From assembly GCF_014695725.1 (NCBI RefSeq), contig NZ_JACJOU010000033.1, positions 248,001-312,000 on the forward strand: DNA of 64,000 nucleotides, in the 5' to 3' direction. The DNA comes from Microcoleus sp. FACHB-672 (GTDB lineage: Bacteria; Cyanobacteriota; Cyanobacteriia; Cyanobacteriales; Oscillatoriaceae). The number at the start of each line of letters is the position of its first letter. Positions within the stretch are counted from its first letter, which is position 1. The position numbers were made by a program, and so were the translations under genes. Below the pieces are notes generated by a model. It was not told the DNA's origin. It searched no databases and saw nothing but the letters and a program-made list of their open reading frames with translations. This document shows positions 1-64,000 of this stretch, piece after piece.

Positions 1-2
1 CT

Positions 3-323
3 GAACTGGCTCAAGCACTGGAAGAACTTAAGGGGCAACTACTGGGCTTAAATAGTGATACGGAGATAAAAGAAATATTAAAGCAATGGGAGGAAAAAAA
101 AGGTCAAGCTTGGACTGAACAATTAAGAGCGGTGATGATTAAGCATAGAAATATCGGTCACGATTGGCACTTCAACGAACAGCAGAAGGAACTACTTGAA
201 CAGTATTACGAGGCTAATATGTTGCTGGTAGATTGTTTGAATAGTGATTGTGAGGTGTCCTGTGAGGTGCGGCAGAAAATAGAGGATACGTTGTTGTTAC
301 CCATCTGTGAAATCAAAGAATAA
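3..323 (+). CDS. C-terminal end of a NACHT-type NTPase (5' end outside window)
   Basis: The frame is open from the first bases of the window, so this is the last ~106 residues of a larger protein that starts upstream. The segment with IGHDWHFNEQQKELLEQYYEAN followed by LLVDCLNS and LLLPI closely resembles the conserved helical C-terminus of cyanobacterial NACHT (STAND) NTPases used in conflict or signalling systems. The P-loop NACHT core itself lies outside the window, so this is family recognition from the tail only. The gene ends in a Lys-Glu tail and the downstream region is AT-rich. Confidence 0.6.
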   Translation, partial: ELAQALEELKGQLLGLNSDTEIKEILKQWEEKKGQAWTEQLRAVMIKHRNIGHDWHFNEQQKELLEQYYEANMLLVDCLNSDCEVSCEVRQKIEDTLLLPICEIKE

Positions 324-462
324 AAACATAAAAATTTAATCGTATTATTATATCAATTAATGCCGCAATTGGTGCCGGCCACAAGCTAAAAATTTGTACT
401 GCTGTAAGATGTCAGTACCCCAACGCTTGAATTGGTAAAATTGAGAGATCTGTTTAAAATTA

Positions 463-645
463 TTAGCAGTGTTTAGCCTGTGCGCCCTCTCCTATCCAAA
501 TAACCGGCCAAATTAAAGAGCCGTCGCTTGAGGAGACTGATTTTTTTGGGTGCTGGTAGGATGCTCGCCCTAACGCGTTTGCCTCTGCGAGGGTGAACCC
601 TAAAAAAGTAAAAACTAAAAAGGCACGTAATAATTTATTTGTCAA
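463..645 (-). CDS. possible small secreted protein, unrecognised
   Basis: A 60-residue reading frame beginning at a TTG codon. The N-terminus looks like a signal peptide: Lys-Arg, then a hydrophobic stretch LVFTFLGFTL, then an A-N-A cleavage-like site. No ribosome binding site is evident and I recognise no family. It could be a chance frame in the spacer between the NACHT gene and the RTX/Calx-beta gene. Confidence 0.2.
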   Translation of the reverse strand: MTNKLLRAFLVFTFLGFTLAEANALGRASYQHPKKSVSSSDGSLIWPVIWIGEGAQAKHC

Positions 646-795
646 TATTGCTTTGCTTATTCTATGATTTATTAATCAGGGTAACGCTTAATTTTATAGT
701 TAATTAATACCCTTGCGTGAAGGCTTAGCAGTCAGAGCAAGAGGCATCTACAGGGTAATTTTCAGCGAACCAATTGTAGATAGGAGCGTTAAACG

Positions 796-3216
796 ATGGC
801 TTTATTCTTAGGCGATGATACAAATGACACGTTAATTGGCAGCGTTGGAAATGATCTTTTCATCGGTGCCCTCGGAAATGACAGTTTAATCGGGGGATTA
901 GGCAATGATATTGTCTTTGGCGAAGAGGAAAATGACGTTTTATTGGGCGGCGGTGGCAATGACGTTTTATTGGGCGGCAGCGGCAATGACAGTTTAGATG
1001 GAGACGACGGCAACGATACCCTCTATGGGGGTGAGGGAAATAATACTTTAACCGGCGGTGCCGGTGTTGATGTCTTTGCCCTCGGTTTTTCTGGGGATTT
1101 GGGACAAGATATTATTACCGACTTTGAGTTTGGTGTAGACAGAATTGGCTTGCCGGCTGAAATCGATCTTGCTCAAGTAAGGACACAAATTCTTCCCGTC
1201 AGTTCAAATTCAGGCATCGTTTTAATTACCTTTTTGCAACAAACCAACAGTCGTCCTCTCATTTTGGCACAGTTAGATTATCAGGGCGATCCTCCAGACT
1301 TGTCTAATCTGAGCGATTTATTAGTGCCGGTGAACCCGATTAGCAGTGCTTTAGAATTTAGCACCCCCACATTTGCGTTTAATGAAAATGGGGTGCCGGT
1401 GGCAGCGGTAACTGTGAATAGAGTTGGTAGCACGAGCGGAGAAGTCAGCGCAACGATTAACCTAAGCGATGGAACCGGCACAGCTTTTCAAGATTACATC
1501 AACACCCCTATTCAGGTAAATTTTGCTGAGGGAGAAACGACGCAAACCGTCTCCATTCCTATCCTAGATGATACCGCCATTGAAAACACTGAAACCATAA
1601 ATTTGAGCTTAATAAACCCCACCGGAGGAGCAACAATTGGGGCGCAAAATACTGCAACTGTCAACATTTTTGATGATGATGTTGCCTTGCAGTTTAGTGA
1701 TGCCTCCTTTAGCGTTAATGAGGATGGCACACCTGTCGCTCAAGTCACGATAACTCGCACCGGCATTCTGGATCGAGAAGTCGGTGCCACCCTGACGCTT
1801 ACAAATGGCACTGCCACCGCCGCCGAAGATTATGAAAACCCGCCAATCCAGCTAAACTTTGCTTCAGGGGAAGCAAATAAAACCGTAACAATTCCCATTG
1901 TTGATGATGCCTTAGTGGAAGGATCAGAAACCATTAATTTAGCCTTAGAAAACCTCACGGGCGGGGCAACGATTGGAGCGCAAAGTACGACAAATCTGAC
2001 AATTTTAGACAATGATGTTGCTTTACAGTTTAGCGCCCCCATTTTTAGGGTGAATGAAGACGGCACACCGATTCAAGAGATTGGAATCATTCGCACCGGC
2101 ATTCTCGATACAGAAGTGACTGCTACCATTACTCTGACTGAAGGTACAGCAACGTCCCCAGAGGATTTCAACAATAGTCCCATAGAACTTATCTTTGCCC
2201 CTGGGGAAACACGTAAAACTTTAGCAGTTCCCATTGCTGATGATAACTTAGTTGAAGGTTCTGAGACGATTAATTTAACCTTAAGCAATCCCCAGCAAAA
2301 CGCACTGATTGGCAATAATAATGTTGCCGTCCTCGAAATAGTTGATAATGACACCGCACCGCCGGCACCCTCACCATCACCCTCACCGTCAGCACCAGGC
2401 ACCTTAGAGTTTAGTGAAGCGAGTTTTTTAGTCAATGAAAATGGGATTCCGATAACAGCCGTCACGGTGACTCGCAGCGGCGGTAGCAGTGGAGAAGTTA
2501 GCGCGACAATTTCATTAACAAATGGCACGGCAATTGCCTCTCAGGATTACACGGATACCCCAATAACCGTTAACTTTGCCGAAGGAGAACTGTCTAAAAC
2601 GGTTAATATTCCTATCAGTGATGACACTTTAATTGAAGTTCCAGAAACGGTGAATCTCAGCTTAGTTAATCCTACCAACGGTGCTATCCTAGGAGCGCAG
2701 AATACCGCAACTCTCACGATTGCGCGAAGTGATGTGCCGGCATTGCTAGACTTCGAGGCTGTGGGAAATTTAGAAACCGTTGGAGATGCGTATGCAGCAC
2801 AAGGTGTTTCTTTCTCTTCTAATGCTTTAGGAATTATTGATAGCGATGCCTTAGATGCCTTGGGAAGAAATGATGAATTTGGCGGTAACTTTGGGACGCC
2901 GCCGAGTGGAATTACTGCTTTAACTTATGGTGAAGGTTCTGAGATTTTAATGGATGTCAGCGGTGGTTTTGACAGCCAACTTTCGTTTTTCTACGCTTCG
3001 CCTTTCCGCGATCACACTGTAACTATTTATTCGGGTGCCAGTGGCACCGGCAATATTTTGGCTTCGGTTCCTTTATCTCGAACTCCTGCCGGTGAATTGC
3101 CTGATGCTTACAGCACATTTAATGAAATAACGATTCCATTTTCAGGAATTGCCAGATCCGTAACCTTTGGGGATGTGGCTAACAAAATTGTGATTGATAG
3201 CATCGAACTTGGTTAA
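796..3216 (+). CDS. RTX / Calx-beta repeat surface or secreted protein
   Basis: 806 residues. Residues about 5-92 are RTX calcium-binding nonapeptides of the GGxGNDxL type, followed by a short domain to about 180. Four Calx-beta domains follow at about 183-292, 293-402, 403-512 and 529-640, each with FxVNExG, DY...I.F..GE..K and DD..E..ETINL signatures. A Pro-Ser linker precedes the fourth. The last ~150 residues (from LDFEAVGNL) form a beta-rich domain of a type found in cyanobacterial extracellular proteins. There is no classical signal peptide, so type I export is likely. The start is supported by TAGGAG 10 bases upstream. Calx-beta and RTX units bind calcium, suggesting adhesion or a cell-envelope role; the exact function is unknown. 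Confidence 0.85.
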   Translation: MALFLGDDTNDTLIGSVGNDLFIGALGNDSLIGGLGNDIVFGEEENDVLLGGGGNDVLLGGSGNDSLDGDDGNDTLYGGEGNNTLTGGAGVDVFALGFSGDLGQDIITDFEFGVDRIGLPAEIDLAQVRTQILPVSSNSGIVLITFLQQTNSRPLILAQLDYQGDPPDLSNLSDLLVPVNPISSALEFSTPTFAFNENGVPVAAVTVNRVGSTSGEVSATINLSDGTGTAFQDYINTPIQVNFAEGETTQTVSIPILDDTAIENTETINLSLINPTGGATIGAQNTATVNIFDDDVALQFSDASFSVNEDGTPVAQVTITRTGILDREVGATLTLTNGTATAAEDYENPPIQLNFASGEANKTVTIPIVDDALVEGSETINLALENLTGGATIGAQSTTNLTILDNDVALQFSAPIFRVNEDGTPIQEIGIIRTGILDTEVTATITLTEGTATSPEDFNNSPIELIFAPGETRKTLAVPIADDNLVEGSETINLTLSNPQQNALIGNNNVAVLEIVDNDTAPPAPSPSPSPSAPGTLEFSEASFLVNENGIPITAVTVTRSGGSSGEVSATISLTNGTAIASQDYTDTPITVNFAEGELSKTVNIPISDDTLIEVPETVNLSLVNPTNGAILGAQNTATLTIARSDVPALLDFEAVGNLETVGDAYAAQGVSFSSNALGIIDSDALDALGRNDEFGGNFGTPPSGITALTYGEGSEILMDVSGGFDSQLSFFYASPFRDHTVTIYSGASGTGNILASVPLSRTPAGELPDAYSTFNEITIPFSGIARSVTFGDVANKIVIDSIELG

Positions 3217-3261
3217 AAACACACAGCAAATGACCCCTCCCTTGTTCAAGGGTTGAAGTAA

Positions 3262-3648
3262 TTATCTTCTCCCTCCTGAACGGGGGATAATTACATCTGT
3301 GGGGTCAACGCCGGGAAAAATACTACGATTTTGAGGTGAAAGCGGTGATAAGCCTTCGTTGCCTGTAAACTCAGCGCCGGCAGCACCACCTGCCAATGGA
3401 TCGCTCAAACCATTGAGTGAATCCATTAAGAAGGTATTTCTAAACCCCCGCTGATCAAAACCTCTTCTTTCTTCTTCAGAGAAAGTCGGTTTCACTCGCC
3501 GGGGTGCCGGCTGAGTTGACGGGTTCGCCGGCACCGCTTGAGTCAAGTGATTATTTACCTGAAATTGCTGTTTCGTCTCTAATTCGCCAGCATAAACAGC
3601 TAAAGAAGGTAAAAAATAAAAGGATAAGAAAAGCAAAAAAAATCGCAT
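3262..3648 (-). CDS. small secreted protein, unrecognised, next to porin
   Basis: 128 residues with a clear signal peptide (MRFFLLFLSFYFLPSLAVYA) and a low-complexity Pro/Gly-rich mature part without recognisable domains. It lies 12 bases downstream of the porin gene on the same strand, so the two are almost certainly co-transcribed. This suggests an envelope role linked to the porin, but no function can be assigned. Confidence 0.6.
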   Translation of the reverse strand: MRFFLLFLSFYFLPSLAVYAGELETKQQFQVNNHLTQAVPANPSTQPAPRRVKPTFSEEERRGFDQRGFRNTFLMDSLNGLSDPLAGGAAGAEFTGNEGLSPLSPQNRSIFPGVDPTDVIIPRSGGRR

Positions 3649-3660
3649 AAAATCTAGCTC

Positions 3661-5460
3661 CTAAAACCGAAAAGTTGTGCGAATCGTTCCGATAAAAATA
3701 TCACTGTTATCTGAATCATGCTCTGGATTCGTGATCAGAAAGAACCCGGGACTGATAGAGACATTATCAGTAATTCGGAAACGATAAAAAGCTTCAAAAT
3801 GCAGCGAAGTATCCTCATCTTTCCCTAAAATCAGACCGTTGCCATTCACTAATTTAGGTGGCTGACCGAATAAAAATGCTAGTAAATCTCCTTCTCTACC
3901 AAACGGATCGGATAAGCCAACAGAAAATAGATATGTGGAAGTCGTTGCAGACGCAGATGATTGATTGGAGTTTGTGAAAATTAATCCCCCCCAAGTCCCG
4001 AAAGTAATTCTAGGATTCACACGCCATTGTAGAGTGCCGCTGACTGCATGAATCTGAGCCGGCTCATCCATAAAGCCATTGGTGTCGGCAATAAAGCTGC
4101 CGGTGAAGGTATCTAACCGGCCATCGCTATTGTAAGCATTCACATAAGCCAAGCCGGTGAGAACATTGGCAGCCGGCTTGAGTAACAACTGCACACCCAA
4201 AGCACTGCGATCCGCTCCAAATACGCCCCCACCCGGATCAGAACGATTGCTATCTCCCGTACCATAGGCAACTTGCAACCGCACAGGATCAGCCACTAAC
4301 CAGTCAAACCCAACACCGGCATCTAAATTGCCAATTTTAAACACCGGACTGGCTTCAGTAAAGCGTGAAATCGCGCCCCTGCCGGCATCAAAATAAGGCG
4401 AGTTAGCCGTTAAAACACTGCTTAAACTAAATCCCACCGGCCTGATCGTGAAAACAACCCGATCATTGAGCGCAGCAAACCGATATTCCAGTTTATCTAA
4501 TTTAATTTGATTATCTAAATCAGCTTGGTAAGATAGCAACGTCATATCGCTATTAAAAATCTCAGGGTTAGCAAATCCCCGATCATCAAAATTCCCCGTT
4601 GCTAATTCCAGCCGCAGCCGATCTTTGCCGGTGAAAGATGTGACGATGCCTAAGCGCGTTAGATGAGTGAGCACCGTGTCGCCGTCTCCTTTGCCTGGAG
4701 GATCGCCGCCGGCAGCGCCCGATAGGGCAAAAATCACTTCGCCGCCAAAAACTGCTGTGGGAGAAAATTGTTGCACTTCTAATTGAGCAGTTCGATTTTC
4801 CAGCACATCAACTCGACCCCGCAAGCCGGCTAATTCAGCAGCGAATTCTGCTTGCAGTTTTTGTAAAACTGCTAAATCTTCCTGGGTAACGTAGTCTTCC
4901 CTAGATTCGGCTGCAATCAATTCATTGATACGCTCTAAGCAGGCGTTTAAACCGGCAGCAAATTCATATCGCGTGATGGCTCGATTGCCCCGAAACGTCC
5001 CATCTGGATAGCCGGCAATACAACCGTAGCGCTCGATTAAGTTTTGTAGTGCCCCAAACGCCCAGTCACTCGGCTGCACATCCTGCAATTGCGATACGGA
5101 AGTTACCTGATCCATCGCGCTGTCAGGCGAAACGATATCAGACTGCTCAGTTTCAATCTGACTCAGCCGGTTATCTAGGGACGGTTCAGCACTTGCTTGG
5201 CTATCTGGATCACGATTCAGCAGCCTAGTCAGCTTACCCTTATGGGTTGGTGGCAATAACCCGGAGTTCGGGTTATCTGAGAGAATGTTCGGCTGTAAAG
5301 ACTGTGCCGGCATTACTCCATCAAAACTGCCCTCCACAGGCCGATCGCCCTCCACAGTTTTTAGCCCTTCAGATGAACTTGTCGTTGCAGACAACTGGGA
5401 GGTTGCTGCTGCCGGTGCTGCGAACAGTAATACTGCCAAACCGGGAAAGATGTACTTCAT
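3661..5460 (-). CDS. SLH-domain OprB-type porin (iron-uptake porin family)
   Basis: 599 residues. A signal peptide (MKYIFPGLAVLLFAAPAAA) is followed by a variable linker. An SLH domain at about 118-178 (VQPSDWAFGALQNLIERYG, AGYPDGTFRGNRAITRYEFAAGLN) anchors the protein to peptidoglycan. A coiled coil spans about 180-225. The rest, from about 230 to the end, is an OprB-like beta barrel ending in aromatic Phe, as outer-membrane proteins do. This layout is that of the major cyanobacterial outer-membrane porins (SomA/SomB-like), which pass inorganic ions including iron. It is the first gene of a two-gene unit with the small secreted protein downstream. Confidence 0.9.
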   Translation of the reverse strand: MKYIFPGLAVLLFAAPAAATSQLSATTSSSEGLKTVEGDRPVEGSFDGVMPAQSLQPNILSDNPNSGLLPPTHKGKLTRLLNRDPDSQASAEPSLDNRLSQIETEQSDIVSPDSAMDQVTSVSQLQDVQPSDWAFGALQNLIERYGCIAGYPDGTFRGNRAITRYEFAAGLNACLERINELIAAESREDYVTQEDLAVLQKLQAEFAAELAGLRGRVDVLENRTAQLEVQQFSPTAVFGGEVIFALSGAAGGDPPGKGDGDTVLTHLTRLGIVTSFTGKDRLRLELATGNFDDRGFANPEIFNSDMTLLSYQADLDNQIKLDKLEYRFAALNDRVVFTIRPVGFSLSSVLTANSPYFDAGRGAISRFTEASPVFKIGNLDAGVGFDWLVADPVRLQVAYGTGDSNRSDPGGGVFGADRSALGVQLLLKPAANVLTGLAYVNAYNSDGRLDTFTGSFIADTNGFMDEPAQIHAVSGTLQWRVNPRITFGTWGGLIFTNSNQSSASATTSTYLFSVGLSDPFGREGDLLAFLFGQPPKLVNGNGLILGKDEDTSLHFEAFYRFRITDNVSISPGFFLITNPEHDSDNSDIFIGTIRTTFRF

Positions 5461-5591
5461 GCTGATGATCGCTCCTCACACCTAGATACCAGAAACACAG
5501 GTTAATGTTTCGCTCCTCTAAGGCACACTACCTGATTCACTGACAAATCTAGGAGATTTTCTATCACCGAAGTTCTGGTAATTCTCTAAAT

Positions 5592-6563
5592 TTAGTCGCA
5601 GGCGTCACCTAGCAATAGACTGCCACATCCCCCAGAAGGTTCATCTCTCAGCAGCGATCGCACATCAAACGTGAATGCTTCGTAAATATTTTCAATCACA
5701 TCCGCTTTTTCCCGATTCCCCCTCCCAGTTTGTAGCAATTGAGGATCGACCGGCGGCTGCTTCAAGGCGAGCTGGAGTCCCGCCACTTCCGCTTGCTTGA
5801 CAAAATGTATCGTCTGCATCCCACAGCTATTGTTGGCGCTTAAACTTGGATCGATACAGTAGATGTTGTCCTGTGCTCTTCCCCGTCCGTGAATGCCGAT
5901 TAACTCACCTTGTGCGTTAAACACAGGGCCGCCGCTCATGCCTCGGCGTGTTTGGTTATTATAAAGCAAGCTATAGCCACCATCCGGCGAGGGTGGAGCG
6001 ACAATTTCACTTAAGTTGCCGGCGGAGAACTCCCGCACCCGGCGAGCGCTCTCATCTTCAGGATTTGGCCAACCGGAGATGAACACCGGCTCTCCTTCCG
6101 CTAACTGGTTGGATTTTCCAACGACGGCAACGGGATACTTGAGATCGCTCTCAAATTTAATAATTGCCAGATCGAAACCTTTGATGGTTTCGCCTAACTG
6201 TTCGTCCTCGGTGCCGAAGGGAAGAATATTCTCGTGACTTTTGACATCATCAACAAAGTGAACTTCCCCGTCACTGGTTCGCACCCCGTAAACCACATCT
6301 CGCGTCCGCACAACATGAAGCGCCGTTAAAACGTAATAAGTCTGATTGCTGCGGGCTACGATCACCCCTGAGCCTGGGTTCCATTCCTGTCTGGCTTCAA
6401 TATCTCCCTTTTGCAGACCTTGGGCGATCACGACCGTGGTTTGGGAAGCAACGTCATCGACCTGTTCTTTTGTCAATACTTGAGCGGCCATCAGTGGAAT
6501 CGTGATTGCCACTGCGGCAGATGCCCCAACCAGACAGGAGGATAACCGGCCAAAGAAAATCAT
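5592..6563 (-). CDS. secreted trypsin-like serine protease
   Basis: 323 residues with an N-terminal hydrophobic export signal (LVGASAAVAITIPLMAAQ). The chymotrypsin-fold triad is visible: His in TALHVV (about 84), Asp in FDLAIIKF (about 133), Ser in RRGMSGGPVF (about 211). The protein resembles the catalytic part of HtrA/Deg proteases but has no PDZ domain. A ~60-residue C-terminal extension ends in a Cys-containing tail. It is likely periplasmic and involved in protein quality control or processing. Confidence 0.85.
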   Translation of the reverse strand: MIFFGRLSSCLVGASAAVAITIPLMAAQVLTKEQVDDVASQTTVVIAQGLQKGDIEARQEWNPGSGVIVARSNQTYYVLTALHVVRTRDVVYGVRTSDGEVHFVDDVKSHENILPFGTEDEQLGETIKGFDLAIIKFESDLKYPVAVVGKSNQLAEGEPVFISGWPNPEDESARRVREFSAGNLSEIVAPPSPDGGYSLLYNNQTRRGMSGGPVFNAQGELIGIHGRGRAQDNIYCIDPSLSANNSCGMQTIHFVKQAEVAGLQLALKQPPVDPQLLQTGRGNREKADVIENIYEAFTFDVRSLLRDEPSGGCGSLLLGDACD

Positions 6564-6564
6564 T

Positions 6565-6777
6565 TTAATAATTATGTTGTACTGAAAATGACGAATTTTC
6601 TATATCAATGAAAGCTTGGAGTTGGAGATATCGCAGCCGGCATCTCTTCAAAGCTTGCCGCTCAAAAACGTCCGCAATTTGCTGTGCTTCCTGTTGAAGG
6701 CTCTCTGCCGGCATCTTCGCTAAACTTGGCCATAAACTCCCCGGCATCCGCTTGATGGCCAAGCGACTTTCTCTCAC
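6565..6777 (-). CDS. doubtful small ORF upstream of the protease gene
   Basis: 70 residues, Gln/Arg-rich and partly helical (ESLQQEAQQIADVFERQALK). It ends 1 base before the protease start codon, a spacing compatible with a leader gene. I recognise no family, and no strong ribosome binding site was found. It may be a gene remnant or a chance frame. Confidence 0.25.
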   Translation of the reverse strand: MRESRLAIKRMPGSLWPSLAKMPAESLQQEAQQIADVFERQALKRCRLRYLQLQAFIDIENSSFSVQHNY

Positions 6778-6926
6778 TAGACGCGCTGAAAGGGCCAGTC
6801 AAAGTCACGCAATAAAAGCAATTAACTTATTGTTAGCAATCGGTTATTTTCTTTGTTTTCGTGACTGAGAACAAATGACCCATGAACCCTAGCCCTTATC
6901 TTCGCAACAATGAATGGTTTGGCGAC

Positions 6927-7451
6927 TTAAAAAAGTTGGTTAACCAACTTGCTCAAATCTACATAATTTTGACCGCCAGACTGCTGAATTGGGGTGCCGG
7001 TGCCACTCGCACTGAATAATTTTTCTAAGACGGTATTAGGATTGTTTTCTCGCTTGAGGGTAAACAGTACGTTATTGCCATTGCAACCGGCTCTTGTGTT
7101 GTTGACCGAGCAGATAACGGGCAAACCATTGACTCTTCCTGCCGTCAGATACAAGCCGTTCAGAGTGCCGCTATTTTGAGCGATGGCGCTGTTTAGCCGG
7201 CTCGTCACCTCGGCGCAGCGCTTTGCTGGCGGGAACCCTGCCTCGCTAAACTCTTCGGTTGTCCAAACGATCATGGGATCTGAGACGGTGCCATTTTTTC
7301 TAACAGCTACTGTCACATAATAGTCATCTTGCCGGCATTCAAACGCTTGTAAATTGGTTGACTGGGCAGAAGCCGGTTGAACGCTTAGCATGGGAACTTG
7401 AGCGGCAACTAAGCCGGCGAATGCTAAACGAAAAACTGATTTGATACTCAT
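6927..7451 (-). CDS. COP23-domain secreted protein
   Basis: 174 residues with a signal peptide ending near QPASAQS. The mature part has the COP23 pattern (circadian oscillating protein of 23 kDa): FECRQDDYYVTVA, IVWTTEEFSEAGFPPAKRC, TSRLN, NGLPVICSVNNTRAGCNGNNVLFTL. Four Cys residues probably form disulfides. COP23 proteins are cyanobacterial envelope proteins without a known biochemical activity. Confidence 0.85.
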   Translation of the reverse strand: MSIKSVFRLAFAGLVAAQVPMLSVQPASAQSTNLQAFECRQDDYYVTVAVRKNGTVSDPMIVWTTEEFSEAGFPPAKRCAEVTSRLNSAIAQNSGTLNGLYLTAGRVNGLPVICSVNNTRAGCNGNNVLFTLKRENNPNTVLEKLFSASGTGTPIQQSGGQNYVDLSKLVNQLF

Positions 7452-7872
7452 GATGCTAAATCTCCGTAATAAAAAAACTTGATGGCACTTAACAACCTAA
7501 AAATTATCCTAAGTTTCACAGCTCAACTGGGGAGCCACGATAGAAGCTCTGTTTAAGCATTCTGAAAACGCATCGGCAATTTAGGGGTTGAACTTTGCAG
7601 AGCGCAGGCACAACCCGCGTAAGCCAAGTTTAACTGAATCAGACCGTAAAACTGCTTACAGTTAAAAGCTTTAAGCTTTTTTGATAAAAAGCCCGACTTT
7701 TGTTAATTTTGTATGAGCTGTAGGGCTGATCTCAGTTGCTGAGCGACCCAGATATTTTGCAAGACGGAAGATACAGGCGTCAAGTTTCACCTAGCTGTAG
7801 TTTCTTGTCAAGCTAAGCTGACTTATGCTCTCGCGTCCCAGATGTGTTCTAAGTTCACTTTAGGAGAGTTTC
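7452..7872. other. 421-bp intergenic region, divergent promoters
   Basis: The spacer separates the divergent COP23 and cyclotransferase-like genes and must hold both promoters. A short inverted repeat, AAAAGCTT/AAGCTTTT, lies at about 7664-7680 and is followed by T-rich DNA. I see no coding frame that looks real. Confidence 0.5.
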
Positions 7873-8310
7873 TTGAGTCTGTTGAAGGTATTTGTTTACG
7901 GAACGCTCAAACCTGGGCAATGTAACTATCAACGCTACTGTGCCGGCAAGGTTGTAGCCGCTCAACCTGCAACTGTGTTTGGCCGGCTATTCGCCCTGCC
8001 GGTAGGATACCCGGCGATGACTGCGGGGGACGCTCTTATCAGCGGTGTGTTGCTTTCATTTAGCGATCCAACTGTTTTGCATGACCTGGATCGGCTAGAA
8101 GATTACGATCCTCACCGGCTGCCGGTACAAAATGAATATAACCGAGTGCAAATTGAGGTCTTTGACTTATCCGGTCAAAAGTTAGACCTTGCTTGGGTTT
8201 ACTTAATGACACCCGAACAGGTTGAGCGCAGAGCAGGCGTGCCGGTGGCATCTGGCTGCTGGGTTGCCGGTGAATTCCCCGAAAATAAATGTGAGAACAC
8301 GGATTTTTAA
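7873..8310 (+). CDS. gamma-glutamylcyclotransferase (GGCT/AIG2)-like protein
   Basis: 145 residues. The N-terminal substrate-loop motif VFVYGTLKPGQCN and the segment DRLEDYDP, which carries the likely catalytic Glu (about 74), define the GGCT/AIG2-like fold. Family members cyclise gamma-glutamyl amines to 5-oxoproline; the substrate here cannot be read from sequence. The start is a TTG codon 6 bases after a good TAGGAG ribosome binding site, better than any ATG in the frame. Confidence 0.8.
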   Translation: MSLLKVFVYGTLKPGQCNYQRYCAGKVVAAQPATVFGRLFALPVGYPAMTAGDALISGVLLSFSDPTVLHDLDRLEDYDPHRLPVQNEYNRVQIEVFDLSGQKLDLAWVYLMTPEQVERRAGVPVASGCWVAGEFPENKCENTDF

Positions 8311-8357
8311 GCTCATCGCAAATCCGCAATCTCACATCTAAAGTATATTAAGTCTTT

Positions 8358-8927
8358 TTATTCGACTATTAATGCGCGAGTGATGACCGATTTTTCTGGA
8401 GTGGCCACCGGCGCTTTGGGAATTTCTACAACCGGGTTGTTAAGAGCAATCATCAAGCTGTCGTCAGACTCAAGGGTTTGAGGGGATTGCGCCATTTGGG
8501 GTGCAAAAGACTGCTGAGACGGGAGCATCCCCGACACGGCAGCGATGAACATAGCCGCCAGTGCCGCACCACCCCACAAGATGGCTCGCTTTGGCCGGCG
8601 ATCAAGACGGGCAAAAACTTGCTCTACCGTTTCTTCAACACTTTGCTGTGCTGCCGGCACCGGCATTTTATGCAATCCTTGGCGCAGACTTAACAGCCGG
8701 CTGTACAACTGCTGTACCCTCGGATCATTGGCCAGCCATTCTTCAACTTGCCGGCGTTCTGCGGCTGTCACCTCGCCATCGAGGTAAGCACTCAATAATT
8801 CAAAACGGTCACGTTTTAGCGTATTCACGGCACCCATCAACTCAGCGTGATTAGCAAGTTTCCCATCTAGCAACTCCCCTTGGGGTTGCTTTCTAGAATC
8901 ATCATTGAACTCAAAGTTAGGGGTCAT
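8358..8927 (-). CDS. membrane anti-sigma factor
   Basis: 189 residues. The N-terminal cytoplasmic region at about 40-75 (FELLSAYLDGEVTAAERRQVEEWL) is the anti-sigma domain found in cyanobacterial and actinobacterial anti-ECF factors, here without a canonical zinc HxxxCxxC motif. A single membrane segment lies at about 116-134 (AILWGGAALAAMFIAAVSG), followed by an exported tail. It lies 146 bases downstream of an ECF sigma gene on the same strand, and the pair is read as sigma/anti-sigma. Confidence 0.8.
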   Translation of the reverse strand: MTPNFEFNDDSRKQPQGELLDGKLANHAELMGAVNTLKRDRFELLSAYLDGEVTAAERRQVEEWLANDPRVQQLYSRLLSLRQGLHKMPVPAAQQSVEETVEQVFARLDRRPKRAILWGGAALAAMFIAAVSGMLPSQQSFAPQMAQSPQTLESDDSLMIALNNPVVEIPKAPVATPEKSVITRALIVE

Positions 8928-9073
8928 TTTAACACCACCACCAACTCAAATTGGGGCAAAAACCCGGAGGAACGAACACAAGTTAATTTACTACCGATCA
9001 TAGTGAAGCCATTTGCTATCTGGGGCCATCTATCAAAGGAACGATTAAACTAGGCGCTTAAGACCTAACCTTC

Positions 9074-9733
9074 CTACTTACCATCCAGATAGTTTTGTAA
9101 TTGTAATTGCAGACGCTGACGCGCTCTAGCGATTCGTGACTTTACGGTTCCCAAGGATACGCCAGTAATTTCGGCGATTTCCTCGTAAGCCATTCCTTCA
9201 ATCTCTCTGAGAACTATTGTAGTACGAAAAACTTCTGGCAAGTCAGCAATTGCTTCTCGCAGCTGATCGTAAAATTCTCTAGTTGTGAGATTTTCTTCAG
9301 GTCCGGGGCTGTCGGCTGCAATTTCCCAATCCATCTCGCCGTCCTCTAGCAGCCGGGGGGCATCTAGAGAGAGTGGATCGCGCACCCGTTTGCGCTTGCG
9401 TAATTCGTCATAAAACAAGTTTGTCGCAATACGACTTAACCATCCCCGGAACTTAACCGGATCGTTTAAGCGCTTAACATTACGATATACCCGAATCCAG
9501 ACTTCTTGAGCCAAATCTGCCCGATCTTGCCAATCTGGAGCCAAGTGGTATAGAACTCTTTCGACATGAGACTGATGACGGCGCAGCAGTTCAGCAAACG
9601 CAGCTCTGTCAGGGTGTAGTCCATCCTGACACCGCAGCACTAAGTCGTAGTTAGAAAGTTTCTCAGGTGGAACTGGCACTTGAAGAACCGTTGGCTCACC
9701 CGTTGACCAAGATAAAGGAATAGAGTGACTCAT
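9074..9733 (-). CDS. sigG: ECF RNA polymerase sigma factor (SigG-like)
   Basis: 219 residues with sigma region 2 at about 55-120 (DRADLAQEVWIRVYRNVKRL, FRGWLSRIATNLFYDELRKRKR) and region 4 at about 160-212 (LPEVFRTTIVLREIEGMAYEEIAEITGVSLGTVKSRIARARQR shortened here to its helix-turn-helix core). Regions 1 and 3 are absent, as is typical of the ECF group. The gene is followed by a membrane anti-sigma factor, matching the cyanobacterial SigG arrangement that answers envelope stress. The symbol is by similarity. Confidence 0.85.
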   Translation of the reverse strand: MSHSIPLSWSTGEPTVLQVPVPPEKLSNYDLVLRCQDGLHPDRAAFAELLRRHQSHVERVLYHLAPDWQDRADLAQEVWIRVYRNVKRLNDPVKFRGWLSRIATNLFYDELRKRKRVRDPLSLDAPRLLEDGEMDWEIAADSPGPEENLTTREFYDQLREAIADLPEVFRTTIVLREIEGMAYEEIAEITGVSLGTVKSRIARARQRLQLQLQNYLDGK

Positions 9734-10115
9734 GAGCAGTATTGGCTCTGTAACATTCCAGCTTTAGTGACGGTGCCATATTTAAGAAGTTCCTGCGAAA
9801 GTTACAAATACATTTAAACACGAGCGGGAAGCGCGTTTGCGTAGGTTATCCCCAGCCCAGTGTATCGACTGATTTTAGCAGCTGCCGGTGTTTTCTGCCT
9901 CACCGGCTCTAATACTAAGCCAACTGCTCGAATCATCTGCCCAAAGTTATTTTTTCCTTCTCACAAATGAACCGTGCTTTGGATTGGCGGCTTGTTTCGG
10001 CGATGCCGGTGCCGACTTCAGGCTGTGGCGATTCCTGGTTGGGGAGGATTATGCTCAGCAGAAGTGCAGAGTCAAGTTGGGAAGGACGGAAGATAGCCCA
10101 AGGGGATGTAGCGGC
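9734..10115. other. ~380-bp intergenic region
   Basis: This is the presumed promoter region of the sigma/anti-sigma unit on the minus strand. An in-frame extension upstream of the nucleotidyltransferase remnant is open here, but its translation is Cys- and Phe-rich and not like any N-terminus of that family. Confidence 0.4.
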
Positions 10116-10400
10116 ATGATTAGCAAAACAGGGTTAGGGATTAAAGATTTGTTGCAAGATCGGCGTTCACAAATTCTCGCGATTGCTGAAAAGCATGGAG
10201 CCTATAACGTGCGGGTGTTTGGTTCTGTGGCACGGGGAGAAGCAACCCAAGAGAGCGATATTGATTTTTTGGTTGACTATGTAGGAAAAATCACGCCCTA
10301 GTTTCCAGCAGGACTATTAGCTGAGTCATGGTTGCTCTTGAGAGGAGGTGCTGCTGGATTCCAAGTATAGGAGGCTGGCACGCTGCTTTACTGGTTAGGT
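10116..10400 (+). pseudogene. decayed MNT-type nucleotidyltransferase
   Basis: The frame from ATG 10116 gives a good family N-terminus: a helix, then YNVRVFGSVARGEATQESDIDFLVDY, the GSxARGExxxxSDIDFLV signature of minimal nucleotidyltransferases. Translation stops at TAG 10299-10301, exactly where relatives have Trp before FPAGL. The same frame continues with FPAGLL, meets a second TAG at 10368-10370, then resumes with EAG-LLYWL, another family-like segment. It is best read as a full-length gene (~95-100 residues) broken by two in-frame stops. Such proteins are usually the antitoxin half of HEPN/MNT pairs; no HEPN partner is adjacent. Confidence 0.65.
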
Positions 10401-10456
10401 TTGCTGCACCTCACTGATACAAATGCTATCGCTTACTCTGGCTCGATCTTTATATT

Positions 10457-11662
10457 TTAATCATCCTTAGAAATACTACGAAGACGACGCATCTCCTCTA
10501 ACGTTTGCAAGAATGGCTCTGTTCCTTCACTGCTAATGCCAGCTTGCTCAAAAATATAGCCTGTAGTTGCCTTAATAGTTAATTCTGTGTTATTTATTTT
10601 ATCGCCTGTTAGGCAAATCTGCTGCCAATCAGGATTAGATCTGTGCCAGTTTGTGCATTGCATTGCTTGCCTAAGAATTGGCTGCCATGTTTCTGGATTA
10701 TTTTTCACAATCACTGATGCAGCGCCTGCAATTGCTTGCCAACCCAAGGATAGAGCACACAAATAGTTGTCTCGAATGAATCCTGGGACTGATTGCTTTT
10801 TCTTGCTATTTTGCTCTTGCTTTTCTTTTTCTATTATTCCATTTTGAAATTTCGTCCACACTGGGGTGGCGTCAAATATGACATTCCAAATATCGGCAAT
10901 AGCTTGAGTAGTAGATTCAATTTCATTTTCATTATTTTTCAGTGGATCTAGACTTTTTCCTAATGCTTCTCTTAATCTATCATTGCAATTGAAGAGAACA
11001 CTTAAAGTAATAATTTTGTCAGCAGATGCAGGCAAGGAATTATTGTCGTGATTAACGCGCTCCTTAAATATCGGTACAATTTGTTCAATTTTCTTAGTAA
11101 TAATTGTCATTGTATCTCGTGTTTCAAAGGAGAGTCCTATCGTCTTGCTCACAGGCTTAGCATTCAGATTCAAATCACTGAATAGCTGCCTTACCAGTAC
11201 CTTTGATTTGAAAAGCATGAGAACTACTGGTACTTTCTGACTAGCTAGATCTGGGTTTTCTCTAAGAGCTTCTTTAATCGAGGCTGCACGGTGTTGTCCA
11301 TCTGCCGCGAATAAAAAGCAGCTACTATATATTTTTAGAGAACCAACTTGTGGGTCGTCTTTTGAAGGTATAAAATCGTATCCTTTCCCTTCAACTATTT
11401 CCGTAAAATTGCGCGGGATAATGAAAAGTGTCAATGCTGAATAAAAAGCATTAGCTCCATATAATAAGTAGGGGACTAGTTCCTTTCTAACTCTTGTCCA
11501 GCTTAACTTTCGCTGCATTTCTGTATCAGAAGCAAGTAGTTGATCAAGAACTAAATCTTCTGGTAATTTAACCAAAGAATCGATCTCACCATACTCAATA
11601 GTTGTTAGGTAGAAATTTATGTGGTTCTGTTCTCCTTTGATCACTGAGAAAGTATACGGCAT
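10457..11662 (-). CDS. dndB: DndB-like DGQHR-domain protein
   Basis: 401 residues. The hallmark DGQHR lies at residues 121-125, followed by AASIKEALRENPDL, LFSDLNLNAKPVSKTIGLSFETRD and a DKIITLSVLFN segment. All are conserved in DndB of the DNA phosphorothioation systems, where DndB binds the dnd promoter region and acts as a regulator. No dndA, C, D or E genes are in the window, so this is an orphan. A strong AGGAG lies 5-6 bases before the start. A tandem-repeat protein gene lies 142 bases upstream on the same strand, with a hairpin between. The role could be regulatory or part of another defence module. Confidence 0.75.
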   Translation of the reverse strand: MPYTFSVIKGEQNHINFYLTTIEYGEIDSLVKLPEDLVLDQLLASDTEMQRKLSWTRVRKELVPYLLYGANAFYSALTLFIIPRNFTEIVEGKGYDFIPSKDDPQVGSLKIYSSCFLFAADGQHRAASIKEALRENPDLASQKVPVVLMLFKSKVLVRQLFSDLNLNAKPVSKTIGLSFETRDTMTIITKKIEQIVPIFKERVNHDNNSLPASADKIITLSVLFNCNDRLREALGKSLDPLKNNENEIESTTQAIADIWNVIFDATPVWTKFQNGIIEKEKQEQNSKKKQSVPGFIRDNYLCALSLGWQAIAGAASVIVKNNPETWQPILRQAMQCTNWHRSNPDWQQICLTGDKINNTELTIKATTGYIFEQAGISSEGTEPFLQTLEEMRRLRSISKDD

Positions 11663-11700
11663 AGTAGCTCCTAACTTAATAACTTCAAACCACGAAAAGA

Positions 11701-11745
11701 AGTCGGCTGGAAATAAATCAGATTGGCCAATTCAACCAGCCGACT
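11701..11745. promoter_or_regulatory. 10-bp perfect hairpin between the repeat-protein gene and dndB
   Basis: AGTCGGCTGG (11701-11710) pairs perfectly with CCAGCCGACT (11736-11745) across a 25-base AT-rich loop. It sits about 40 bases upstream of the dndB start on the minus strand. It could be a terminator for the upstream gene, a leader structure, or an operator for DndB itself. No long T-run is attached on either strand, which argues against a simple terminator. Confidence 0.45.
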
Positions 11746-11803
11746 GTAAGCATCCAAAAGATAAAATTTTCAGACGACTTCCATCAGCTTATCTTACAGA
11801 TTG

Positions 11804-12211
11804 TTACTTTTGATTCTTTCCCTTGGACATTCGATCTTCAAAAACCTTGCGAAAATATCTAGCTGGATAGCGCACTTCCTCCTGCGAGGACTTCCGTATT
11901 AGCTGATCAAGGGCAAAACGGGCAGCATCAAGCACCTCCAAGTAAGCTGCTAAACCTCGATAGCGCACGTCCTCGGAAAAATACCTAGCTAGATAGCGCA
12001 CTTCCTCCTGCGAGGGCTTCTGTATTAGCTGATCAAGGGCAAAACGGGCAGCATCAAGCACCGCGAAGTAAGCTGCTAAACCTCGATAGCGCACGTCCTC
12101 CTGCGAGGGCTTCTGTATTAGCTGATCAAGGGCAGAAAGGGCAGCATCAAGCACCTCGGAGTAAGCTGCTAAACCTGGAGCTTGCTGTTTTGGATTATAA
12201 GAAGGGTGCAT
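11804..12211 (-). CDS. tandem-repeat helical protein, unrecognised
   Basis: 135 residues from the chosen ATG at 12211. That start is preceded by AGAGGAAA at ideal distance; a longer reading from 12268 lacks this. The protein is three near-identical repeats beginning GLAAY.EVLDAA..ALDQLI and ending in EEVRY or EDVRYR, of 31 and then 43 residues, plus a basic tail (MSKGKNQK). The repeats are also near-identical at DNA level, so the array is young. No known domain is recognised; predicted structure is all-helical. It is transcribed in the same direction as dndB. Confidence 0.6.
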   Translation of the reverse strand: MHPSYNPKQQAPGLAAYSEVLDAALSALDQLIQKPSQEDVRYRGLAAYFAVLDAARFALDQLIQKPSQEEVRYLARYFSEDVRYRGLAAYLEVLDAARFALDQLIRKSSQEEVRYPARYFRKVFEDRMSKGKNQK

Positions 12212-12565
12212 AGGTTTCCTCTTTTCAAAATAATAAGAATGAGTGATGTTAAATCCTTTGATTTTCAAGGTTTACCGAGAGCGGTAGGCTCAAAAAATAG
12301 GTCACTTATTGAGGCAGAGAGATTATCGGCTTGACTTAACCTCTCCTTGTCTCATTATGGCACAGCTTTCTTAAAATGAGATGTTTTTTTAAAAAAACAT
12401 CTATAAATATAATTTAGAGAAGTGTTTTACGCTAGAAACATCTTACGTGACTGGTAGAGCCTGTAATGCAATCTGCTCTACTGTGTAAGGATTGGGCAGC
12501 GTGAGGGAGAATAATCACAATTGCGTCTAATGCCGGCTCTACCCCCGCAGCCTTTAGCCAAACGA
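12212..12565. other. 354-bp intergenic region with a 24-bp palindrome
   Basis: The region between moaE and the repeat-protein gene is AT-rich. It contains a perfect 24-bp palindrome at 12379-12402, AGATG plus seven T and its complement. It may be an intrinsic terminator, an operator or a cruciform; the sequence alone does not decide. No gene is seen. Confidence 0.5.
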
Positions 12566-13054
12566 TCAGCAGTTTTGTTCACACGCACCAATACTCACCC
12601 AACTGCTCGAACCATCTTCCCAATGCTCTTTTTTCCATATGGGTGCCTGATGTTTCAATGTGTCGATTGCATACCGGCACGCTTCAAATGCTTCTGAACG
12701 ATGAGGAGAGCCAACTGCCACCAGTACGCTGATTTCCCCAATTTGCAACCGGCCTGTGCGGTGGTGGATGGCGACCCGATTCACATCTGGCCACGTTTTG
12801 CGGATCTCGGCAGCGATTTGCTGGAACACCCGCAATGCCATCGGTTCATACGCCTGATATTCCAAGGCAACCACCGGCTTGCCATCGGTTTTGTTGCGAA
12901 CCGTGCCACTCATCACCACCACCGCCCCATTACCCGGATCGTCTGCTAGGGCGTAGACTTCTTCAAGGGACAGAGGCGCAAACGTTATGGCAAAGCTATC
13001 CCCGGCGTGGGGTTGAATGGGTGTGTTTAGGGGAAGTGTGGTTCCAAGATTCAT
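12566..13054 (-). CDS. moaE: molybdopterin synthase catalytic subunit
   Basis: 162 residues. Family signatures are GAVVVMSGTVRNKTDGK, VVALEYQAYEPMA, HRTGRLQIGEISVLVAVGSPHR and the catalytic Lys region PIWKKEHWEDG. MoaE with thiocarboxylated MoaD converts cyclic pyranopterin monophosphate to molybdopterin in the cytoplasm. No other moa gene is adjacent. It lies about 100 bases downstream of pyrB on the same strand. Confidence 0.93.
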   Translation of the reverse strand: MNLGTTLPLNTPIQPHAGDSFAITFAPLSLEEVYALADDPGNGAVVVMSGTVRNKTDGKPVVALEYQAYEPMALRVFQQIAAEIRKTWPDVNRVAIHHRTGRLQIGEISVLVAVGSPHRSEAFEACRYAIDTLKHQAPIWKKEHWEDGSSSWVSIGACEQNC

Positions 13055-13159
13055 CGCATTGAGCTAGTTAAGGGCTAGTGGATCTATTTTGCTTGATTAA
13101 TGCCTAAATGACTGGAATTGATAGCGCTTTCCCCTTGCAGTTCGTTGATATTGCCGGCA

Positions 13160-14149
13160 TTAAGCTTTCCCGCCACCCATGAGGTAGAGCAACGCCATGC
13201 GAACCGCAACGCCACTCGTTACTTGTTGGGAAATCAAGCTAAATTCAGGGTCATCCATTAAATCAGAGGAGATTTCAACCCCCCGATTAACCGGCCCTGG
13301 ATGTAAAACTTTGACATTCGGTTTGCACAGTTTCAAGCGCTCACGCGTAATGCCAAACCGTTGATGATACTCCCGCAAACTTGGCAACAAATTTTGATCC
13401 ATCCGCTCTTTTTGCAGGCGCAATGTCATCACAAAATCGGCATCTTGTAAAGCCGGCTCGATTGTCCAATGCAGAAAGAGTCTACCCGCTCTGCCGGTGC
13501 CGAAATCTGCAAATAGCTGGGGCACGAGGGTAGGAGGGCCGGCAAGATGCACCTCTGCGCCGGTTGCCGTTAAACTCCAAATATTCGACCGTGCCACCCG
13601 CGAGTGCAGAATATCGCCGACAATTGCAATTTTTTTGCCTTCAAGCAGTTCTAAATGAGGCCGGTCTGGGTCTAATAAAGAACAAATCGTGAACAGATCG
13701 AGCAATCCTTGTGAAGGATGTTCATGCTGGCCATCACCGGCATTCAGAATCCCAACGCGGGAGTCTAGGCGATCCATCTCATCGGCAATCGCTTGGGGCA
13801 CACCGGCTTGCTTGTGACGAATCACCATCATGTCACATCCCATCGCCAGATAAGTCTTCGCCGTATCCAAAATTGTCTCCCCTTTGGTTAGGGAAGACGT
13901 ACCGGGGGCAAAATTCAGCGTATCAGCCGATAGCCGCTTTGCTGCCAGTTCAAAGCTGCTGCGAGTTCGGGTGGAAGGTTCAAAAAACAAATTCGCCACC
14001 AATTGACCCTGCAAAGAGGGCACTTTCTTCAAGCGTCGAGAGAGGACTTCCTGAAAACTTGCAGCCGTTTGCAAGACAGTATTGTATTCCTCTGAAACAA
14101 AGTCAGCCAGAGAAAGAATGTGCCGGCGCGTCCAAGTCGTTGTAGCCAT
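13160..14149 (-). CDS. pyrB: aspartate carbamoyltransferase catalytic subunit
   Basis: 329 residues, normal length. The carbamoyl-phosphate loop STRTRSS is at 59-65. Further motifs are [30 protein letters not shown] and [10 protein letters not shown]. It makes N-carbamoyl-aspartate, the committed step of pyrimidine synthesis. No pyrI regulatory subunit is adjacent, as in other cyanobacteria. It may be co-transcribed with the downstream moaE. Confidence 0.96.
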
Positions 14150-14236
14150 GCAAAAGGAGGGATGAAGGAAAAGAGAAAATGGAAAAGGGACAAGCGAGAA
14201 TTCTTGCGGTTTCCTTTCTCTTTTTACTGGTTTGTG

Positions 14237-14700
14237 TCAGGGCTGTAAATGGAGGATGTTTAGAGATACCCAAATCAGCGACAGAAAAATCATAAACCCA
14301 ACCGCATCTAGTAATGTAGTTAGCAAAGGGCCGCTGATCAGCGCGGGATCTAGCTTTAAGCGCTTGAGTCCCATTGGCAGAATGGTTCCTAAAGTAACCG
14401 CAACAAAGACATTAATTGCCATCACTAAGCCGGCAACAAATCCCACCCAGCGCGACTGAGGGGACGTCCAAATCAGGGAAAGCAGGATCAGAGTCGTTCC
14501 TAACGTGAAAGCCGTTCCCAGGCCGGCTAAAACTTCCTTCGGGGCAGAAAGCGCGGCTTCGTCCCCACCGCTGACATCCGCTAGTTTTTGGATATCCTCA
14601 GTGGCTTCTTCTTCAAGACTGTCCACCACATCGTCAATGGTGATAATTCCCATCTACAATATAATCTCCCACATCCACAGCCGGCAGTTGATTCAACTAG
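14237..14700 (-). pseudogene. mgtE: doubly deleted magnesium transporter MgtE remnant
   Basis: From ATG 14653 the frame gives MGIITIDDVVDSLEEEATEDIQ (end of the CBS region of MgtE), then jumps directly from GGDEAALSAP to KEVLAGLGTAFTLG. The ~90 residues that hold the first membrane helices in intact MgtE are missing. The remaining C-terminal helices, with MAINVFVAVTLGTILPMGLKRLKLDP, are well preserved. Upstream, about 14673-14700 in another frame reads LNQLPAVD, the preceding CBS piece, behind a stop and a frameshift. Nearly the whole N-terminal domain is also gone. It cannot be a working transporter. Confidence 0.75.
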
Positions 14701-14776
14701 AATTTCAACTGATTTAAGTCACTACTATTGGAAATAGAAATAGGCGCTTCTTGAGTGACCATAAAACCTTCGCTAT

Positions 14777-14817
14777 CTCCCCCGCGCTGGGTGGCCATGT
14801 CTCCCAGCACGGGGGAG
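14777..14817. repeat. strong 15-bp hairpin between mgtE remnant and GerMN gene
   Basis: CTCCCCCGCGCTGGG (14777-14791) pairs with CCCAGCACGGGGGAG (14803-14817) with one G-T wobble and an 11-base loop. A short T-run follows on the plus strand. It could be a terminator or a copy of a dispersed GC-rich hairpin repeat left near the decayed mgtE. Confidence 0.5.
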
Positions 14818-14990
14818 TTTAATACTGTCAGCAGATGGACTTTGATCCATAAAATACGCAAAATTCAACATCAGTTTCGTCACAAAGAAACCGCTAAAAT
14901 TTAGGCTAACTCTTAAGGGGTTAAAGGACAATCCGCTGTAGCACCTAAATAGACAAATCGACGAACTGATCATTTTTAACTGAGGCACCA

Positions 14991-15560
14991 ATGAACACTA
15001 GCCACAAATATCTGACTGCCCTGATCTCCAGCCTGCTTTTAGTCGGCTTGGGTAGCTGCACCCCTCCTCCAGGCAACCTTGGCAGTAACAATTCCTTGCC
15101 GAATCCCACTCCCTCAAATACAGCTAGTCCCACAGCAAAGCCCTCCTCAGAAGAATCTAAGGGTGAAACTTTAATCGGCAGCCAGCCTTTAAAGGCGTCG
15201 TCTCAAAATACTGTGAATGTGACGGTTTATGAAGCAGATAGTCAATGTGAGAAGGTACTTCCTAAAAAAGTTGCGGTGCCGGCAGATAAACAACTGGAAA
15301 CTGCGGTTGGGAAGGTGCTGGAAAAATATGATACTGGCGACTTTGATTTAGCCGGTTATCGTGTTAATGTTGAACCGGCAACGGGTGAGGCAACCGTCGA
15401 TTTTCGCATTGCGCCTGATTCTAAACGCAAGCTTGTTTCTCTATCAAGTTGCGAACAATTTGCCTTATTCAGCAGTTTGAATAAAACCTTAACCAGTAAC
15501 CCAGACTGGAAAATCAAAACCGTTCGTTTCACTGAACAAGGCAAAGAAATTCTGCTTTAA
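14991..15560 (+). CDS. GerMN-domain lipoprotein
   Basis: 189 residues. A lipoprotein signal with lipobox LGSC (Cys about 23) is followed by a Pro/Ser/Asn-rich linker to about 70. A C-terminal GerMN-type domain follows at about 75-189 ([57 protein letters not shown]). The protein is predicted to be membrane-anchored in the periplasm. GerMN domains occur in sporulation and cell-envelope proteins; function in cyanobacteria is not settled. GAGG precedes the ATG. The stop overlaps the convergent glycosylase gene by 4 bases. Confidence 0.75.
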
Positions 15561-16174
15561 AGTCTGGAAACAGCCGCACACTTTGCGAGATACCACCGCC
15601 AAGGCAATTCAGCGCCGGCAGTGATACCGATGCGGGTTGTTTGCACAAAGCTGATTGCCCCGGAGGCCAAATCTTGCTGAAATTTAGGGCTACGATGCTC
15701 TAACCATAGGGGTTGGCCGGCACGTAGCTCTAAAGCGGTTAAACTCAGGTCAATTTGCAGCGCCAGGCAAAGTTTACCAGGGCCGGCGGCAAGGCGATCG
15801 GGTTTTGTAATTTGGCGCGAATCAATCCAAGGCGGCATTGTTTCCAGCAGCAAAGCACGAACCAGCACAGCACTAGGCACGCCGTCGAGATCGGTGACAA
15901 TGTTGAAGCAGTGATAAATTCCGTAAATTAAATAGACATAGCTCATCCCTGCCGGCCCAAACATCACCTGATTGCGCGCGGTGCGTCGCCTGTAGGCATG
16001 ACAGGCCGGATCTCCCGGCCCATAGGCTTCGGTTTCTACAATCATCCCTCGAATTGTTTGCCCGTCGGCCAACTGCCGTACCAGGGTGCAACCCAGTAAG
16101 TCTGGTGCTACTTCTGTAGATGGACGCGCCAACCACGAAGGTTCTACGATCAGCTCGGACTGCGTTACATTCAT
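15557..16174 (-). CDS. DNA-3-methyladenine glycosylase (AAG/MPG family)
   Basis: 205 residues from the preferred ATG at 16174; a longer frame to 16258 adds a tail that homologues lack. Motifs are [57 protein letters not shown] and [12 protein letters not shown], typical of the alkyladenine glycosylase family. It excises alkylated purines and hypoxanthine in base-excision repair. Confidence 0.93.
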
Positions 16175-16308
16175 AGTAATTTGTACCTGAAGGGTTCGGG
16201 TCTTGTCTAAATTGCCAGACTTTTGCTCTAGACAGAGTTTGAGCGAATTTTTAAACAAGTACCTAGAATTTCTCTGGGCAATTGAAACAGACGAATTTGG
16301 GACAAAAC

Positions 16309-16431
16309 ATGGATGTCAAGTTAATTCTGCTGGTATTGACGGGTGTGTTTATCGTGGCAACGCTGTTTTTTGGCACGAAAAACGGATTCTATGATACAGA
16401 TAACTACCACGGGAATGGCTCTGCCCATTGA
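16309..16431 (+). CDS. ndhP: single-helix miniprotein, NdhP-like
   Basis: A 40-residue gene starting at ATG 16309. It has one membrane helix ([17 protein letters not shown]) followed by a polar tail with [14 protein letters not shown]. Length, single helix and the tail match my recollection of NdhP, a small subunit that stabilises the photosynthetic NDH-1 complex. I cannot check this, so other photosynthetic small subunits remain possible. A strong terminator lies 33 bases after the stop, supporting a monocistronic gene. Confidence 0.55.
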
Positions 16432-16463
16432 AGCATAAGCTGATTTATCTCTTAGAGCTAACG

Positions 16464-16488
16464 AAACACCTCATTTGGGGTGTTTTTT
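16464..16488 (+). terminator. intrinsic terminator of the NdhP-like gene
   Basis: AAACACC (16464-16470) pairs with GGTGTTT (16479-16485) across an 8-base loop, merging into a run of T. It lies 33 bases after the miniprotein stop. Confidence 0.8.
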
Positions 16489-16678
16489 CATGCCTGGGAT
16501 AGAGCCGGCATCTAATCTCATGTCGCGTTGCCCATCCTTAATCTATTCTGGTAAGGGCAATCATCTTGTAGCCACGAGATCACTCGCGACTTTGGCATCC
16601 TCTTCCTAAAAGCCGATCACCCCTGCCGGTTTTGTAAACTAAAGTAAAGGGACACTCATAATTTTTGACAAAAGCAGC

Positions 16679-17335
16679 ATGGATATTTATCAAATTAAAG
16701 CCGACCTCAAGAGTTCTGATTCTCAAGCCCGAATGAGAGCCCTCACCGCATTGAGAAGCTATGAATCGGAGGTTGCGGTTCCCCTGCTGAAAACGAAATT
16801 GCGAGATCCAGAATTTTTGGTGCGTTCGTTTGTGGCGATGGGATTAGGGCGCAAACAAACACCAGAAGCCTTTGAGGCTTTAATCGATCTGGTAAAACAT
16901 GATAACGATTACAATGTGCGAGCTGAAGCCGCGAACTCTCTATCTCTGTATGGGGAAGCCGCCGTTCCGCATCTGCTGCAAGTCTTTCGCGCAAACCGGC
17001 ACTGGCTGATCCGCCGTAGTATTTTGGCGGCTTTTATCGAAATGCCCTACCCCGATATTTTGTTAGAAGTGTGTATCGAAGCGCTGGCAGACTCAGACTT
17101 GACGGTGCAGGAGGGGGCGGTTGATGGATTTGGATCACTTGCCGGTAAGCCGGAACAAGCGGCAGGACTGCAACAACTGCTGAGGTTAGTTAGCTCAGAT
17201 GAGTGGCGCATTCGCCTTCGAGTGGCTAGGGTTTTGAGAAGATTTAACGATGCAGATGCCAGGGATGCCCTAAGCCGGTTGAGAGTGGATGAGGATCATC
17301 GGGTTGTGGCAGCAGTGCTAGAAGGTTTACTTTAG
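16679..17335 (+). CDS. HEAT-repeat protein
   Basis: 218 residues of HEAT repeats of the PBS-lyase type: ARMRALTALRSYESEVAVPLL, DPEFLVRSFVAMGLG, DYNVRAEAANSLSLYGE and DEWRIRLRVARVL, spaced about 30 residues. Cyanobacterial proteins of this type include bilin lyases CpcE/F and NblB-like chaperones, but the short length and lack of phycobilisome neighbours give no specific role. It is probably a protein-interaction scaffold. Confidence 0.8.
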   Translation: MDIYQIKADLKSSDSQARMRALTALRSYESEVAVPLLKTKLRDPEFLVRSFVAMGLGRKQTPEAFEALIDLVKHDNDYNVRAEAANSLSLYGEAAVPHLLQVFRANRHWLIRRSILAAFIEMPYPDILLEVCIEALADSDLTVQEGAVDGFGSLAGKPEQAAGLQQLLRLVSSDEWRIRLRVARVLRRFNDADARDALSRLRVDEDHRVVAAVLEGLL

Positions 17336-17346
17336 CAGTTTGCAGC

Positions 17347-17874
17347 TTACCGGCTCATTAACAGCAAGCTACCCAGCGTTAGAACTGTGGCAATCAGCGC
17401 CAGCCAGATAAATCGATTGTCTTTTGTATTGACTTGGCTTAGATCGACCGGCTCTACTTCGGCTTTTGGGCGTTGAGATTTAGAGCTTTTAGCTGGGGGA
17501 ATGCTGGTTTGGCGAGCGGTTGCCTCACTTTCATCCAAGGCAGTTAAGTCGGGGATTTGAACCAGCCATTCCGGACGGGTGTTTAGTCTAGGCGCTTCCA
17601 AGATGTAAAGCAACCGGCGTCCTTGTTTGCGGGTGTCTAAATGCGGGTGGTGAGTTAGCTGGTTGCAGAGGGCGATCGCTTCTGCACGTTGACCGGCTGC
17701 TTCGTAGGCTGTCACTAGCCAAATCTGCACGTCTCCCCCTAAGCTGGAAGTGCGTTCTACAAGGGCACTGGCTTTTTGTAAATGCTGCACGGATTGGCGA
17801 TACTGGCCGCTCTCAAAGGCAATTTTGCCGGCTTCATATTCGGTTCGGACTAGCTCTAAAGTTTCGGAATTCAT
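17347..17874 (-). CDS. TPR-like protein with C-terminal membrane anchor
   Basis: 175 residues. Residues about 5-95 form tetratricopeptide-like helices (YEAGKIAFESGQYRQSVQHLQKA, WLVTAYEAAGQRAEAIALCNQL). A Pro/Ser-rich linker (about 118-148) and one membrane helix at the very end (FIWLALIATVLTLGSLLLM) follow. It is a tail-anchored cytoplasmic protein, likely a scaffold, and converges on the HEAT-repeat gene. The function is unknown. Confidence 0.7.
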   Translation of the reverse strand: MNSETLELVRTEYEAGKIAFESGQYRQSVQHLQKASALVERTSSLGGDVQIWLVTAYEAAGQRAEAIALCNQLTHHPHLDTRKQGRRLLYILEAPRLNTRPEWLVQIPDLTALDESEATARQTSIPPAKSSKSQRPKAEVEPVDLSQVNTKDNRFIWLALIATVLTLGSLLLMSR

Positions 17875-18202
17875 TGCAAATTAGGTGACTTGTTGGTTGC
17901 TCTTAAATGTCTTCTTAAAGTTTAAATTTTATTACCAAGGAATCTGGAAGATTTTTATTATAAGCTGTGTCTGGTTATTATAGATAACCTGGATATTTTT
18001 TGGATACGCTACTTTATTTTAACTCAAAATAGGGGATTCAATTAAAATTTGATTGAATTACCTATAGAAAAGATTTATGGTTTAAGCTGAAGAATTTTAA
18101 ACTAAATTTAGATTAATAATTCCAAAAAAGCAAAGATAATTTATAATAACAGAATAAAAAATTTGGCTAAAAGAAGAAAGCATCAACGGAGAAATAAAGT
18201 CT
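17875..18202. other. 328-bp AT-rich intergenic region upstream of aroK
   Basis: Very AT-rich DNA between divergent genes; it must carry the promoters of the TPR-like gene and aroK. No distinct hairpin or coding frame stands out. Confidence 0.4.
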
Positions 18203-18763
18203 GTGAGCGACTTATTAAAAGGGGTGAATTTATATCTAGTTGGGATGATGGGTGCCGGCAAAACAACGGTGGGGCGCATATTGGCCAAGCAGCTCGGCTA
18301 CCGCTTTGTGGATACGGATGAGTTAGTTGAGCAGGTTGCCGGTAAGTCAATTGCAGAGATATTTGAGACGGAGGGGGAAGAAGCTTTTCGGCAGACGGAA
18401 ACCAAAGTTTTGGGGGAAGTGGCGGCTTATAAAAAGTTAGTGATCTCCACCGGCGGCGGAATTGTGCTGCGGCAGCAAAACTGGAGTTACTTGCATTACG
18501 GCATTGTGCTATGGCTAGACGTGCCGGTGGAACAGCTTTATGAGCGTTTGCGCCAGGATACCAGCCGGCCTTTGTTAAGAGATCCTGACCCTTTGGCAAA
18601 GCTGCACAGCCTTTACGAGAGCCGGCAACGCCTATACGCACAAGCGGATGTGCACGTCATCAGTGGTGCCGGTGAGACGCCACAACAACTTGCACCGCGA
18701 GTGCTTGAGGAAATTCGCAAAGCTCTTAAATCGGACGTTGCTAGTGCGGCTGAGTCAAATTAA
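18203..18763 (+). CDS. aroK: shikimate kinase
   Basis: 186 residues beginning at a GTG codon with GGAG about 10 bases upstream. The P-loop GMMGAGKT is at 14-21, the shikimate-binding VDTDELVE follows, then STGGGIVLR and the lid Arg segment SRPLLRDPDPL. It phosphorylates shikimate in aromatic amino-acid synthesis. Length is normal. argB follows 90 bases downstream and may be co-transcribed. Confidence 0.95.
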   Translation: MSDLLKGVNLYLVGMMGAGKTTVGRILAKQLGYRFVDTDELVEQVAGKSIAEIFETEGEEAFRQTETKVLGEVAAYKKLVISTGGGIVLRQQNWSYLHYGIVLWLDVPVEQLYERLRQDTSRPLLRDPDPLAKLHSLYESRQRLYAQADVHVISGAGETPQQLAPRVLEEIRKALKSDVASAAESN

Positions 18764-18853
18764 TCAGCAATAAATCGCACCATCAAGAGATTGTTGAGCC
18801 GCACCCTCTGCCGATAAACTGCAATTCAATCCTGTTTGCATAATTCTTACCCC

Positions 18854-19747
18854 ATGCTTTCCGAACACGAATACTTTCAGCAAGCTGAAGCCACGCGGGT
18901 GCGAGTGCTGAGTGAAGCACTGCCTTACATCCAGCAGTTTGCCGGTCGCACGGTTGTTGTCAAATATGGCGGCGCGGCGATGAAAGATGGCACGCTCAAA
19001 GACCAAGTCATCCGCGATATCGTTTTTCTGTCCTGTGTTGGCATACGACCTGTTGTGGTTCACGGCGGTGGCCCGGAAATTAACAGCTGGTTAGATAAAC
19101 TAGGCATTGAGCCACAATTTAAGAACGGTTTGCGCGTTACAGACTCCGCCACGATGGATGTCGTGGAGATGGTTTTAGTTGGTCGGGTAAATAAAGAACT
19201 GGTTTCTCTGATTAACCGTGCTGGCGGACAGGCAGTGGGACTGTGCGGCAAAGATGGTAACTTGTTCAATGCACGTCCCGAAGGTCAAGAAGGCATTGGC
19301 TTTGTTGGGGAAGTCACCAGTGTGAGAATCAATCTTTTAGAATCGTTGGTTAACGGCGGTTATATTCCCGTTGTCTCTAGTGTGGCGGCGGATTTAGAAG
19401 GTCAAGCTTATAATATCAACGCGGATACGGTTGCCGGTGAACTTGCGGCTGCTTTAGGTGCAGAAAAGTTGATTTTATTGACCGATACTGCCGGCATCTT
19501 GAAGGATTATAAAGACCCATCAACGTTAATTCCCAAGTTGAGTATTCAAGACGCACGAGATTTGATCGATACTGGTGTGGTCGCCGGCGGGATGATTCCC
19601 AAGGTAAAATGTTGTGTGCGTTCACTTGCCCAAGGCGTTAAGGCCGCTCATATTATCGATGGTCGCCTTCCCCACGCCTTGCTGTTAGAAATCTTTACTG
19701 ACACTGGGATCGGTTCGATGATTGTGGGGTCTGAGTTTACCGCTTAA
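18854..19747 (+). CDS. argB: acetylglutamate kinase
   Basis: 297 residues from ATG 18854; a TTG six codons earlier (18836) is also in frame, but homologues begin near the ATG. Motifs are [22 protein letters not shown], the NAG-kinase segment [41 protein letters not shown] and GGMIPKV. It phosphorylates N-acetylglutamate and is the PII-controlled step of arginine synthesis in cyanobacteria. An inverted-repeat terminator follows. Confidence 0.95.
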
Positions 19748-19752
19748 GTTGC

Positions 19753-19816
19753 CAGTGCCGGTGATGTCCCTAGCTGGCAGAATCGCGCCGGCACTGCTAT
19801 CGTTATTTTGTTTTTT
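19753..19816 (+). terminator. terminator after argB
   Basis: CAGTGCCGG (19753-19761) and CCGGCACTG (19788-19796) form a 9-bp perfect stem, followed by CTATCG and a T-rich run. It lies immediately after the argB stop. Confidence 0.6.
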
Positions 19817-19975
19817 CCAGGTGAGAAGCCAGAACAATGGTTGCACTAGCGCTGTGCCGGTTTAAATTTTCTTTAAACTATCTAAGAACACTCCCCATTC
19901 TGCCCTATAGTACCGAAGGCTCGTCAAACTGCCGAGCTTATGCGGGCAGCTGTTCAGACTGGAGTTTTAAATCAA

Positions 19976-21478
19976 ATGAGCATTCCTTTAATTTTAGATA
20001 TTGCTGTCGGTTTAATTTTTATTTACTTAATATTAAGCCTGCTCGCTTCCGAAGTTCAAGAACTGATCACTACCTTGTTACAGTGGAGAGCGGAACATTT
20101 AAAAAAATCTATAGAAGTGTTAATCGCAGGCGGCAATGATGACAGTGCCAATGCTCAAAAAGCTCGAACTCTTGCCAATTCACTTTACGATTATCCTTTG
20201 CTGAGAAACCTTAATCAAGAAGCAAAAGGACGGCTGGCAAAAGCATTCCGCCGGATTAGTGACGGGGTCATTAAGCTCGGTCGCCAAATGCTGCCAAAAG
20301 ATAAAAATGTTTTTGGGAAGAAAGACAGCGGCCCTTCTTACATCCCTGCAGAATCCTTCGCCCGGACGCTCATTGATGCTTTGAAAATTAAACCCCTAGC
20401 TCATATATTAAGTATTTCTAGAGTTGAGAAATTTAAACAAGATCGATTGCTGGAAAAAATCGTCGCCGTTGTCACGGAAGCAGACATTTCTGAAGACAAG
20501 AAAACCATCTTTGAAAAAGAGCTGAATAAGTTCGATCAAAGCCTTGAGGAAATTGTCGCTGATCTCAGATCGGCAACAACCACTTTGGAAATGAGCATTG
20601 AACGAATGTCTGATAAGCTGGATACCTGGATTGGCAATTGCGAGATAGGATTGCCGGCAGATGATCCATCGAGCCAAATGTTTGTAAGCCGGCTTAAATT
20701 ATTGAAGCAAGATATTTTTTGTGAAAATGAAAGAAGAGTCTTGCTGGGAACGCTGAAACCCAAATTGGAAGAAGTGATGCAAGTCATTACCAGAAGTCCT
20801 GAGCTTTATTCGGAATTTGAAAAAGCAGTTAAAGATAAAGACAGTCCTACCTACACAGACATTTCAAAATTAATCGATACCTTACCTGATTCTCTCAAAG
20901 CGAGTATGGTTGAACTCACCAACCGCGTGAAAAGTGGAAGTGCCAGCATTGAGGATGATATTAGTCAACTGCAAATTCAAGTTGAAACTTGGTTTGATCG
21001 CTCACTGGATCGAGCGTCTGGGGTTTATAAACGCAATGCTAAAGGCGTGGCAATTTTAATTGGTTTAGTTGTTGCTGTGACTGCTAATACCGATACATTT
21101 CATATCGTTGAGAGTTTATCAAAAAATTCTATTTTGCGGGAAACAATTGCTAAACATGCTGAGCAGAAGGTGAGCCAAAATTCCAAGGAAACACCAGTAA
21201 TTTTAGCCGATCTCAAAAAAGAAATGAGAAAGACACTTTCAGACGTTTCTATACCAATTGGTTGGAGTAAAGCGAATCGGGATCAGCAATTTAGTAAAGA
21301 AGACCGGAAGATTTTTTATCTCAAGCAAATTGTAGGTTGGATCGTGAGCGGCTTGGCGATTTCTATGGGTTCCTCCTTTTGGTTTGGTTTGCTGAACAAA
21401 ATTGTGAATGTCCGCAATACCGGCAAATCCGACTTCCCTAAACATGAGCAGCAAATTGTACCTGAAGTAAGGGAGTAG
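19976..21478 (+). CDS. conserved membrane protein with long helical middle, unrecognised
   Basis: 500 residues from ATG 19976 (GGAG 11 bases upstream), chosen over an in-frame ATG 12 codons earlier. It has an N-terminal membrane helix (LILDIAVGLIFIYLILSLLA), a long charged coiled-coil-rich middle, a helix near 350-370 (GVAILIGLVVAVTANTDTF) and a C-terminal membrane segment (IVGWIVSGLAISMGSSFWF). It ends with NKIVNVRNTGK. The tail resembles a widely distributed bacterial family of unknown function. It stands alone between terminators. Confidence 0.65.
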   Translation: MSIPLILDIAVGLIFIYLILSLLASEVQELITTLLQWRAEHLKKSIEVLIAGGNDDSANAQKARTLANSLYDYPLLRNLNQEAKGRLAKAFRRISDGVIKLGRQMLPKDKNVFGKKDSGPSYIPAESFARTLIDALKIKPLAHILSISRVEKFKQDRLLEKIVAVVTEADISEDKKTIFEKELNKFDQSLEEIVADLRSATTTLEMSIERMSDKLDTWIGNCEIGLPADDPSSQMFVSRLKLLKQDIFCENERRVLLGTLKPKLEEVMQVITRSPELYSEFEKAVKDKDSPTYTDISKLIDTLPDSLKASMVELTNRVKSGSASIEDDISQLQIQVETWFDRSLDRASGVYKRNAKGVAILIGLVVAVTANTDTFHIVESLSKNSILRETIAKHAEQKVSQNSKETPVILADLKKEMRKTLSDVSIPIGWSKANRDQQFSKEDRKIFYLKQIVGWIVSGLAISMGSSFWFGLLNKIVNVRNTGKSDFPKHEQQIVPEVRE

Positions 21479-22183
21479 CGATTAAGAGCAAAGTGAAAAA
21501 GTTAGGAGTGCCGATGCCAGATTTCCGCATCTAAACTGCAACCAGCAGAGGGTTAAATTTGGGGCTAAATTGTCACGGGTGAGCCTGGATTCTCTCCTAA
21601 TGCTTCCCCTGTGGAAATCATAACTTTTTTTCTATCGCGCGATAGATTTATAACGTAATAAGCTACATATTAAGACTGAAAATTCTCTCGACATCTGGCT
21701 GCTGAGAAGAGCCAATAGGAACTTCTCAAGACATAACCTGACAAAGAACATCTTAATCCGTGATCTAGCTCACAGTAAATTTCTTAGATTTCTCGATAAA
21801 GTGAAGATAAGTTAGGCAGTTAAGAGGCATTCTTTGGTCTGGCAACAGCTCTTTTAGGTAAAACAACGGTAGAAGCTGAAGACGTAGCTGTGAGCGCCAG
21901 CAGAACGAACTCCACTCGCAAATTGCTGTAACTGGCCGATTACTATCAGAGGATAACCCTCAAGAGTATAGCTTACCTGATTGGCAAGCATGATTCTGTT
22001 TGAGGCAAGTGCCCAACAGGTTCGTCCTCAAATGATAAATTTTCTAAAGTGATTGTAAAGAACGGAGCAAGTTTAGTAAAAAATTGCAAAAGAGTAATAA
22101 TTTTCAAGGCATCTGAAAGGTGAGTTCTGAATTGTGGTCGCTGGCTTTTACTGTGTATCAATCTAAGGATGGGGGTTCGGGGA
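21479..22183. other. 705-bp intergenic region
   Basis: No convincing gene on either strand. A 16-bp perfect palindrome lies at 21631-21646. The rest probably holds the promoter of the downstream histidine kinase and an untranslated leader. Confidence 0.45.
21631..21646. promoter_or_regulatory. 16-bp perfect palindrome, possible operator
   Basis: TCTATCGCGCGATAGA is its own reverse complement and sits in AT-rich DNA about 540 bases before the histidine kinase gene. The form suits a dimeric repressor. No cognate regulator can be named. Confidence 0.4.
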
Positions 22184-23209
22184 ATGGACGAGTTAACTAA
22201 ACATCTAGAGCAACGCAATGCGGAACTAGAGCAAAAGGTTGCTGAATTGAGCCGGCAAGTTCAGCATAAAGACTTGCGCCTTAAAGAAGCCATGACACAA
22301 ATGAAGCAGCTGCAGGACCATCTGGTTCAGATGGAAAAGATGTCAATGTTGGGTCAGATGGTTGCCGGTATTTCTCATGAAATTAATAACCCGATTAACT
22401 TTATTTACGGGAATTTACCGTATGTAGAGGAGCATATAGAAGCGCTGTTAAAGGTGATAGATGTTTATCAATCGGCTTATGAAATGAAGGCTGCCGTTGA
22501 GGATGTGCTTTCAGAGGTGGAGCTAGATTATGTTCTAGAAGATTTGCCGCGCATTGTTGAGTCAATGAAGCTGGGTGCAGAAAGGATTCGCGAATTGGTT
22601 CTCAACTTACGAAATTTCTATCGCCTGGATGAATGCCAGATGAAAGAAGCGGATATAAATGCCGGCATTGAAAGTACGCTGGTAATGTTGCACAACCGTT
22701 ACAAGCAAAAAATTGAAGTTGTGCGGCAATACGGCGAACTGCCGCCGGTGGAATGCCACATTAATCAGCTAAGTCAGGTGTTTATGAATTTGCTGAGCAA
22801 TGCTATTGATGCGTTGCTGGCAAAAGAGGCAAAAAATGAGCAGTCGGATGAAGAAATGGCTGCCGGCGCTTCTAGCAAAAAGCAAATTGCAATTGCTACA
22901 CAGCTGGTGGGTACAGACCGAATTTCTATCAGTATTTCTGATAATGGGCTAGGGATTAATCCGGAAGTAAAAACACGCGTATTTGAGCCGTTTTTTACAA
23001 CGAAACCGATAGGCGTTGGCACGGGATTGGGATTATCTATTTCCCATCAAATTGTCACGGAAACTCACGGCGGCAAAATTTACTGTTTTTCAACATTGGG
23101 CGAAGGCACAACTTTTATTGTAGAGCTGCCGGTGTGTCAGTCTAACAGACGCGAGGCTGAAGAATTGTCATTAATAATGAATGAGCCGGCAAAAACATTT
23201 AAAAGATGA
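22184..23209 (+). CDS. cytoplasmic sensor histidine kinase
   Basis: 341 residues from ATG 22184; an in-frame ATG at 22169 is equally open but has no ribosome binding site. An N-terminal coiled coil (about 1-55) precedes the phospho-acceptor GISHEINNPINFIYGNL and its helix. The ATPase domain has the N box (FMNLLSNAIDAL), DNGLGI, the F box (VFEPFFTTKPIG) and GTGLGLSIS. There is no membrane segment and no PAS domain. It is close in type to the kinase half of the CBS-kinase at 35.8 kb. No response regulator is adjacent. Confidence 0.9.
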   Translation: MDELTKHLEQRNAELEQKVAELSRQVQHKDLRLKEAMTQMKQLQDHLVQMEKMSMLGQMVAGISHEINNPINFIYGNLPYVEEHIEALLKVIDVYQSAYEMKAAVEDVLSEVELDYVLEDLPRIVESMKLGAERIRELVLNLRNFYRLDECQMKEADINAGIESTLVMLHNRYKQKIEVVRQYGELPPVECHINQLSQVFMNLLSNAIDALLAKEAKNEQSDEEMAAGASSKKQIAIATQLVGTDRISISISDNGLGINPEVKTRVFEPFFTTKPIGVGTGLGLSISHQIVTETHGGKIYCFSTLGEGTTFIVELPVCQSNRREAEELSLIMNEPAKTFKR

Positions 23210-24494
23210 AAATAACTTGCAGATCCAAGGTTGATTCTTGGCGACTAATTTCTATTTGACGGATAAATTCTCGGAAGTAAAATCGACGCTCGGATTCTGA
23301 GAGATCTAACCAAAATTGCGGGATAGAAACAGCCTGGGCAATCTCACGTAAATTCACGGGCGGCAGTTGAGCGAGCCGGCTTTGCAGTTCAGAAATTTCT
23401 GTGCGGAGTTTGTAGGCACGTAATTCTGCGGTTTCTGTGTCGAGAATGCCGGCTGCGGTGAGGCTGGGAAGCTGAGAAAGGATGTCTTGTTTAGTTGCAA
23501 TTGTGCCGACAATTCCACTTTTGATTTTATCCATATCTGGCATATTGATGCCGGCAACTGCACGAGGTAAATCTCGACAAATTCCCTCAATTGTTTGCTC
23601 CAAAACTTGCTCGTAAGGAATCGCTTTACACTTGGGTTGTTTAGGGCAGCCGGTGGGGCGCAGATAGAGATATTCCCGATCTTTGCGAAAGGTGGTAACG
23701 CGAGACACCGTCATCGATGAGTGGCATTCGCTGCATATAACCAAGCCGGAGAGAGAACGAGGCGCACTGGCGGTACGGGGAGGCATTCGCCGGTTGCGGC
23801 GCAAAATTCGCTCGACTTGGGCGGCTTCTTCCCGTGAAATAATTGGGACGTGGGTATTAGAAATAACTTCGCCATTTTGGTATTCTAAATCGCCGCGATA
23901 AACGGGATTTGTTAGCCACTGCCGACCTGTAGAAACCGAGATTTTCTTACCATGTTTTTGCTCTAAATAGCGCACAGCACCGCGCAAAGAACCGTAGAGG
24001 AGAAATTGTTCAAAAAAGTCTTTAACCACCGTCGCAGCACTGCGATCAAGGGCATAGCGATCTTTGCCTCTGCGGTATCCGTAGGGGGCTTTACCAGGAG
24101 GTGGTAAAGCTTTAATGCGATTGCGGGCGTGTCCCTGACGGATGCGTCGGCTACGCTGATTTTGCTGGATTTCATTAAGCAGTTGGAGTAAGTCTGCTTT
24201 TTTAAGTTCTGAGTTCTGAGTTTGTATTTCTGAGTTTGTAGCAATCAGTTTGATGCCCAAAGATTCAATTGCAGCTAAGTGAACGCATACATCCTGCACT
24301 GAATCGCCCAGTTCTTCTAAACGTCGAATTAATAAATAGTCAGGGGTTTCGTTTTGGCAATCTTGTAAAAGTTGCTGAAGTTGTGCCCGTTCGCCTAAGT
24401 CTTGATAAACGCGATCCACTTCCCAACCCCAGATAAAGCGATCAGGTGCCGGTTCAAACAGAGGATCGGTGTAAGAATAAGCAATGATTTTCAT
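23199..24494 (-). CDS. xisF: XisF-family serine recombinase
   Basis: 431 residues. The N-terminal resolvase-type domain reads AYSYTDPLFEPAPDRFIWGWEVDRVYQDLG and DYLLIRRLEELGDS. The recombinase domain (about 130-235, with PPPGKAPYGYRRGKDRY) and a Cys-rich zinc-ribbon segment (VICSECHSSM...CPKQPKC) follow, then a coiled coil. This is the architecture of XisF, which excises the fdxN element in Anabaena. XisF relatives are widespread, and no excisable element or att site was found, so the symbol marks family only. It overlaps the nuclease gene by 4 bases and the convergent kinase by 11. Confidence 0.8.
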   Translation of the reverse strand: MKIIAYSYTDPLFEPAPDRFIWGWEVDRVYQDLGERAQLQQLLQDCQNETPDYLLIRRLEELGDSVQDVCVHLAAIESLGIKLIATNSEIQTQNSELKKADLLQLLNEIQQNQRSRRIRQGHARNRIKALPPPGKAPYGYRRGKDRYALDRSAATVVKDFFEQFLLYGSLRGAVRYLEQKHGKKISVSTGRQWLTNPVYRGDLEYQNGEVISNTHVPIISREEAAQVERILRRNRRMPPRTASAPRSLSGLVICSECHSSMTVSRVTTFRKDREYLYLRPTGCPKQPKCKAIPYEQVLEQTIEGICRDLPRAVAGINMPDMDKIKSGIVGTIATKQDILSQLPSLTAAGILDTETAELRAYKLRTEISELQSRLAQLPPVNLREIAQAVSIPQFWLDLSESERRFYFREFIRQIEISRQESTLDLQVIFIF

Positions 24495-25120
24495 TGCAAA
24501 ATTAATTGACCCAATCGCTTTAAAATGCTCAGGACGTTGTAGAAATCTTCTTTTCCTCGTCGAAGCGTGAATTCATAGGAATAGACATAGTGCGGTGTGC
24601 CTTGTTTAGACAATTTTAAGAAAATAAAATTACTGCCATTTGTGATAAATCCAAAGGCGGGTTTTTCTGTGGCGGGGTTAGCCAGCATATAAGCCAATGC
24701 TTGTGGCATTGCCGGTTCAAGGGATAAGCCACCGCGTTTAGATTCGATGACGAGTACCCACAATTGATTTCGCAAGACTAAAACATCTATGCGTCCCTGA
24801 ACAACTTCGTCTTCATCCTCAACAGAGATTTGCACCGGCACTTCCACTTCGACTTTAAAGGGAGGTTGGTAAAAGCCCGCTAGATCCAGCAACGGCGATA
24901 GCACCACCATTTGCACCAGGCTTTCTATCATGGGACGACTCTGAGTTAAGTGTAAATAATTGCTCTTAACTCTATCTAAAGTTTGTTTTTCTATATTAGA
25001 AAATTCCGGTAAAGTCGTTGACCATTCTGTAAAAAATTGCTCATTATAAGTGCATTGTAGATTGAACTTTTCTTGCAAATCTTCCAGGGAAAGATTACTA
25101 GCTGGAATTGCTTGAACCAT
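24491..25120 (-). CDS. PD-(D/E)XK nuclease-like protein (HsdR N-terminal type)
   Basis: 209 residues. The core GRIDVLVLRNQLWVLVIESKRGG gives the D...ExK catalytic pattern of PD-(D/E)XK nucleases, and the overall sequence resembles the N-terminal nuclease domain of type I restriction subunit R. There is no helicase domain, so this is a stand-alone nuclease domain. Its stop overlaps the start of the xisF-like gene by 4 bases, implying translational coupling. The divergent methyltransferase 500 bases away makes a modification link conceivable but unproven. Confidence 0.7.
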   Translation of the reverse strand: MVQAIPASNLSLEDLQEKFNLQCTYNEQFFTEWSTTLPEFSNIEKQTLDRVKSNYLHLTQSRPMIESLVQMVVLSPLLDLAGFYQPPFKVEVEVPVQISVEDEDEVVQGRIDVLVLRNQLWVLVIESKRGGLSLEPAMPQALAYMLANPATEKPAFGFITNGSNFIFLKLSKQGTPHYVYSYEFTLRRGKEDFYNVLSILKRLGQLILQ

Positions 25121-25178
25121 AACATTAGTAAAATGTGAGGTTTTTGAGTTATTGTTTATTATCTCATGCCGGCACCGT

Positions 25179-25538
25179 TCACTCGCTCAGCTCAATAATG
25201 TTACCATCTGGATCTTGAGTAAATAACGCTGCGCGACCGGATGCACTCATTTGGATTGAGCATCCATGAGCGATTAACATCTCTTTCGCAGCTTCTAAAT
25301 TAGCAACTGAGAAAGCGAGGTGCCGATTGCGCCCCAACTTCTCAGAATTGATTTGAGTTGAAGAAATATCTGAAGTGACAATCAAGTGAATTTGGAAGTT
25401 TCCAACTTGATACCAAGCACCAGGAAATTTTAGAACTCGTTCTACTTTTGGCAGCCCTAGAACTTTCCCATAAAAATGCTCAGCTTGTTCAAGTTCAGAA
25501 ACGATTATTGCAGCATGAAGACATTGAGTGATTTCCAT
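25179..25538 (-). CDS. VOC (glyoxalase/dioxygenase-fold) protein
   Basis: 119 residues with a single vicinal-oxygen-chelate module: ITQCLHAAIIVSELEQAEHFYGKVLGL, NRHLAFSV and the metal-site tail LFTQDPDGNIIELSE. The family includes glyoxalases, resistance proteins and dioxygenases. The potential ligands His (about 7), His (about 73) and Glu near the end are present; the substrate is unknown. Confidence 0.85.
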   Translation of the reverse strand: MEITQCLHAAIIVSELEQAEHFYGKVLGLPKVERVLKFPGAWYQVGNFQIHLIVTSDISSTQINSEKLGRNRHLAFSVANLEAAKEMLIAHGCSIQMSASGRAALFTQDPDGNIIELSE

Positions 25539-25622
25539 AGCTGTATTGAGTGATCACAATGACTAATTAAGTTGGTCTGGGCGTAAGATAGTGCAATAGC
25601 AATCGTAACGCTGATCTAACTC

Positions 25623-27599
25623 ATGCAACCACTTTCTTTAGATCTAAATTTGCAGAATTCTGAGTCGGCAAAAGTTATCTGGTTTCAGCAGATGTTAGAT
25701 TCATTAGGGGTTAGTCGTGGTTCAGCTTGGCCGGATCAATTTGGCCAATCTTTACGCCAGTGGCTGACTCAACATAACTATTCTCCCATTAAAACACTGA
25801 GTTTGTTTTCCGGCGGCGGTGGACTCGATATTGCTTTTCACGATGCCGGTTTTGAGATTGTTCAAATGGTAGAACTTGAAGCTAAGTATGTGCAAACTCT
25901 GGTAAAAAACTCGCAGCCAGGGAAACTATTAGAAAACTCTCAACCGCTCTGTGTTGATATTAGAGAATTTTTCCCGCATTCCGATTTAAAAGTAGATTTT
26001 ATTATTGGAGGGCCACCCTGTCAAACCTTTTCAGCGGCAGGGCGTAGAGCCTCTGGAGTTTCGGGGACAAGCGATACAAGAGGAACTCTGTTTAAAGAGT
26101 ACGTGCGCCTTCTTAAAACATTGCAACCTAAAGGCTTTTTATTTGAAAATGTTTATGGGATAATTGGCGCTCAGAATGGTCAGCCTTGGAAACAGATTCA
26201 AGAGGCTTTTAAGGATGCCGGCTACACAATTCATTATCGCATACTCGATGCTGCTGATTATGGAGTGCCCCAGCATAGAGAGCGTTTATTTATTGTAGGA
26301 TTGAAGGAAGGCAATTATTTATTTCCCTGTCCAACACATGGCCCTGATTCTCCAAACAATGAGCCTTTTTATACAGCAGGAGAAGCGGTTGTCGGCACGA
26401 TTATATCAAAGACAGAATTAGAGGCAGAAATTGGCGGGCGATACGGTTATCTTCTTACCAATATTCCACCCGGTTTGAATTACAGTTTTTATACAGAAGA
26501 AATGGGACATCCTCAGCCGGTATTTAGCTGGAGATCGAAGTTTTCTGATTTTTTATATAAAGCTGATCCTGAGATGCCGGTGCGAACCATTAAAGCGCAG
26601 GGAGGACAATATAGTGGCCCTTTTAGTTGGGAAAACCGACAATTCACTATTGCAGAACTGAAGCGATTGCAAACCTTTCCGGATGCTTATGAAATTGCAG
26701 GAAATCGCTCAGTTTGTATTGAACAGATTGGTAATTCAGTCCCGCCACAACTGGGGCGAATTTTAGCGCTCAGTATTTTAGAGCAAGTGATGGGGAGAAA
26801 GTTACCATTCCGCATGAATTACTTGCCGGCAGATAGGGAACTTGGTTTTAGAAAGCGCAAGCGTCAATTGACAAAAAGATACGCTCAAAAAGCTCAGAAA
26901 GCAATTGCAGTTTTTCTCAATACTGCCTCATCAACTCAATTCGCATTTCATGGAAAAGCAAGGCGATTTTTATCCACGAATTTTGATTGGAATAGAAAAG
27001 CAAGTACTCATAGTGTCCCAATTGATTTAACGTATAATTTGAATGATTGTTGCTGGCTCATTTCAGCGGAAATAGATGAAATGCTAGAAACTGAAAATCA
27101 ATATATAATAGAAATTTGCCCAACGTCGGGACGAAAAAATTGGAATTTAACTACAACAAAGGTTAAGCTCTGTGCTAAAACTTTAAATGAATCTGTTTAT
27201 ACGGGCCTTTGGAAAGCCTTTGAAGAAAAATTGATTGAACTGACAGGTAAAGCTGATTTGGTTCAGCTTTCTGGATATTACCAATATTCTCCACGCATCA
27301 GTACAGAGATAACGTTTCATCATTCATTAACCGTCGATCCTTTCTGGGGTGTGGTTCAATGCGTGGTTAGGGGAATCGGAGTGGCAACACAAATGCCGGC
27401 GCAAAAATTGGCAGTATTGTGGAAAGTTAAGGAAAAGGATGTTTTTTCTTATTTGCAATCTTTACGCAGTATGGGTTATGAAGTGAGGAATCACAATACA
27501 AACTCTCAAATTCCTCAAGGAGAGTATTTAATTCCCTATGCCTTTCCAACCCTAACGCCGAGAAGCGTACAACTTGGCAAAAATTTAGGTTTAGGATAA
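25623..27599 (+). CDS. DNA (cytosine-5)-methyltransferase with C-terminal extension
   Basis: 658 residues. C5-methyltransferase motifs are in order: motif I LFSGGGGLDIAF (61-72), catalytic PCQ with Cys133 (GGPPCQTFSAAG), ENVYG (about 175), YGVPQHRERLFIVG (about 213-226), LQTFPD and QIGNSVPP (about 366-373). The catalytic part ends near 390. A further ~265 residues form an extension I do not recognise, possibly DNA-binding or a fused partner. No dedicated restriction gene is contiguous on this strand, so it may be solitary, like the HIP1-site methyltransferases of other cyanobacteria. The target is unknown. Confidence 0.88.
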   Translation: MQPLSLDLNLQNSESAKVIWFQQMLDSLGVSRGSAWPDQFGQSLRQWLTQHNYSPIKTLSLFSGGGGLDIAFHDAGFEIVQMVELEAKYVQTLVKNSQPGKLLENSQPLCVDIREFFPHSDLKVDFIIGGPPCQTFSAAGRRASGVSGTSDTRGTLFKEYVRLLKTLQPKGFLFENVYGIIGAQNGQPWKQIQEAFKDAGYTIHYRILDAADYGVPQHRERLFIVGLKEGNYLFPCPTHGPDSPNNEPFYTAGEAVVGTIISKTELEAEIGGRYGYLLTNIPPGLNYSFYTEEMGHPQPVFSWRSKFSDFLYKADPEMPVRTIKAQGGQYSGPFSWENRQFTIAELKRLQTFPDAYEIAGNRSVCIEQIGNSVPPQLGRILALSILEQVMGRKLPFRMNYLPADRELGFRKRKRQLTKRYAQKAQKAIAVFLNTASSTQFAFHGKARRFLSTNFDWNRKASTHSVPIDLTYNLNDCCWLISAEIDEMLETENQYIIEICPTSGRKNWNLTTTKVKLCAKTLNESVYTGLWKAFEEKLIELTGKADLVQLSGYYQYSPRISTEITFHHSLTVDPFWGVVQCVVRGIGVATQMPAQKLAVLWKVKEKDVFSYLQSLRSMGYEVRNHNTNSQIPQGEYLIPYAFPTLTPRSVQLGKNLGLG

Positions 27600-27732
27600 A
27601 TTAATCACAAGGAACTGGATTAATCAAGGTGTTTTAGGAATGAGCCGGCATTAGGAAATTTAAGACTGACTCACCCGCTACGGAAAAATTTACAGTAAGA
27701 TAACCACTAACAGCACTAATTTTATTTTTCCG

Positions 27733-27984
27733 ATGAAACAAGTTTCTGAACAAAAGCCCTTTAGTCCTTGGGATTACAAACCTTGGTGGTGTCAACCTTG
27801 GTCAATTCTCCTCACCGGCATCACCCTAATCAGCGGTAGCTGGTTGCTTTTTAAAATTATCTGGGTGACATTGATTGTTGCTGTGCCGGTGTTAATTTGG
27901 ATGGGATTTTTCTTATTAGTTTGGCCTAAACTCATGAAAGAATATTACCAGCAATCACTCCAGAATTCTCCCCAAAGCGAATGA
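27733..27984 (+). CDS. small two-helix membrane protein (DUF6737-like)
   Basis: 83 residues. The N-terminal aromatic motif SPWDYKPWWCQPWSILLTG is followed by two membrane helices, and the tail KEYYQQSLQ is charged. This matches a conserved cyanobacterial family that I recall as DUF6737. The function is unknown. Confidence 0.7.
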   Translation: MKQVSEQKPFSPWDYKPWWCQPWSILLTGITLISGSWLLFKIIWVTLIVAVPVLIWMGFFLLVWPKLMKEYYQQSLQNSPQSE

Positions 27985-28641
27985 GAATAGCCACGCAGGC
28001 ATGGTGCTGAGAATAAACAAGAAAGGCAGATTGCTGAAGCTGTAAATTCTCTGGTTCGTCAGACGTATTGACAAGGTTGACTACATCGAAGTTCTTTGGT
28101 AGCTGCGGCGGGTATCCTATTGACGACCTTGGATGCCGGTGCTTTGATGGAATGGACAGGTTTACTCTGGTCTTCAAGAAGGGTTCGCACCTCTTAAGGC
28201 GGTTCATCTGACTCAAGAGCCAGCAGAGGCTTTGCGGTATACGACTAGCGCTAAGTGAAAGTTGGCTCGTAATTTGATGAAGCGGAATTTGGATAGCGTT
28301 ACTGATCTAGAATGTCAAAAATATGTTCAGCGTTTGGGGCGACTCTGAAGGTAATTGGAAGGCCGACTACAGAACAATTTTGTACCATCTGGATACAGCC
28401 TATAGAAAAGCGTAAATTTAGGAGTTAAATGCTTACAGTTTTATTGACTTTAATGGTGTTTTAGAAAATAGCTGGGGTGTAATTGAGAGTTGGACGGTAG
28501 GGTAGCAGTAGGACAGGGAGCTGGACAGCTAAGAACATGAGACAATCAGAAATAGTTTGGATAAGTTTCAAACTGCATAAACTAAGTACGACTGCATAAG
28601 CTAGAACAGTAGTGACATTATTATTATTCAAAAAATAGCCA
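27985..28641. other. 657-bp region with apparent gene debris
   Basis: No intact gene. Plus-strand translation shows short protein-like stretches broken by stops and frame changes, such as VAAAGILLTTLDAGALMEW near 28095-28155 and, from an ATG near 28321, a 30-residue frame WGDSEGNWKADYRTILYHLD. I cannot name the parent gene. The end of the region is AT-rich and serves as upstream DNA for the next gene. Confidence 0.4.
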
Positions 28642-29142
28642 ATGAATAACAACCGCCTGCTTCAACTTGAGACCCTCCTAGAGATACTCCACGCTCAACA
28701 GGCTACCCTCGAACAAGAAGCACTGTTAACAACTGGTCTCCCAAAAACTCAAGCAGAGCAAAGACTGCTATTGGAAATAAAACCCAAGATTGAAGAGTAT
28801 AAGAAAGAGTATTGGCAAATTTTAGCGAGTCAAGCGGGTTCGCTAGCCATTCCTGAGCAGGAAGCGGAAGCCGCTATTATAGAAATTGTCGAGTTCGTCG
28901 GACAGGTTGAAGTGAATCAATCGGCTACTTATCCTGATGAGGTACTGCAAATTCTGCAGGAAATTCGGGATAAATTGAATCAGCCGGGAGCATCAGCCGC
29001 CGCCAAGCTTAAAGGGATAATTTCTTCTATTCCACCATTTGTAGGAGTTTCCTACGAAGCAGAGATAGATATGGAAAACTTTTTTCGCACCTATTTTCCA
29101 ACCTTTACTCATTTAATTAAAGGAGCAGCAACAAAAAAGTAG
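28642..29142 (+). CDS. helical adaptor-like protein near conflict-type genes, unrecognised
   Basis: 166 residues. Residues about 1-60 are a coiled coil (LLQLETLLEILHAQQATLEQE, LLLEIKPKIEEYKKEYW). The C-terminal ~60 residues (KLKGIISSIPPFVGVSYEAEIDMENFF then RTYFPTFTHLIKG) resemble a short module I have seen in cyanobacterial STAND/CHAT/peptidase-associated proteins. That makes it an effector-associated adaptor candidate. This is a resemblance, not a firm family call. It lies 20 bases upstream of the TPR-like gene, so it probably shares a transcript. Confidence 0.5.
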   Translation: MNNNRLLQLETLLEILHAQQATLEQEALLTTGLPKTQAEQRLLLEIKPKIEEYKKEYWQILASQAGSLAIPEQEAEAAIIEIVEFVGQVEVNQSATYPDEVLQILQEIRDKLNQPGASAAAKLKGIISSIPPFVGVSYEAEIDMENFFRTYFPTFTHLIKGAATKK

Positions 29143-29162
29143 CTACCCCCTCAAAACAGGGG

Positions 29163-30206
29163 GTGAAAATTACAAGACAGGTTCAGTCTGATTTCTTTAA
29201 AAACTTGATTTCCCAAGAAAATATAAGTAATACTGATTTTATTAGAAATTATCAATTGTTGATTGAAAAATCTATTGCTCAGTCTTCAAAATCTAACTAT
29301 CAAAGAGTAGTAGAGTTAATTGATGTTTGCGTACATAATAGTTTTTTAGATGAAAAAATTCGCTCAGAAGGGGTATTGAAGCAAGCTATCATATTTCAGG
29401 AAAATGGAGATATAAAAAATGCTCAAAAAGCACTTAAAATATATCAAAGCCTGAAGGGACAAAATTTGAGTAGAGAATACTACCTGTGCAAAGGCAAGCT
29501 GGTATCACAAATTACCAACAATCCAAAGACGCTAACTTCTTATTTAAAATTTTTAGAGCAACAAGACACATTTAAAAATTCAGATGCCAAGAAATCGCTC
29601 TCATCTTTATACTGGAGAGTAAGTGTCTTATGGCAAATGCAAGATTTTTATCAATCCGATCTCTACCTATCCATACATAGAAATTTCGTAGAAATTGGAA
29701 GCTATCAAAACGCCCACAATCATCAGTTAATTGGACTTTCAAATATTATAAAGCTGGCTGATGAACAAACTACAGTAAATAGCCACTTACTCAATAAATC
29801 ATTTGAGATGTTAATTCAGTCTTTTAGTGAGTATGGAGAGATCGAAAATTTTAAATGGCTAAATAAGTGTATTGCGTCAAATTTGCTTATGATGGCACTT
29901 ATTGATCATATAGGAAAAATGTTAATAAGATCTTACAAGAAAGTTTTTTACGTTAGAAAAATTTTTTATTTGTGTAAAATAGCTCCCAATGATGAGGCAA
30001 TCTCGGAAATAATTTCTGTAATCAGAAAAGCATTTCCAGATGTGTTTGAAATTTTATTTACACAAAAAATTTCAGAGGTGATTAGAAAACACTCATTAAG
30101 CGATATTTTGAGAGAAATTTATTTACAAGTTGAACATGAGTTTATAGATATTACATTAGAACAAGAAATCGACATTTTAAGTTTATATAAATATCTGGTA
30201 CTGTAA
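29163..30206 (+). CDS. TPR-like helical protein, unrecognised
   Basis: 347 residues, low-GC relative to housekeeping neighbours. It is entirely helical, with TPR-like pairs (LKQAIIFQENGDIKNAQKALKIYQ; SREYYLCKGKLVS). There is no signal peptide or membrane segment. The GTG start is awkward: an AGGGGG run abuts it and pairs with CCCCCT 7 bases upstream, forming a hairpin over the initiation site. It sits 51 bases before the radical SAM gene in the same direction. Alternative: a start further downstream. Confidence 0.5.
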   Translation: MKITRQVQSDFFKNLISQENISNTDFIRNYQLLIEKSIAQSSKSNYQRVVELIDVCVHNSFLDEKIRSEGVLKQAIIFQENGDIKNAQKALKIYQSLKGQNLSREYYLCKGKLVSQITNNPKTLTSYLKFLEQQDTFKNSDAKKSLSSLYWRVSVLWQMQDFYQSDLYLSIHRNFVEIGSYQNAHNHQLIGLSNIIKLADEQTTVNSHLLNKSFEMLIQSFSEYGEIENFKWLNKCIASNLLMMALIDHIGKMLIRSYKKVFYVRKIFYLCKIAPNDEAISEIISVIRKAFPDVFEILFTQKISEVIRKHSLSDILREIYLQVEHEFIDITLEQEIDILSLYKYLVL

Positions 30207-30257
30207 GGCAACTGTACAATAAAAAGTAGAATTGTAGTTTCGGCTGAAGAAAAGCTT

Positions 30258-31405
30258 ATGATTTCAGGAAAGCTCGATATAATTTGGAATATTTCTCTAG
30301 TCTGCCCCTGGAATTGCCAGTTTTGTTGTACTGATGCTGCATATGTTAGACAAACTGGAACCTCAATTATAATAAGGGAATTTGGATTAGGTCAGCAAAG
30401 AAATTTAGATATTCACGATATTAATTATTCTGAGCCTGCATTAAGGAAACTTATAGAAATAGGAATAAAACCAAACGTTTTTGACATAGCTTTGCAAGAT
30501 CGTCAAAGTCGAGGTCTTGAGTTGACTTACGAGCAGAAAATCAAATTAATCAATAACATCTTACCTCTGTCTGCTGAAATTGATTTTTCAGGAGGAGATC
30601 CCTTGGCTTGCTACGAAAATTTTTTGGTTATGCAGGAAGCAAAAAAATATTTGGCAGAAAAAATATAGCCGTTACAGCTACAGGAGCAAGCATAAGCAGA
30701 TATTCCTTGTCAGATATAGCTTCAACAATTGGCACATTTGAGTTTACGTTTGACGAACCACCCAATACAAATCCTGTTAATAGACCCTTGGGTTATAACT
30801 CTGCTAATCTAAGCATGATCAAAAAGTTAAGTGGACTAAATTTAAAAACTAAAGCACAGATGCCATTACATTGCGGCAATTTAGAGATTTCACATATTCA
30901 CCTGCTTTATAATTCCTTGCATGAAGCTGAGGTTGATGAACTTTTACTAATGCGAGTATTTCCCGTTGGTAGGGGTATTCAAGAGTATAAGAATGATATT
31001 CAACGTGAGGATTATCTTAGAGCTATTGATCAGTTCAGAAAATTAGAAACCCGCTTGAATTATCCAAAAGTAAAAATTCAGTGTGCATTAAAACACCTCG
31101 AACAGGCTGAACACTCGAAGAATCCCTGTGATCTGATGCAGAATTCATTTGGGATAAATCCTCGCGGAACTCTTCTACTCAGTGCATGGGCGACTAATTC
31201 TAGAGGTGAGGCTTTAGATGATGCCTTCGTTTTAGGAAATATCAGTGAAACTCCTCTTGAGCTATTGATACAAAGCAAAAAGGCTAAAGAATACTCTGTA
31301 AAATTAGATCATAATTGGGGACACTGCAAAATTTTTTCCTTTTTGTTTTCTAATCCAAAATCTTCGGAAGCTTTATTTGAAAAACAAGATCCACTGTATA
31401 TTTAA
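30258..31405 (+). pseudogene. radical SAM enzyme with SPASM-like tail, single-base frameshift
   Basis: The first frame (30258-30668) has the iron-sulfur motif CPWNCQFC (CxxxCxxC) near residues 16-23 and FSGGDPLACYENF, the GGDP SAM-binding region. It stops at TAG 30666. The next frame continues the same protein without loss: shifting back one base at the A-run 30658-30663 gives AEKNIAVTATGASIS and runs to 31405. The rejoined protein is ~382 residues with Cys residues in NPCDLM and GHCKIF, suggesting a SPASM-like auxiliary cluster. The break may be a deletion, a sequencing error or programmed slippage on AAAAAA. The substrate is unknown. Confidence 0.7.
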
Positions 31406-31478
31406 TTTATAAATTCTGTATATTTAATTCATAACTTCATTGGTTGCATCTTAATTACTTGGTAGGAGTGATCGCCGG

Positions 31479-31897
31479 ATGATTTATATCTCACATTCTT
31501 CAATAATAAATTATAGAAATTTTCTTTATGAACCACTACTTTCTTCTCATATTGGTAAGATTTACAAATTTGTTTTGCCACATAATGAAGATAGTGGCGA
31601 ACTATTTAAAACTAAGAAATTTTTTGAGTCAGGTGAGTGTAAGCTTATATTAGCTGAAGTTTATTTACCTCTATTGGTCAAGGAATTGAGCTTGGCTGGG
31701 CTGAATTTTTGGCAATACCTATTGTTTGTTTCTTTAAACAAGGTTCTAGTATAAGCAGTTCACTAACATGCATTTCTACCGACTTAATAGAATATAAAGA
31801 TATTGACGATATGATTAACAAAATTACAATTTGCCTAAATGCTTCTGCTTTTAACTGCAAACCATGTTCACGAGCAACAAATAGACTCTCCATGTAA
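31479..31897 (+). pseudogene. nucleoside 2-deoxyribosyltransferase-fold protein, frameshifted
   Basis: The N-terminal frame gives MIYISHSSIINYRNFLYEPLL (split here), KFVLPH and ILAEV; it breaks near 31669-31672. Another frame then continues with GQGIELGWAEFLAIPIVCFFKQGS and ends at 31897. One extra T would restore the expected PS-GQGIELGWA motif with the catalytic-type Glu. The rejoined ~139-residue protein has the Rossmann-like fold of deoxyribosyltransferases and the related SLOG-type nucleotide-processing proteins. It is the last gene of the row with the adaptor, TPR and radical SAM genes. Confidence 0.65.
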
Positions 31898-32061
31898 AAT
31901 CGTAGATAGAGAGAACGCTTTTCACAGTAAGTAGCAGGGAGAGCGATGCTTGCACTCGTCCTTCGCCCATCAACGCCTCATTAAAATATGTTTGCCGAAC
32001 GCTCTTGTAGCAATATTCTATTAACCCTTTTTACAAAACTAAGAAGCTTTATTGAAATTTG

Positions 32062-32748
32062 TTACTTATGAGCAAATAACTTAGGTTGCTCCACCGGCTC
32101 TTCAGTTCCTAAATAAATTGTGCGCGTTCCTTTGGGAACATGAATCCAGCCTAAATCCTTAAGCCGATGCTTTAAATTCGAGATCGTTACGCCAAGTTCA
32201 TCAGCCATTGCGTACAAATCAGACCACCGCGTTAAATTTCGCCCTTCTCGTTTCTCTTCTAAAATGGAGCAGGGCATTAGCAAACAGGAGGCAAAATATT
32301 GCGCCTGCCACTCAATCGATTCAATTTTAGATTGATTGCTCGAACCCCGGCAGACAAAAGGCTCTACCGGCTCTACCGGCTCCAAATCTAACCCCAATTC
32401 TAACTGCTTCACCACCCCATCCACTTCATCATGATTAATGTGAAGCACCCAATGACCGATTTCATGAGCAATGGTGGATTCTTGAAACCCTTGGGGCAAA
32501 TTCAAAATGTCTTCATTAATCTCAATTTGCCGCAATGAGGGCAGAATCCGGGCTGCGATCGCCCCTTCCTCATCGGGGGGGATGCAGTCCCAAACCACCC
32601 CTAAATCCAGAAAATCAGCCACCAAACTCGCCTCAAAAGGCCATTTGGGAGTAAAATTCGGCGTCAAATCCATCCGCCTCAGCAAGTCATTCGCCCGACG
32701 CTCAATTTCTGCCTTGGAATAGAAGCGATACGGTTTGAATAGACTCAC
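32062..32748 (-). CDS. ImmA/IrrE-type metallopeptidase
   Basis: 228 residues with the zinc-peptidase motif HEIGH at 95-99 (STIAHEIGHWVLHINHDEVD) and a conserved downstream Gln/Ala helix (WQAQYFASCLLMP). Such proteins cleave or inactivate a partner XRE repressor, as ImmA does with ImmR and IrrE with DdrO. The gene starts 2 bases after the XRE gene stop on the same strand, the classical pairing. The C-terminal ~70 residues look like a small helix-turn-helix segment (YAMADELGVTISNLKHRL). Confidence 0.88.
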   Translation of the reverse strand: MSLFKPYRFYSKAEIERRANDLLRRMDLTPNFTPKWPFEASLVADFLDLGVVWDCIPPDEEGAIAARILPSLRQIEINEDILNLPQGFQESTIAHEIGHWVLHINHDEVDGVVKQLELGLDLEPVEPVEPFVCRGSSNQSKIESIEWQAQYFASCLLMPCSILEEKREGRNLTRWSDLYAMADELGVTISNLKHRLKDLGWIHVPKGTRTIYLGTEEPVEQPKLFAHK

Positions 32749-32750
32749 AA

Positions 32751-33101
32751 TTACTCGCCCCCGTTATCTGCCTGCGTCGCTGCCTGGAACACTTGTTGAG
32801 CAAAATCAGGATTTTCCCGCATCCGGCGGAACAGAACTGACATATCTTTGTAATTCTGCTTGAGAAAATCCTCGTCCCCTTGGGGAATCCGACCGGCCAG
32901 GAAAATTAACTCTTCCTCGTTTAAATCCAGATTCCGTGCCAAAGAGCGAATCACGTCTTCCTTCGGGGCATAATCACCCCGATCATTCTCCAGCTTGGAT
33001 AGGTATGTAAAATCCAGCGAGAGTAACTTAGCGAGCTGTCTCTGGCTGTATCCCTTCGCTTTACGCGCATTCAGGATCAACTGTCCAAACGTCTTGTTCA
33101 C
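32751..33101 (-). CDS. XRE-family transcriptional regulator
   Basis: 116 residues with an N-terminal helix-turn-helix at about 6-62 (ILNARKAKGYSQRQLAKLLSLDFTYLSKLE). It is the first gene of a two-gene unit with the ImmA-like peptidase. Three similar 17-bp operator-like sites lie 41-119 bases upstream of its start, suggesting autoregulation and peptidase-triggered derepression. Confidence 0.88.
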   Translation of the reverse strand: MNKTFGQLILNARKAKGYSQRQLAKLLSLDFTYLSKLENDRGDYAPKEDVIRSLARNLDLNEEELIFLAGRIPQGDEDFLKQNYKDMSVLFRRMRENPDFAQQVFQAATQADNGGE

Positions 33102-33141
33102 ATCTTCTCTTTTTCTTACTGCATCTGCATTCTACGCAAAT

Positions 33142-33220
33142 TTGAATAAAAAATCAACAGCGCCCTTGACGAAAAAATCAACTGTGCGTTAGGATAAGCG
33201 TAGTTGACGAGAAAATCAAC
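33142..33220. promoter_or_regulatory. three operator-like repeats upstream of the XRE gene
   Basis: Three 17-bp copies of TTGA-N9-TCAAC: 33142-33158 (TTGAATAAAAAATCAAC), 33166-33182 (TTGACGAAAAAATCAAC) and 33204-33220 (TTGACGAGAAAATCAAC). Each has TTGA/TCAA dyad ends. They lie between the divergent XRE gene and the plus-strand gene at 33427 and are good candidates for binding sites of the XRE protein. Confidence 0.7.
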
Positions 33221-33426
33221 GCAACGACAGTACCAGTGGAGTAATAACCCAAAATCAAATCGCTCAAGACTCTATATATAGTGTAGCCAAAATTTCACCG
33301 GACACAAAGCGCAGCACGCGGGGTGGAGACGCAATCAGTTGCAGAAGCGTCGGCGCTGTGCCCCATCCATGAATCAACAGTGTCACGGCACACGGAGAAG
33401 TCCCCAACTCTTTTGGGAGAATCACA

Positions 33427-33807
33427 ATGCTCAAAACTTGGACAGATACTCACTACAAACTGGCTGAGAGCGACTGGCTTTATATCGCCAAGCACGACCA
33501 ACAAAGTTCAGCTTCTCTCGTTTGTCCTGGCTATGCACGGGATGGACAAGGCTTCAGCATCCACTTCACCGTAGCCCACATTGAGCTGCTAGAGCAATTA
33601 ACTGAAGTGTTGCGCGACATCCAATCTCAGTCAGCAACCGCAACTGAACACAGCCAGCCCGCAGTTGAGATGTATGCAGAGCAACGGGTGCGTGCTGCAA
33701 CTGAACAAGCAATCGGCGTCGGTGCCGGCAGCGAATATGCAGCGCATCCAAAGCCGGTGTCAACCCATCAACCTCTGGTTTCTTACCCAGTCGGGCGCGA
33801 AAAGTAA
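33427..33807 (+). CDS. hypothetical protein, unrecognised
   Basis: 126 residues with GGGAG just upstream of the ATG. The first ~70 residues look folded (DWLYIAKHDQQSSASLVCPGY, FSIHFTVAHIELLEQLTEVL); the rest is low-complexity and Gln/Ala/Pro-rich. It is divergent from the XRE/ImmA pair across the operator-like repeats, so it may belong to their regulon. No family is recognised. Confidence 0.5.
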   Translation: MLKTWTDTHYKLAESDWLYIAKHDQQSSASLVCPGYARDGQGFSIHFTVAHIELLEQLTEVLRDIQSQSATATEHSQPAVEMYAEQRVRAATEQAIGVGAGSEYAAHPKPVSTHQPLVSYPVGREK

Positions 33808-33892
33808 CCAATTGCGAGCGAGTGAAGAACAAATGGCGAATCAAGCTCGAAATAAACAGCAAACAACTAACAATAAACTAGGAACTGAATTT

Positions 33893-34630
33893 ATGTCTGA
33901 ACATCCTAAACTTTCCGTCTTTGGTTGCAAACCGGCTGATGCAATTATTGTCCCAGAACTTCCCCTGTCAGTCCGTAATAATTGCCAGTCTGGGCGCTGG
34001 ACAATTGGCGATGAGGAGTATGGTTCTAAGCTGGCGATGACCATTTTAAAATTTAGCAAATTCTTCGGCAGCCTCGGTCAAACTCATCATACACTTTGGG
34101 GACAAATTTGGTTTGTTGCGGAAGCCGGCGATATGCCTCAAGGCGTCGTCATGTGTACCTATATTAAAGGCCGCTCATTGAGCGATTTCAATCGCAAAGT
34201 TACAGAAATTATGGCGCGGGGCATTGAGCCGGCAGAAGGCATTTTTGTGCCCGATTTCGTTAAGCACTCCGGTCAAAAGCCAGATGAAACCGGCATTTTA
34301 AAACCGATTAATTACTATTCCCTGAAATGGGAATGGTACGAGCGCGGCGCGAAATTCCCGAATGTTTCTGATCCGCTGCTCAAACAGCTAGATGCCACTT
34401 CAGATAAAGCATGGAGCCGGCTCGATCAAGTCGCAGTCGCCCTGGAAGATGAAAACAATCAAGCCCGCTTGCTAGATCTGGAAGGCACAAAACTCATGGC
34501 TTGTCTGGATCACTTACCGCCCCATGAAATTGTCCGCTTAATGGCAGCTCATGCCAATGGAAATGGTACTAGCGAAATGCTGCTGCCCCATAATAACGCC
34601 AGTGAAATGGAAGCAAGCATCGTTAACTAA
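33893..34630 (+). CDS. conserved-looking hypothetical protein, unrecognised
   Basis: 245 residues from ATG 33893, which has AGGA 10 bases upstream; the frame is open further up (ATG 33833), and that start is possible. It is an alpha/beta protein with segments FSKFFGSLGQTHHTLWGQIWFVAEAG (split in two) and KPINYYSLKWEWYERG. There is no signal peptide or membrane helix. It follows the 126-residue gene by ~85 bases and may be in the same transcript. I do not recognise a function. Confidence 0.6.
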   Translation: MSEHPKLSVFGCKPADAIIVPELPLSVRNNCQSGRWTIGDEEYGSKLAMTILKFSKFFGSLGQTHHTLWGQIWFVAEAGDMPQGVVMCTYIKGRSLSDFNRKVTEIMARGIEPAEGIFVPDFVKHSGQKPDETGILKPINYYSLKWEWYERGAKFPNVSDPLLKQLDATSDKAWSRLDQVAVALEDENNQARLLDLEGTKLMACLDHLPPHEIVRLMAAHANGNGTSEMLLPHNNASEMEASIVN

Positions 34631-34760
34631 CCGAATCAGTCTGGATGATGTCCCCTGCTACCATCCAGACTTGCACTTGTTGGACTTTGTATAGATAGAA
34701 ATAGGAACGGTATCAACTAATACCAAGCAACTGGGTAAGTGCGGCTTATTTACTGCCGGC

Positions 34761-34821
34761 ATAGGTAATGGGTAATAGGTAATGGAGATCACCATTACCC
34801 ATTACTGATTACCGATTACCC
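34761..34821. repeat. GGTAAT-type dispersed repeat with stem-loop
   Basis: The stretch consists of variants of GGTAATGGGTAAT followed by their complement (CCATTACCCATTAC), forming a long imperfect hairpin. This is the style of short tandem GGTAAT repeats seen between genes in filamentous cyanobacteria. It lies between the two hypothetical genes. Confidence 0.6.
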
Positions 34822-34905
34822 GGTTATTCCAATTCTATCTAAGCCAAAGGCAAAAGTGCTACAAAGCCGGTTTCAGTTTTTCAGCAATCTTTAACTGTAA
34901 TAGCC

Positions 34906-35199
34906 ATGAGAACCAATCCCACAAACCGACTGAGTGAAATCGTCATCAACGCTCAACTGGAAATTGGTGACGCTTTAAGCCAAGACACGCTAGAGCATCT
35001 AGAGGATCTCAATGAAGATTTAGTCTATGTGTCTCAATCCATCGAGCAAGCACAAGCTCGTTTTGCAAAGGTACTCGCAGAAAATCGGCAGATGAAGGCA
35101 TTTCTGCTGCAAACGGTGAAAGACTGCTGGTGTGTCGAAGGCAACCGCTGCGCCCGGTGTCAAAACACTCTGATCACTCTCAGCCATTTCGAGGTTTAG
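34906..35199 (+). CDS. small helical protein with Cys cluster, unrecognised
   Basis: 97 residues: a coiled-coil-like body (LEHLEDLNEDLVYVSQSIEQAQARF) and a C-terminal CWCVEGNRCARC motif whose four Cys residues could bind zinc or form disulfides. No family is recognised. Confidence 0.5.
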   Translation: MRTNPTNRLSEIVINAQLEIGDALSQDTLEHLEDLNEDLVYVSQSIEQAQARFAKVLAENRQMKAFLLQTVKDCWCVEGNRCARCQNTLITLSHFEV

Positions 35200-35823
35200 A
35201 AAATTTTAGGGCTAGGCAAAGGTTAGAGAATTTGCAAATATATTTTGCCGGCAGCGTTTAACATCACAAATAAAATTGCCGTCTAATCGGGGCGTAAAGA
35301 AATACGCCCCTACAGCTATTGGGAAATTTGCGGAAACTTACGATAAGAACGAGCAGTTAAAAGCTTTAACCGCATATCGATGATTGATTCCTCTTTTTAA
35401 TTTGTTTAAAAATAATTATTCATACAAATTTATTTTTTGGAAGTCTCTTCAAGATTACGCTTTAAATTCTCCGGTTAAACGTACACTATTTAAACCTAAA
35501 TCTTGTTAATTACCGAACTCGACTGAAGCAGGTGCCGGCAAATTATTCTCATGAACCCGTGTAGAGAAATCTTCCAGATGCCTCTATTACAGGCAGAATT
35601 AATAGTAAATTAGGCATACAGACGTGCTGAGATACCTCGTCCTAAAATTTACAGTTGTTAACAATTTTAAAAAATTTGTTGAAGATTTTAAAATTCGCTT
35701 TCAACAAACCGACTTCTAGAGCATGATTTAAGCAGACATTGTGCGACAACTTTTGGTTTAAAGGCTTTCTGGCCGGCTCATCATTAAGCATTCTTAACAT
35801 TCTGTTAAGTATCCACACCTACC
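35200..35823. other. 624-bp intergenic region with one hairpin
   Basis: AT-rich and without a convincing gene. GGGGCGTA (35289-35296) pairs with TACGCCCC (35303-35310), a copy of the GTAGGGGCG-type hairpin also found near 40640. The remainder is presumed to be promoter and leader of the CBS-kinase gene. Confidence 0.5.
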
Positions 35824-38010
35824 ATGCCACTCAACGACACGCTCATTTATTCCTCTACTCTAGATCGTGCAATTGATCCATCACCACTAATTGTTGCGCC
35901 TGAAACGCCTTTGGTTGATGTACTGGCACTGATGAGCCAAGTCAGAAGTAGCTGTCCACTGCCGGTGGCAAGTTCCTCGCTCAATGCAACAATTCTGTCA
36001 GAGATCCGGGCAAGCTGTGTGCTGGTGATGGCAGGGATGCCGACAGGGATGCACTGTCAAGTGCCTGGTGTACAGGTGATGGGCAATGTACCGATTTTAG
36101 GAATTTTTACAGAGCGGGATATCGTGCGCCTGACTGCCGCGAGGATGGACTTAAACAGCGTTTGCGTGGCTGATGTGATGACGAAGCCGGTGATCACCCT
36201 CACGCAATCAGAGTCAGAAGGGATTTTTACCGCCTTGTCTTTATTTCGCCAGCATCGGATTCGCCATTTGCCAATCGTGGATCAACAGGGGCAGTTATTG
36301 GGGATGGTGACTCCGGAAAGCATTCGCAAAGCACTGCAACCGGCCAATATTCTAACTCGGTTGCGCTCTGTTAAAGATGTAATGAATACCCAAGTCATTC
36401 AAGCATCAAAGGAATCATCTGTTCTAGATTTAGCCCAACTCATGGCAGAGCATCGCGTCAGTTGTGTTGTCATTGCACAAGAGCAACAGAAAGCAGAAAA
36501 GAAGAAAAGAGGGAAAGAGGATCAAGAGAGTTCCCCCACGCTTTCGCCATTGCCGTTAGGCATTGTCACCGAACGGGATATTGTCCAATTTCAAGCATTA
36601 GCGCTGGATTTAGGGAAAATGCCGGCACAAGACGTGATGAGTTCACCGTTATTTTGTCTAGTTCCTTCAGATTCTTTATGGCTGGCACATCAAGAAATGC
36701 AGCGCCTTCATGTGCGGCGAATGGTTGTTGTGGGAAATCAAGGGGAATTAGTCGGAATTGTTTCCCAGACAAGTTTGCTGCAAGCGCTTGATCCAAAAGA
36801 AATGTATGGAATTATTGAGGCTTTGCAGCAAGCTGTTGAGGAACGCACAACAGAGTTGCAAAACACAAACGAGCGATTGCAAAGTGAAGTTTTAGAGCGT
36901 GTGCGGGCGGAAAAAGCGCTGCAACAAGCTCATGATGATTTACAGAAACAGGTTGAGGAACGCACAGCAGAACTACAAGCAGCGAATGCAATGCTTTTGC
37001 AGGACATTATCGAGCGTCAGCGGGCTGAAGATGCTCTGCGACTCTCTGAAACTCAATTACGACAAAAGGCGGATCAGCTCACAACCGCGCTGCAAAATTT
37101 GCAACAAACCCAAGCTCAGCTTATTCAAGCAGAGAAAATGTCGGGTTTGGGGCAGTTGGTTGCCGGCATTGCCCACGAAATTAATAATCCTGTTAATTTT
37201 ATCTATGGGAATTTATCCTATGCCGGCCAATATATTAAAGACTTGCTGCATTTGCTAAAGCTTTACCGGCAGTCGTCTCCCAATCCCACCCCAGAAATTA
37301 CCGAGCAATCAGAAACAATTGACCTAGATTTTCTGATTATAGATTTGCCAAAATTACTAGATTCGATGAAGTTAGGGGCTGAACGTATCCGCAAAATTGT
37401 TTTGTCTTTACGCAATTTCTCCCGATTGGATGAAGCAGAAAAGAAGCGAGTTGATATTCATGAAGGCATCGATAGCACGCTGCTGATTTTGCATCACCGG
37501 CTCAAACCTAAATCAAAAATTCAGCCGATTGAGATTATTAAAGAATATGGGGTTTTGCCCCCAGTCGAGTGTTATGCCGGCACCCTCAATCAAGTGTTTA
37601 TGCATATCCTCAATAATGCCATTGATGCGCTGGAAGAGGTGCAAAGTTCTGTGCCTTCGGTTGATGGCAATGAGCGAGTAACCTTAAACAAGGAACAGCC
37701 CCCAACTATTCGGATTCGCACCGGCGTACTAGACAGCAATTGGGTGTTTATTCGGATTGCAGACAACGGAATTGGAATGCCGGCATCTGTTCACCAGCAT
37801 TTGTTTGACCCATTTTTCACCACCAAGCCGGTGGGCAAAGGCACCGGCTTAGGATTATCAATTAGTTACCAAATTGTGGTGGAAAAACATGGGGGACGAT
37901 TACAATGTATTTCAGAAGTAGGCCAAGGAACAGAGTTTATTATTGAAATCCCAATTCGACAGCAAAAACAGCCTAAACATTTACTTCATAAGTTTAAACA
38001 AAACGAATAA
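35824..38010 (+). CDS. CBS-domain sensor histidine kinase
   Basis: 728 residues. Four CBS motifs in two pairs fill about 15-335 (ILGIFTERDIVRL, LLGMVTPESIRKAL, LGIVTERDIVQF, LVGIVSQTSLLQAL). The fourth domain is preceded by a Lys/Glu-rich insert. A coiled coil at about 340-440 leads to the phospho-acceptor GIAHEINNPVNFIYGNLSY and an ATPase domain with DNGIGM, FDPFFTTKPVGKG and GLGLSIS. CBS pairs usually sense adenine nucleotides, so it may couple energy state to phosphorylation. It is soluble, with no adjacent response regulator. Confidence 0.92.
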   Translation: MPLNDTLIYSSTLDRAIDPSPLIVAPETPLVDVLALMSQVRSSCPLPVASSSLNATILSEIRASCVLVMAGMPTGMHCQVPGVQVMGNVPILGIFTERDIVRLTAARMDLNSVCVADVMTKPVITLTQSESEGIFTALSLFRQHRIRHLPIVDQQGQLLGMVTPESIRKALQPANILTRLRSVKDVMNTQVIQASKESSVLDLAQLMAEHRVSCVVIAQEQQKAEKKKRGKEDQESSPTLSPLPLGIVTERDIVQFQALALDLGKMPAQDVMSSPLFCLVPSDSLWLAHQEMQRLHVRRMVVVGNQGELVGIVSQTSLLQALDPKEMYGIIEALQQAVEERTTELQNTNERLQSEVLERVRAEKALQQAHDDLQKQVEERTAELQAANAMLLQDIIERQRAEDALRLSETQLRQKADQLTTALQNLQQTQAQLIQAEKMSGLGQLVAGIAHEINNPVNFIYGNLSYAGQYIKDLLHLLKLYRQSSPNPTPEITEQSETIDLDFLIIDLPKLLDSMKLGAERIRKIVLSLRNFSRLDEAEKKRVDIHEGIDSTLLILHHRLKPKSKIQPIEIIKEYGVLPPVECYAGTLNQVFMHILNNAIDALEEVQSSVPSVDGNERVTLNKEQPPTIRIRTGVLDSNWVFIRIADNGIGMPASVHQHLFDPFFTTKPVGKGTGLGLSISYQIVVEKHGGRLQCISEVGQGTEFIIEIPIRQQKQPKHLLHKFKQNE

Positions 38011-38083
38011 AGTTTTTAAGTTTTAAATGTTTTCAATACCGAGAAAGTTTTTAAATAGCTAAAAACTCTCCTTGTCAGCCGAC

Positions 38084-38848
38084 TCAGCCGTTGCCGTTGC
38101 CACCGTGCAAGCGGCGCAATAGAGCTAAATCCGCATAAGTAGCACCGCCGGCATCCCCAGCCAAAACCCGAAAAGGTTGGTTGGGTTCTCCCAAGGAATC
38201 TACCACCAGGCACGCGCCGGTAAAATCTTCTGCTTTGGTGTACTCGTTAACCGTCACAACAGCCTTTAAACCCGCTTCATGAGCAGCCTGAAAGCCATGA
38301 TGGGAATCCTCAATCACCAGGCAATCGGCAGCCGGTAAATCCATCTGTTCCAGCGCGTAGTAATAAATATCTGGTGCGGGCTTTTTCGTTGTAACCATGT
38401 CGCCGGCAGCAATCACCTCGAACCAAGCAGGGTCAAGCATTTCTCCCAACACAGCCAACACATTGGGCACAGCGCTAGTCGTCGAGATCGCTAAACGCAA
38501 GCCATTCTCTCGCGCTTCGGCGATCAATCGCTTCACACCGGGGCGCAAGGGAACCGCACCGGCAGAGAGTAATTCTTGGTAGTGTTTATTTTTCAGGGCA
38601 TGAATGCGGACAATGAACTGCTCCAAATCCTCAGGTGGCTGGAAATCAGGTAGGTAGTCGTTCAAGTAAAAGCGGAGCCGCTCCTTACCCCCCGTAACCG
38701 CCAGCAATTCGCTGTACAAAGAGTCTGACCAATTCCAATCATAGCCGGCTTCTTCAAAAGCACGATTAAATGCGACTCTGTGCCCTTCCCGTTCCGTATC
38801 TGCTAAAGTTCCATCTACGTCAAAAATCAAAGCACGCAGTTCAGTCAT
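38084..38848 (-). CDS. HAD-family hydrolase (CbbY/phosphoglucomutase-like)
   Basis: 254 residues. HAD motif I DVDGTLADTE (9-18), motif II ISTTSAV, motif III Lys in TKKPAPDIYYYAL and motif IV VIEDSHHG are all present, with an alpha-helical cap between. The closest style is CbbY/Gph-type sugar-phosphate phosphatases. The C-terminal ~30 residues (GDAGGATYADLALLRRL) are as in cyanobacterial CbbY-like proteins. Confidence 0.88.
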   Translation of the reverse strand: MTELRALIFDVDGTLADTEREGHRVAFNRAFEEAGYDWNWSDSLYSELLAVTGGKERLRFYLNDYLPDFQPPEDLEQFIVRIHALKNKHYQELLSAGAVPLRPGVKRLIAEARENGLRLAISTTSAVPNVLAVLGEMLDPAWFEVIAAGDMVTTKKPAPDIYYYALEQMDLPAADCLVIEDSHHGFQAAHEAGLKAVVTVNEYTKAEDFTGACLVVDSLGEPNQPFRVLAGDAGGATYADLALLRRLHGGNGNG

Positions 38849-38975
38849 CGGTTTTTATTTCCTTTATGAAATGGCATAGGAAAGGAGATTGACTGGCAAT
38901 TCATATCAAGTCCGGTAAATCGCTCATCAGAGAATATGTTAACGTCAAGCCGGCATATCCAGCAGATTTTTGCTA

Positions 38976-39126
38976 TTGACAGGGTATCGTTTTGAGAGCT
39001 TTCCTGCTTCTCAGACATCCTCTAATGAGGCAGTAGTGGGTTAATTCTGAGGTAACCCTCCCGCTTTTATAGAAAGATTACTTTCTTGTGTGGCTTTGTA
39101 AAGCAGGCATCCCGCCTGCTTTTTTT
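38976..39126 (+). ncRNA. candidate small RNA with intrinsic terminator
   Basis: A strong plus-strand terminator, AAGCAGGC (39101-39108) with GCCTGCTT (39114-39121) and a T-run, has no plus-strand gene upstream. Before it lie several small hairpins: CCTC/GAGG near 39018-39029, GGGTTA/TAACCC near 39038-39058 and AGAAAG/CTTTCT near 39070-39086. A TTGACA element sits at 38976, but no matching -10 box is clear. This structure suggests an uncharacterised small RNA; start and identity are uncertain. Confidence 0.4.
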
Positions 39127-39176
39127 GCGCCGGCTTTACCCAGCCTCGCCAAATTCATACGAGAAAAAGGTTTTTC

Positions 39177-39986
39177 TTATAGTGAAATTTCTTGAATATT
39201 CGCAAGATTTGGCAAGTTGCTAAGGGTAACGGCTGCTTCTGCTGTTTCTCTTGATCGCTCACAACGAGTCCCAAAATTACAGGCAGTACAATGACCGTTT
39301 GCAACCGGCACTTGAGGGAACGCTTCTCCTATTTCTTGATACTGTTGCAGCCAAATATCCAAATTACTCAATAACTGCGTTAAATCCGCCTTTGCTTGTT
39401 TGTGCAAAGAGTCATTATAGGAAAATTGCAAGCTTTGTAAGGATAGCAGATCTGACGTTTCTACCGGAGACTGAACAAACCAATAAGTCATGGAAATTTG
39501 TTCAGGTAAATAGTCGCTTGTTTCTGCCAGAACATAAAGATACAATCGCGTTTGCCAATTTTTTTCTAACCGGCTTCTATTTTGCGGGCTAGGATAGGTT
39601 TTCCAGTCAAGGATTTGGGCGCTTTTCGCTTCAGCAACTAACAAATCGTAAATAACTGTGAGCAAATACCCTTGAAAATTTAGAGTGCGGCAATGCTCAG
39701 CTTGACGGAAAACGCCGCTGTTTTTAGCCGGATCGGGGGTTAGAATTTCCGGTGCTGCATTAATAAAAGCCGTCAGACAACGCTCTAATTGAGGGTCTTC
39801 TTCTATCAAAGATGCTATGGGTAAACCCAATTCGCGCTGCTGCATCAGTAAGTGAAACCGGCTTCCCCAATCTTGCCGATCTTGCTGTTCTGGGGAAGCC
39901 GGTGAACTCAATTGTTCCAGGTAGGTGTTTTGAAATTTGCGGGGGCAAGTCTCTAAAAGATTTAGCTGCCCTTGGGATAAGCGCAT
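39177..39986 (-). CDS. PD-(D/E)XK nuclease of Cas4/AddB-like type
   Basis: 269 residues. The core has ILTVIYDLLV-type strand then AQILDWKTYP (D...DxK pattern), preceded by WGSRFHLLMQQRE. A Cys at 14 (ETCPRKF) and a C-terminal CTACNFGTRC supply four Cys, as in iron-sulfur nucleases such as Cas4 and AddB. No CRISPR genes are present, so it is read as a stand-alone RecB-like repair nuclease. Confidence 0.8.
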   Translation of the reverse strand: MRLSQGQLNLLETCPRKFQNTYLEQLSSPASPEQQDRQDWGSRFHLLMQQRELGLPIASLIEEDPQLERCLTAFINAAPEILTPDPAKNSGVFRQAEHCRTLNFQGYLLTVIYDLLVAEAKSAQILDWKTYPSPQNRSRLEKNWQTRLYLYVLAETSDYLPEQISMTYWFVQSPVETSDLLSLQSLQFSYNDSLHKQAKADLTQLLSNLDIWLQQYQEIGEAFPQVPVANGHCTACNFGTRCERSRETAEAAVTLSNLPNLANIQEISL

Positions 39987-40014
39987 AGCAGTTTTGAAGT
40001 TGAGAATTTTGAAT

Positions 40015-40602
40015 TTATCGCCCTTTGGTCAGCACAAACACACTGCCTTCGTTGCCGCGACCGACCCGCAGGTCTTCGTCTAAATAGGTAATATCTAACC
40101 AACCTTGCTGTTCGCGGCTTTCAATGGGAAAATCAATGGCGATAAATTTTTTACCGGCTTCAATTTGCTCGATTAAATCTCCGGGTGATTGATAGTTGAT
40201 GAACCGCTGTATCCCGATAATTGAGCGATTAAATTTTACTTGAACCCGGCGTTCAGAAACCGGCTCAAAGGTAGCAGCAACGCTAACGATGCCTTCTAAA
40301 TAAGGCACACCATAAACTTCGGCAATGTTATAAACTTTTGCGTCTTTGGCGCGGATGCACTGATAGATTTGGCCGAGTTTGAGCAAAGGGAACTGATCAA
40401 TGCCTAAAAGTCCCCGACTGGTGGTGTAAAGCAAGCGCCAATTTCCATCAAGCATTTCGGCAGCTTCTACAGGTCGGGGAGTGGGGTTGCGGTCTTCCAG
40501 TTGGGCGACTGCCGCGAGAATGGCCAGTTTATCTGTTTCGGTTGCCAGCAGTCCGCGATTTTTGCCGGCAATTACTTCTAATAAGGCAGATTTTCCTATC
40601 AT
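40015..40602 (-). CDS. fibrillin / plastid lipid-associated (PAP) family protein
   Basis: 195 residues with the PAP signature: LDGNWRLLYTTSRGLLGIDQFPLL, IAEVYGVPYLEGIVSVAATFEP, and the terminal LDITYLDEDLRVGRGNEGSVFVL. Members are lipid-associated proteins of thylakoids and plastoglobule-like bodies, linked to photoprotection. It lies 28 bases upstream of the nuclease gene on the same strand. Confidence 0.9.
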   Translation of the reverse strand: MIGKSALLEVIAGKNRGLLATETDKLAILAAVAQLEDRNPTPRPVEAAEMLDGNWRLLYTTSRGLLGIDQFPLLKLGQIYQCIRAKDAKVYNIAEVYGVPYLEGIVSVAATFEPVSERRVQVKFNRSIIGIQRFINYQSPGDLIEQIEAGKKFIAIDFPIESREQQGWLDITYLDEDLRVGRGNEGSVFVLTKGR

Positions 40603-40636
40603 AATTGTTGTTACTTGTTAGGTGTAATTCCGTCTT

Positions 40637-40665
40637 GTAGGGGCGCAATTCGCAGCGTCCCCCTA
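40637..40665. repeat. GTAGGGGCG-type hairpin repeat
   Basis: GTAGGGGCG (40637-40645) faces CGTCCCCCTAC (40655-40665), a near-perfect stem. It belongs to the same repeat type as the copy near 35289. It lies between the convergent-spaced minus-strand genes and may act as a terminator of the glycosyltransferase unit or be a dispersed repeat. Confidence 0.55.
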
Positions 40666-40677
40666 CGGAGGATAAAA

Positions 40678-42375
40678 TTATTGAAGGCGCAAAACATCAA
40701 ATTTTAAGAGATAAACCAAGGTACGAGATAGATGTTTTGCTTGGGCGGGATTTTGATTGGCAAACCGGCTGAGGATATCTCCCACAGAAAGAGAACCCTC
40801 TTGTTTAATGGTAGCTAAAATTGAATCGACAGTGGCCGCCGGCGTTCTTCTCGGTGAACCAAAATTAGTGTTCCAGGTTTTTCGCAGTCCCTCTAGATGT
40901 GCCGGCGTGGCCATCGAACCCAAACTGAGAACCATTTTGCTGTCCAGATGGGCCGTTGAATAATGACTCAACCACCGGAAAGGATCGTCACACAGGGGAT
41001 AAGGTGGAGCACCGGCAGGCGTGGGAAAAGACACCGGCTTTTGAGCGCGAATTTCAGCGAGTTCTTGCCATAACTGCTCATACGCAGGGATGATAACTTT
41101 CCAATCGTAAACCTCCCTCGCCCTAGTTTTACCATTTTCTCCCATGCGTTGCCTCAGCTCGCTATCCTCAATTAAAGCAATCAACGAGCGAGCGCAAGCC
41201 TCAATATCAACAGCCGTTACCATCGACGCATGACCGATGTAAGAACTGTAATTCAAATTGTCATTAAGATAACTGGATGCGAAATCAATGCCATCTGCCG
41301 ATGCCGGCATAATTGTGGGAATTCTAAACCCATCAATTTCATGACGCACCGATTCTTGATAACCGTCCCAATCGGAAACAATCACCGGCAATCCTTGAGA
41401 CATTGCCTCAATTGGCGTCAAACCAAATGTTTCTTGAATATTATCGGCTAGAGATATAAAAATATCAGCAACAGACCAGATTCCTGAACGAATTGCCGGC
41501 TCACGTCCGTCTAGAAAAATTGCATTGACGGAAGGACAAAATCGTTGAGGACTGTTTTTGCCGTCAGCCTCTTCCCTCGCATCTTCAAACCAGCCGGCCT
41601 GGATTAGATGCACTTTCGCGCCAGTTGCTTGAACAGCGCGTTCCAAAGCCAAATACATCGGCACTGGATGGGCTTTTGCATAAAAAATTAAGCGCCCCAC
41701 AAACAGAACCACAATATCATCTGGAGCGATGCCAAGTTCTTGACGCATCCGGCTGCGAATCTCTTGCGCCTCACTGCCTTGGGGAAATGCCTCACAATCA
41801 ACACCAAGGGGAATAATTGGCAGTTGAATCTCAGCCTGAGGCTTGCTGCCGGTGCGTTGACCTAAATACTCAGCCCATGTTTCTAAAAGACGTTCAACCG
41901 CCGTTTTAACCGCGACAGACGTGCAAATTAAAGCGTCCCAAGGCTGCACCGGCGCTATCAGTAAATCCCCAATTGCTTTCGTTGCCGACCTGCTAACGAT
42001 GGTGTGAGTCACCCCACAAACGCTATAAGCACGCTCATCTGTAAATCGCCGCATCCAAACCAAGTCAGAAATGCTCGGATCGGGTTTGTAGATACCACCG
42101 GCTTCAGCAAGGCTTGTAGGATTGTCAGCCTGTAGCCACCGGACAGGACGGCGGCGTTTTGCCCAAGGTTCTATTCGTTGGCAAAAATCGCTGAAATCTT
42201 GCCGTTGCCCTGTGTAACAGTAGAGACGCTCTGCTGTTCCATACTTGACTAAACCTTTAAGAAAACCTTCACCCGCCGCTTGGCGACCGAGCAGTTGTTT
42301 ACCACTCGTATCGAAACCATCCTTGATATAAAAAACAGCCGAACTTGTACTCATCCTCAGATGACTCCCGTTCAC
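40678..42375 (-). CDS. GT4-type glycosyltransferase
   Basis: 565 residues (an alternative ATG seven codons in, at 42354, is equally plausible). The C-terminal half has the GT-B signature VLFVGRLIFYAKAHPVPMYLALE, IFISLADNIQETFGLTPIEAMSQGLPVIVSDWDGYQESV, with the EX7E-type Glu region. An extra ~120 residues after the catalytic part (from QELAEIRAQ) are unassigned. It probably makes a surface or cell-wall polysaccharide; the acceptor is unknown. Confidence 0.85.
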   Translation of the reverse strand: MNGSHLRMSTSSAVFYIKDGFDTSGKQLLGRQAAGEGFLKGLVKYGTAERLYCYTGQRQDFSDFCQRIEPWAKRRRPVRWLQADNPTSLAEAGGIYKPDPSISDLVWMRRFTDERAYSVCGVTHTIVSRSATKAIGDLLIAPVQPWDALICTSVAVKTAVERLLETWAEYLGQRTGSKPQAEIQLPIIPLGVDCEAFPQGSEAQEIRSRMRQELGIAPDDIVVLFVGRLIFYAKAHPVPMYLALERAVQATGAKVHLIQAGWFEDAREEADGKNSPQRFCPSVNAIFLDGREPAIRSGIWSVADIFISLADNIQETFGLTPIEAMSQGLPVIVSDWDGYQESVRHEIDGFRIPTIMPASADGIDFASSYLNDNLNYSSYIGHASMVTAVDIEACARSLIALIEDSELRQRMGENGKTRAREVYDWKVIIPAYEQLWQELAEIRAQKPVSFPTPAGAPPYPLCDDPFRWLSHYSTAHLDSKMVLSLGSMATPAHLEGLRKTWNTNFGSPRRTPAATVDSILATIKQEGSLSVGDILSRFANQNPAQAKHLSRTLVYLLKFDVLRLQ

Positions 42376-42490
42376 ATCTTTTTTTGACAGTCTGACAACT
42401 GATCATAAACATACTCTCAGCCGGCTCGTGTAAGATGACTTAGGGCACAAGTTGCAATAGCGGATCGACTTTAGTCGTGGGAGTGTAAGA

Positions 42491-42730
42491 ATGTATAACC
42501 CTTCTCTGCGTCAAGAACCTCGTCATCAGCCGGCGGATGTCATTCCATTGAATCAAGAGACTTCCCTTTTAGACTGGCTGGAAAACACAGGTCGTTTGAT
42601 AGCTCGCGACTCTCACGAGCTTGCGGGTTATCTGGATGAGGAAGAAGAAATTTCTGAACTGATGGCGGTGGATGAGGGCACCTTTGACCTCGATGATGAC
42701 GATGATGATGAGCTTGATTTGGAGGAATAA
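42491..42730 (+). CDS. DUF3134-family small acidic protein
   Basis: 79 residues: MYNPSLRQEPRHQPADVIPL (conserved N-terminus), SLLDWLENTGRLIARD, and a strongly acidic tail of Asp/Glu. This matches the cyanobacterial DUF3134 family. The function is unknown. Confidence 0.8.
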   Translation: MYNPSLRQEPRHQPADVIPLNQETSLLDWLENTGRLIARDSHELAGYLDEEEEISELMAVDEGTFDLDDDDDDELDLEE

Positions 42731-42961
42731 AAACTAAAAACGACGTGTGAGGGGTGTAGTCGCTCACCCAGCGTACAGGTAACGCATTGGCTAAAGTGGG
42801 GAGTGTGGAGTGCAAATCATTTCAACCTCTCAAACTCCCACTGCCTTGAGTTTTCATCCCAAATCCTTGACCCTTAACCCTTTACCCCTCACACTTTTTT
42901 TTGAGCGGAGACTTGAGCGCCGTCTTCGGATTATTGGTGTGTGGAGTGAAATAAAAACTTT

Positions 42962-44101
42962 GTGGACGCTAAATCATTTTCTGGCAACGCATTAAACCTT
43001 TCAGGCACGAATCTGTTTTGGCTGCTAGGCGTTGGGCTGAGTGCAGCAGCGCTAATTTTGGATTGGACAGCCGGCAGGTTTCTCAATTTAGGGTTCTCCC
43101 TGACGTTGCCCCTGTTAATTTCTGCCCTACTAACCGCGGGCTTGGGCTACTGGGTGGTTCCGCTACTACAGCAGCTAAAAACCGGCCAAATTATTCGAGA
43201 AGATGGCCCTCAAGCACATTTGAAAAAAGCCGGCACTCCGACAATGGGCGGGGTGTTTTTTGTGCCGGTGGGCGTGCTGGTGGCGCTGCTGTGGTCTGGT
43301 TTTTCGCCGGCAGTCTCAGCATCCAATTTCATCTCTGTCATCGCTGTAGCCGCCTTAACGCTCGCTTATGGCTTCATTGGCTGGCTGGACGACTGGCAAA
43401 TCCTACGTCGCAAATCGAATAAAGGCATTTCGCCTCAAATGAAACTTGCCTTACAAGTAGGATTTGGTGGGCTGTTTTGTCTGTGGTTGCTCATCCAGAC
43501 GTACTTTCTAGAATCGGTTGAGCCGGCAAGTATCACAACAATTCTTTTACCCCTCGGTTTAGCGATTCCGTTAGGGTTGCTATTTTGGCCCTTAGCGGTA
43601 TTTGTGCTCGTGGCAGAAAGTAATGCCACTAACCTCACCGATGGCGTGGATGGACTAATGGGCGGACTCGGTGCAATCGCGTTCCTGGGTTTCGCTGTAG
43701 TAGTTGCACCAACCTCTGCCGGTTTAGCGATTTTCTGCGCCTGCCTCAGTGGTAGCTGTCTTGGTTTTGTCGCTCACAACCGCAACCCCGCTCGTGTTTT
43801 TATGGGAGACACCGGCTCTCTAGCATTGGGAGGCGCTTTAGCAGCCGTGGCGATTCTCACAAATAGCCTCTGGAGTCTTTTTATTATCGGCGGCATTCTA
43901 ATCGTTGAAACGCTGTCTGTAATGGCTCAAGTAGGATATTACAAAGCCACCAAAGGCCCAGATGGAATTGGCAAACGCCTGTTTAAAATGGCCCCACTTC
44001 ACCATCATTTAGAACTTTCGGGATGGCGAGAAATCAAAATTGTTGGCGTTTTTTATGTGATTAACACAATCCTTGTTCTCCTCGCACTAATGGTTCATTA
44101 A
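42962..44101 (+). CDS. mraY: phospho-N-acetylmuramoyl-pentapeptide transferase
   Basis: 379 residues, GTG start. It is a ten-helix membrane protein with GPQAHLKKAGTPTMGG, the DDW aspartates (GWLDDWQILRRKSNKGIS), NLTDGVDGL, FMGDTGSLALGG and HHHLELSGW. It transfers phospho-MurNAc-pentapeptide to undecaprenyl phosphate to form lipid I in peptidoglycan synthesis. No other mur genes are adjacent. Confidence 0.95.
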   Translation: MDAKSFSGNALNLSGTNLFWLLGVGLSAAALILDWTAGRFLNLGFSLTLPLLISALLTAGLGYWVVPLLQQLKTGQIIREDGPQAHLKKAGTPTMGGVFFVPVGVLVALLWSGFSPAVSASNFISVIAVAALTLAYGFIGWLDDWQILRRKSNKGISPQMKLALQVGFGGLFCLWLLIQTYFLESVEPASITTILLPLGLAIPLGLLFWPLAVFVLVAESNATNLTDGVDGLMGGLGAIAFLGFAVVVAPTSAGLAIFCACLSGSCLGFVAHNRNPARVFMGDTGSLALGGALAAVAILTNSLWSLFIIGGILIVETLSVMAQVGYYKATKGPDGIGKRLFKMAPLHHHLELSGWREIKIVGVFYVINTILVLLALMVH

Positions 44102-44210
44102 TTACTAAAATGCTGACAGATGTGCCGGCAGCATTGAAACGGAGAAAGCGTTAGACAAAACTGCCGGTACGCTTGGCTGGGTGCCAAATGCATCATAAAA
44201 CCTTCAATCT

Positions 44211-45188
44211 ATGAAAATGTCTCCCAGCCAAGCGAATAACTTTAGCAACCCTGCTTTTTTACCCAAAGTTTCCGTCATTGCTCCGATATACAATGGCGAG
44301 GCAGATTTACCAGATTTACTAAATTGTTTACGCTCACAAACTTACCCAGCAGATTTAGTTGAGTATTTGCTCGTAGACAATAATAGTAGCGATCAAACCG
44401 GCACCCTGATTGCAGCCGCCGGCGAGGGTTTCCGCCACCTCAACGAGAATCAAATTCAAAGTTCGTACGCCGCTAGGAATACCGGCATTCGTGCTGCCAT
44501 CGGCGAAATTCTTGCCTTCACTGACGCTGACTGCCGGCCCAACCCTAACTGGTTGTACTTATTAATTCAGCCATTTGTCAACCAAAATGTAGGAATTGTT
44601 GCCGGTGAAATTGAGGCGCTTGCCGGTAAAACTTTGCTGGAAAAATACGCCAGCCGGCACGATACTTTATCCCAGAAGCATACCTTAGCGCATCCTTTTT
44701 GCCCTTACGGTCAAACTGCAAATTTAGCTATTCGTCGGCAAGTTTTAGAAGAAGTCGCTTTATTTCGTCCTTATTTAACGACTGGCGGCGATGCTGATAT
44801 CTGCTGGCGGATTTTGCGGCAAACTCATTGGCAACTAGAATTTGTACCAGAAGCAATTGTAGAACACCGGCATCGTTCAACTTTGCGGCAATTGCAAAGT
44901 CAGTGGCGGCGCTATGGCGAGTCAAACAAGTATTTGCACGAATTACATGGCATTGATTTAATGCGGGAATTAACGGCTAAAGAATCCCTTTATCGAATCA
45001 GCCGGTGGTTGTTAAAAGAATTGCCGGCTGCTAGTGTCAAAGCGATTACTGGAAAAGCCGGCTTGGCAGACTTATTAAGTACACCCCTCGATCTATTTTG
45101 TTTTCAGGCTAGAACAACGGGACAACGAGAAGCAAATTTAGTAGATAAATCACGACAAATTGAACCATTTATCCAGTCGTCAAATTAA
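44211..45188 (+). CDS. GT2-family glycosyltransferase
   Basis: 325 residues with a GT-A fold: VSVIAPIYNGEADLPDLLNCL, YLLVDNNSSDQTG, RNTGIRAAIGEILAFTDADCRPNPNW (DxD region) and TGGDADICWRI. There is no membrane helix. The acceptor is unknown. It overlaps the 3' end of the convergent transporter gene by 4 bases. Confidence 0.9.
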   Translation: MKMSPSQANNFSNPAFLPKVSVIAPIYNGEADLPDLLNCLRSQTYPADLVEYLLVDNNSSDQTGTLIAAAGEGFRHLNENQIQSSYAARNTGIRAAIGEILAFTDADCRPNPNWLYLLIQPFVNQNVGIVAGEIEALAGKTLLEKYASRHDTLSQKHTLAHPFCPYGQTANLAIRRQVLEEVALFRPYLTTGGDADICWRILRQTHWQLEFVPEAIVEHRHRSTLRQLQSQWRRYGESNKYLHELHGIDLMRELTAKESLYRISRWLLKELPAASVKAITGKAGLADLLSTPLDLFCFQARTTGQREANLVDKSRQIEPFIQSSN

Positions 45189-47329
45189 GGCGTTAAAAAG
45201 TTAATATGCTCGCCTGGAAGTTTTCGCAGATCCTCCACAGAACCTTGCAATTTTAACTGACCATTTTCTATAAATACAATCCACTCAGCACGCTCAATAA
45301 CTCTAGGACGGTGACTAATTGTAATGGTTGTTTTATCTTGCCGATAGGACAGCAGCCGGTCTAGAACTTCAGCCTCACTCACCGGATCTAAACCGGCTGT
45401 GGATTCATCTAAAATTAATACCGGCGGATCGTTAACAATTGCTCTAGCAATGGCTAGCCGCTGCCGCTGTCCTCCAGAGATGTTTGCGCCAAATTCACCC
45501 AAAACGGTTTGATATTTATCGGGTAATTTACTAATAAATTCATCAGCTTCAGCAATTTGACAAGCGGTAACAATTTGCTCAAATGTCACGTAAGGATTGC
45601 CCAAACGAAAATTTTCAATAATTGACCGACTCCAAAAGTGAGCCTCTTGCGGAACTAGGATAACCTGTTGGCGCAGGCAATCCAAAGAAAGGTCTTGCAT
45701 ATTATAAATGCCAAAGCGAATATTCCCAGATTGCGGGGAGTGCAACCCCGCAATTAGCTTAGCCAAGGTACTTTTGCCACAGCCAGATTTACCGATTAAG
45801 GCAGTTGCTTTACCGCCAGGAATTTTGAGTGTGAAATCTTTGAGAAGGTCAACCCTTCCCGCATGATAAAAGTTGAGATTCGTACAAGTAATGTCAGCAT
45901 TGCCCGGAATTCTCGCAACCGGCTTTTGAGAATCGTTCTGGCTTTCAGGAGTCGAGTCAATCACTTCTGTTAGGCGTTGTGTAGCCGTTTGAGCCATCGT
46001 AAATTCATCTACGAATCCAACGATTGTGCCGATGAATCCGATAAAGTTAGCGTTCATGCTGTTAAATGCCAAGAGCTGACCGATAGTTAATTCTTGGCTA
46101 ATTACTAAACTGCTACCCAGCCAAAGCAAGGCAACGCTACCAATACTGGAAACTAACCCAGAAAAGGTATTGTTGATAATACCGATTTGAATCGTGCGGA
46201 AGGTGACGTTAGCGAGGCGACCAAACCGGCTCTGAAACTCTTCCCAAAATTGGGGGGCTGCCGTGGTGGTTTTTAGTGTGAGTGCGCCCTTAAAGGTTTC
46301 GACTAAAACGCCCTGATTTTCTGCTTCTAAAACTAATAAAGTTCGAGTCTTCTGCTGAAGTGTCGGCAGAAAGATGACTGTCGAGAAGGTCATTAAAAGT
46401 GCAAATAAAAAAGCAGCTATGGTGAGTTTCCAACTGTAGAACAGCATAAAGCTCAGAGAAATAGCAGCAATGAATAATTGGCTGGGAAGGCGGATAACAA
46501 CTTGGGAAACTAACTGATTAATTTCTTGAATATCTCGGAGCCGGCTGACAATTTCACCGCTGCGACGTGCTTCATAATAGCTTAGAGGTAAACGCAGAAT
46601 GACTCTGCCAAATTCCAGCACTAGCCCTAACTGTAACCGTTGAGCAAAGTGGGCGATCAGGTTAGACTGTACGAGCTGGAGGCTGCTGCTGAGAAAGTTC
46701 ATAATAATAACAGCAATTACCACACCCGTGAGCAACTGCGTATCCCCACGAACCAGCACATCATCCGTGAGAATTTGCAGCAAAAATGGGGAAGTTAAAG
46801 ACAGCATCCCCAAAACAAGATTAATTAGAAATGCCTCCCCCAGAATGCCTCGATAAGCCCACACCGGCTTAAAGAAACGCCCAAAACCGCTAACCTTATC
46901 ATCAGACTGGGCGGAAAAGCGGACGGGATCGGGTTCGAGTAAAAGCATCAAGCCATTAGCCCAGCCCTCTTTTAACTCTTCCTTAGACAGGTAGCGGATG
47001 CCAACAGCCGGGTCTGCGATCGCATACTTATTACCGCGCTGTCCGTGCAAAACCACCCAGTGATAGCCCATCCAGTGAATGATCGCCGGCAAGGGGGCTT
47101 CTTTCATTTTGTCGAGAATTTCAGGTGAAGCCCTGACGCCTCTGGCATTGAACCCGAGTGCCTCTGAACCCCGCTTCAGCCCAAGTAAGGTCGTTCCCAA
47201 CTGGCCGGTGCCGACCGCTTCCCGAATGCGGGTGAGGGTAAACGTGCGCCCGTGCTGTTTGGCGATGGTGGCAAGACAAGCAGCGCCGCAGTCTTCTTCA
47301 CTGTGCTGTAAAACAACCTGGTATTTCAT
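45185..47329 (-). CDS. mdnE: C39-peptidase ABC transporter of the microviridin cluster (PCAT)
   Basis: 714 residues. An N-terminal C39 peptidase domain has Cys14 (QHSEEDCGAACLA), His90 (GYHWVVLHG) and Asp106 (ADPAVG). Six membrane helices follow at about 155-430. The ATPase domain has Walker A GKSGCGKST, signature NISGGQRQRLAIARA and Walker B ILDESTAGLD. Peptidase-containing transporters cut a double-Gly leader during export. The precursor gene encoded divergently has GG at residues 35-36. The symbol is by position; the microviridin transporters I recall do not all carry a C39 domain. Confidence 0.85.
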   Translation of the reverse strand: MKYQVVLQHSEEDCGAACLATIAKQHGRTFTLTRIREAVGTGQLGTTLLGLKRGSEALGFNARGVRASPEILDKMKEAPLPAIIHWMGYHWVVLHGQRGNKYAIADPAVGIRYLSKEELKEGWANGLMLLLEPDPVRFSAQSDDKVSGFGRFFKPVWAYRGILGEAFLINLVLGMLSLTSPFLLQILTDDVLVRGDTQLLTGVVIAVIIMNFLSSSLQLVQSNLIAHFAQRLQLGLVLEFGRVILRLPLSYYEARRSGEIVSRLRDIQEINQLVSQVVIRLPSQLFIAAISLSFMLFYSWKLTIAAFLFALLMTFSTVIFLPTLQQKTRTLLVLEAENQGVLVETFKGALTLKTTTAAPQFWEEFQSRFGRLANVTFRTIQIGIINNTFSGLVSSIGSVALLWLGSSLVISQELTIGQLLAFNSMNANFIGFIGTIVGFVDEFTMAQTATQRLTEVIDSTPESQNDSQKPVARIPGNADITCTNLNFYHAGRVDLLKDFTLKIPGGKATALIGKSGCGKSTLAKLIAGLHSPQSGNIRFGIYNMQDLSLDCLRQQVILVPQEAHFWSRSIIENFRLGNPYVTFEQIVTACQIAEADEFISKLPDKYQTVLGEFGANISGGQRQRLAIARAIVNDPPVLILDESTAGLDPVSEAEVLDRLLSYRQDKTTITISHRPRVIERAEWIVFIENGQLKLQGSVEDLRKLPGEHINFLTP

Positions 47330-48075
47330 TCGTCCTTAAGGGAAAGCGCATCTTTAATGATGGTAGATGCCGGCTTGGCTGAGAGGATGTCAGAGAAGTC
47401 TCAGATATCCTTTCAGTGTTCCTGCCTTGAAGCGAGATTGCAACCCTCAAGCCGGCTAGAAACCTCTTAGGTTGAATATCTTTGATTGACCTGGGTTGAA
47501 GCAAATTTGCTTGGGATCAGAAAGCCGCCGGTAGAAAATTAATCTTGACAAAACATAGAAATATGCAAGCTCAGCTATCCAAACCTATCCCAACTTTCCT
47601 CTATTCGAGAAAATTTAAATAATTCCTAGGAAACTTTCTGGCATTAAAGCACACATTCTAAAAATTCTCTGTCTACTACCAATCTTGAAATAACTGCATG
47701 AAACCGAGCGCGTATTTCTTCCTCATTCGGATTTTCATGCTATTGGCCAAACACTGATCGGTTTAAAAAATTGGTTTTGATTTTTTACTCTGCGGAAATC
47801 ATTACTTTGATCGCTTAACCCTATCTTAATGCAAATGCGATTGTCAAGTCCTGGGGATCGCGTGTAACCTACTGAACAGATAAGTTTTTTCGGAAGAAAA
47901 GTAAAAATACTTATCTATAATTTTTACGAAATTTCAAGTAACATTATTTTAAGACAAGGAACCCACAATTCCTGAGAAACGTCTTTCGGCTTCAGTCTGC
48001 AACTGATCGGTATTCAGCTAGCCAGATTGTTGCTATCCAAAAATTGACTGCTACAAAAAAAGGAGTAATACACTC
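47330..48075. other. 746-bp divergent intergenic region of the microviridin cluster
   Basis: AT-rich, without a convincing gene. It separates the transporter from the precursor gene and should hold both promoters and a long leader. AGGAG at 48061-48065 is the precursor ribosome binding site. Confidence 0.5.
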
Positions 48076-48366
48076 ATGTCTGAAATGCCAAACGAAAAAG
48101 CAGTTCCCTTTTTCGCCCGCTTCCTAGAAAGCCAGAACATTGAAGAACTTTCTGAAGAGGATATGGAAGCCGCAGCCGGCGGCAAAGGCAGGAAAAAATC
48201 AAAATGTGGCGGCGGCGGAATCGCGGTGACCGAAAAATATCCATCAGATCAAGAAGAGGGTGGAGAGGTGACGACGATGAAGTACCCATCTGATGCCGAA
48301 GATGAAGGGGAAGTCATGGTGACAATGAAGTACCCGTCTGATGCCGAGGACTCCGGCAGCCTGTAA
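48076..48366 (+). CDS. mdnA: three-core microviridin precursor peptide
   Basis: 96 residues. The leader carries the ATP-grasp recognition motif PFFARFLE at 11-18 and a GG at 35-36. A basic Gly-rich linker (residues 37-50) leads to three cores: T52-x-K54-Y-P-S57-D58-Q-E60-E61, T67-x-K69-Y-P-S72-D73-A-E75-D76, and T83-x-K85-Y-P-S88-D89-A-E91-D92. In microviridins, Thr-Asp and Ser-Glu esters and a Lys-Glu amide make three rings, giving serine-protease inhibitors. Spacing here fits all three rings in core 1; in cores 2 and 3 the amide Glu is replaced by Asp. No Trp follows the cores. Confidence 0.93.
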   Translation: MSEMPNEKAVPFFARFLESQNIEELSEEDMEAAAGGKGRKKSKCGGGGIAVTEKYPSDQEEGGEVTTMKYPSDAEDEGEVMVTMKYPSDAEDSGSL

Positions 48367-48452
48367 TGGCTTGCTTGAGCTGGGTTCAATGCAATTAGAC
48401 AGCCGGCTTTGGAAACCAGCAAACTGCAACACGCAATAACTGCATAGCTGAT

Positions 48453-48499
48453 AATCCGCAGTTATCTGATTCCCAGTTAATCAGTTCTGCGGATTTTTG
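48453..48499 (+). terminator. hairpin between precursor and first ligase genes
   Basis: AATCCGCAG (48453-48461) pairs with CTGCGGATT (48487-48495), followed by TTT. It is a probable partial terminator that would raise precursor transcript relative to the enzymes. Confidence 0.6.
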
Positions 48500-48544
48500 G
48501 GTTTGCAACCTTTTTTGTTTGCCCACCTCACCGCATTTTTTTTC

Positions 48545-49522
48545 ATGAGTTTGTCTCGCAATATTGTTTTATTGCTCACCCACAGTGGAGATTTCTTCAC
48601 GATTGATCGCGTTGCCGAAGCCATCGCCCAGCGCGGGGCACAACCTTTTCGTCTCGACACCGATCAATTCCCAATGGATCTGCAACTTTCAGCTCAAATT
48701 AGTAGCGAAGGACTGCATCACCGGCTTCACTATCAAGACAAATCGATTAGCACAGAGCAAGTGCGATCAGTTTGGATGCGCCGGCTATGGGAACCAAAGC
48801 TGAGTCCAGAATTATCCCCACAGTACCAGTACGCTTGTCGTCGAGAGTCACGTGCCGCCCTTCTCGGCTTCTTAGACAGCCTTAGCGAGGTGCGCTGGGT
48901 GGATGATTTGCGACGTATTTCCGCCGCAGAGAACAAGTTGCGCCAGCTTAGAATTGCTAGAAATGCCGGTTTGCACATTCCCCGAACTCTCGTTACCAAT
49001 GATCCTCAAGAAGCACGAGACTTTTTTCAACAACTGAAGGGAAAAATGGTGGCAAAACTTTTGACACCCCTTTCAGCCAGTATGGAAGGCTCCGCTTTTT
49101 TCCTGTATACCAGCGAAGTTAAAGAAGCGGATCTTGCCGATGCTGAATCACTCCGCTACAGCCCAATGGTTTTTCAAGAGCAAATTCCAAAATTGAGGGA
49201 ATTGCGGGTGATATTTGTGGCGGGAAAATTGTTTGCTGGGGCACTGGATGCCTCTCGTTATTCCGCAACGACAATGGATTGGCGGAGTGCTAAACCAGGC
49301 GAGTGTGTGTGGGAGCCGGCAGAAATTCCAATTCAAATTGCCGATTGTCTTAATACTTTTATGGCAGAGTTTGGGCTACTTTTTGGAGCCTTCGACTTTA
49401 TCCAAACCCCAGACAATGAATATATTTTTCTTGAAGTTAACGCGACAGGGGAATGGGGAATGTTAGAGCGAGATTTAAATCTGCCAATTTCTGAGGCAAT
49501 TGCAGATACTCTATTAGGTTAA
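48545..49522 (+). CDS. mdnB: microviridin ATP-grasp ligase, MvdC/MdnB-like
   Basis: 325 residues from ATG 48545; an in-frame start 16 codons earlier adds a hydrophobic tail unlike relatives. The N-terminus NIVLLLTHSGDFFTIDRVAEA and RLDTDQFP, ENKLRQLRIA, SPMVFQEQIPKLRELRVIFV and the metal-binding FLEVNATGEWGMLERDLNLPISEAIAD define the MvdC/MvdD family. By gene order and N-terminal type it matches the ligase that forms the Lys-Glu amide; the amide/ester split between the two ligases is inferred. Confidence 0.88.
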   Translation: MSLSRNIVLLLTHSGDFFTIDRVAEAIAQRGAQPFRLDTDQFPMDLQLSAQISSEGLHHRLHYQDKSISTEQVRSVWMRRLWEPKLSPELSPQYQYACRRESRAALLGFLDSLSEVRWVDDLRRISAAENKLRQLRIARNAGLHIPRTLVTNDPQEARDFFQQLKGKMVAKLLTPLSASMEGSAFFLYTSEVKEADLADAESLRYSPMVFQEQIPKLRELRVIFVAGKLFAGALDASRYSATTMDWRSAKPGECVWEPAEIPIQIADCLNTFMAEFGLLFGAFDFIQTPDNEYIFLEVNATGEWGMLERDLNLPISEAIADTLLG

Positions 49523-49738
49523 TAGCGTTGAAATTTGTTAGACAAGAGCTGTTCTATTCCCTAAACTCGCCAAATTTTTAATCTCCTGCTTATAGTCAAA
49601 GTCGTTTAAAATCGATTTAAATACTATATTTACAGTCAAATTTTAACAACTTTTTCTACAATGCCCATCCCTATCAGGCTAGAGCCTTAAAAGAATGAAT
49701 CAGCCCGACAGAATTCAAAATCTAAACCACGAAATCTT

Positions 49739-50716
49739 ATGACAGTTCTAATTATTACCCACAGCCAGGACAACCAAAGCATCCCTATGGTGATCGACGC
49801 CGTAGAGAAACAAGGCGGCAAAGCGTTTCGTTTTAACACAGACCAATTTCCCACAGAGATTCAGCTAGATATCTACTACAGCAACGGAAAAGAGCGACTA
49901 ATCGTTGCTTCTGAACAAGATAAACTGGATCTTCATGAAGTATCCGCAGTCTGGTATCGCCGGCTCAGAATAGGCGGGCGAATTCCTAGCACAATGGATG
50001 CTCAACTCAGACAAGCCTCAATTCAGGAATCGCGGGCGACTGTTCAAGGAATGATCGCTAGCCTTAAAGCTTTTCACCTCGATCCAGTGCCCCATCTCCG
50101 GCGGGCGGAAAACAAACAATTGCAGTTGCAAGTTGCGCGAGAATTGGGGATTGATACGCCACGCACTTTAATGACAAATAATCCCCAAGCCGTGCGAGAA
50201 TTTGCCGGCGAGTGCGAGGGAAATTTAATCACCAAAATGCATTCTTCTTTTGCTATTTATGAAGAGGGTATAGAAAAAGTTGTTTTCACCAATCCTTTAA
50301 CTGCTGAAGATCTAGAAAATCTCGATGGGTTGCGCTTTTGTCCGATGACGTTTCAGGAACACATTCCCAAAGCGTTAGAATTACGCACAATTGTTGTTGG
50401 GAAGCAGTTGTTTACTGCCTCAATAGATTCTCAAAGTTCTGAGAAGGCGCGTCACGATTGGCGCAGGCAAGGCTTAGCCCTGATAGATGATTGGAAACCC
50501 TATGATTTACCCCAAGAACTCGGAGAAAGGCTGCTACAGTTGATGAGCTACTTTGGGTTAAACTACGGAGCGCTTGACCTGATTTTAACGCCAGACGGTC
50601 GCCATATTTTCTTGGAAGTTAACCCGGTTGGGGAGTTTTTCTGGCTGGAGTTGTGCCCAGGTTTACCTATTTCCCATGCAATCGCAGATATTTTGCTCAC
50701 TCAGTCTCAAAAATAA
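49739..50716 (+). CDS. mdnC: microviridin ATP-grasp ligase, MvdD/MdnC-like
   Basis: 325 residues. TVLIITHSQDNQSIPMVIDAVEK, RFNTDQFPTEIQLDIYYS, VWYRRLR, ENKQLQLQVARELGIDTPRTL, CPMTFQEHIPKALELRTIVV and FLEVNPVGEFFWLELCPGLPISHAI mark the second member of the pair. This type makes the two ester rings in microviridins (by analogy). It follows the first ligase by 216 bases and precedes the adaptor gene by 17. Confidence 0.88.
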   Translation: MTVLIITHSQDNQSIPMVIDAVEKQGGKAFRFNTDQFPTEIQLDIYYSNGKERLIVASEQDKLDLHEVSAVWYRRLRIGGRIPSTMDAQLRQASIQESRATVQGMIASLKAFHLDPVPHLRRAENKQLQLQVARELGIDTPRTLMTNNPQAVREFAGECEGNLITKMHSSFAIYEEGIEKVVFTNPLTAEDLENLDGLRFCPMTFQEHIPKALELRTIVVGKQLFTASIDSQSSEKARHDWRRQGLALIDDWKPYDLPQELGERLLQLMSYFGLNYGALDLILTPDGRHIFLEVNPVGEFFWLELCPGLPISHAIADILLTQSQK

Positions 50717-50733
50717 CTGGCTTTATTTTAATC

Positions 50734-52221
50734 ATGTTGAGTGAATCAGATTCAGAATTTTTTCAACCACTTAACAGCAACGAATTTCTCCCCCCTATCG
50801 GCTTGTGGACAAGGCTGGGCGGACTATTTTTGGTTGCAACATTTGGCATCGGCGTCATCGTTGCTGCCGTCACAAAATACAACGTGACTGTTAAAGCTGC
50901 CGCGACAGTTCGCCCCACCGGCGATCTGCGACTCATTCAAGCGGCTGCTCAAGGCAGCATTAACCGAATTGAAATCAAAGAAAATCAAGCAGTCAAACAG
51001 GGAGACGCACTCGCTTATATTGACGACTCCCAACTGCAAACGAAAAAGAGCCAATTGCAAGGAAATATTCAAAATAGCCAACTCCAACTAACTCAACTCG
51101 ACGCTCAAATTAGTGCCTTAGCGGGTCAAGTTGCGGCTGAAAGTGACCGCACAAAGCGGGCTGTAGCCTCAGCACAAGCGGATCTGGATCGGAGTCAACG
51201 GGACTATCAAGACCGGCAGGTGACTTCTGTGGCAGGAGTTACAGAAGCCGAAGCGAATATTAGAGCTGCCGAAAAAGAATTGCAAAAGGCACAGGCAGAA
51301 TTACAAGCCGGTGAGGCAAATTTAAGATCGATTCAAGCAACTTTAAAAGTAGCAGAGTCGAAACGTGATCGATATCAGCCTTTAGTTGAAAGCGGGGGAC
51401 TTTCTCAAGATCAATTTGAGGAAGCAAAACTTGCGGTTGAGCAGCAAGAAGAAGCGGTTGAGCAGCAAAAAGCTTTAATTATCAGCCAAAGGCAAACAAT
51501 AGAGCAGCAAAAACAAGCGATAGAGGCGGCAAAAGCTCGATTGCAAGGGGCCTCAGCCGGCCTTGATCCGAGTCAGGCAATTGTAGCAATGGCGCGGGAG
51601 AAAATTGACCAAGAAAAAGCTGCCGGTGCTGTCACCTTAGCTAGATTAAATCAAGAACGAGAGCAGTTGCTTCAGCGAAAAGTGGAAATCCAAAGCCAAC
51701 TCAACCGCGATCAGCAAGAACTGCAACAAATTGAAACTGAACTGAAAAACACGATCATTCGCTCACCCGTTTCTGGTACTATCCAGGTGCTTAATCTCCG
51801 CAACACGTCTCAACTGGTGCGTCCAGGGGATCTGATTGCTGAAGTTTCTCCTAGTGAAGCGCCTTTGGTGGTGAAAGCGCTGGTGTCATCGGAGGATATC
51901 AGCCGCGTGAAAGCCGGCCAATCTGTGCAAATGCGGGTTTCTGCCTGTCCTTATCCGGATTACGGTATTCTTAAAGGCAAGGTGACGGGAGTTTCACCGG
52001 ATGCAATGAAGCCTGACGCCAATTCACAATCTCCCCAAACTCCCACCTTAAACGCTGCTTTCTTTGAAGTGACGGTTCAGCCGGAAACCCTTGCTTTGGT
52101 TCAGGGCGATCGCAAATGTCCGATTCAAGCTGGGATGCAAGGCACAGCTGATATTATTTCTAAACAAGAGACGGTTCTTACGTTTATTCTCAGAAAGGCA
52201 AGGCTACTGACAGATTTGTGA
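50734..52221 (+). CDS. HlyD-type membrane fusion protein of the export system
   Basis: 495 residues from ATG 50734 (an upstream in-frame ATG overlaps the ligase gene). It has a short N-terminal cytoplasmic part, a membrane helix at about 25-45 (GGLFLVATFGIGVIVAAV), a lipoyl half-motif (IKENQAVKQGDALAYIDD), a long coiled coil at about 90-340, then the second half with TIIRSPVSGTIQVLNL and a beta-barrel tail. It should bridge the C39 ABC transporter to the outer membrane. Such adaptors are not part of the classical mdn set. Confidence 0.88.
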   Translation: MLSESDSEFFQPLNSNEFLPPIGLWTRLGGLFLVATFGIGVIVAAVTKYNVTVKAAATVRPTGDLRLIQAAAQGSINRIEIKENQAVKQGDALAYIDDSQLQTKKSQLQGNIQNSQLQLTQLDAQISALAGQVAAESDRTKRAVASAQADLDRSQRDYQDRQVTSVAGVTEAEANIRAAEKELQKAQAELQAGEANLRSIQATLKVAESKRDRYQPLVESGGLSQDQFEEAKLAVEQQEEAVEQQKALIISQRQTIEQQKQAIEAAKARLQGASAGLDPSQAIVAMAREKIDQEKAAGAVTLARLNQEREQLLQRKVEIQSQLNRDQQELQQIETELKNTIIRSPVSGTIQVLNLRNTSQLVRPGDLIAEVSPSEAPLVVKALVSSEDISRVKAGQSVQMRVSACPYPDYGILKGKVTGVSPDAMKPDANSQSPQTPTLNAAFFEVTVQPETLALVQGDRKCPIQAGMQGTADIISKQETVLTFILRKARLLTDL

Positions 52222-52292
52222 ACAGGCTGCCGGCATCCTTTCCAGTCCTTATCGTTGCTAAAGTTAAATAAAGTAGCGGAAAGGGAACATCC

Positions 52293-52982
52293 ATGTCAGC
52301 ACAATTATTACTGGTCGATGATGAGCCTGGATTGCGTGAAGCAGTGCAAGCTTATCTAGAAGACAGTGGATTTAGTGTGAACGTCGCCAGTAATGCCAAG
52401 CTCGGATGGGAACTGGTGCAGCAGAAACGGCCTGATTTGGTGATTACGGACGTGATGATGCCCCAAGTCGATGGCTATCAGTTTCTCAAGCAATTGCGAG
52501 ATGACCCTCGTTTTAAGGCGTTGCCGGTGGTGTTTTTGACTGCTAGAGGCATGACATCTGACCGAATTCTAGGCTATCAAGCCGGCTGTGATGCCTATAT
52601 TTCTAAGCCATTTGACCCCGATGAATTGGTGGCAATAGTAGAAAATTTGCTGGAGAGGCGAGAAGCGACAGCAAAGACTGGCGATGGTGAAACGCCTGAT
52701 ATTACTGAGCTTGCCAGTCAAATTGCTGAGATTAAGTCTTTACTGACAGGTCGTAGTGGCATTACGCAAACACCGGCACCGATTAAAATTGACTTGACTC
52801 CCAGAGAGCAAAGTGTTTTGGATCTGGTTGCTCAAGGGTTGATGAATAAAGAGATTGCCCGCCGCTTAGAAACCAGTGTTCGCAATGTGGAAAAGTATGT
52901 TAGCCGGCTATTCAGCAAAACCGGCACCAATAGCCGCACGGAATTAGTCCGCTACGCCTTGGAACACGGCTTAACAAAATAG
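52293..52982 (+). CDS. LuxR-type response regulator (Ycf29-like)
   Basis: 229 residues. A receiver domain (DDEPGLREAVQAYL, phospho-Asp in VITDVMMPQVDG at about 53, Lys in ISKPFDPDEL) is followed by a LuxR helix-turn-helix near 165-229 (LTPREQSVLDLVAQGLMNKEIARRLETSVRNVEKYVSRLF in short). It matches the cyanobacterial/plastid Ycf29 type. It lies 71 bases after the HlyD gene and could be read with the cluster or be independent. No kinase is adjacent. Confidence 0.88.
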   Translation: MSAQLLLVDDEPGLREAVQAYLEDSGFSVNVASNAKLGWELVQQKRPDLVITDVMMPQVDGYQFLKQLRDDPRFKALPVVFLTARGMTSDRILGYQAGCDAYISKPFDPDELVAIVENLLERREATAKTGDGETPDITELASQIAEIKSLLTGRSGITQTPAPIKIDLTPREQSVLDLVAQGLMNKEIARRLETSVRNVEKYVSRLFSKTGTNSRTELVRYALEHGLTK

Positions 52983-53082
52983 CCGGTAAACGTTGCCGGT
53001 GCCGGCATCTGAGATATTGAACGTTGAAAGCCGGTGCCGGCACCTCTATTTCAGCTAAAAATCTATTTCTAAACCCCCCAAG

Positions 53083-53131
53083 CTCGACTTTTAAGCAAAC
53101 TCTAGCGCTATAAAAGTCGAGTTCTTTTTTT
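53083..53131 (+). terminator. intrinsic terminator after the response regulator
   Basis: CTCGACTTTTA (53083-53093) pairs with TAAAAGTCGAG (53111-53121) and runs into a poly-T tract. It lies about 100 bases past the response-regulator stop, after a stretch rich in GCCGGTGCCGGC. Confidence 0.85.
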
Positions 53132-53231
53132 AAGATAGTTTACGTTTCTTTAAAAGATTTTAATGTTATGTGTCGTTGACATAAGTTCTGTTATTGTTAT
53201 GAGACCTCAGTAAAAATACAGAGCCTAAAAT

Positions 53232-53339
53232 ATGAAAATCTCAAATACGCAGCTTAGTCAATCACTTTCAATGGGAGCTTTACTGATTTTGATGAGCGTT
53301 GCGGTGATTGGGTTGGTCGCCATGCAAAGCGGATTATAG
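53232..53339 (+). CDS. possible single-helix miniprotein
   Basis: A 35-residue frame starting at ATG 53232: a short polar N-terminus then one membrane helix (SMGALLILMSVAVIGLVAMQ). It follows the strong terminator and so would have its own promoter. It resembles photosynthetic small subunits in form only; I cannot name it. Confidence 0.35.
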   Translation: MKISNTQLSQSLSMGALLILMSVAVIGLVAMQSGL

Positions 53340-53858
53340 CTCAGAACCTTTCACAATAATAAATCTGTTTAATTGTCGTCTCACAAGTCAATCGCGTCTC
53401 TAAACTTAACCAGATAGAGGCGCGAACTTTGTGGGTCTGCCTCCTCTCTTCCTACGACAAATATTTACAATTTCTAAATTTAAAGCGATTTATAAAAATA
53501 TCAAGATCACCTTGAAATCACCGCTATTTGTTAAAGGAATAATGAGAAAGCCCGATTCTTGAACCGGCTTGTCCTATTCCCTTGAAAAAACGGCTCAATT
53601 CCAAAAAATCTGCAACAGTTAATATACAAAACTTAATTGTCTGGGTAGATAAATTAAAAAAATTCATAAACTTTTATGTTTAAATTCATATAAGGTAGGT
53701 TGCCGGCAGCTTAAACCAACCTTCAGTTAGCGTTACCGGGAAAAATCTCAATCAGGCCGACAGGCTGATTCATTTAATGTAAAGATTTGTCTGATTAGGG
53801 CACCGATTGCTAACTTCTGTGTTCAAGTCAGCAACCCAAATACATTTGGAGTACATTG
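53340..53858. other. 519-bp intergenic region
   Basis: AT-rich DNA upstream of the 126-residue secreted-protein gene; no gene was seen. GCCGGC and short inverted sequences occur (for example near 53700), but no clear operator or RNA. Confidence 0.35.
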
Positions 53859-54239
53859 ATGAGACGCCTTTGTTACGGATTTATGGCTGCCGGCCTTTTA
53901 TTTGCCATTGCCACCCCGTCTTTTGCAGCCAAGCAAGATAATCCGAATTTCGAGTTTCCAACTCCTGTCGATAGTGTGCAACAGGAGAGCGCCGCACAGT
54001 TTAAAGAAGCCCTTTTGTCTCGCGAGATGTCAGAAGATGCGAGGGCGATTCTATCGGAAACTTCGGAAATTGACATTCAGCAAACCGGCGAAGGAGTTTG
54101 CCAGCTAGTTTCTGACGGCATTGATGAGGAAACTTATCTCGCTGAATTTTCGCCTGGAGAATCGCCCGCTAAAGAAGCCGGTCGCCACATCTGGAACCAA
54201 GCAGTCCAAAGCCTTTGTTCGCCGGCAACGAGTCAATAA
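53859..54239 (+). CDS. small secreted protein, DUF732-like
   Basis: 126 residues from ATG 53859 (GGAG 7 bases upstream; a TTG one codon earlier is less likely). A signal peptide ends near FAAKQD. The C-terminal half, GEGVCQLVSDGIDEETYLAEF ... WNQAVQSLCSP, has the two-Cys, helical pattern of DUF732-type exported proteins. The function is unknown. A terminator lies 180 bases downstream. Confidence 0.65.
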   Translation: MRRLCYGFMAAGLLFAIATPSFAAKQDNPNFEFPTPVDSVQQESAAQFKEALLSREMSEDARAILSETSEIDIQQTGEGVCQLVSDGIDEETYLAEFSPGESPAKEAGRHIWNQAVQSLCSPATSQ

Positions 54240-54665
54240 TCTCAAATTACCGTTGAAAACTTATTATTAATGATGCAGGAGAGCTACAGGCAGCATAGCG
54301 GGAAAGCATCAAATGATAGAAATTATCCAATGCCAAAAAGCAACTCTGCAAATATTAATAATACCTATCTAACCCGATTCAAGACCTAAAGATATTTGCC
54401 AAGTGCAGTAATATGTCAGCCTCCGCCACACCGGCAGAGGTTTTTTAATTGCCCCATCATTAAACTTTTGCCGACACCAGATGAGACAATGAACCTAGAT
54501 GGGGGAAAACCCGCGTGCCATTTTGCTTGAAAATTGCAAGATTGACCGACGCGCTAAATGCTGATTGGCTAGGGTGCGGGTCAATCAAAAATTAACAATT
54601 AAAAATCAAAACTGGTCTGACATCGCCCCCCAAAAGAAAGGCACAGCATAAAGGCAACCGCTGAC
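54240..54665. other. 426-bp intergenic region
   Basis: It contains the terminator at 54420-54446 and, beyond it, presumed promoter DNA for the PsbP-like gene. No gene was seen. Confidence 0.4.
54420..54446 (+). terminator. terminator downstream of the DUF732-like gene
   Basis: CCTCCGCC (54420-54427) pairs with GGCAGAGG (54433-54440) with one mismatch, then TTTTTT. Confidence 0.65.
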
Positions 54666-55208
54666 ATGATCAAACGAATTGCAGCAATACTTCTCGTCAT
54701 ACTTACCGTAACCCTAAGCGGTTGCGTAGCTACCGCCACCGCCGGTTTAAAAGGCTACGTCGATACCACCGATGGCTATAAATTCCTCTATCCTAATGGG
54801 TGGGTGGAAACGAAAGTCAACAACGGCCCAGATGTTGTGTTTCGGGACTTGATTCAGGAAACTGAGAACGTCAGCGTTGTAATCAATCCAATGCCGGCAA
54901 ATAAAACCCTCGCTGATTTAGGAACCCCCAGCGAAGTCGGTTACAAACTCTCCAAAAGTAGCCTTGGCCCTCCCAACTCAGGACGCGAAGCAGAATTAGT
55001 CAATGCTGAGCAGAAGCAGGTCGGCGACAAGACTTACTATATATTGGAACATACGATTAAACTGCCCACTCAACAACGTCACAACCTGGCCAGTGTAGCC
55101 ATCGGTCGGGGTAAACTCTACACCTTAAGCGCTTCAGCCACAGAAGAACGCTGGCCAAAAGTGCAGCAGTTGTTTGAGCAAGTCGTCAATTCTTTCTCTC
55201 TTGATTAG
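54666..55208 (+). CDS. psbP: PsbP-family lipoprotein (CyanoP-like)
   Basis: 180 residues. The lipoprotein signal has lipobox LSGC (Cys about 20). The PsbP domain reads YVDTTDGYKFLYPNGWVET, VVFRDLIQETENVSVVI, LGTPSEVGYKL and the C-terminal YTLSASATEERWPKV. In cyanobacteria it is a thylakoid lumen lipoprotein associated with assembly of photosystem II. Confidence 0.93.
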   Translation: MIKRIAAILLVILTVTLSGCVATATAGLKGYVDTTDGYKFLYPNGWVETKVNNGPDVVFRDLIQETENVSVVINPMPANKTLADLGTPSEVGYKLSKSSLGPPNSGREAELVNAEQKQVGDKTYYILEHTIKLPTQQRHNLASVAIGRGKLYTLSASATEERWPKVQQLFEQVVNSFSLD

Positions 55209-55363
55209 ATGTCTGTGTTCAGCATTCAGTGGTCATCACAACCGGCTGGGAATTTGTAATGGGTGGGTTGAATAAACCCACTCTTACAATATCGGCAAAC
55301 CACCTACTGCCGGCCAAGCAAAAGCGCCCCGAATAACTAGACAAATCACCCCTCTCTACTCCT

Positions 55364-56017
55364 ATGGGACTGCCCTTACTGTTACTCGCCTCTGCATCCC
55401 CAGCCCGACGTCGGTTACTGCAAAGCGCCGGCATCCCTCCCATTGTCTGCCCTAGCGACATTGATGAGTCGCAAATTCAAACCACCAACCCAGCCGAATT
55501 GGTGCAAACCCTCGCCAAACTGAAAGCTGAAAGCATTGCAGAACGGTTGAAAGTCGGGGATTTGCCGGCTCACAACTTGGAAGGGGCACCAAGTTTGGCA
55601 TCCTGGCTGATATTAGGGTGTGATTCGGTTTTGCAGATCAAGGGAGAAATTCACGGCAAGCCGGCTGACTCAGCAGAAGCGATCATACGCTGGCAGCAAA
55701 TGCGCGGATCGATTGGCGAACTCTACACCGGCCATACATTAATTGATCTGGCTCAAGGGAAAACACTCGTGCGCTACCAGATAACAAGAGTTTATTTTGC
55801 CAATGTCAGCGATAGCGAAATCGAAGCTTATGTTGCCACCGGCGAACCGCTTCAATGCGCTGGTTGCTTCGCCCTCGAAGGTAAAGGCGGTCTTTTTGTC
55901 GAAAAACTTGAAGGTTGCCACACCAACGTCATCGGCCTGAGTTTGCCTCTGCTGCGCCACATGATTGGCGAACTTGGGTATGACGTGACAGATTTTTGGC
56001 AACCTCAACAAGCTTAA
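55364..56017 (+). CDS. maf: Maf-family nucleotide pyrophosphatase
   Basis: 217 residues: [41 protein letters not shown] and C-terminal [29 protein letters not shown]. Maf proteins hydrolyse non-canonical nucleoside triphosphates (housecleaning). Its last ~130 bp are duplicated twice downstream, at 58351 and 60813, each time before an RTX gene. Confidence 0.93.
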
Positions 56018-56060
56018 ATGGCGGGTCGCGCCGGCATCGGCAACAACCCGCCATTTAAGC
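56012..56060. terminator. bidirectional terminator hairpin, RTX array copy 1
   Basis: GCTTAAATGGCGGGT (56012-56026) pairs perfectly with ACCCGCCATTTAAGC (56046-56060). The stem spans the maf stop codon on one side and touches the RTX stop on the other, so it can serve both converging genes. Confidence 0.75.
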
Positions 56061-58312
56061 TAGCTAAACAAGAACTGCGCTGTGTTCTCAGATGCGACAT
56101 TCTCACCCATATTGCCGGCATTGAAACCCGTGCTTCCCACCAAAGTCAGCAGCAACTGTCCACTGCCAAAGCCGCTATTGCCAGAAATACCATCTGCTAA
56201 GCGCAATTGTGTGCCGCTGCCACTCTTGACCACATCAATCGCAGCAATGTCGGTAAATGCGAGCGCATCACCCCCAACACCCCGGACAAATTGATTAACC
56301 GTATCACTTCCATCCCCGGCAGCATAAACAACCGTGTCAGTGACGTGATCGCTACCCAGGGTAAGCGCATCGTTGCCAGTTCCCCCAATCAACCAGTCAC
56401 TACCATTGCCCCCAATTAAATTGTCGTTGCCGGCAGCCCCAATGAGAGTATCGTTGCCATCACGACCATTGAGAACGTTGCTTGCTTGATTGCCGGTGAT
56501 CTTATTGCCGAGGGCGTTGCCGGTGCCGTTAACTGTGGCTGTGCCCGTTAGGTTAAGGTTTTCTACGTTAGTTCCCAAGGTGAAGCTGACGCTAGAATCG
56601 ACGCTATCATTGCCGGCAGCCAAGTTTTCTTTGATAATTTCGTTAGTATTCTCAACGATGTAGAGATCGTCTCCTAAACCGCCACTGAGGCTGTCGAGTC
56701 CAGGGCCGCCAATGAGTGTGTCGTTACTATCTCCTGCATTGATGCTGTCATTGCCGGCTCCTCCGAGGACAGTGTCATTGCCATAGAGGCCGCCGCTATA
56801 AAGCAAGTCATTGCCCTCTCCAGCGTCAAGGAAGTTACCGCCATTGCTCCGGAGGGTATCATCGCCGGCTCCTCCATAAAGGGTGCTTTCGTATCCCGCT
56901 GCGACCAGCGAGTCATTGCCATTGTCGCCCACTAGGTAGTCATTATTGAAACCTCCGAGGATCGTGTCATTGCCTTCCTCACCGAAGCCGGCAATACTAC
57001 CGTAGCCATACTGACTTTCGAGCCAGTCATTGCCATTGCCGCCACCAAGGAAGCCACCACCAATGGTTATAAGCAGCCGATCATCACCGTCTTCGCCATA
57101 CATATCATGAGAACCTTCTCCGCCAGAGAGGGTGTCGTTGCCCTCTCCGCCATAAATGGTGCCACTGCCATCCGCGTCTGCCAGGATGTCATTGCCGACT
57201 CCGCCATTAAGGTCTTCGTAGGAGTCTCCCACCCCACCAATTAGGGTGTCGTTGCCAATGCCGCCATCAAAGTAGTTGTTGCCGTCTGAGGCGTATAGCG
57301 AGTCATTCCCTTCCCCGCCAATAACAGTGGCGTCACCAAAGCCATCGCCGGCAAATACAGTGTCATTACCGGCTCCGGCATCAATAAAGTCATTGTCTTC
57401 CCCGCCATCAATGAAGTCATTGCCTTGCCCGCCATCTATGAAGTCATCGGCTCGCCCGCCATCAAGAAAGTCATTGCCTTCCTCACCGAAAAGCGTGTCA
57501 CTGCCAGGCGTATCCTCCGAGTAGTAATTACCCATGATTGAGTCGTTGCCTTCCCCACCTAGGAGTGAGTCATCGCCACTTCCTCCTTTAACAGTGTCAT
57601 GGCCGGCTCCACCCGTTGCGGTAATCGAATCGAATCCAGATCCTTGGATAAAGTCATTGCCGTTGCCCCCATCGCCTTTACCGCCATAGTAGAGGCTCAT
57701 GACGTCATCGCCATCTTCTCCATAACTAATTCCGCTGCTTTCGTATAACACACAAGTATCGTTGCCGGCTCCGCCATACATTTGCCCACTACCGAGAACC
57801 CCTAGTAACGAGTCATGGCCATCCCCGCCATAAAATAAGTAACTTCCGTAGCTTGACGAGTTGTAGAGGGTATCGTTGCCTTCGCCACCGATTAGGATCC
57901 CCACGGTTGCAGTAAGATAATCATCCCCGGTGCCCCCATCTGCAAAGGTCGTGCCATCATCTCTACCCTCTAGGGTATCGTTCCCCTCCTTTCCGTACAG
58001 GTATACATTTCCATAATCACTGTAGTAATTAACACCTATTAAGTCGTTGCCACCGCCGCCATCTAGGGTGTCATCGCCACCGCCGCCATCTAGGGTGTCA
58101 TCGCCAATGCCGCCATAAATAACGTCATTGCCGGTTCCCCCTATCAGACTGTCATTGTCGGCTCCCCCTTCAATATAGTTATTGCCGCTTGGCCCATAAT
58201 TATTACCGTTTACCCCATCTAGAGTGTCATTGCCGGCATATCCAAATAGAGAATCCTCTTCCTCTCCACCGACAAGGTAATCATTACCCATAGTGCCTGT
58301 GTAAACTGCCAT
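56060..58312 (-). CDS. RTX repeat protein, array copy 1
   Basis: 750 residues, no signal peptide. The start MAVYTGTMGNDYLVGGEEED, then RTX nonapeptides (GGxGNDxLxGG) almost to residue 590, interrupted by variable spacers. The conserved C-terminus of ~160 residues reads ENLNLTGTATVNGTGNALGN, GSDWLIGGTGNDALTLGSDH, TDTVVYAAGDGSDTVNQF and ends in QFLFS. The C-terminal domain is shared by all three paralogues and may carry the type I secretion signal. AAGAGGAAAAG precedes the ATG. It probably binds calcium outside the cell. Confidence 0.88.
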   Translation of the reverse strand: MAVYTGTMGNDYLVGGEEEDSLFGYAGNDTLDGVNGNNYGPSGNNYIEGGADNDSLIGGTGNDVIYGGIGDDTLDGGGGDDTLDGGGGNDLIGVNYYSDYGNVYLYGKEGNDTLEGRDDGTTFADGGTGDDYLTATVGILIGGEGNDTLYNSSSYGSYLFYGGDGHDSLLGVLGSGQMYGGAGNDTCVLYESSGISYGEDGDDVMSLYYGGKGDGGNGNDFIQGSGFDSITATGGAGHDTVKGGSGDDSLLGGEGNDSIMGNYYSEDTPGSDTLFGEEGNDFLDGGRADDFIDGGQGNDFIDGGEDNDFIDAGAGNDTVFAGDGFGDATVIGGEGNDSLYASDGNNYFDGGIGNDTLIGGVGDSYEDLNGGVGNDILADADGSGTIYGGEGNDTLSGGEGSHDMYGEDGDDRLLITIGGGFLGGGNGNDWLESQYGYGSIAGFGEEGNDTILGGFNNDYLVGDNGNDSLVAAGYESTLYGGAGDDTLRSNGGNFLDAGEGNDLLYSGGLYGNDTVLGGAGNDSINAGDSNDTLIGGPGLDSLSGGLGDDLYIVENTNEIIKENLAAGNDSVDSSVSFTLGTNVENLNLTGTATVNGTGNALGNKITGNQASNVLNGRDGNDTLIGAAGNDNLIGGNGSDWLIGGTGNDALTLGSDHVTDTVVYAAGDGSDTVNQFVRGVGGDALAFTDIAAIDVVKSGSGTQLRLADGISGNSGFGSGQLLLTLVGSTGFNAGNMGENVASENTAQFLFS

Positions 58313-58350
58313 CTTTTCCTCTTTTTTTCTTTAATAATTCGCACTTTTTC

Positions 58351-58484
58351 AAGGCGATTTTTTTGTCGATAAACTTGAAGGTTGCCGCACCCATGTCATC
58401 GGCCTGAGTTTAGCTCTACTGCGGCACATGAGCGGCGAATTTGGGTATGACGTGACACAGTTTTGGCAACCCCAATCAGCCTAA
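58351..58484 (+). pseudogene. duplicated 3' end of maf, array copy 2
   Basis: In the maf frame this reads DKLEGCRTHVIGLSLALLRH, then MSGEFGYDVTQFWQPQSA and a stop, matching the last ~40 residues of Maf. There is no start region. Homology begins abruptly at AAGGCGA, directly after ~38 bp of RTX upstream DNA, which marks the duplication junction. Confidence 0.85.
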
Positions 58485-58525
58485 ATGGCGAGTCGTTGCC
58501 GATGCCGACACGACTCGCCATTTAG
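58481..58525. terminator. bidirectional terminator hairpin, RTX array copy 2
   Basis: CTAAATGGCGAGTCG (58481-58495) pairs perfectly with CGACTCGCCATTTAG (58511-58525). Compared with copy 1, a G-C pair has become A-T with pairing kept. Confidence 0.75.
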
Positions 58526-58527
58526 AG

Positions 58528-60774
58528 TTAGCTAAAGAAGAACTGCGCTGTGTTCTCAGATGCGACATTCTCATTCATATTGCCGGCATTGAAACCCGTG
58601 CTTCCCACCAAAGTCAGCAGCACCTGTCCACTGCCAAAGCCGCTATTGCCAGAAATGCCATCGGCTAAGCGCAATTGTGTGCCGCTGCCACTCTTGACCA
58701 CATCAATCGCGGCAATGTCGGTAAATGCGATCGCATCTCCCCCAACACTCCGAACAAATTGATTAACCGTATCACTTCCATCCCCGGCAGCATAAACAAC
58801 GGTGTCAGTGACGTGATCGCTACCAAGGGTAAGTACATCATTGCCGGTTCCCCCGCTAAACCAGTCACTGCCATTACCCCCAATTAAATTGTCGTTGCCG
58901 GCACCCCCAATTAGGGTATCGTTACCCTCACGACCATTGAGGACGTTGCTCGCTTGATTGCCGGTGATCTGATTGCCAAAGGCGTTGCCGGTGCCGTTAA
59001 TTGTGGCTGTGCCCGTGAGGGTCAGGTTTTCTACGTTAGTTCCCAAGGTGAAGCTAACGCTAGACTCGACGCTATCATTGCCGGCATCCAAGTCTTCTTT
59101 GATAATTTCGTTGGCATTTTCGACGATGTAGAGATCGTCTCCAAAACCGCCACTGAGGTTGTCGAGTCCAGGGCCGCCAATCAGGGTATCGTTGCTATAC
59201 CCGCCCTCGATGGTGTCATTGCCGGCTCCCCCCTGCAAATAATCGTTGCTATAGGAACCGATGAGAGTATCATTGCCGGTGCCCCCATCCATTTTGATCC
59301 AACCGTCATTCACCCAGGTAATGAGAGAGTCATTACCCTCACCACCGATAAGGGTATCATTGTCGCCGCCTATACTACCGGAGCTAATAATCGTGTCATT
59401 GCCGGTGCCCCCATCCATGTATTCATCAGAGCTATATTTTGAAAAGCTGTCATAGACGATGTCATCACCCTCTGCGCCATAAATCCAGGCGGATCCTTGG
59501 TCGCTTGCTCGTAAGATATCATTGCCGGCACCCCCATCAATAGTATCAGAGCCATCATATCCACCGTTGAGGGTATCATCGCCGTCCCCGCCTTCAAGCA
59601 AGTCATCGCCATAACCGCCGTTGAGAAAATCATTACCTTCTCCGCCTCGTAGGGTGTCAAAAGCAGAGAAATAATAACCCTCGCTTACGATATAGTCATT
59701 CCCTTCCCCACCCTCAAGCAACTCAGAATTCAGACCTCCGATCAGCTTGTCATTGCCGGCTCCTCCGAGGAGAGTGTCATTGCCATTATTATAAAAATTG
59801 CTATAGAGCAAGTCATTGCCCTCTCCCCCGTCCAGTAAGTTACTTCCATTGCTACCGAGGGTATCATCGCCGGCTCCACCTAGGAGGGTGCTTTGGTATC
59901 CCTCGCTGACGAGCGAGTCATTGCCCTCCCCACCATCGAGGTAGCTCCTCTCCTGCTGGTCAATCAGCGTGTCATCGCCGGCCCCTCCGATGAGGTTATC
60001 ATTGGTATCATTGCTCAAACCGATCCCACTAAACAGCCAGTCATTGCCATTCCCGCCATCTAAAGAGTCATTACCGAGACCGCCGAGTATCGTGTCATTG
60101 CCCTCGCCACCCAAGCCGGTAATACGACCATAGCCATACTGGCTTTCTATCCAGTCATTGCCATTGCCGCCATCAAGGAAGCCACCGGCATCGTTGACAA
60201 GCATCCGATCATCACCGTCTTCGCCATACATCTGGTGAAAACCTTCTCCGCCATAGAAGGTGTCATTCCCCGCTCCGCCATAGAAAATACCATTGTTATC
60301 CCACCCTGCGAGGATGTCATTGCCCTCTCCGCCGTTGAGGTACGTTCCTCTCAGGATGTCGTTGCCGGCTTCCCCATCTATGGTGTCATTCCCCTGCACT
60401 CCATCGAGGGAGTCATCGCCTTCTCCTCCGTTAATAGAGTCATTGTAGTACCCACCCACAACTGTGTCATTGCCGGTGTCGGCATCAAAGTAGTTGTTGC
60501 CGTCTGAGGCGTATAGCGAGTCATTCCCTTCCCCGCCAATGACGGTGGCGTCACTAATGCCATCGCCGGCAAATACGGTGTCATCACCAATGCCGCCATC
60601 GAGAAAGTCATTGCCATAACCGCCTATAACACTGTCATTGCCGGCTCCAGCTTCTATATAGTTATTACCACCTCCCCCATCTAGGGTGTCATTGCCGGCA
60701 TATCCAAATAGAGAATCATCTTCCTCTCCACCAACAAGGTAATCATTACCCACAGTACCTGTGTAAACTGCCAT
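58528..60774 (-). CDS. RTX repeat protein, array copy 2
   Basis: 748 residues, paralogous to the neighbours: same start (MAVYTGTVGNDYLVGGEEDD), RTX nonapeptides through most of the length and the same ~160-residue C-terminal domain ending in AQFFFS. The middle repeats differ in order and spacing from copies 1 and 3, showing slippage or recombination between repeats. The ribosome binding site and ~38 bp upstream are almost the same as in copy 1, then maf-derived DNA takes over. Confidence 0.88.
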   Translation of the reverse strand: MAVYTGTVGNDYLVGGEEDDSLFGYAGNDTLDGGGGNNYIEAGAGNDSVIGGYGNDFLDGGIGDDTVFAGDGISDATVIGGEGNDSLYASDGNNYFDADTGNDTVVGGYYNDSINGGEGDDSLDGVQGNDTIDGEAGNDILRGTYLNGGEGNDILAGWDNNGIFYGGAGNDTFYGGEGFHQMYGEDGDDRMLVNDAGGFLDGGNGNDWIESQYGYGRITGLGGEGNDTILGGLGNDSLDGGNGNDWLFSGIGLSNDTNDNLIGGAGDDTLIDQQERSYLDGGEGNDSLVSEGYQSTLLGGAGDDTLGSNGSNLLDGGEGNDLLYSNFYNNGNDTLLGGAGNDKLIGGLNSELLEGGEGNDYIVSEGYYFSAFDTLRGGEGNDFLNGGYGDDLLEGGDGDDTLNGGYDGSDTIDGGAGNDILRASDQGSAWIYGAEGDDIVYDSFSKYSSDEYMDGGTGNDTIISSGSIGGDNDTLIGGEGNDSLITWVNDGWIKMDGGTGNDTLIGSYSNDYLQGGAGNDTIEGGYSNDTLIGGPGLDNLSGGFGDDLYIVENANEIIKEDLDAGNDSVESSVSFTLGTNVENLTLTGTATINGTGNAFGNQITGNQASNVLNGREGNDTLIGGAGNDNLIGGNGSDWFSGGTGNDVLTLGSDHVTDTVVYAAGDGSDTVNQFVRSVGGDAIAFTDIAAIDVVKSGSGTQLRLADGISGNSGFGSGQVLLTLVGSTGFNAGNMNENVASENTAQFFFS

Positions 60775-60812
60775 CTTTTCCTCTTTTTTTCTTTAATAAT
60801 TCGCACTTTTTC

Positions 60813-60943
60813 AAGGCGATTTGTTTGTCGATAAACTAGAAGGTTGCCACACCCATGTCATCGGCAGTTTGCCTCTGCAGCGGCAAATGATTGCTCAATT
60901 TGGATATGACGTGACAGATTTTTGGCAACCTCAACCAGCTTAA
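60813..60943 (+). pseudogene. duplicated 3' end of maf, array copy 3
   Basis: In the maf frame: [12 protein letters not shown], then [19 protein letters not shown] and WQPQPA with a stop. The join to RTX upstream DNA is at the same place as in the other remnant (AAGGCGA), so both copies share one junction. Confidence 0.85.
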
Positions 60944-60979
60944 ATGGCGGGTTGCACCGGCATCGGCAACGACCCGCCA
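60941..60979. terminator. hairpin, RTX array copy 3 (weakened)
   Basis: TGGCGGGT (60945-60952) pairs with ACCCGCCA (60972-60979). The outer AAAT/ATTT part of the stem seen in copies 1 and 2 is lost here. Confidence 0.6.
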
Positions 60980-60986
60980 GATAGAG

Positions 60987-63455
60987 TTAGCTAAACAAGA
61001 ACTGCGCTGTGTTCTCAGAAGCGACATTCTCACCCATATTGCCGGCATTGAAACCCGTACTTCCCACCAAAGTCAGCAGCAACTGTCCACTGCCAAAGCC
61101 GCTATTACCAGAAATGCCATCTGCTAAGCGCAATTGTGTGCCGCTGCCACTCTTGACCACATCAATCGCAGCAATGTCGGTAAATGCGAGCGCATCACCC
61201 CCAGCACCCCGGACAAATTGATTAACCGTATCACTTCCATCACCGGCAGCATAAACAACCGTGTCAGTGACCTGATCGCTACCCAGGGTAAGCGCATCGT
61301 TGCCGGTTCCCCCGCTAAACCAGTCACTACCATTACCCCCAATTAAATTGTCGTTGCCGGCACCCCCAATTAGGGTATCGTTACCCTCACGACCATTGAG
61401 AACGTTGCTTGCTTGATTGCCGGTGATCTTATTGCCGAGGGCGTTGCCGGTGCCGTTAACTGTGGCTGTGCCCGTTAGGTTAAGGTTTTCTACGTTAGTT
61501 CCCAAGGCAAAGCTGACGTTAGACTCGACGCTGTCATTGCCGCCATATAAGTCTTCTTGGATAATTTCGTTAGCTTTATCAACGATGTAGAGATCGTCTC
61601 CAAAACCACCATTGAGGGTGTCAAGTCCAGGGCCGCCAATCAGTGTGTCGTTGCCATCCCCAGCATTGATGGTGTCATTGCCGGCTCCCCCCTCTAAGTA
61701 GTCATTGCTGTAGGAGCTATTGATAATATCATTGCCAGCTCCTCCATTCAGGGCGCTTTGGTATACCCCAACGAGCGTATCATTGCCGGCTCCTCCATTC
61801 AGGGTGCTTTGATATCCTCCAATGAGCGAGTCATTGCCATCCCCACCATCCAGGTAGGTCTTCTCCTGCTCCTGCTCGTCAATCAGCGTGTCATTGCCGG
61901 CTCCTCCGAGGAGAGTGTCATATCCATAGCGGCTGCTATAAAGCAAGTCATTGTCTTCTCCACCGTCAAGTAAGCTGCCGCCAGTGCTACCGAGGGTATC
62001 ATCACCGGCCCCGCCTAGGAGGGTTGAATTTGAAGAGGAATCTCCACCAGAGAGAAGATCATTGCCACTGCCGCCATCAAGCAAAGCTAGGGCTTCACCA
62101 ACATAAATCCTGTCATTGCCGTCCTCACCATAGATTTGGAAATATCCCCCTCCACCAGAGAGAATGTCATTGCCATTGCCGCCATAGTATTCGCCACCAC
62201 CAGCTCCACCAGAGACCCAGTCGTTGCCATCCCCTCCCTTGAGGATGTCATAGTTGATGCCGTGGCCGGTGCCATCTCCGCCATCGATAGTGTCATCGCC
62301 GGCTCCCCCATCGGCTATGTCATTGCCCCACTCGGCAGAGATGAAGTCATTGCCTTCCCCACCTTCTATTGAGTCATTCAAATACCCACCATAGATAACG
62401 TCATTGCCGGTTCCCCCGACTAAGTAGTTGTCACCGTCAACACCATTAACACTATCTTGGCCAGACAGGTAGCCGCCTTTGAGGGTATCATCGCCTTCTC
62501 CGCCAAAGAGGGAATCACTCCCATCCTTACCTTCAATGGAGTCATTGCCCTCCTCGCCTAGGAGCGAGTCATCGCCTTCTCCGCCATTGATGAAGTCATC
62601 GCCTTCCCCGCCATCGATAAAGTCATTACCTTCCTCACCTAAAAGCGTGTCACTGGCAAGGAAATTATCAGGGTTATTATTGCCCATGATTGAGTCATTG
62701 CCTTCCCCACCTAGAAGTAGGTCACGGCCCATTCCTCCTGCAACAGTGTCATCGCCGGCTCCACCAGTTGCGCTTATCGAATCGGGTCCAGAGCCTTGGA
62801 TCAAGTCATTACCATTGCCCCCATCGCCTTTACCGCCAAAGACGAGTGTCATGACGTCATCGCCATCCTCGCCATAACTGGTTCCACCACTTTCGTATAA
62901 ATAAAAAGTGTCGTTGCCGGCTCCGCCATACATTTGCCCATAACCGAGAACCCCTAGTAAGGAGTCATGGCCATCCCCACCATAGAATAAGTAGTCACCC
63001 GGGCCGGTGGTGTTGCCCGCATTGTAGAGGGTATCGTTGCCTTCGCCACCGATTAGGGTGCCACCGCTTACACGAATATAATCATTGCCGGTGCCACCAT
63101 CGGCGAAAGTAATGGCAAGATGCCCGCCCACAAGGACGTCATTGCCCTCCCTACCGTACAAGTATAAATTTCCTTGTTCCTTGTCAGAGGCAATTACTAA
63201 GTCATTGCCTCTGCCGCCGTCTAAGGTGTCATCACCGAGATAGCTGTTATTTCGGAGGGTGTCATCGCCTTCCCCGCCATCGAGATAGTCATTGCCTTCC
63301 CCGCCGGTGAGTGAGTCATTGCCGACTCCCCCTTCTATATAGTTATTGCCGTTTCCCCCATCTAGGGTGTCATTGCCGGCGTATCCAAATAGAGAATCCT
63401 CTTCATCTCCACCGACAAGGTAATCATTACCCACAGTGCCTGTATAAACTGCCAT
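60987..63455 (-). CDS. RTX repeat protein, array copy 3
   Basis: 822 residues, the longest paralogue. It has the same start (MAVYTGTVGNDYLVGGDEED) and C-terminal domain. Residues about 80-240 resemble copy 1 closely (GREGNDVLVGG, GGDGHDSLLGVLGYGQMYGG), while the region near 500-600 resembles copy 2, so the three are mosaics. It is the only copy with a normal-length upstream region and thus the likely promoter-proximal gene of the row. Confidence 0.88.
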   Translation of the reverse strand: MAVYTGTVGNDYLVGGDEEDSLFGYAGNDTLDGGNGNNYIEGGVGNDSLTGGEGNDYLDGGEGDDTLRNNSYLGDDTLDGGRGNDLVIASDKEQGNLYLYGREGNDVLVGGHLAITFADGGTGNDYIRVSGGTLIGGEGNDTLYNAGNTTGPGDYLFYGGDGHDSLLGVLGYGQMYGGAGNDTFYLYESGGTSYGEDGDDVMTLVFGGKGDGGNGNDLIQGSGPDSISATGGAGDDTVAGGMGRDLLLGGEGNDSIMGNNNPDNFLASDTLLGEEGNDFIDGGEGDDFINGGEGDDSLLGEEGNDSIEGKDGSDSLFGGEGDDTLKGGYLSGQDSVNGVDGDNYLVGGTGNDVIYGGYLNDSIEGGEGNDFISAEWGNDIADGGAGDDTIDGGDGTGHGINYDILKGGDGNDWVSGGAGGGEYYGGNGNDILSGGGGYFQIYGEDGNDRIYVGEALALLDGGSGNDLLSGGDSSSNSTLLGGAGDDTLGSTGGSLLDGGEDNDLLYSSRYGYDTLLGGAGNDTLIDEQEQEKTYLDGGDGNDSLIGGYQSTLNGGAGNDTLVGVYQSALNGGAGNDIINSSYSNDYLEGGAGNDTINAGDGNDTLIGGPGLDTLNGGFGDDLYIVDKANEIIQEDLYGGNDSVESNVSFALGTNVENLNLTGTATVNGTGNALGNKITGNQASNVLNGREGNDTLIGGAGNDNLIGGNGSDWFSGGTGNDALTLGSDQVTDTVVYAAGDGSDTVNQFVRGAGGDALAFTDIAAIDVVKSGSGTQLRLADGISGNSGFGSGQLLLTLVGSTGFNAGNMGENVASENTAQFLFS

Positions 63456-64000
63456 ATTTTCCTCTTTTATTCCTTAACAATCCGCATTTTTCATCAGTTT
63501 TTTAACTGCACCCTGATGAAAGAATTTTGTATGTATTTGTTGATGAATCGCAACTTAAACTAGGAAACTTTACAAAATCTTCTTAAAATCTTCAAAGCTT
63601 TGGCTGCCTGCTATTAACCTTTATCAGCTTTAATGTGTAAAAAATTATACCCGGCAGCCCTCAAGTAGAATTTTTTCAATTATTAGGCATTCTGACTTTT
63701 AGCCTTATTTTTGACTTAGGCTGCGGCCAATCCCTGATCATTATGGCGCTTTGATTTATTGAAAAGTTGCCAAATTGGCATTTCTTTTATTAAACATTCA
63801 ACTATTGCTAGCCTGTGTTTAGGTATAAAAATTTTATTATTAATTCTTAATATTAAAAAGATTTTAAAGCCAGAAAATTTTTAGAATCTCTGTCAAAAAC
63901 TCTGTTAAATTTTACAAAATCTGCCATTATTTTTTTTGTAACAGCTTATTTAGCTAGCTAAAACAGGTATTTGGAGCCATAGCAAAACAGACGATTAGCA
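63456..64000. other. 545-bp AT-rich region upstream of RTX copy 3
   Basis: No convincing gene. The first ~38 bases (TTTTCCTC with T-rich DNA, AAT.CGCATTTTTCA) match the short upstream sequences of copies 1 and 2. The rest is unique and probably holds the native RTX promoter. Confidence 0.45.

Follow-up and report, generated by a model that had tools for sequence, protein, structure and literature searches.

Results

A regulator-protease gene pair lies divergent from the arh genes

The window analysed in this work (64,000 nucleotides of Microcoleus sp. FACHB-672) contained, on its minus strand, a gene for an XRE-family regulator of 116 aa, the ArhR orthologue (32751-33101; Pfam HTH_3, E 1.1e-10, with a structure model and fold search), and next to it a gene for an ImmA/IrrE-type metallopeptidase of family M78 with 228 aa (32062-32748; Pfam Peptidase_M78, E 4.2e-10). 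All 10 orthologues that were aligned kept the HEIGH motif of the peptidase (HExxH, residues 95-99) and Glu146, which from the family pattern would be the third ligand; a GAF domain was not found in this 228-aa protein. The model of the XRE protein was confident mainly over residues 1-70, and its structural matches to DdrO spanned residues 3-70, i.e. the HTH domain only. The N-terminal domain of CapH (Z 11.6) and the DNA-binding domain of ImmR (Z 11.5) were among the best matches of the fold search; many unrelated XRE proteins scored similarly, DdrO, CapH and ImmR among them, and the fold was therefore no guide between these three.

On the plus strand, three genes were recognised by homology as orthologues of arhA (33427-33807, 126 aa), arhB (33893-34630, 245 aa) and arhC (34906-35199, 97 aa). 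Their products matched nothing in Pfam above the cut-off, NCBIfam or PHROGs, and the predicted structure of ArhB had a mean pLDDT of 41. In Limnospira/Arthrospira PCC 8005 the order is given as arhR-arhA-arhB-arhC-arhD-arhE, with the XRE gene divergent from arhA and followed from there by arhB onwards, and these genes were highlighted because gamma irradiation induces them (PMC8400943, PMC4398503). According to PMC8400943, arhA-E were induced 8- to 30-fold and are very likely controlled by ArhR; PMC4398503 gives 3- to 22-fold where significant, and 2.5- to 2.8-fold for the XRE gene itself. Control of the arh genes by ArhR is thus already proposed in print; in the open-licence literature no description was found of operators, of a protease partner or of a wider ArhR regulon, which are the predicted additions made here.

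The full XRE-arhA-E order was seen in Arthrospira sp. PCC 9108 (locus L015), which ran ImmA, XRE, an insertion, the operators, the counterparts of arhA, arhB and arhC of the window, and then genes for coiled-coil proteins of 328 and 363 aa, and it was through gene order in this locus, rather than by sequence, that the arh genes were matched to the PCC 8005 locus tags. The window held XRE, ImmA and arhA-C; arhD was unlinked and, differently from PCC 8005, was found elsewhere in the genome with two operators of its own. The insertion in L015 (2303-3435), IS200/605-like and TnpB-like by our own reading of its frames, parts the XRE gene from the operators, so that autoregulation may be lost there. 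The coiled-coil proteins ArhD (L006, 421-1437) and ArhE (L015, 6208-7299) both matched phrog_29668, a phage protein family of unknown function.

Three dyad sites overlap two putative divergent promoters

Three near-identical dyads were located between the XRE gene and the divergent gene at 33427, and were predicted to be operators: site 1 (33142-33158, plus strand, TTGAATAAAAAATCAAC), site 2 (33166-33182, plus strand, TTGACGAAAAAATCAAC) and site 3 (33204-33220, plus strand, TTGACGAGAAAATCAAC). The dyad is TTGA-N8-TCAA, 16 bp long, with a C following in all three sites (17 bp in total), and in site 3 it extends to GTTGA-N8-TCAAC. The first-pass annotation had described three 17-bp dyads of the form TTGA-N9-TCAAC; the sites and their coordinates were borne out, but the spacer was miscounted, the true value being N8, and a pattern search for TTGA-N9-TCAAC in the 64-kb window returned 0 matches. 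Genome-wide, the same type of search found one N9 dyad, at C16:43286.

The window contained 6 copies of TTGA-N8-TCAA in its 64 kb, more than the 2.06 that shuffled sequence would give by chance. None of 2000 Markov-simulated windows had three starts within 62 nt, and none of 200,000 simulations that kept the local composition had three or more sites within 330 nt. Across the whole genome the bare dyad was only mildly enriched and not rare (275 places, 230 for the reversed pattern), and the signal therefore rests on context and on the flanking promoter. A further perfect dyad, at 40955, was discounted as a candidate fourth operator, since it lies inside a coding sequence (glycosyltransferase-like, by our own reading of its sequence) and looks like chance.

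The minus strand of site 1 supplies the -35 box of a putative leftward promoter for the XRE/ImmA pair (33129-33157, minus strand, TTGATT-17-TAGAAT; place G000:C33:281129-281157), and site 2 holds the -35 box of a putative rightward promoter for arhA-C (33166-33195, plus strand, TTGACG-18-TAGGAT). Site 3 starts about 8 bases past the rightward -10 box, over the expected start point. The sites therefore likely overlap the -35 boxes and the start point, as repressor operators do, and the layout is that of a repressor shutting two divergent promoters, these being read from sequence alone. The genes at 33427 and 33893, which had been suggested as the targets, correspond to the radiation-induced arhA and arhB, with the likely rightward promoter embedded in site 2.

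The sites are conserved together with the regulator-protease pair

A scan of genome contigs for arhB gave 17 loci, of which the closest belonged to a MAG of Microcoleus vaginatus; an arhC homologue lay downstream in 14 of the 17, and XRE and ImmA lay divergently upstream in 15. Every one of these 15 pair-bearing loci had two to four N8 sites, at spacings of mostly 24 and 37-38, and arhA-C stood beside the pair in 14. Neither of the two arhB loci lacking XRE/ImmA (L020 and L024) had a site in place; L020 has a dyad about 2.6 kb off. In a footprint alignment, the half-site columns were identical in 24 of 24 cases, against a mean majority share of 67% in the other intergenic columns, figures that describe 16 loci picked for having three sites and do not constitute a test.

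At least one site was found within 350 nt upstream at 29 of 30 XRE loci, the commonest distance to the start being about 50-64 nt. One close XRE homologue (L151) had no site at all.

Spacer length follows the regulator clade

Spacers were compared at 89 XRE loci, within 200 nt upstream of the gene. Where the XRE protein was at least 60% identical to that of the window, N8 sites were present at 57 of 61 loci and N9 sites at none (0/61); below 60% identity, N9 sites were present at 21 of 28 loci and an N8 site at one (1/28). Spacers of 5, 6, 7, 10, 11 and 12 together accounted for 4 sites, against 144 and 31 for N8 and N9. The proposal that the dyads are operators of this XRE protein gains from these numbers, given the N8 sites at close-homologue loci and their absence from the arhB loci without the pair, and direct binding may be expected.

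In a tree of the XRE proteins (88 rows, one row with an internal stop being omitted; 75 after duplicate removal), all N9-only rows fell in one branch (support 100/99), which contained no N8-only row. The recognition helix D[FY]TYLSKLE was common to both clades. The segment from GRI to LFRRM measured 17 residues in 48/48 measurable N8 rows and 20-21 in 17/17 measurable N9 rows; it was not measurable in 8 of 56 N8 and 3 of 20 N9 rows.

Some loci carried nuclease genes. On plasmid pCENA543b of Nostoc sp. CENA543 (L270, 3643-7969), a sister-clade XRE/ImmA pair is divergent from genes for a PD-(D/E)XK nuclease and a Piwi-domain protein, with two N9 dyads, GTTGAC-N7-GTCAAC, in the intergenic region; this locus possibly represents protease-repressor control of a prokaryotic Argonaute system. 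An N8 operator-promoter also precedes a PD-(D/E)XK nuclease and Piwi-domain operon in G030 (L275, 752-3768), beside decayed XRE remnants. In G132 the nuclease gene with an N8 operator likewise adjoins XRE remnants, and in G198 it adjoins an XRE gene (also L179 and L181).

The predicted operator recurs in promoters of unlinked genes

In the genome of the window, the arhD homologue on the same contig had two operators 36 apart, with a -35 box TTGACG and a -10 box TATGAT, and a KTSC-domain gene had an operator-promoter TTGACT-17-TATAAT upstream; arhA-C, arhD and KTSC appear to be the only clear targets in this genome. A gene of this genome for a D12-class DNA adenine methyltransferase also had an operator-promoter-like site, some 90 bases upstream (L040, G000:C4:140095-140123).

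The objection that the motif might be common everywhere applied to some degree to the bare dyad, but not to the operator combined with a -10 box, which was found at 76 places, spread over 57 of the 195 genomes scanned from the order, the reversed pattern giving 8. Of the 119 XRE-positive genomes, 52 showed this combination, compared with 5 of the 76 XRE-negative ones (Fisher p 6e-9, with relatedness left out of account); among the 52 are G030 and G132, where only XRE remnants occur. Downstream genes were examined at 60 of these places; of the 16 left, 15 adjoin an XRE gene by their coordinates and one is the KTSC site described above. The 60 places preceded genes for arhD (10), a VWA protein (7), a second VWA type (5), KTSC (5), recA (4), an unknown protein of 362-370 aa (4), a PD-(D/E)XK nuclease (3), arhA/B (1), an ATP-dependent DNA ligase (1) and other singletons (10), or nothing suitable (10), leaving 20 of the 60 without an informative downstream gene. 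In four genomes, all from a single genus (L214, 687-1772; L212, L213 and L215), the gene for the 362-370 aa protein immediately follows a strong operator-promoter; the only copy scanned against Pfam, that of L214, gave no match.

In a looser promoter search, two Okeania genomes showed sites in the interval that separates a VWA gene from dprA. Planktothrix-like genomes had sites ahead of recA, and Laspinema and relatives had them close to DUF1848 and DUF5131 genes. Places L107-L110 and L119-L122 from the same search had no convincing target and were not retained as regulon members.

A perfect N8 site preceded the arhD homologue at 11 of 21 loci in XRE-positive genomes, the site of L248 having an untypical centre, and at 0 of 9 in XRE-negative genomes. 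Some of the 10 XRE-positive loci without a site probably lie within an arhA-E operon. By comparison of the genomes, dispersed genes of a putative damage response thus share a palindromic operator in their promoters, the repair genes among them being those of relatives.

LexA and recA in genomes with arh loci

No match to TIGR00498 (LexA) was obtained in any of 14 genomes with arh loci (G000-G013, that of the window included), with a search that was positive in 9 of 14 control genomes. Among 10 other tested genomes of the order, 5 gave matches, 4 of them over the cut-off. For Arthrospira, PMC4398503 likewise reports that LexA is absent and that recA is not induced. In the 14 genomes, recA had an operator in the three that are Planktothrix-like; no operator site was found at recA of the window genome or of the Arthrospira genome. 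How many repair genes the regulon includes therefore depends on the lineage, with few of them in the genome studied here.

Discussion

Comparison with known regulator-protease systems

The DdrO/IrrE (PprI) system of Deinococcus also consists of an XRE repressor and an M78 metallopeptidase, and governs a radiation-induced regulon that can include recA, with no LexA control. The window peptidase differs from IrrE in being shorter and apparently GAF-less, and in having its gene adjacent to that of the regulator, which in turn is structurally similar to DdrO over the HTH domain only. The RDRM operator of Deinococcus presumably differs from the TTGA-N8-TCAA sites. By analogy, the pair would work like DdrO/IrrE, sharing its defining features as far as these can be judged from genomes; repressor cleavage is only predicted and the fold match is limited to the HTH domain, so the pair is not called a proven DdrO/IrrE member.

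ImmR/ImmA of ICEBs1, an XRE repressor with an ImmA peptidase, controls a mobile element, and the DNA-binding domain of ImmR matches the window XRE model; among the annotated genes surrounding the window pair no integrative element was evident. CapH/CapP of CBASS is likewise an XRE and protease pair (PMC10904395); its target is a linked defence operon, whereas that of the window pair would be a dispersed set of arh and repair genes. In Anabaena PCC 7120, an XRE gene, nsrX, is followed by that of an IrrE-domain protease, Alr1977, and NsrX is reported to bind its own promoter and to be a secondary nitrogen regulator (PMC12584617), which, on a comparison by description and not by sequence, counts against a damage reading of the pair studied here.

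A putative LexA-independent damage response

We consider it probable that in filamentous cyanobacteria the pair controls a LexA-independent, DdrO/IrrE-like damage response, in which the XRE protein (ArhR) represses from N8 sites and the ImmA protease inactivates ArhR. ArhR would be a dimeric repressor binding TTGA-N8-TCAA; placed on the site over its own -35 box, the site over the -35 box of arhA-C and the site over the arhA start, it would keep both directions silent in unstressed cells, and it would also repress unlinked operator genes (arhD and KTSC here; recA, VWA-protein genes and others in relatives). The positions of the sites suggest repression rather than activation. Upon DNA damage, the presumed signal, the adjacent metallopeptidase would inactivate ArhR, either cleaving it or preventing it from dimerizing, and so switch on the regulon. 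The idea of a stress-released switch, already raised in the first-pass annotation, is consistent with the conserved HEIGH motif of the protease and the radiation induction of the arh genes, and the pair may be regarded as a candidate for it. Single-stranded DNA is the first candidate signal because PprI of Deinococcus and CapP are both reported to be activated by it (PMC10904395).

Another reading is that ArhR binds the sites, but in response to metals, redox or nitrogen, radiation acting indirectly via oxidative stress. For IrrE of Deinococcus, activation by way of redox and zinc is reported as well (PMC7907104), and the binding of NsrX is described as metal-responsive and tied to nitrogen control (PMC12584617); the targets in relatives, however, include recA, dprA, a DNA ligase and the PD-(D/E)XK nuclease, and PMC4550399 describes no differential induction of the arh proteins upon nitrogen deprivation or the light/dark transition. 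We regard this signal assignment as rather unlikely.

It is improbable that the pair is a type II toxin-antitoxin system (XRE antitoxin and COG2856 metalloprotease toxin) with purely autoregulatory sites and the divergent genes as passengers. COG2856-Xre pairs have been treated as toxin-antitoxin candidates (PMC2701414, PMC10538038), the order of XRE gene and then protease gene fits, and the N9 sister clade looks mainly local; yet many genomes have N8 operators ahead of genes unlinked to the pair, here arhD and KTSC, and arhA-C go with the pair at 14 of the 15 arhB loci that have it. Least probable of all is that the sites belong to another regulator (a second XRE or a global factor) with the XRE/ImmA pair merely one of its targets, as the dyad in promoters without an adjacent XRE gene and the five XRE-negative genomes with a pattern match might suggest, since the spacer changes with the clade of the adjacent XRE protein, genomes lacking XRE are largely devoid of the operator-promoter, and the arhD site is absent from all nine loci of XRE-negative genomes.

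With a putative operator and a candidate sensor protease at hand, the control of the arh genes, the strongest radiation-response genes of Arthrospira, becomes directly testable. Arthrospira withstands gamma doses in the kilogray range with no LexA and no induction of recA (PMC4398503). The operator predicts the response genes of each lineage, with recA among them in Planktothrix-like genomes and not in Arthrospira, and the lack of predicted recA control in the latter agrees with recA not being induced there. DdrO/IrrE-like regulation would then extend to a major bacterial group.

A broader proposition, about which we are slightly more doubtful than convinced, is that ArhR/ImmA is the master LexA-independent damage switch over much of the order, and that a longer linker moved the dimer from N8 to N9 and insulated the sister clade, one chassis thereby serving both DNA repair and defence. 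The helix D[FY]TYLSKLE and the half-sites TTGA/TCAA would have stayed fixed while the linker before the C-terminal domain became 3-4 residues longer, and the sister clade would run local operons, including the nuclease-Piwi (prokaryotic Argonaute) operon of the Nostoc plasmid. The N8/N9 split may be viewed as a natural experiment on a change of operator spacing within a repressor family.

Elsewhere in the window, two overlapping open frames at 30258-31405 gave weak radical SAM and SPASM matches, and are perhaps one gene split by a frameshift.

Follow-up and report, generated by a model that had tools for sequence, protein, structure and literature searches.

Class I microviridin precursors, such as MdnA of Microcystis and MvdE of Planktothrix, carry a single core, usually with a tryptophan and often with a terminal aromatic residue; they come with an N-acetyltransferase and usually lack a double glycine. 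Marinostatin has a methionine at position 5 and a TMxYPSD pattern. It is devoid of the amide, and marinostatin clusters are without an MdnB-type ligase (PMC7823629). Class II microviridins (Ahmed et al. 2017) are described in two later papers as having one leader followed by as many as five tandem cores, with double-glycine sites and a nearby C39 exporter (PMC7823629, PMC13039773). The ATP-grasp ligases dock onto a leader helix of the PFFARFLE type (PMC7823629, PMC5934393), and the published core consensus is TX1KYPSDX2D/EE/D (PMC5934393). The three cores of AMdnA from Anabaena sp. PCC 7120 have all been lactonised in vitro, with AMdnC acting distributively and forming at most two lactones per core (PMC5934393). 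The multi-core layout is a recognised and named class, and biochemical work on one of its three-core members dates back to 2018. Among the titles and abstracts found for microviridin together with Microcoleus, apparently mostly of reviews and surveys, none was about such a cluster, and no description of the present sequence was found.

Here, we describe a locus of this kind in a stretch of 64,000 nucleotides from Microcoleus sp. FACHB-672, hereafter the window. With a probability of roughly 0.93, we read it as a microviridin cluster of class II (multi-core) in a Microcoleus-type cyanobacterium, which would yield one or more crosslinked serine-protease inhibitors. Its features are the following:

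45185..47329, minus strand: peptidase C39-ABC exporter, predicted to remove the leader and export the product (PF03412 8e-37, PF00664, PF00005; 4ry2)
48076..48366, plus strand: microviridin precursor, MdnA/MvdE type, class II, 96 aa (PF12559 3.1e-29, NF033738 4.3e-24)
48106..48129, plus strand: PFFARFLE leader helix, ATP-grasp ligase docking motif (translation, aa 11-18; role according to PMC7823629 and PMC5934393)
48178..48183, plus strand: double glycine after ..EDMEAAAGG, likely C39 cleavage site (sequence; EEL/EDL...GG in relatives)
48229..48258, plus strand: core 1, TEKYPSDQEE (motif reading, starts at aa 52)
48274..48303, plus strand: core 2, TMKYPSDAED (motif reading, starts at aa 67)
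48322..48351, plus strand: core 3, TMKYPSDAED (motif reading, starts at aa 83)
48545..49522, plus strand, 48545 being the likely start: MvdC/MdnB-type ATP-grasp ligase, macrolactam former (TIGR04185; AMdnB 7m4s)
49739..50716, plus strand: MvdD/MdnC-type ATP-grasp ligase, macrolactone former (TIGR04184; MdnC 5ig9)
50734..52221, plus strand: HlyD-type periplasmic adaptor, likely partner of the exporter (PF13437 1.2e-17; position kept in M. vaginatus)

The first-pass annotation had read 48076-48366 as one PFFARFLE leader followed by three TxKYPSD cores, and both the translation (MSEMPNEKAVPFFARFLESQNIEELSEEDMEAAAGGKGRKKSKCGGGGIAVTEKYPSDQEEGGEVTTMKYPSDAEDEGEVMVTMKYPSDAEDSGSL) and the family models agree with it. 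The matches to PF12559 (101.4 bits against a cut-off of 21) and NF033738 (85.1 bits against a cut-off of 26), each of two stretches, lie far above chance and put membership of the microviridin precursor family beyond doubt. The PFFARFL motif by which microviridin precursors are recognised occupies residues 11-17, all three cores conform to the published consensus with every crosslinking residue in place, and the linkers between them are short and acidic. The double glycine of the leader comes after EELSEEDMEAAAGG (AAAGG, aa 32-36), and an EEL/EDL...GG pattern at the end of the leader is common to most of the multi-core relatives in the loci that we fetched. A Shine-Dalgarno-like AAAGGAG precedes the ATG; a promoter and terminator scan gave no match above chance. 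The linker between the leader double glycine and core 1 (48184-48219, KGRKKSKCGGGG) is basic and contains a single cysteine; it is conserved in the genus apart from minor differences (KCRKKSKCNGGG, KGRRRAKCNGGG).

The proposal of a multi-core microviridin precursor is further borne out by a full set of maturation genes, identified by family matches and solved relatives. Both ligases exceed the cut-offs of their NCBIfam equivalog models, the MvdC/MdnB type with 490.7 bits against 425 for TIGR04185 and the MvdD/MdnC type with 525.3 bits against 475 for TIGR04184. The closest solved relative of the former is AMdnB (7m4s, 3.8e-138; 5ig8 was also matched) and that of the latter is MdnC (5ig9, 2.1e-127), and the alignments of the two ligases with MdnC, MdnB and AMdnB are full-length. 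The C39-ABC exporter aligns end to end with 4ry2 and retains the catalytic residues, namely Cys (in DCGAAC), His (in HWVV) and Asp (in ADP). The ligases and the HlyD-type adaptor lie downstream of the precursor on the same strand, and the exporter lies upstream in divergent orientation. Elsewhere in the window, the ORF list holds a large reading frame whose repeats are rich in glycine and aspartate and of the RTX calcium-binding type (56060-58312, minus strand).

Compared with class II as described in the two later papers, the locus shows no class-defining difference: one leader is followed by three tandem cores, within the range of two to five, a double-glycine motif and a cognate C39 peptidase transporter are present, and the missing double glycine between cores 2 and 3 is allowed for by the wording 'separated or not'. 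The closest counterpart is the AMdnA/AMdnB/AMdnC cluster of Anabaena sp. PCC 7120, which likewise combines one PFFARFL-type leader, three TxKxPSD cores and ligases of the MdnB and MdnC types. The layout had already been described (AMdnA, PMC5934393), but the precursor sequence itself is a different one, the two being compared here by description. Class I shares the leader motif, the crosslinking residues and the two ligases, whereas the window precursor has three cores without a tryptophan in the core, and the larger ORFs flanking the cluster, part of which were scanned against a library, showed no evident N-acetyltransferase gene. Cores 2 and 3 resemble marinostatin in their methionine at position 5 and their TMxYPSD pattern, but, unlike marinostatin clusters, the locus has an MdnB-type ligase. 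The locus extends class II by a complete cluster of conserved synteny in a Microcoleus-type cyanobacterium; as an ordinary addition to the well-known three-repeat precursors, it leaves knowledge of the microviridin family unchanged.

Cores 2 and 3 had been noted as almost the same at the DNA level, and a recent internal duplication had been proposed. The first statement holds for the ten-codon core, in which 26/30 nucleotides agree and all four differences are silent, but not for the whole 48-nucleotide repeat, with 77% identity. A recent duplication was rejected as unsupported. Three cores occur in the precursors of all three genus genomes examined, and core 2 of the window agrees better with core 2 of two other Microcoleus species (29/30 and 28/30 nucleotides) than with core 3 of the same precursor gene, which places the duplication before these species separated. 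Within one gene, cores 2 and 3 agree at 26/30 positions in the window, 25/30 in the related locus L006 and 22/30 in L007. Every crosslinking residue is retained in all three cores of the three genus genomes. Position 5 of core 2 varies, with methionine in the window, threonine in L006 and alanine in L007, and these three related species form a small natural set for specificity testing.

In the predicted pathway, with its ring pattern, cleavage points, secretion and target proteases, the PFFARFLE helix would dock both ATP-grasp ligases. The MvdD/MdnC-type ligase would form two esters per core (T4-D10 and S9-E/D13) and the MvdC/MdnB-type ligase one amide per core (K6-E12). Two lactones and one lactam on each of the three cores, which we infer from homology and from the three-core AMdnA precedent, would amount to the loss of up to nine water molecules. 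Cleavage behind the double glycine and export would then fall to the C39-ABC exporter together with the HlyD-type adaptor; removal of the leader at this site is proposed because it fits the class II pattern (PMC7823629, PMC13039773). The exported product is predicted to be a serine-protease inhibitor or a mixture of such inhibitors. That one transcript could give several inhibitors, as initially suggested, is supported by the multi-core precursor and the full maturation gene set and is the most likely reading. Position 5 sets the protease specificity in tested microviridins, and microviridin L with methionine at this residue inhibits subtilisin with an IC50 of 0.09 uM (PMC7823629). Core 1 has glutamate and cores 2 and 3 have methionine at position 5, so two specificities are predicted. 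Cores 2 and 3 would most likely act on subtilisin-type proteases, a P1 argument for which the published microviridin L mutants are the sole basis.

It is possible, if somewhat doubtful, that the cores stay joined, either as a three-headed inhibitor of 60 aa with up to nine crosslinks after one cut behind AAAGG, or, with a second cut at EEGG, as core 1 alone and a two-headed piece of cores 2 and 3. A double glycine follows the leader and also core 1 (EEGG), and the linker between cores 2 and 3 (EDEGEV) has none in the window and in L006, which makes a multi-headed inhibitor a live alternative; both inter-core linkers contain a double glycine only in L007 and in the M. vaginatus locus L028. In addition, no other protease gene was noticed beside the cluster in the ORF list. 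Against joined cores, other cellular proteases may trim the product, and the linker glycine pairs of the relatives may be mere flexible spacers. C39 enzymes also recognise the leader helix upstream of the double glycine, and the inner sites lack such a helix. It is unlikely that the mature inhibitor keeps cores 2 and 3, or all three, joined after export, with the cores jointly acting on a pair of protease molecules or on proteases of two kinds. The predicted monoisotopic masses of the fully crosslinked pieces with a free thiol are 6195.82 for three cores, 2711.34 for the core 1 piece and 3502.49 for cores 2 and 3, and the cluster could serve to decide between separated class II cores and a single multi-headed inhibitor.

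It is highly improbable that a mere subset of the cores is modified in the cell, with the others as decoys or decaying copies: the retained crosslinking residues and the silent core 2/3 differences suggest selection on each core, although AMdnC alone in vitro gave an incomplete major AMdnA product with 1-2-2 lactones (PMC5934393), by which one or more cores of the window may stay partly modified.

The genome of the window closely resembles that of Microcoleus vaginatus WJT46-NPBG5 (L028), in which the block of GT2, C39-ABC exporter, precursor, MvdC, MvdD, HlyD and regulator has the same order, with identities of 94-96% for exporter, ligases and adaptor and 86% for the precursor. No second microviridin precursor above the cut-off was found in the genome of the window; the sole other match, on contig 16, is weak and has three stops. 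Precursors are patchy in the order (13/196 sampled genomes, protein query) and in the phylum (24/386 sampled genomes, Pfam family).

A simple motif count in 45 distinct precursor-like ORFs from the fetched loci gave one core in 19, two in 7, three in 12, four in 4 and five in 3. The remark in the first-pass annotation that most described precursors have a single core fits the isolated products, but multi-core precursors are at least as common in the fetched loci (26/45 with two to five cores), which were picked by similarity to this precursor or its family and are no unbiased census. Two further precursors were noticed. L012 (positions 1363-1824; G090 contig 1, same order) encodes a three-core microviridin-like precursor with a possible GTG start at 1363 and, apparently, a Sec-signal-like N-terminus before PFFARFLE (VKASSIKFSLSTLTLLSLAAVAATPTLA...); an MvdD-like ligase lies just downstream, and the locus ends soon after. 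If this start is right, an export signal and a ligase-docking leader would be on one peptide, which seems unusual. The long precursor of L016 (G043) has a single core at its extreme C-terminus (..VMTMKYPSDQE), after about 60 unrelated residues, and adjoins an MvdD-type ligase; the layout resembles class III, yet the host is a cyanobacterium.
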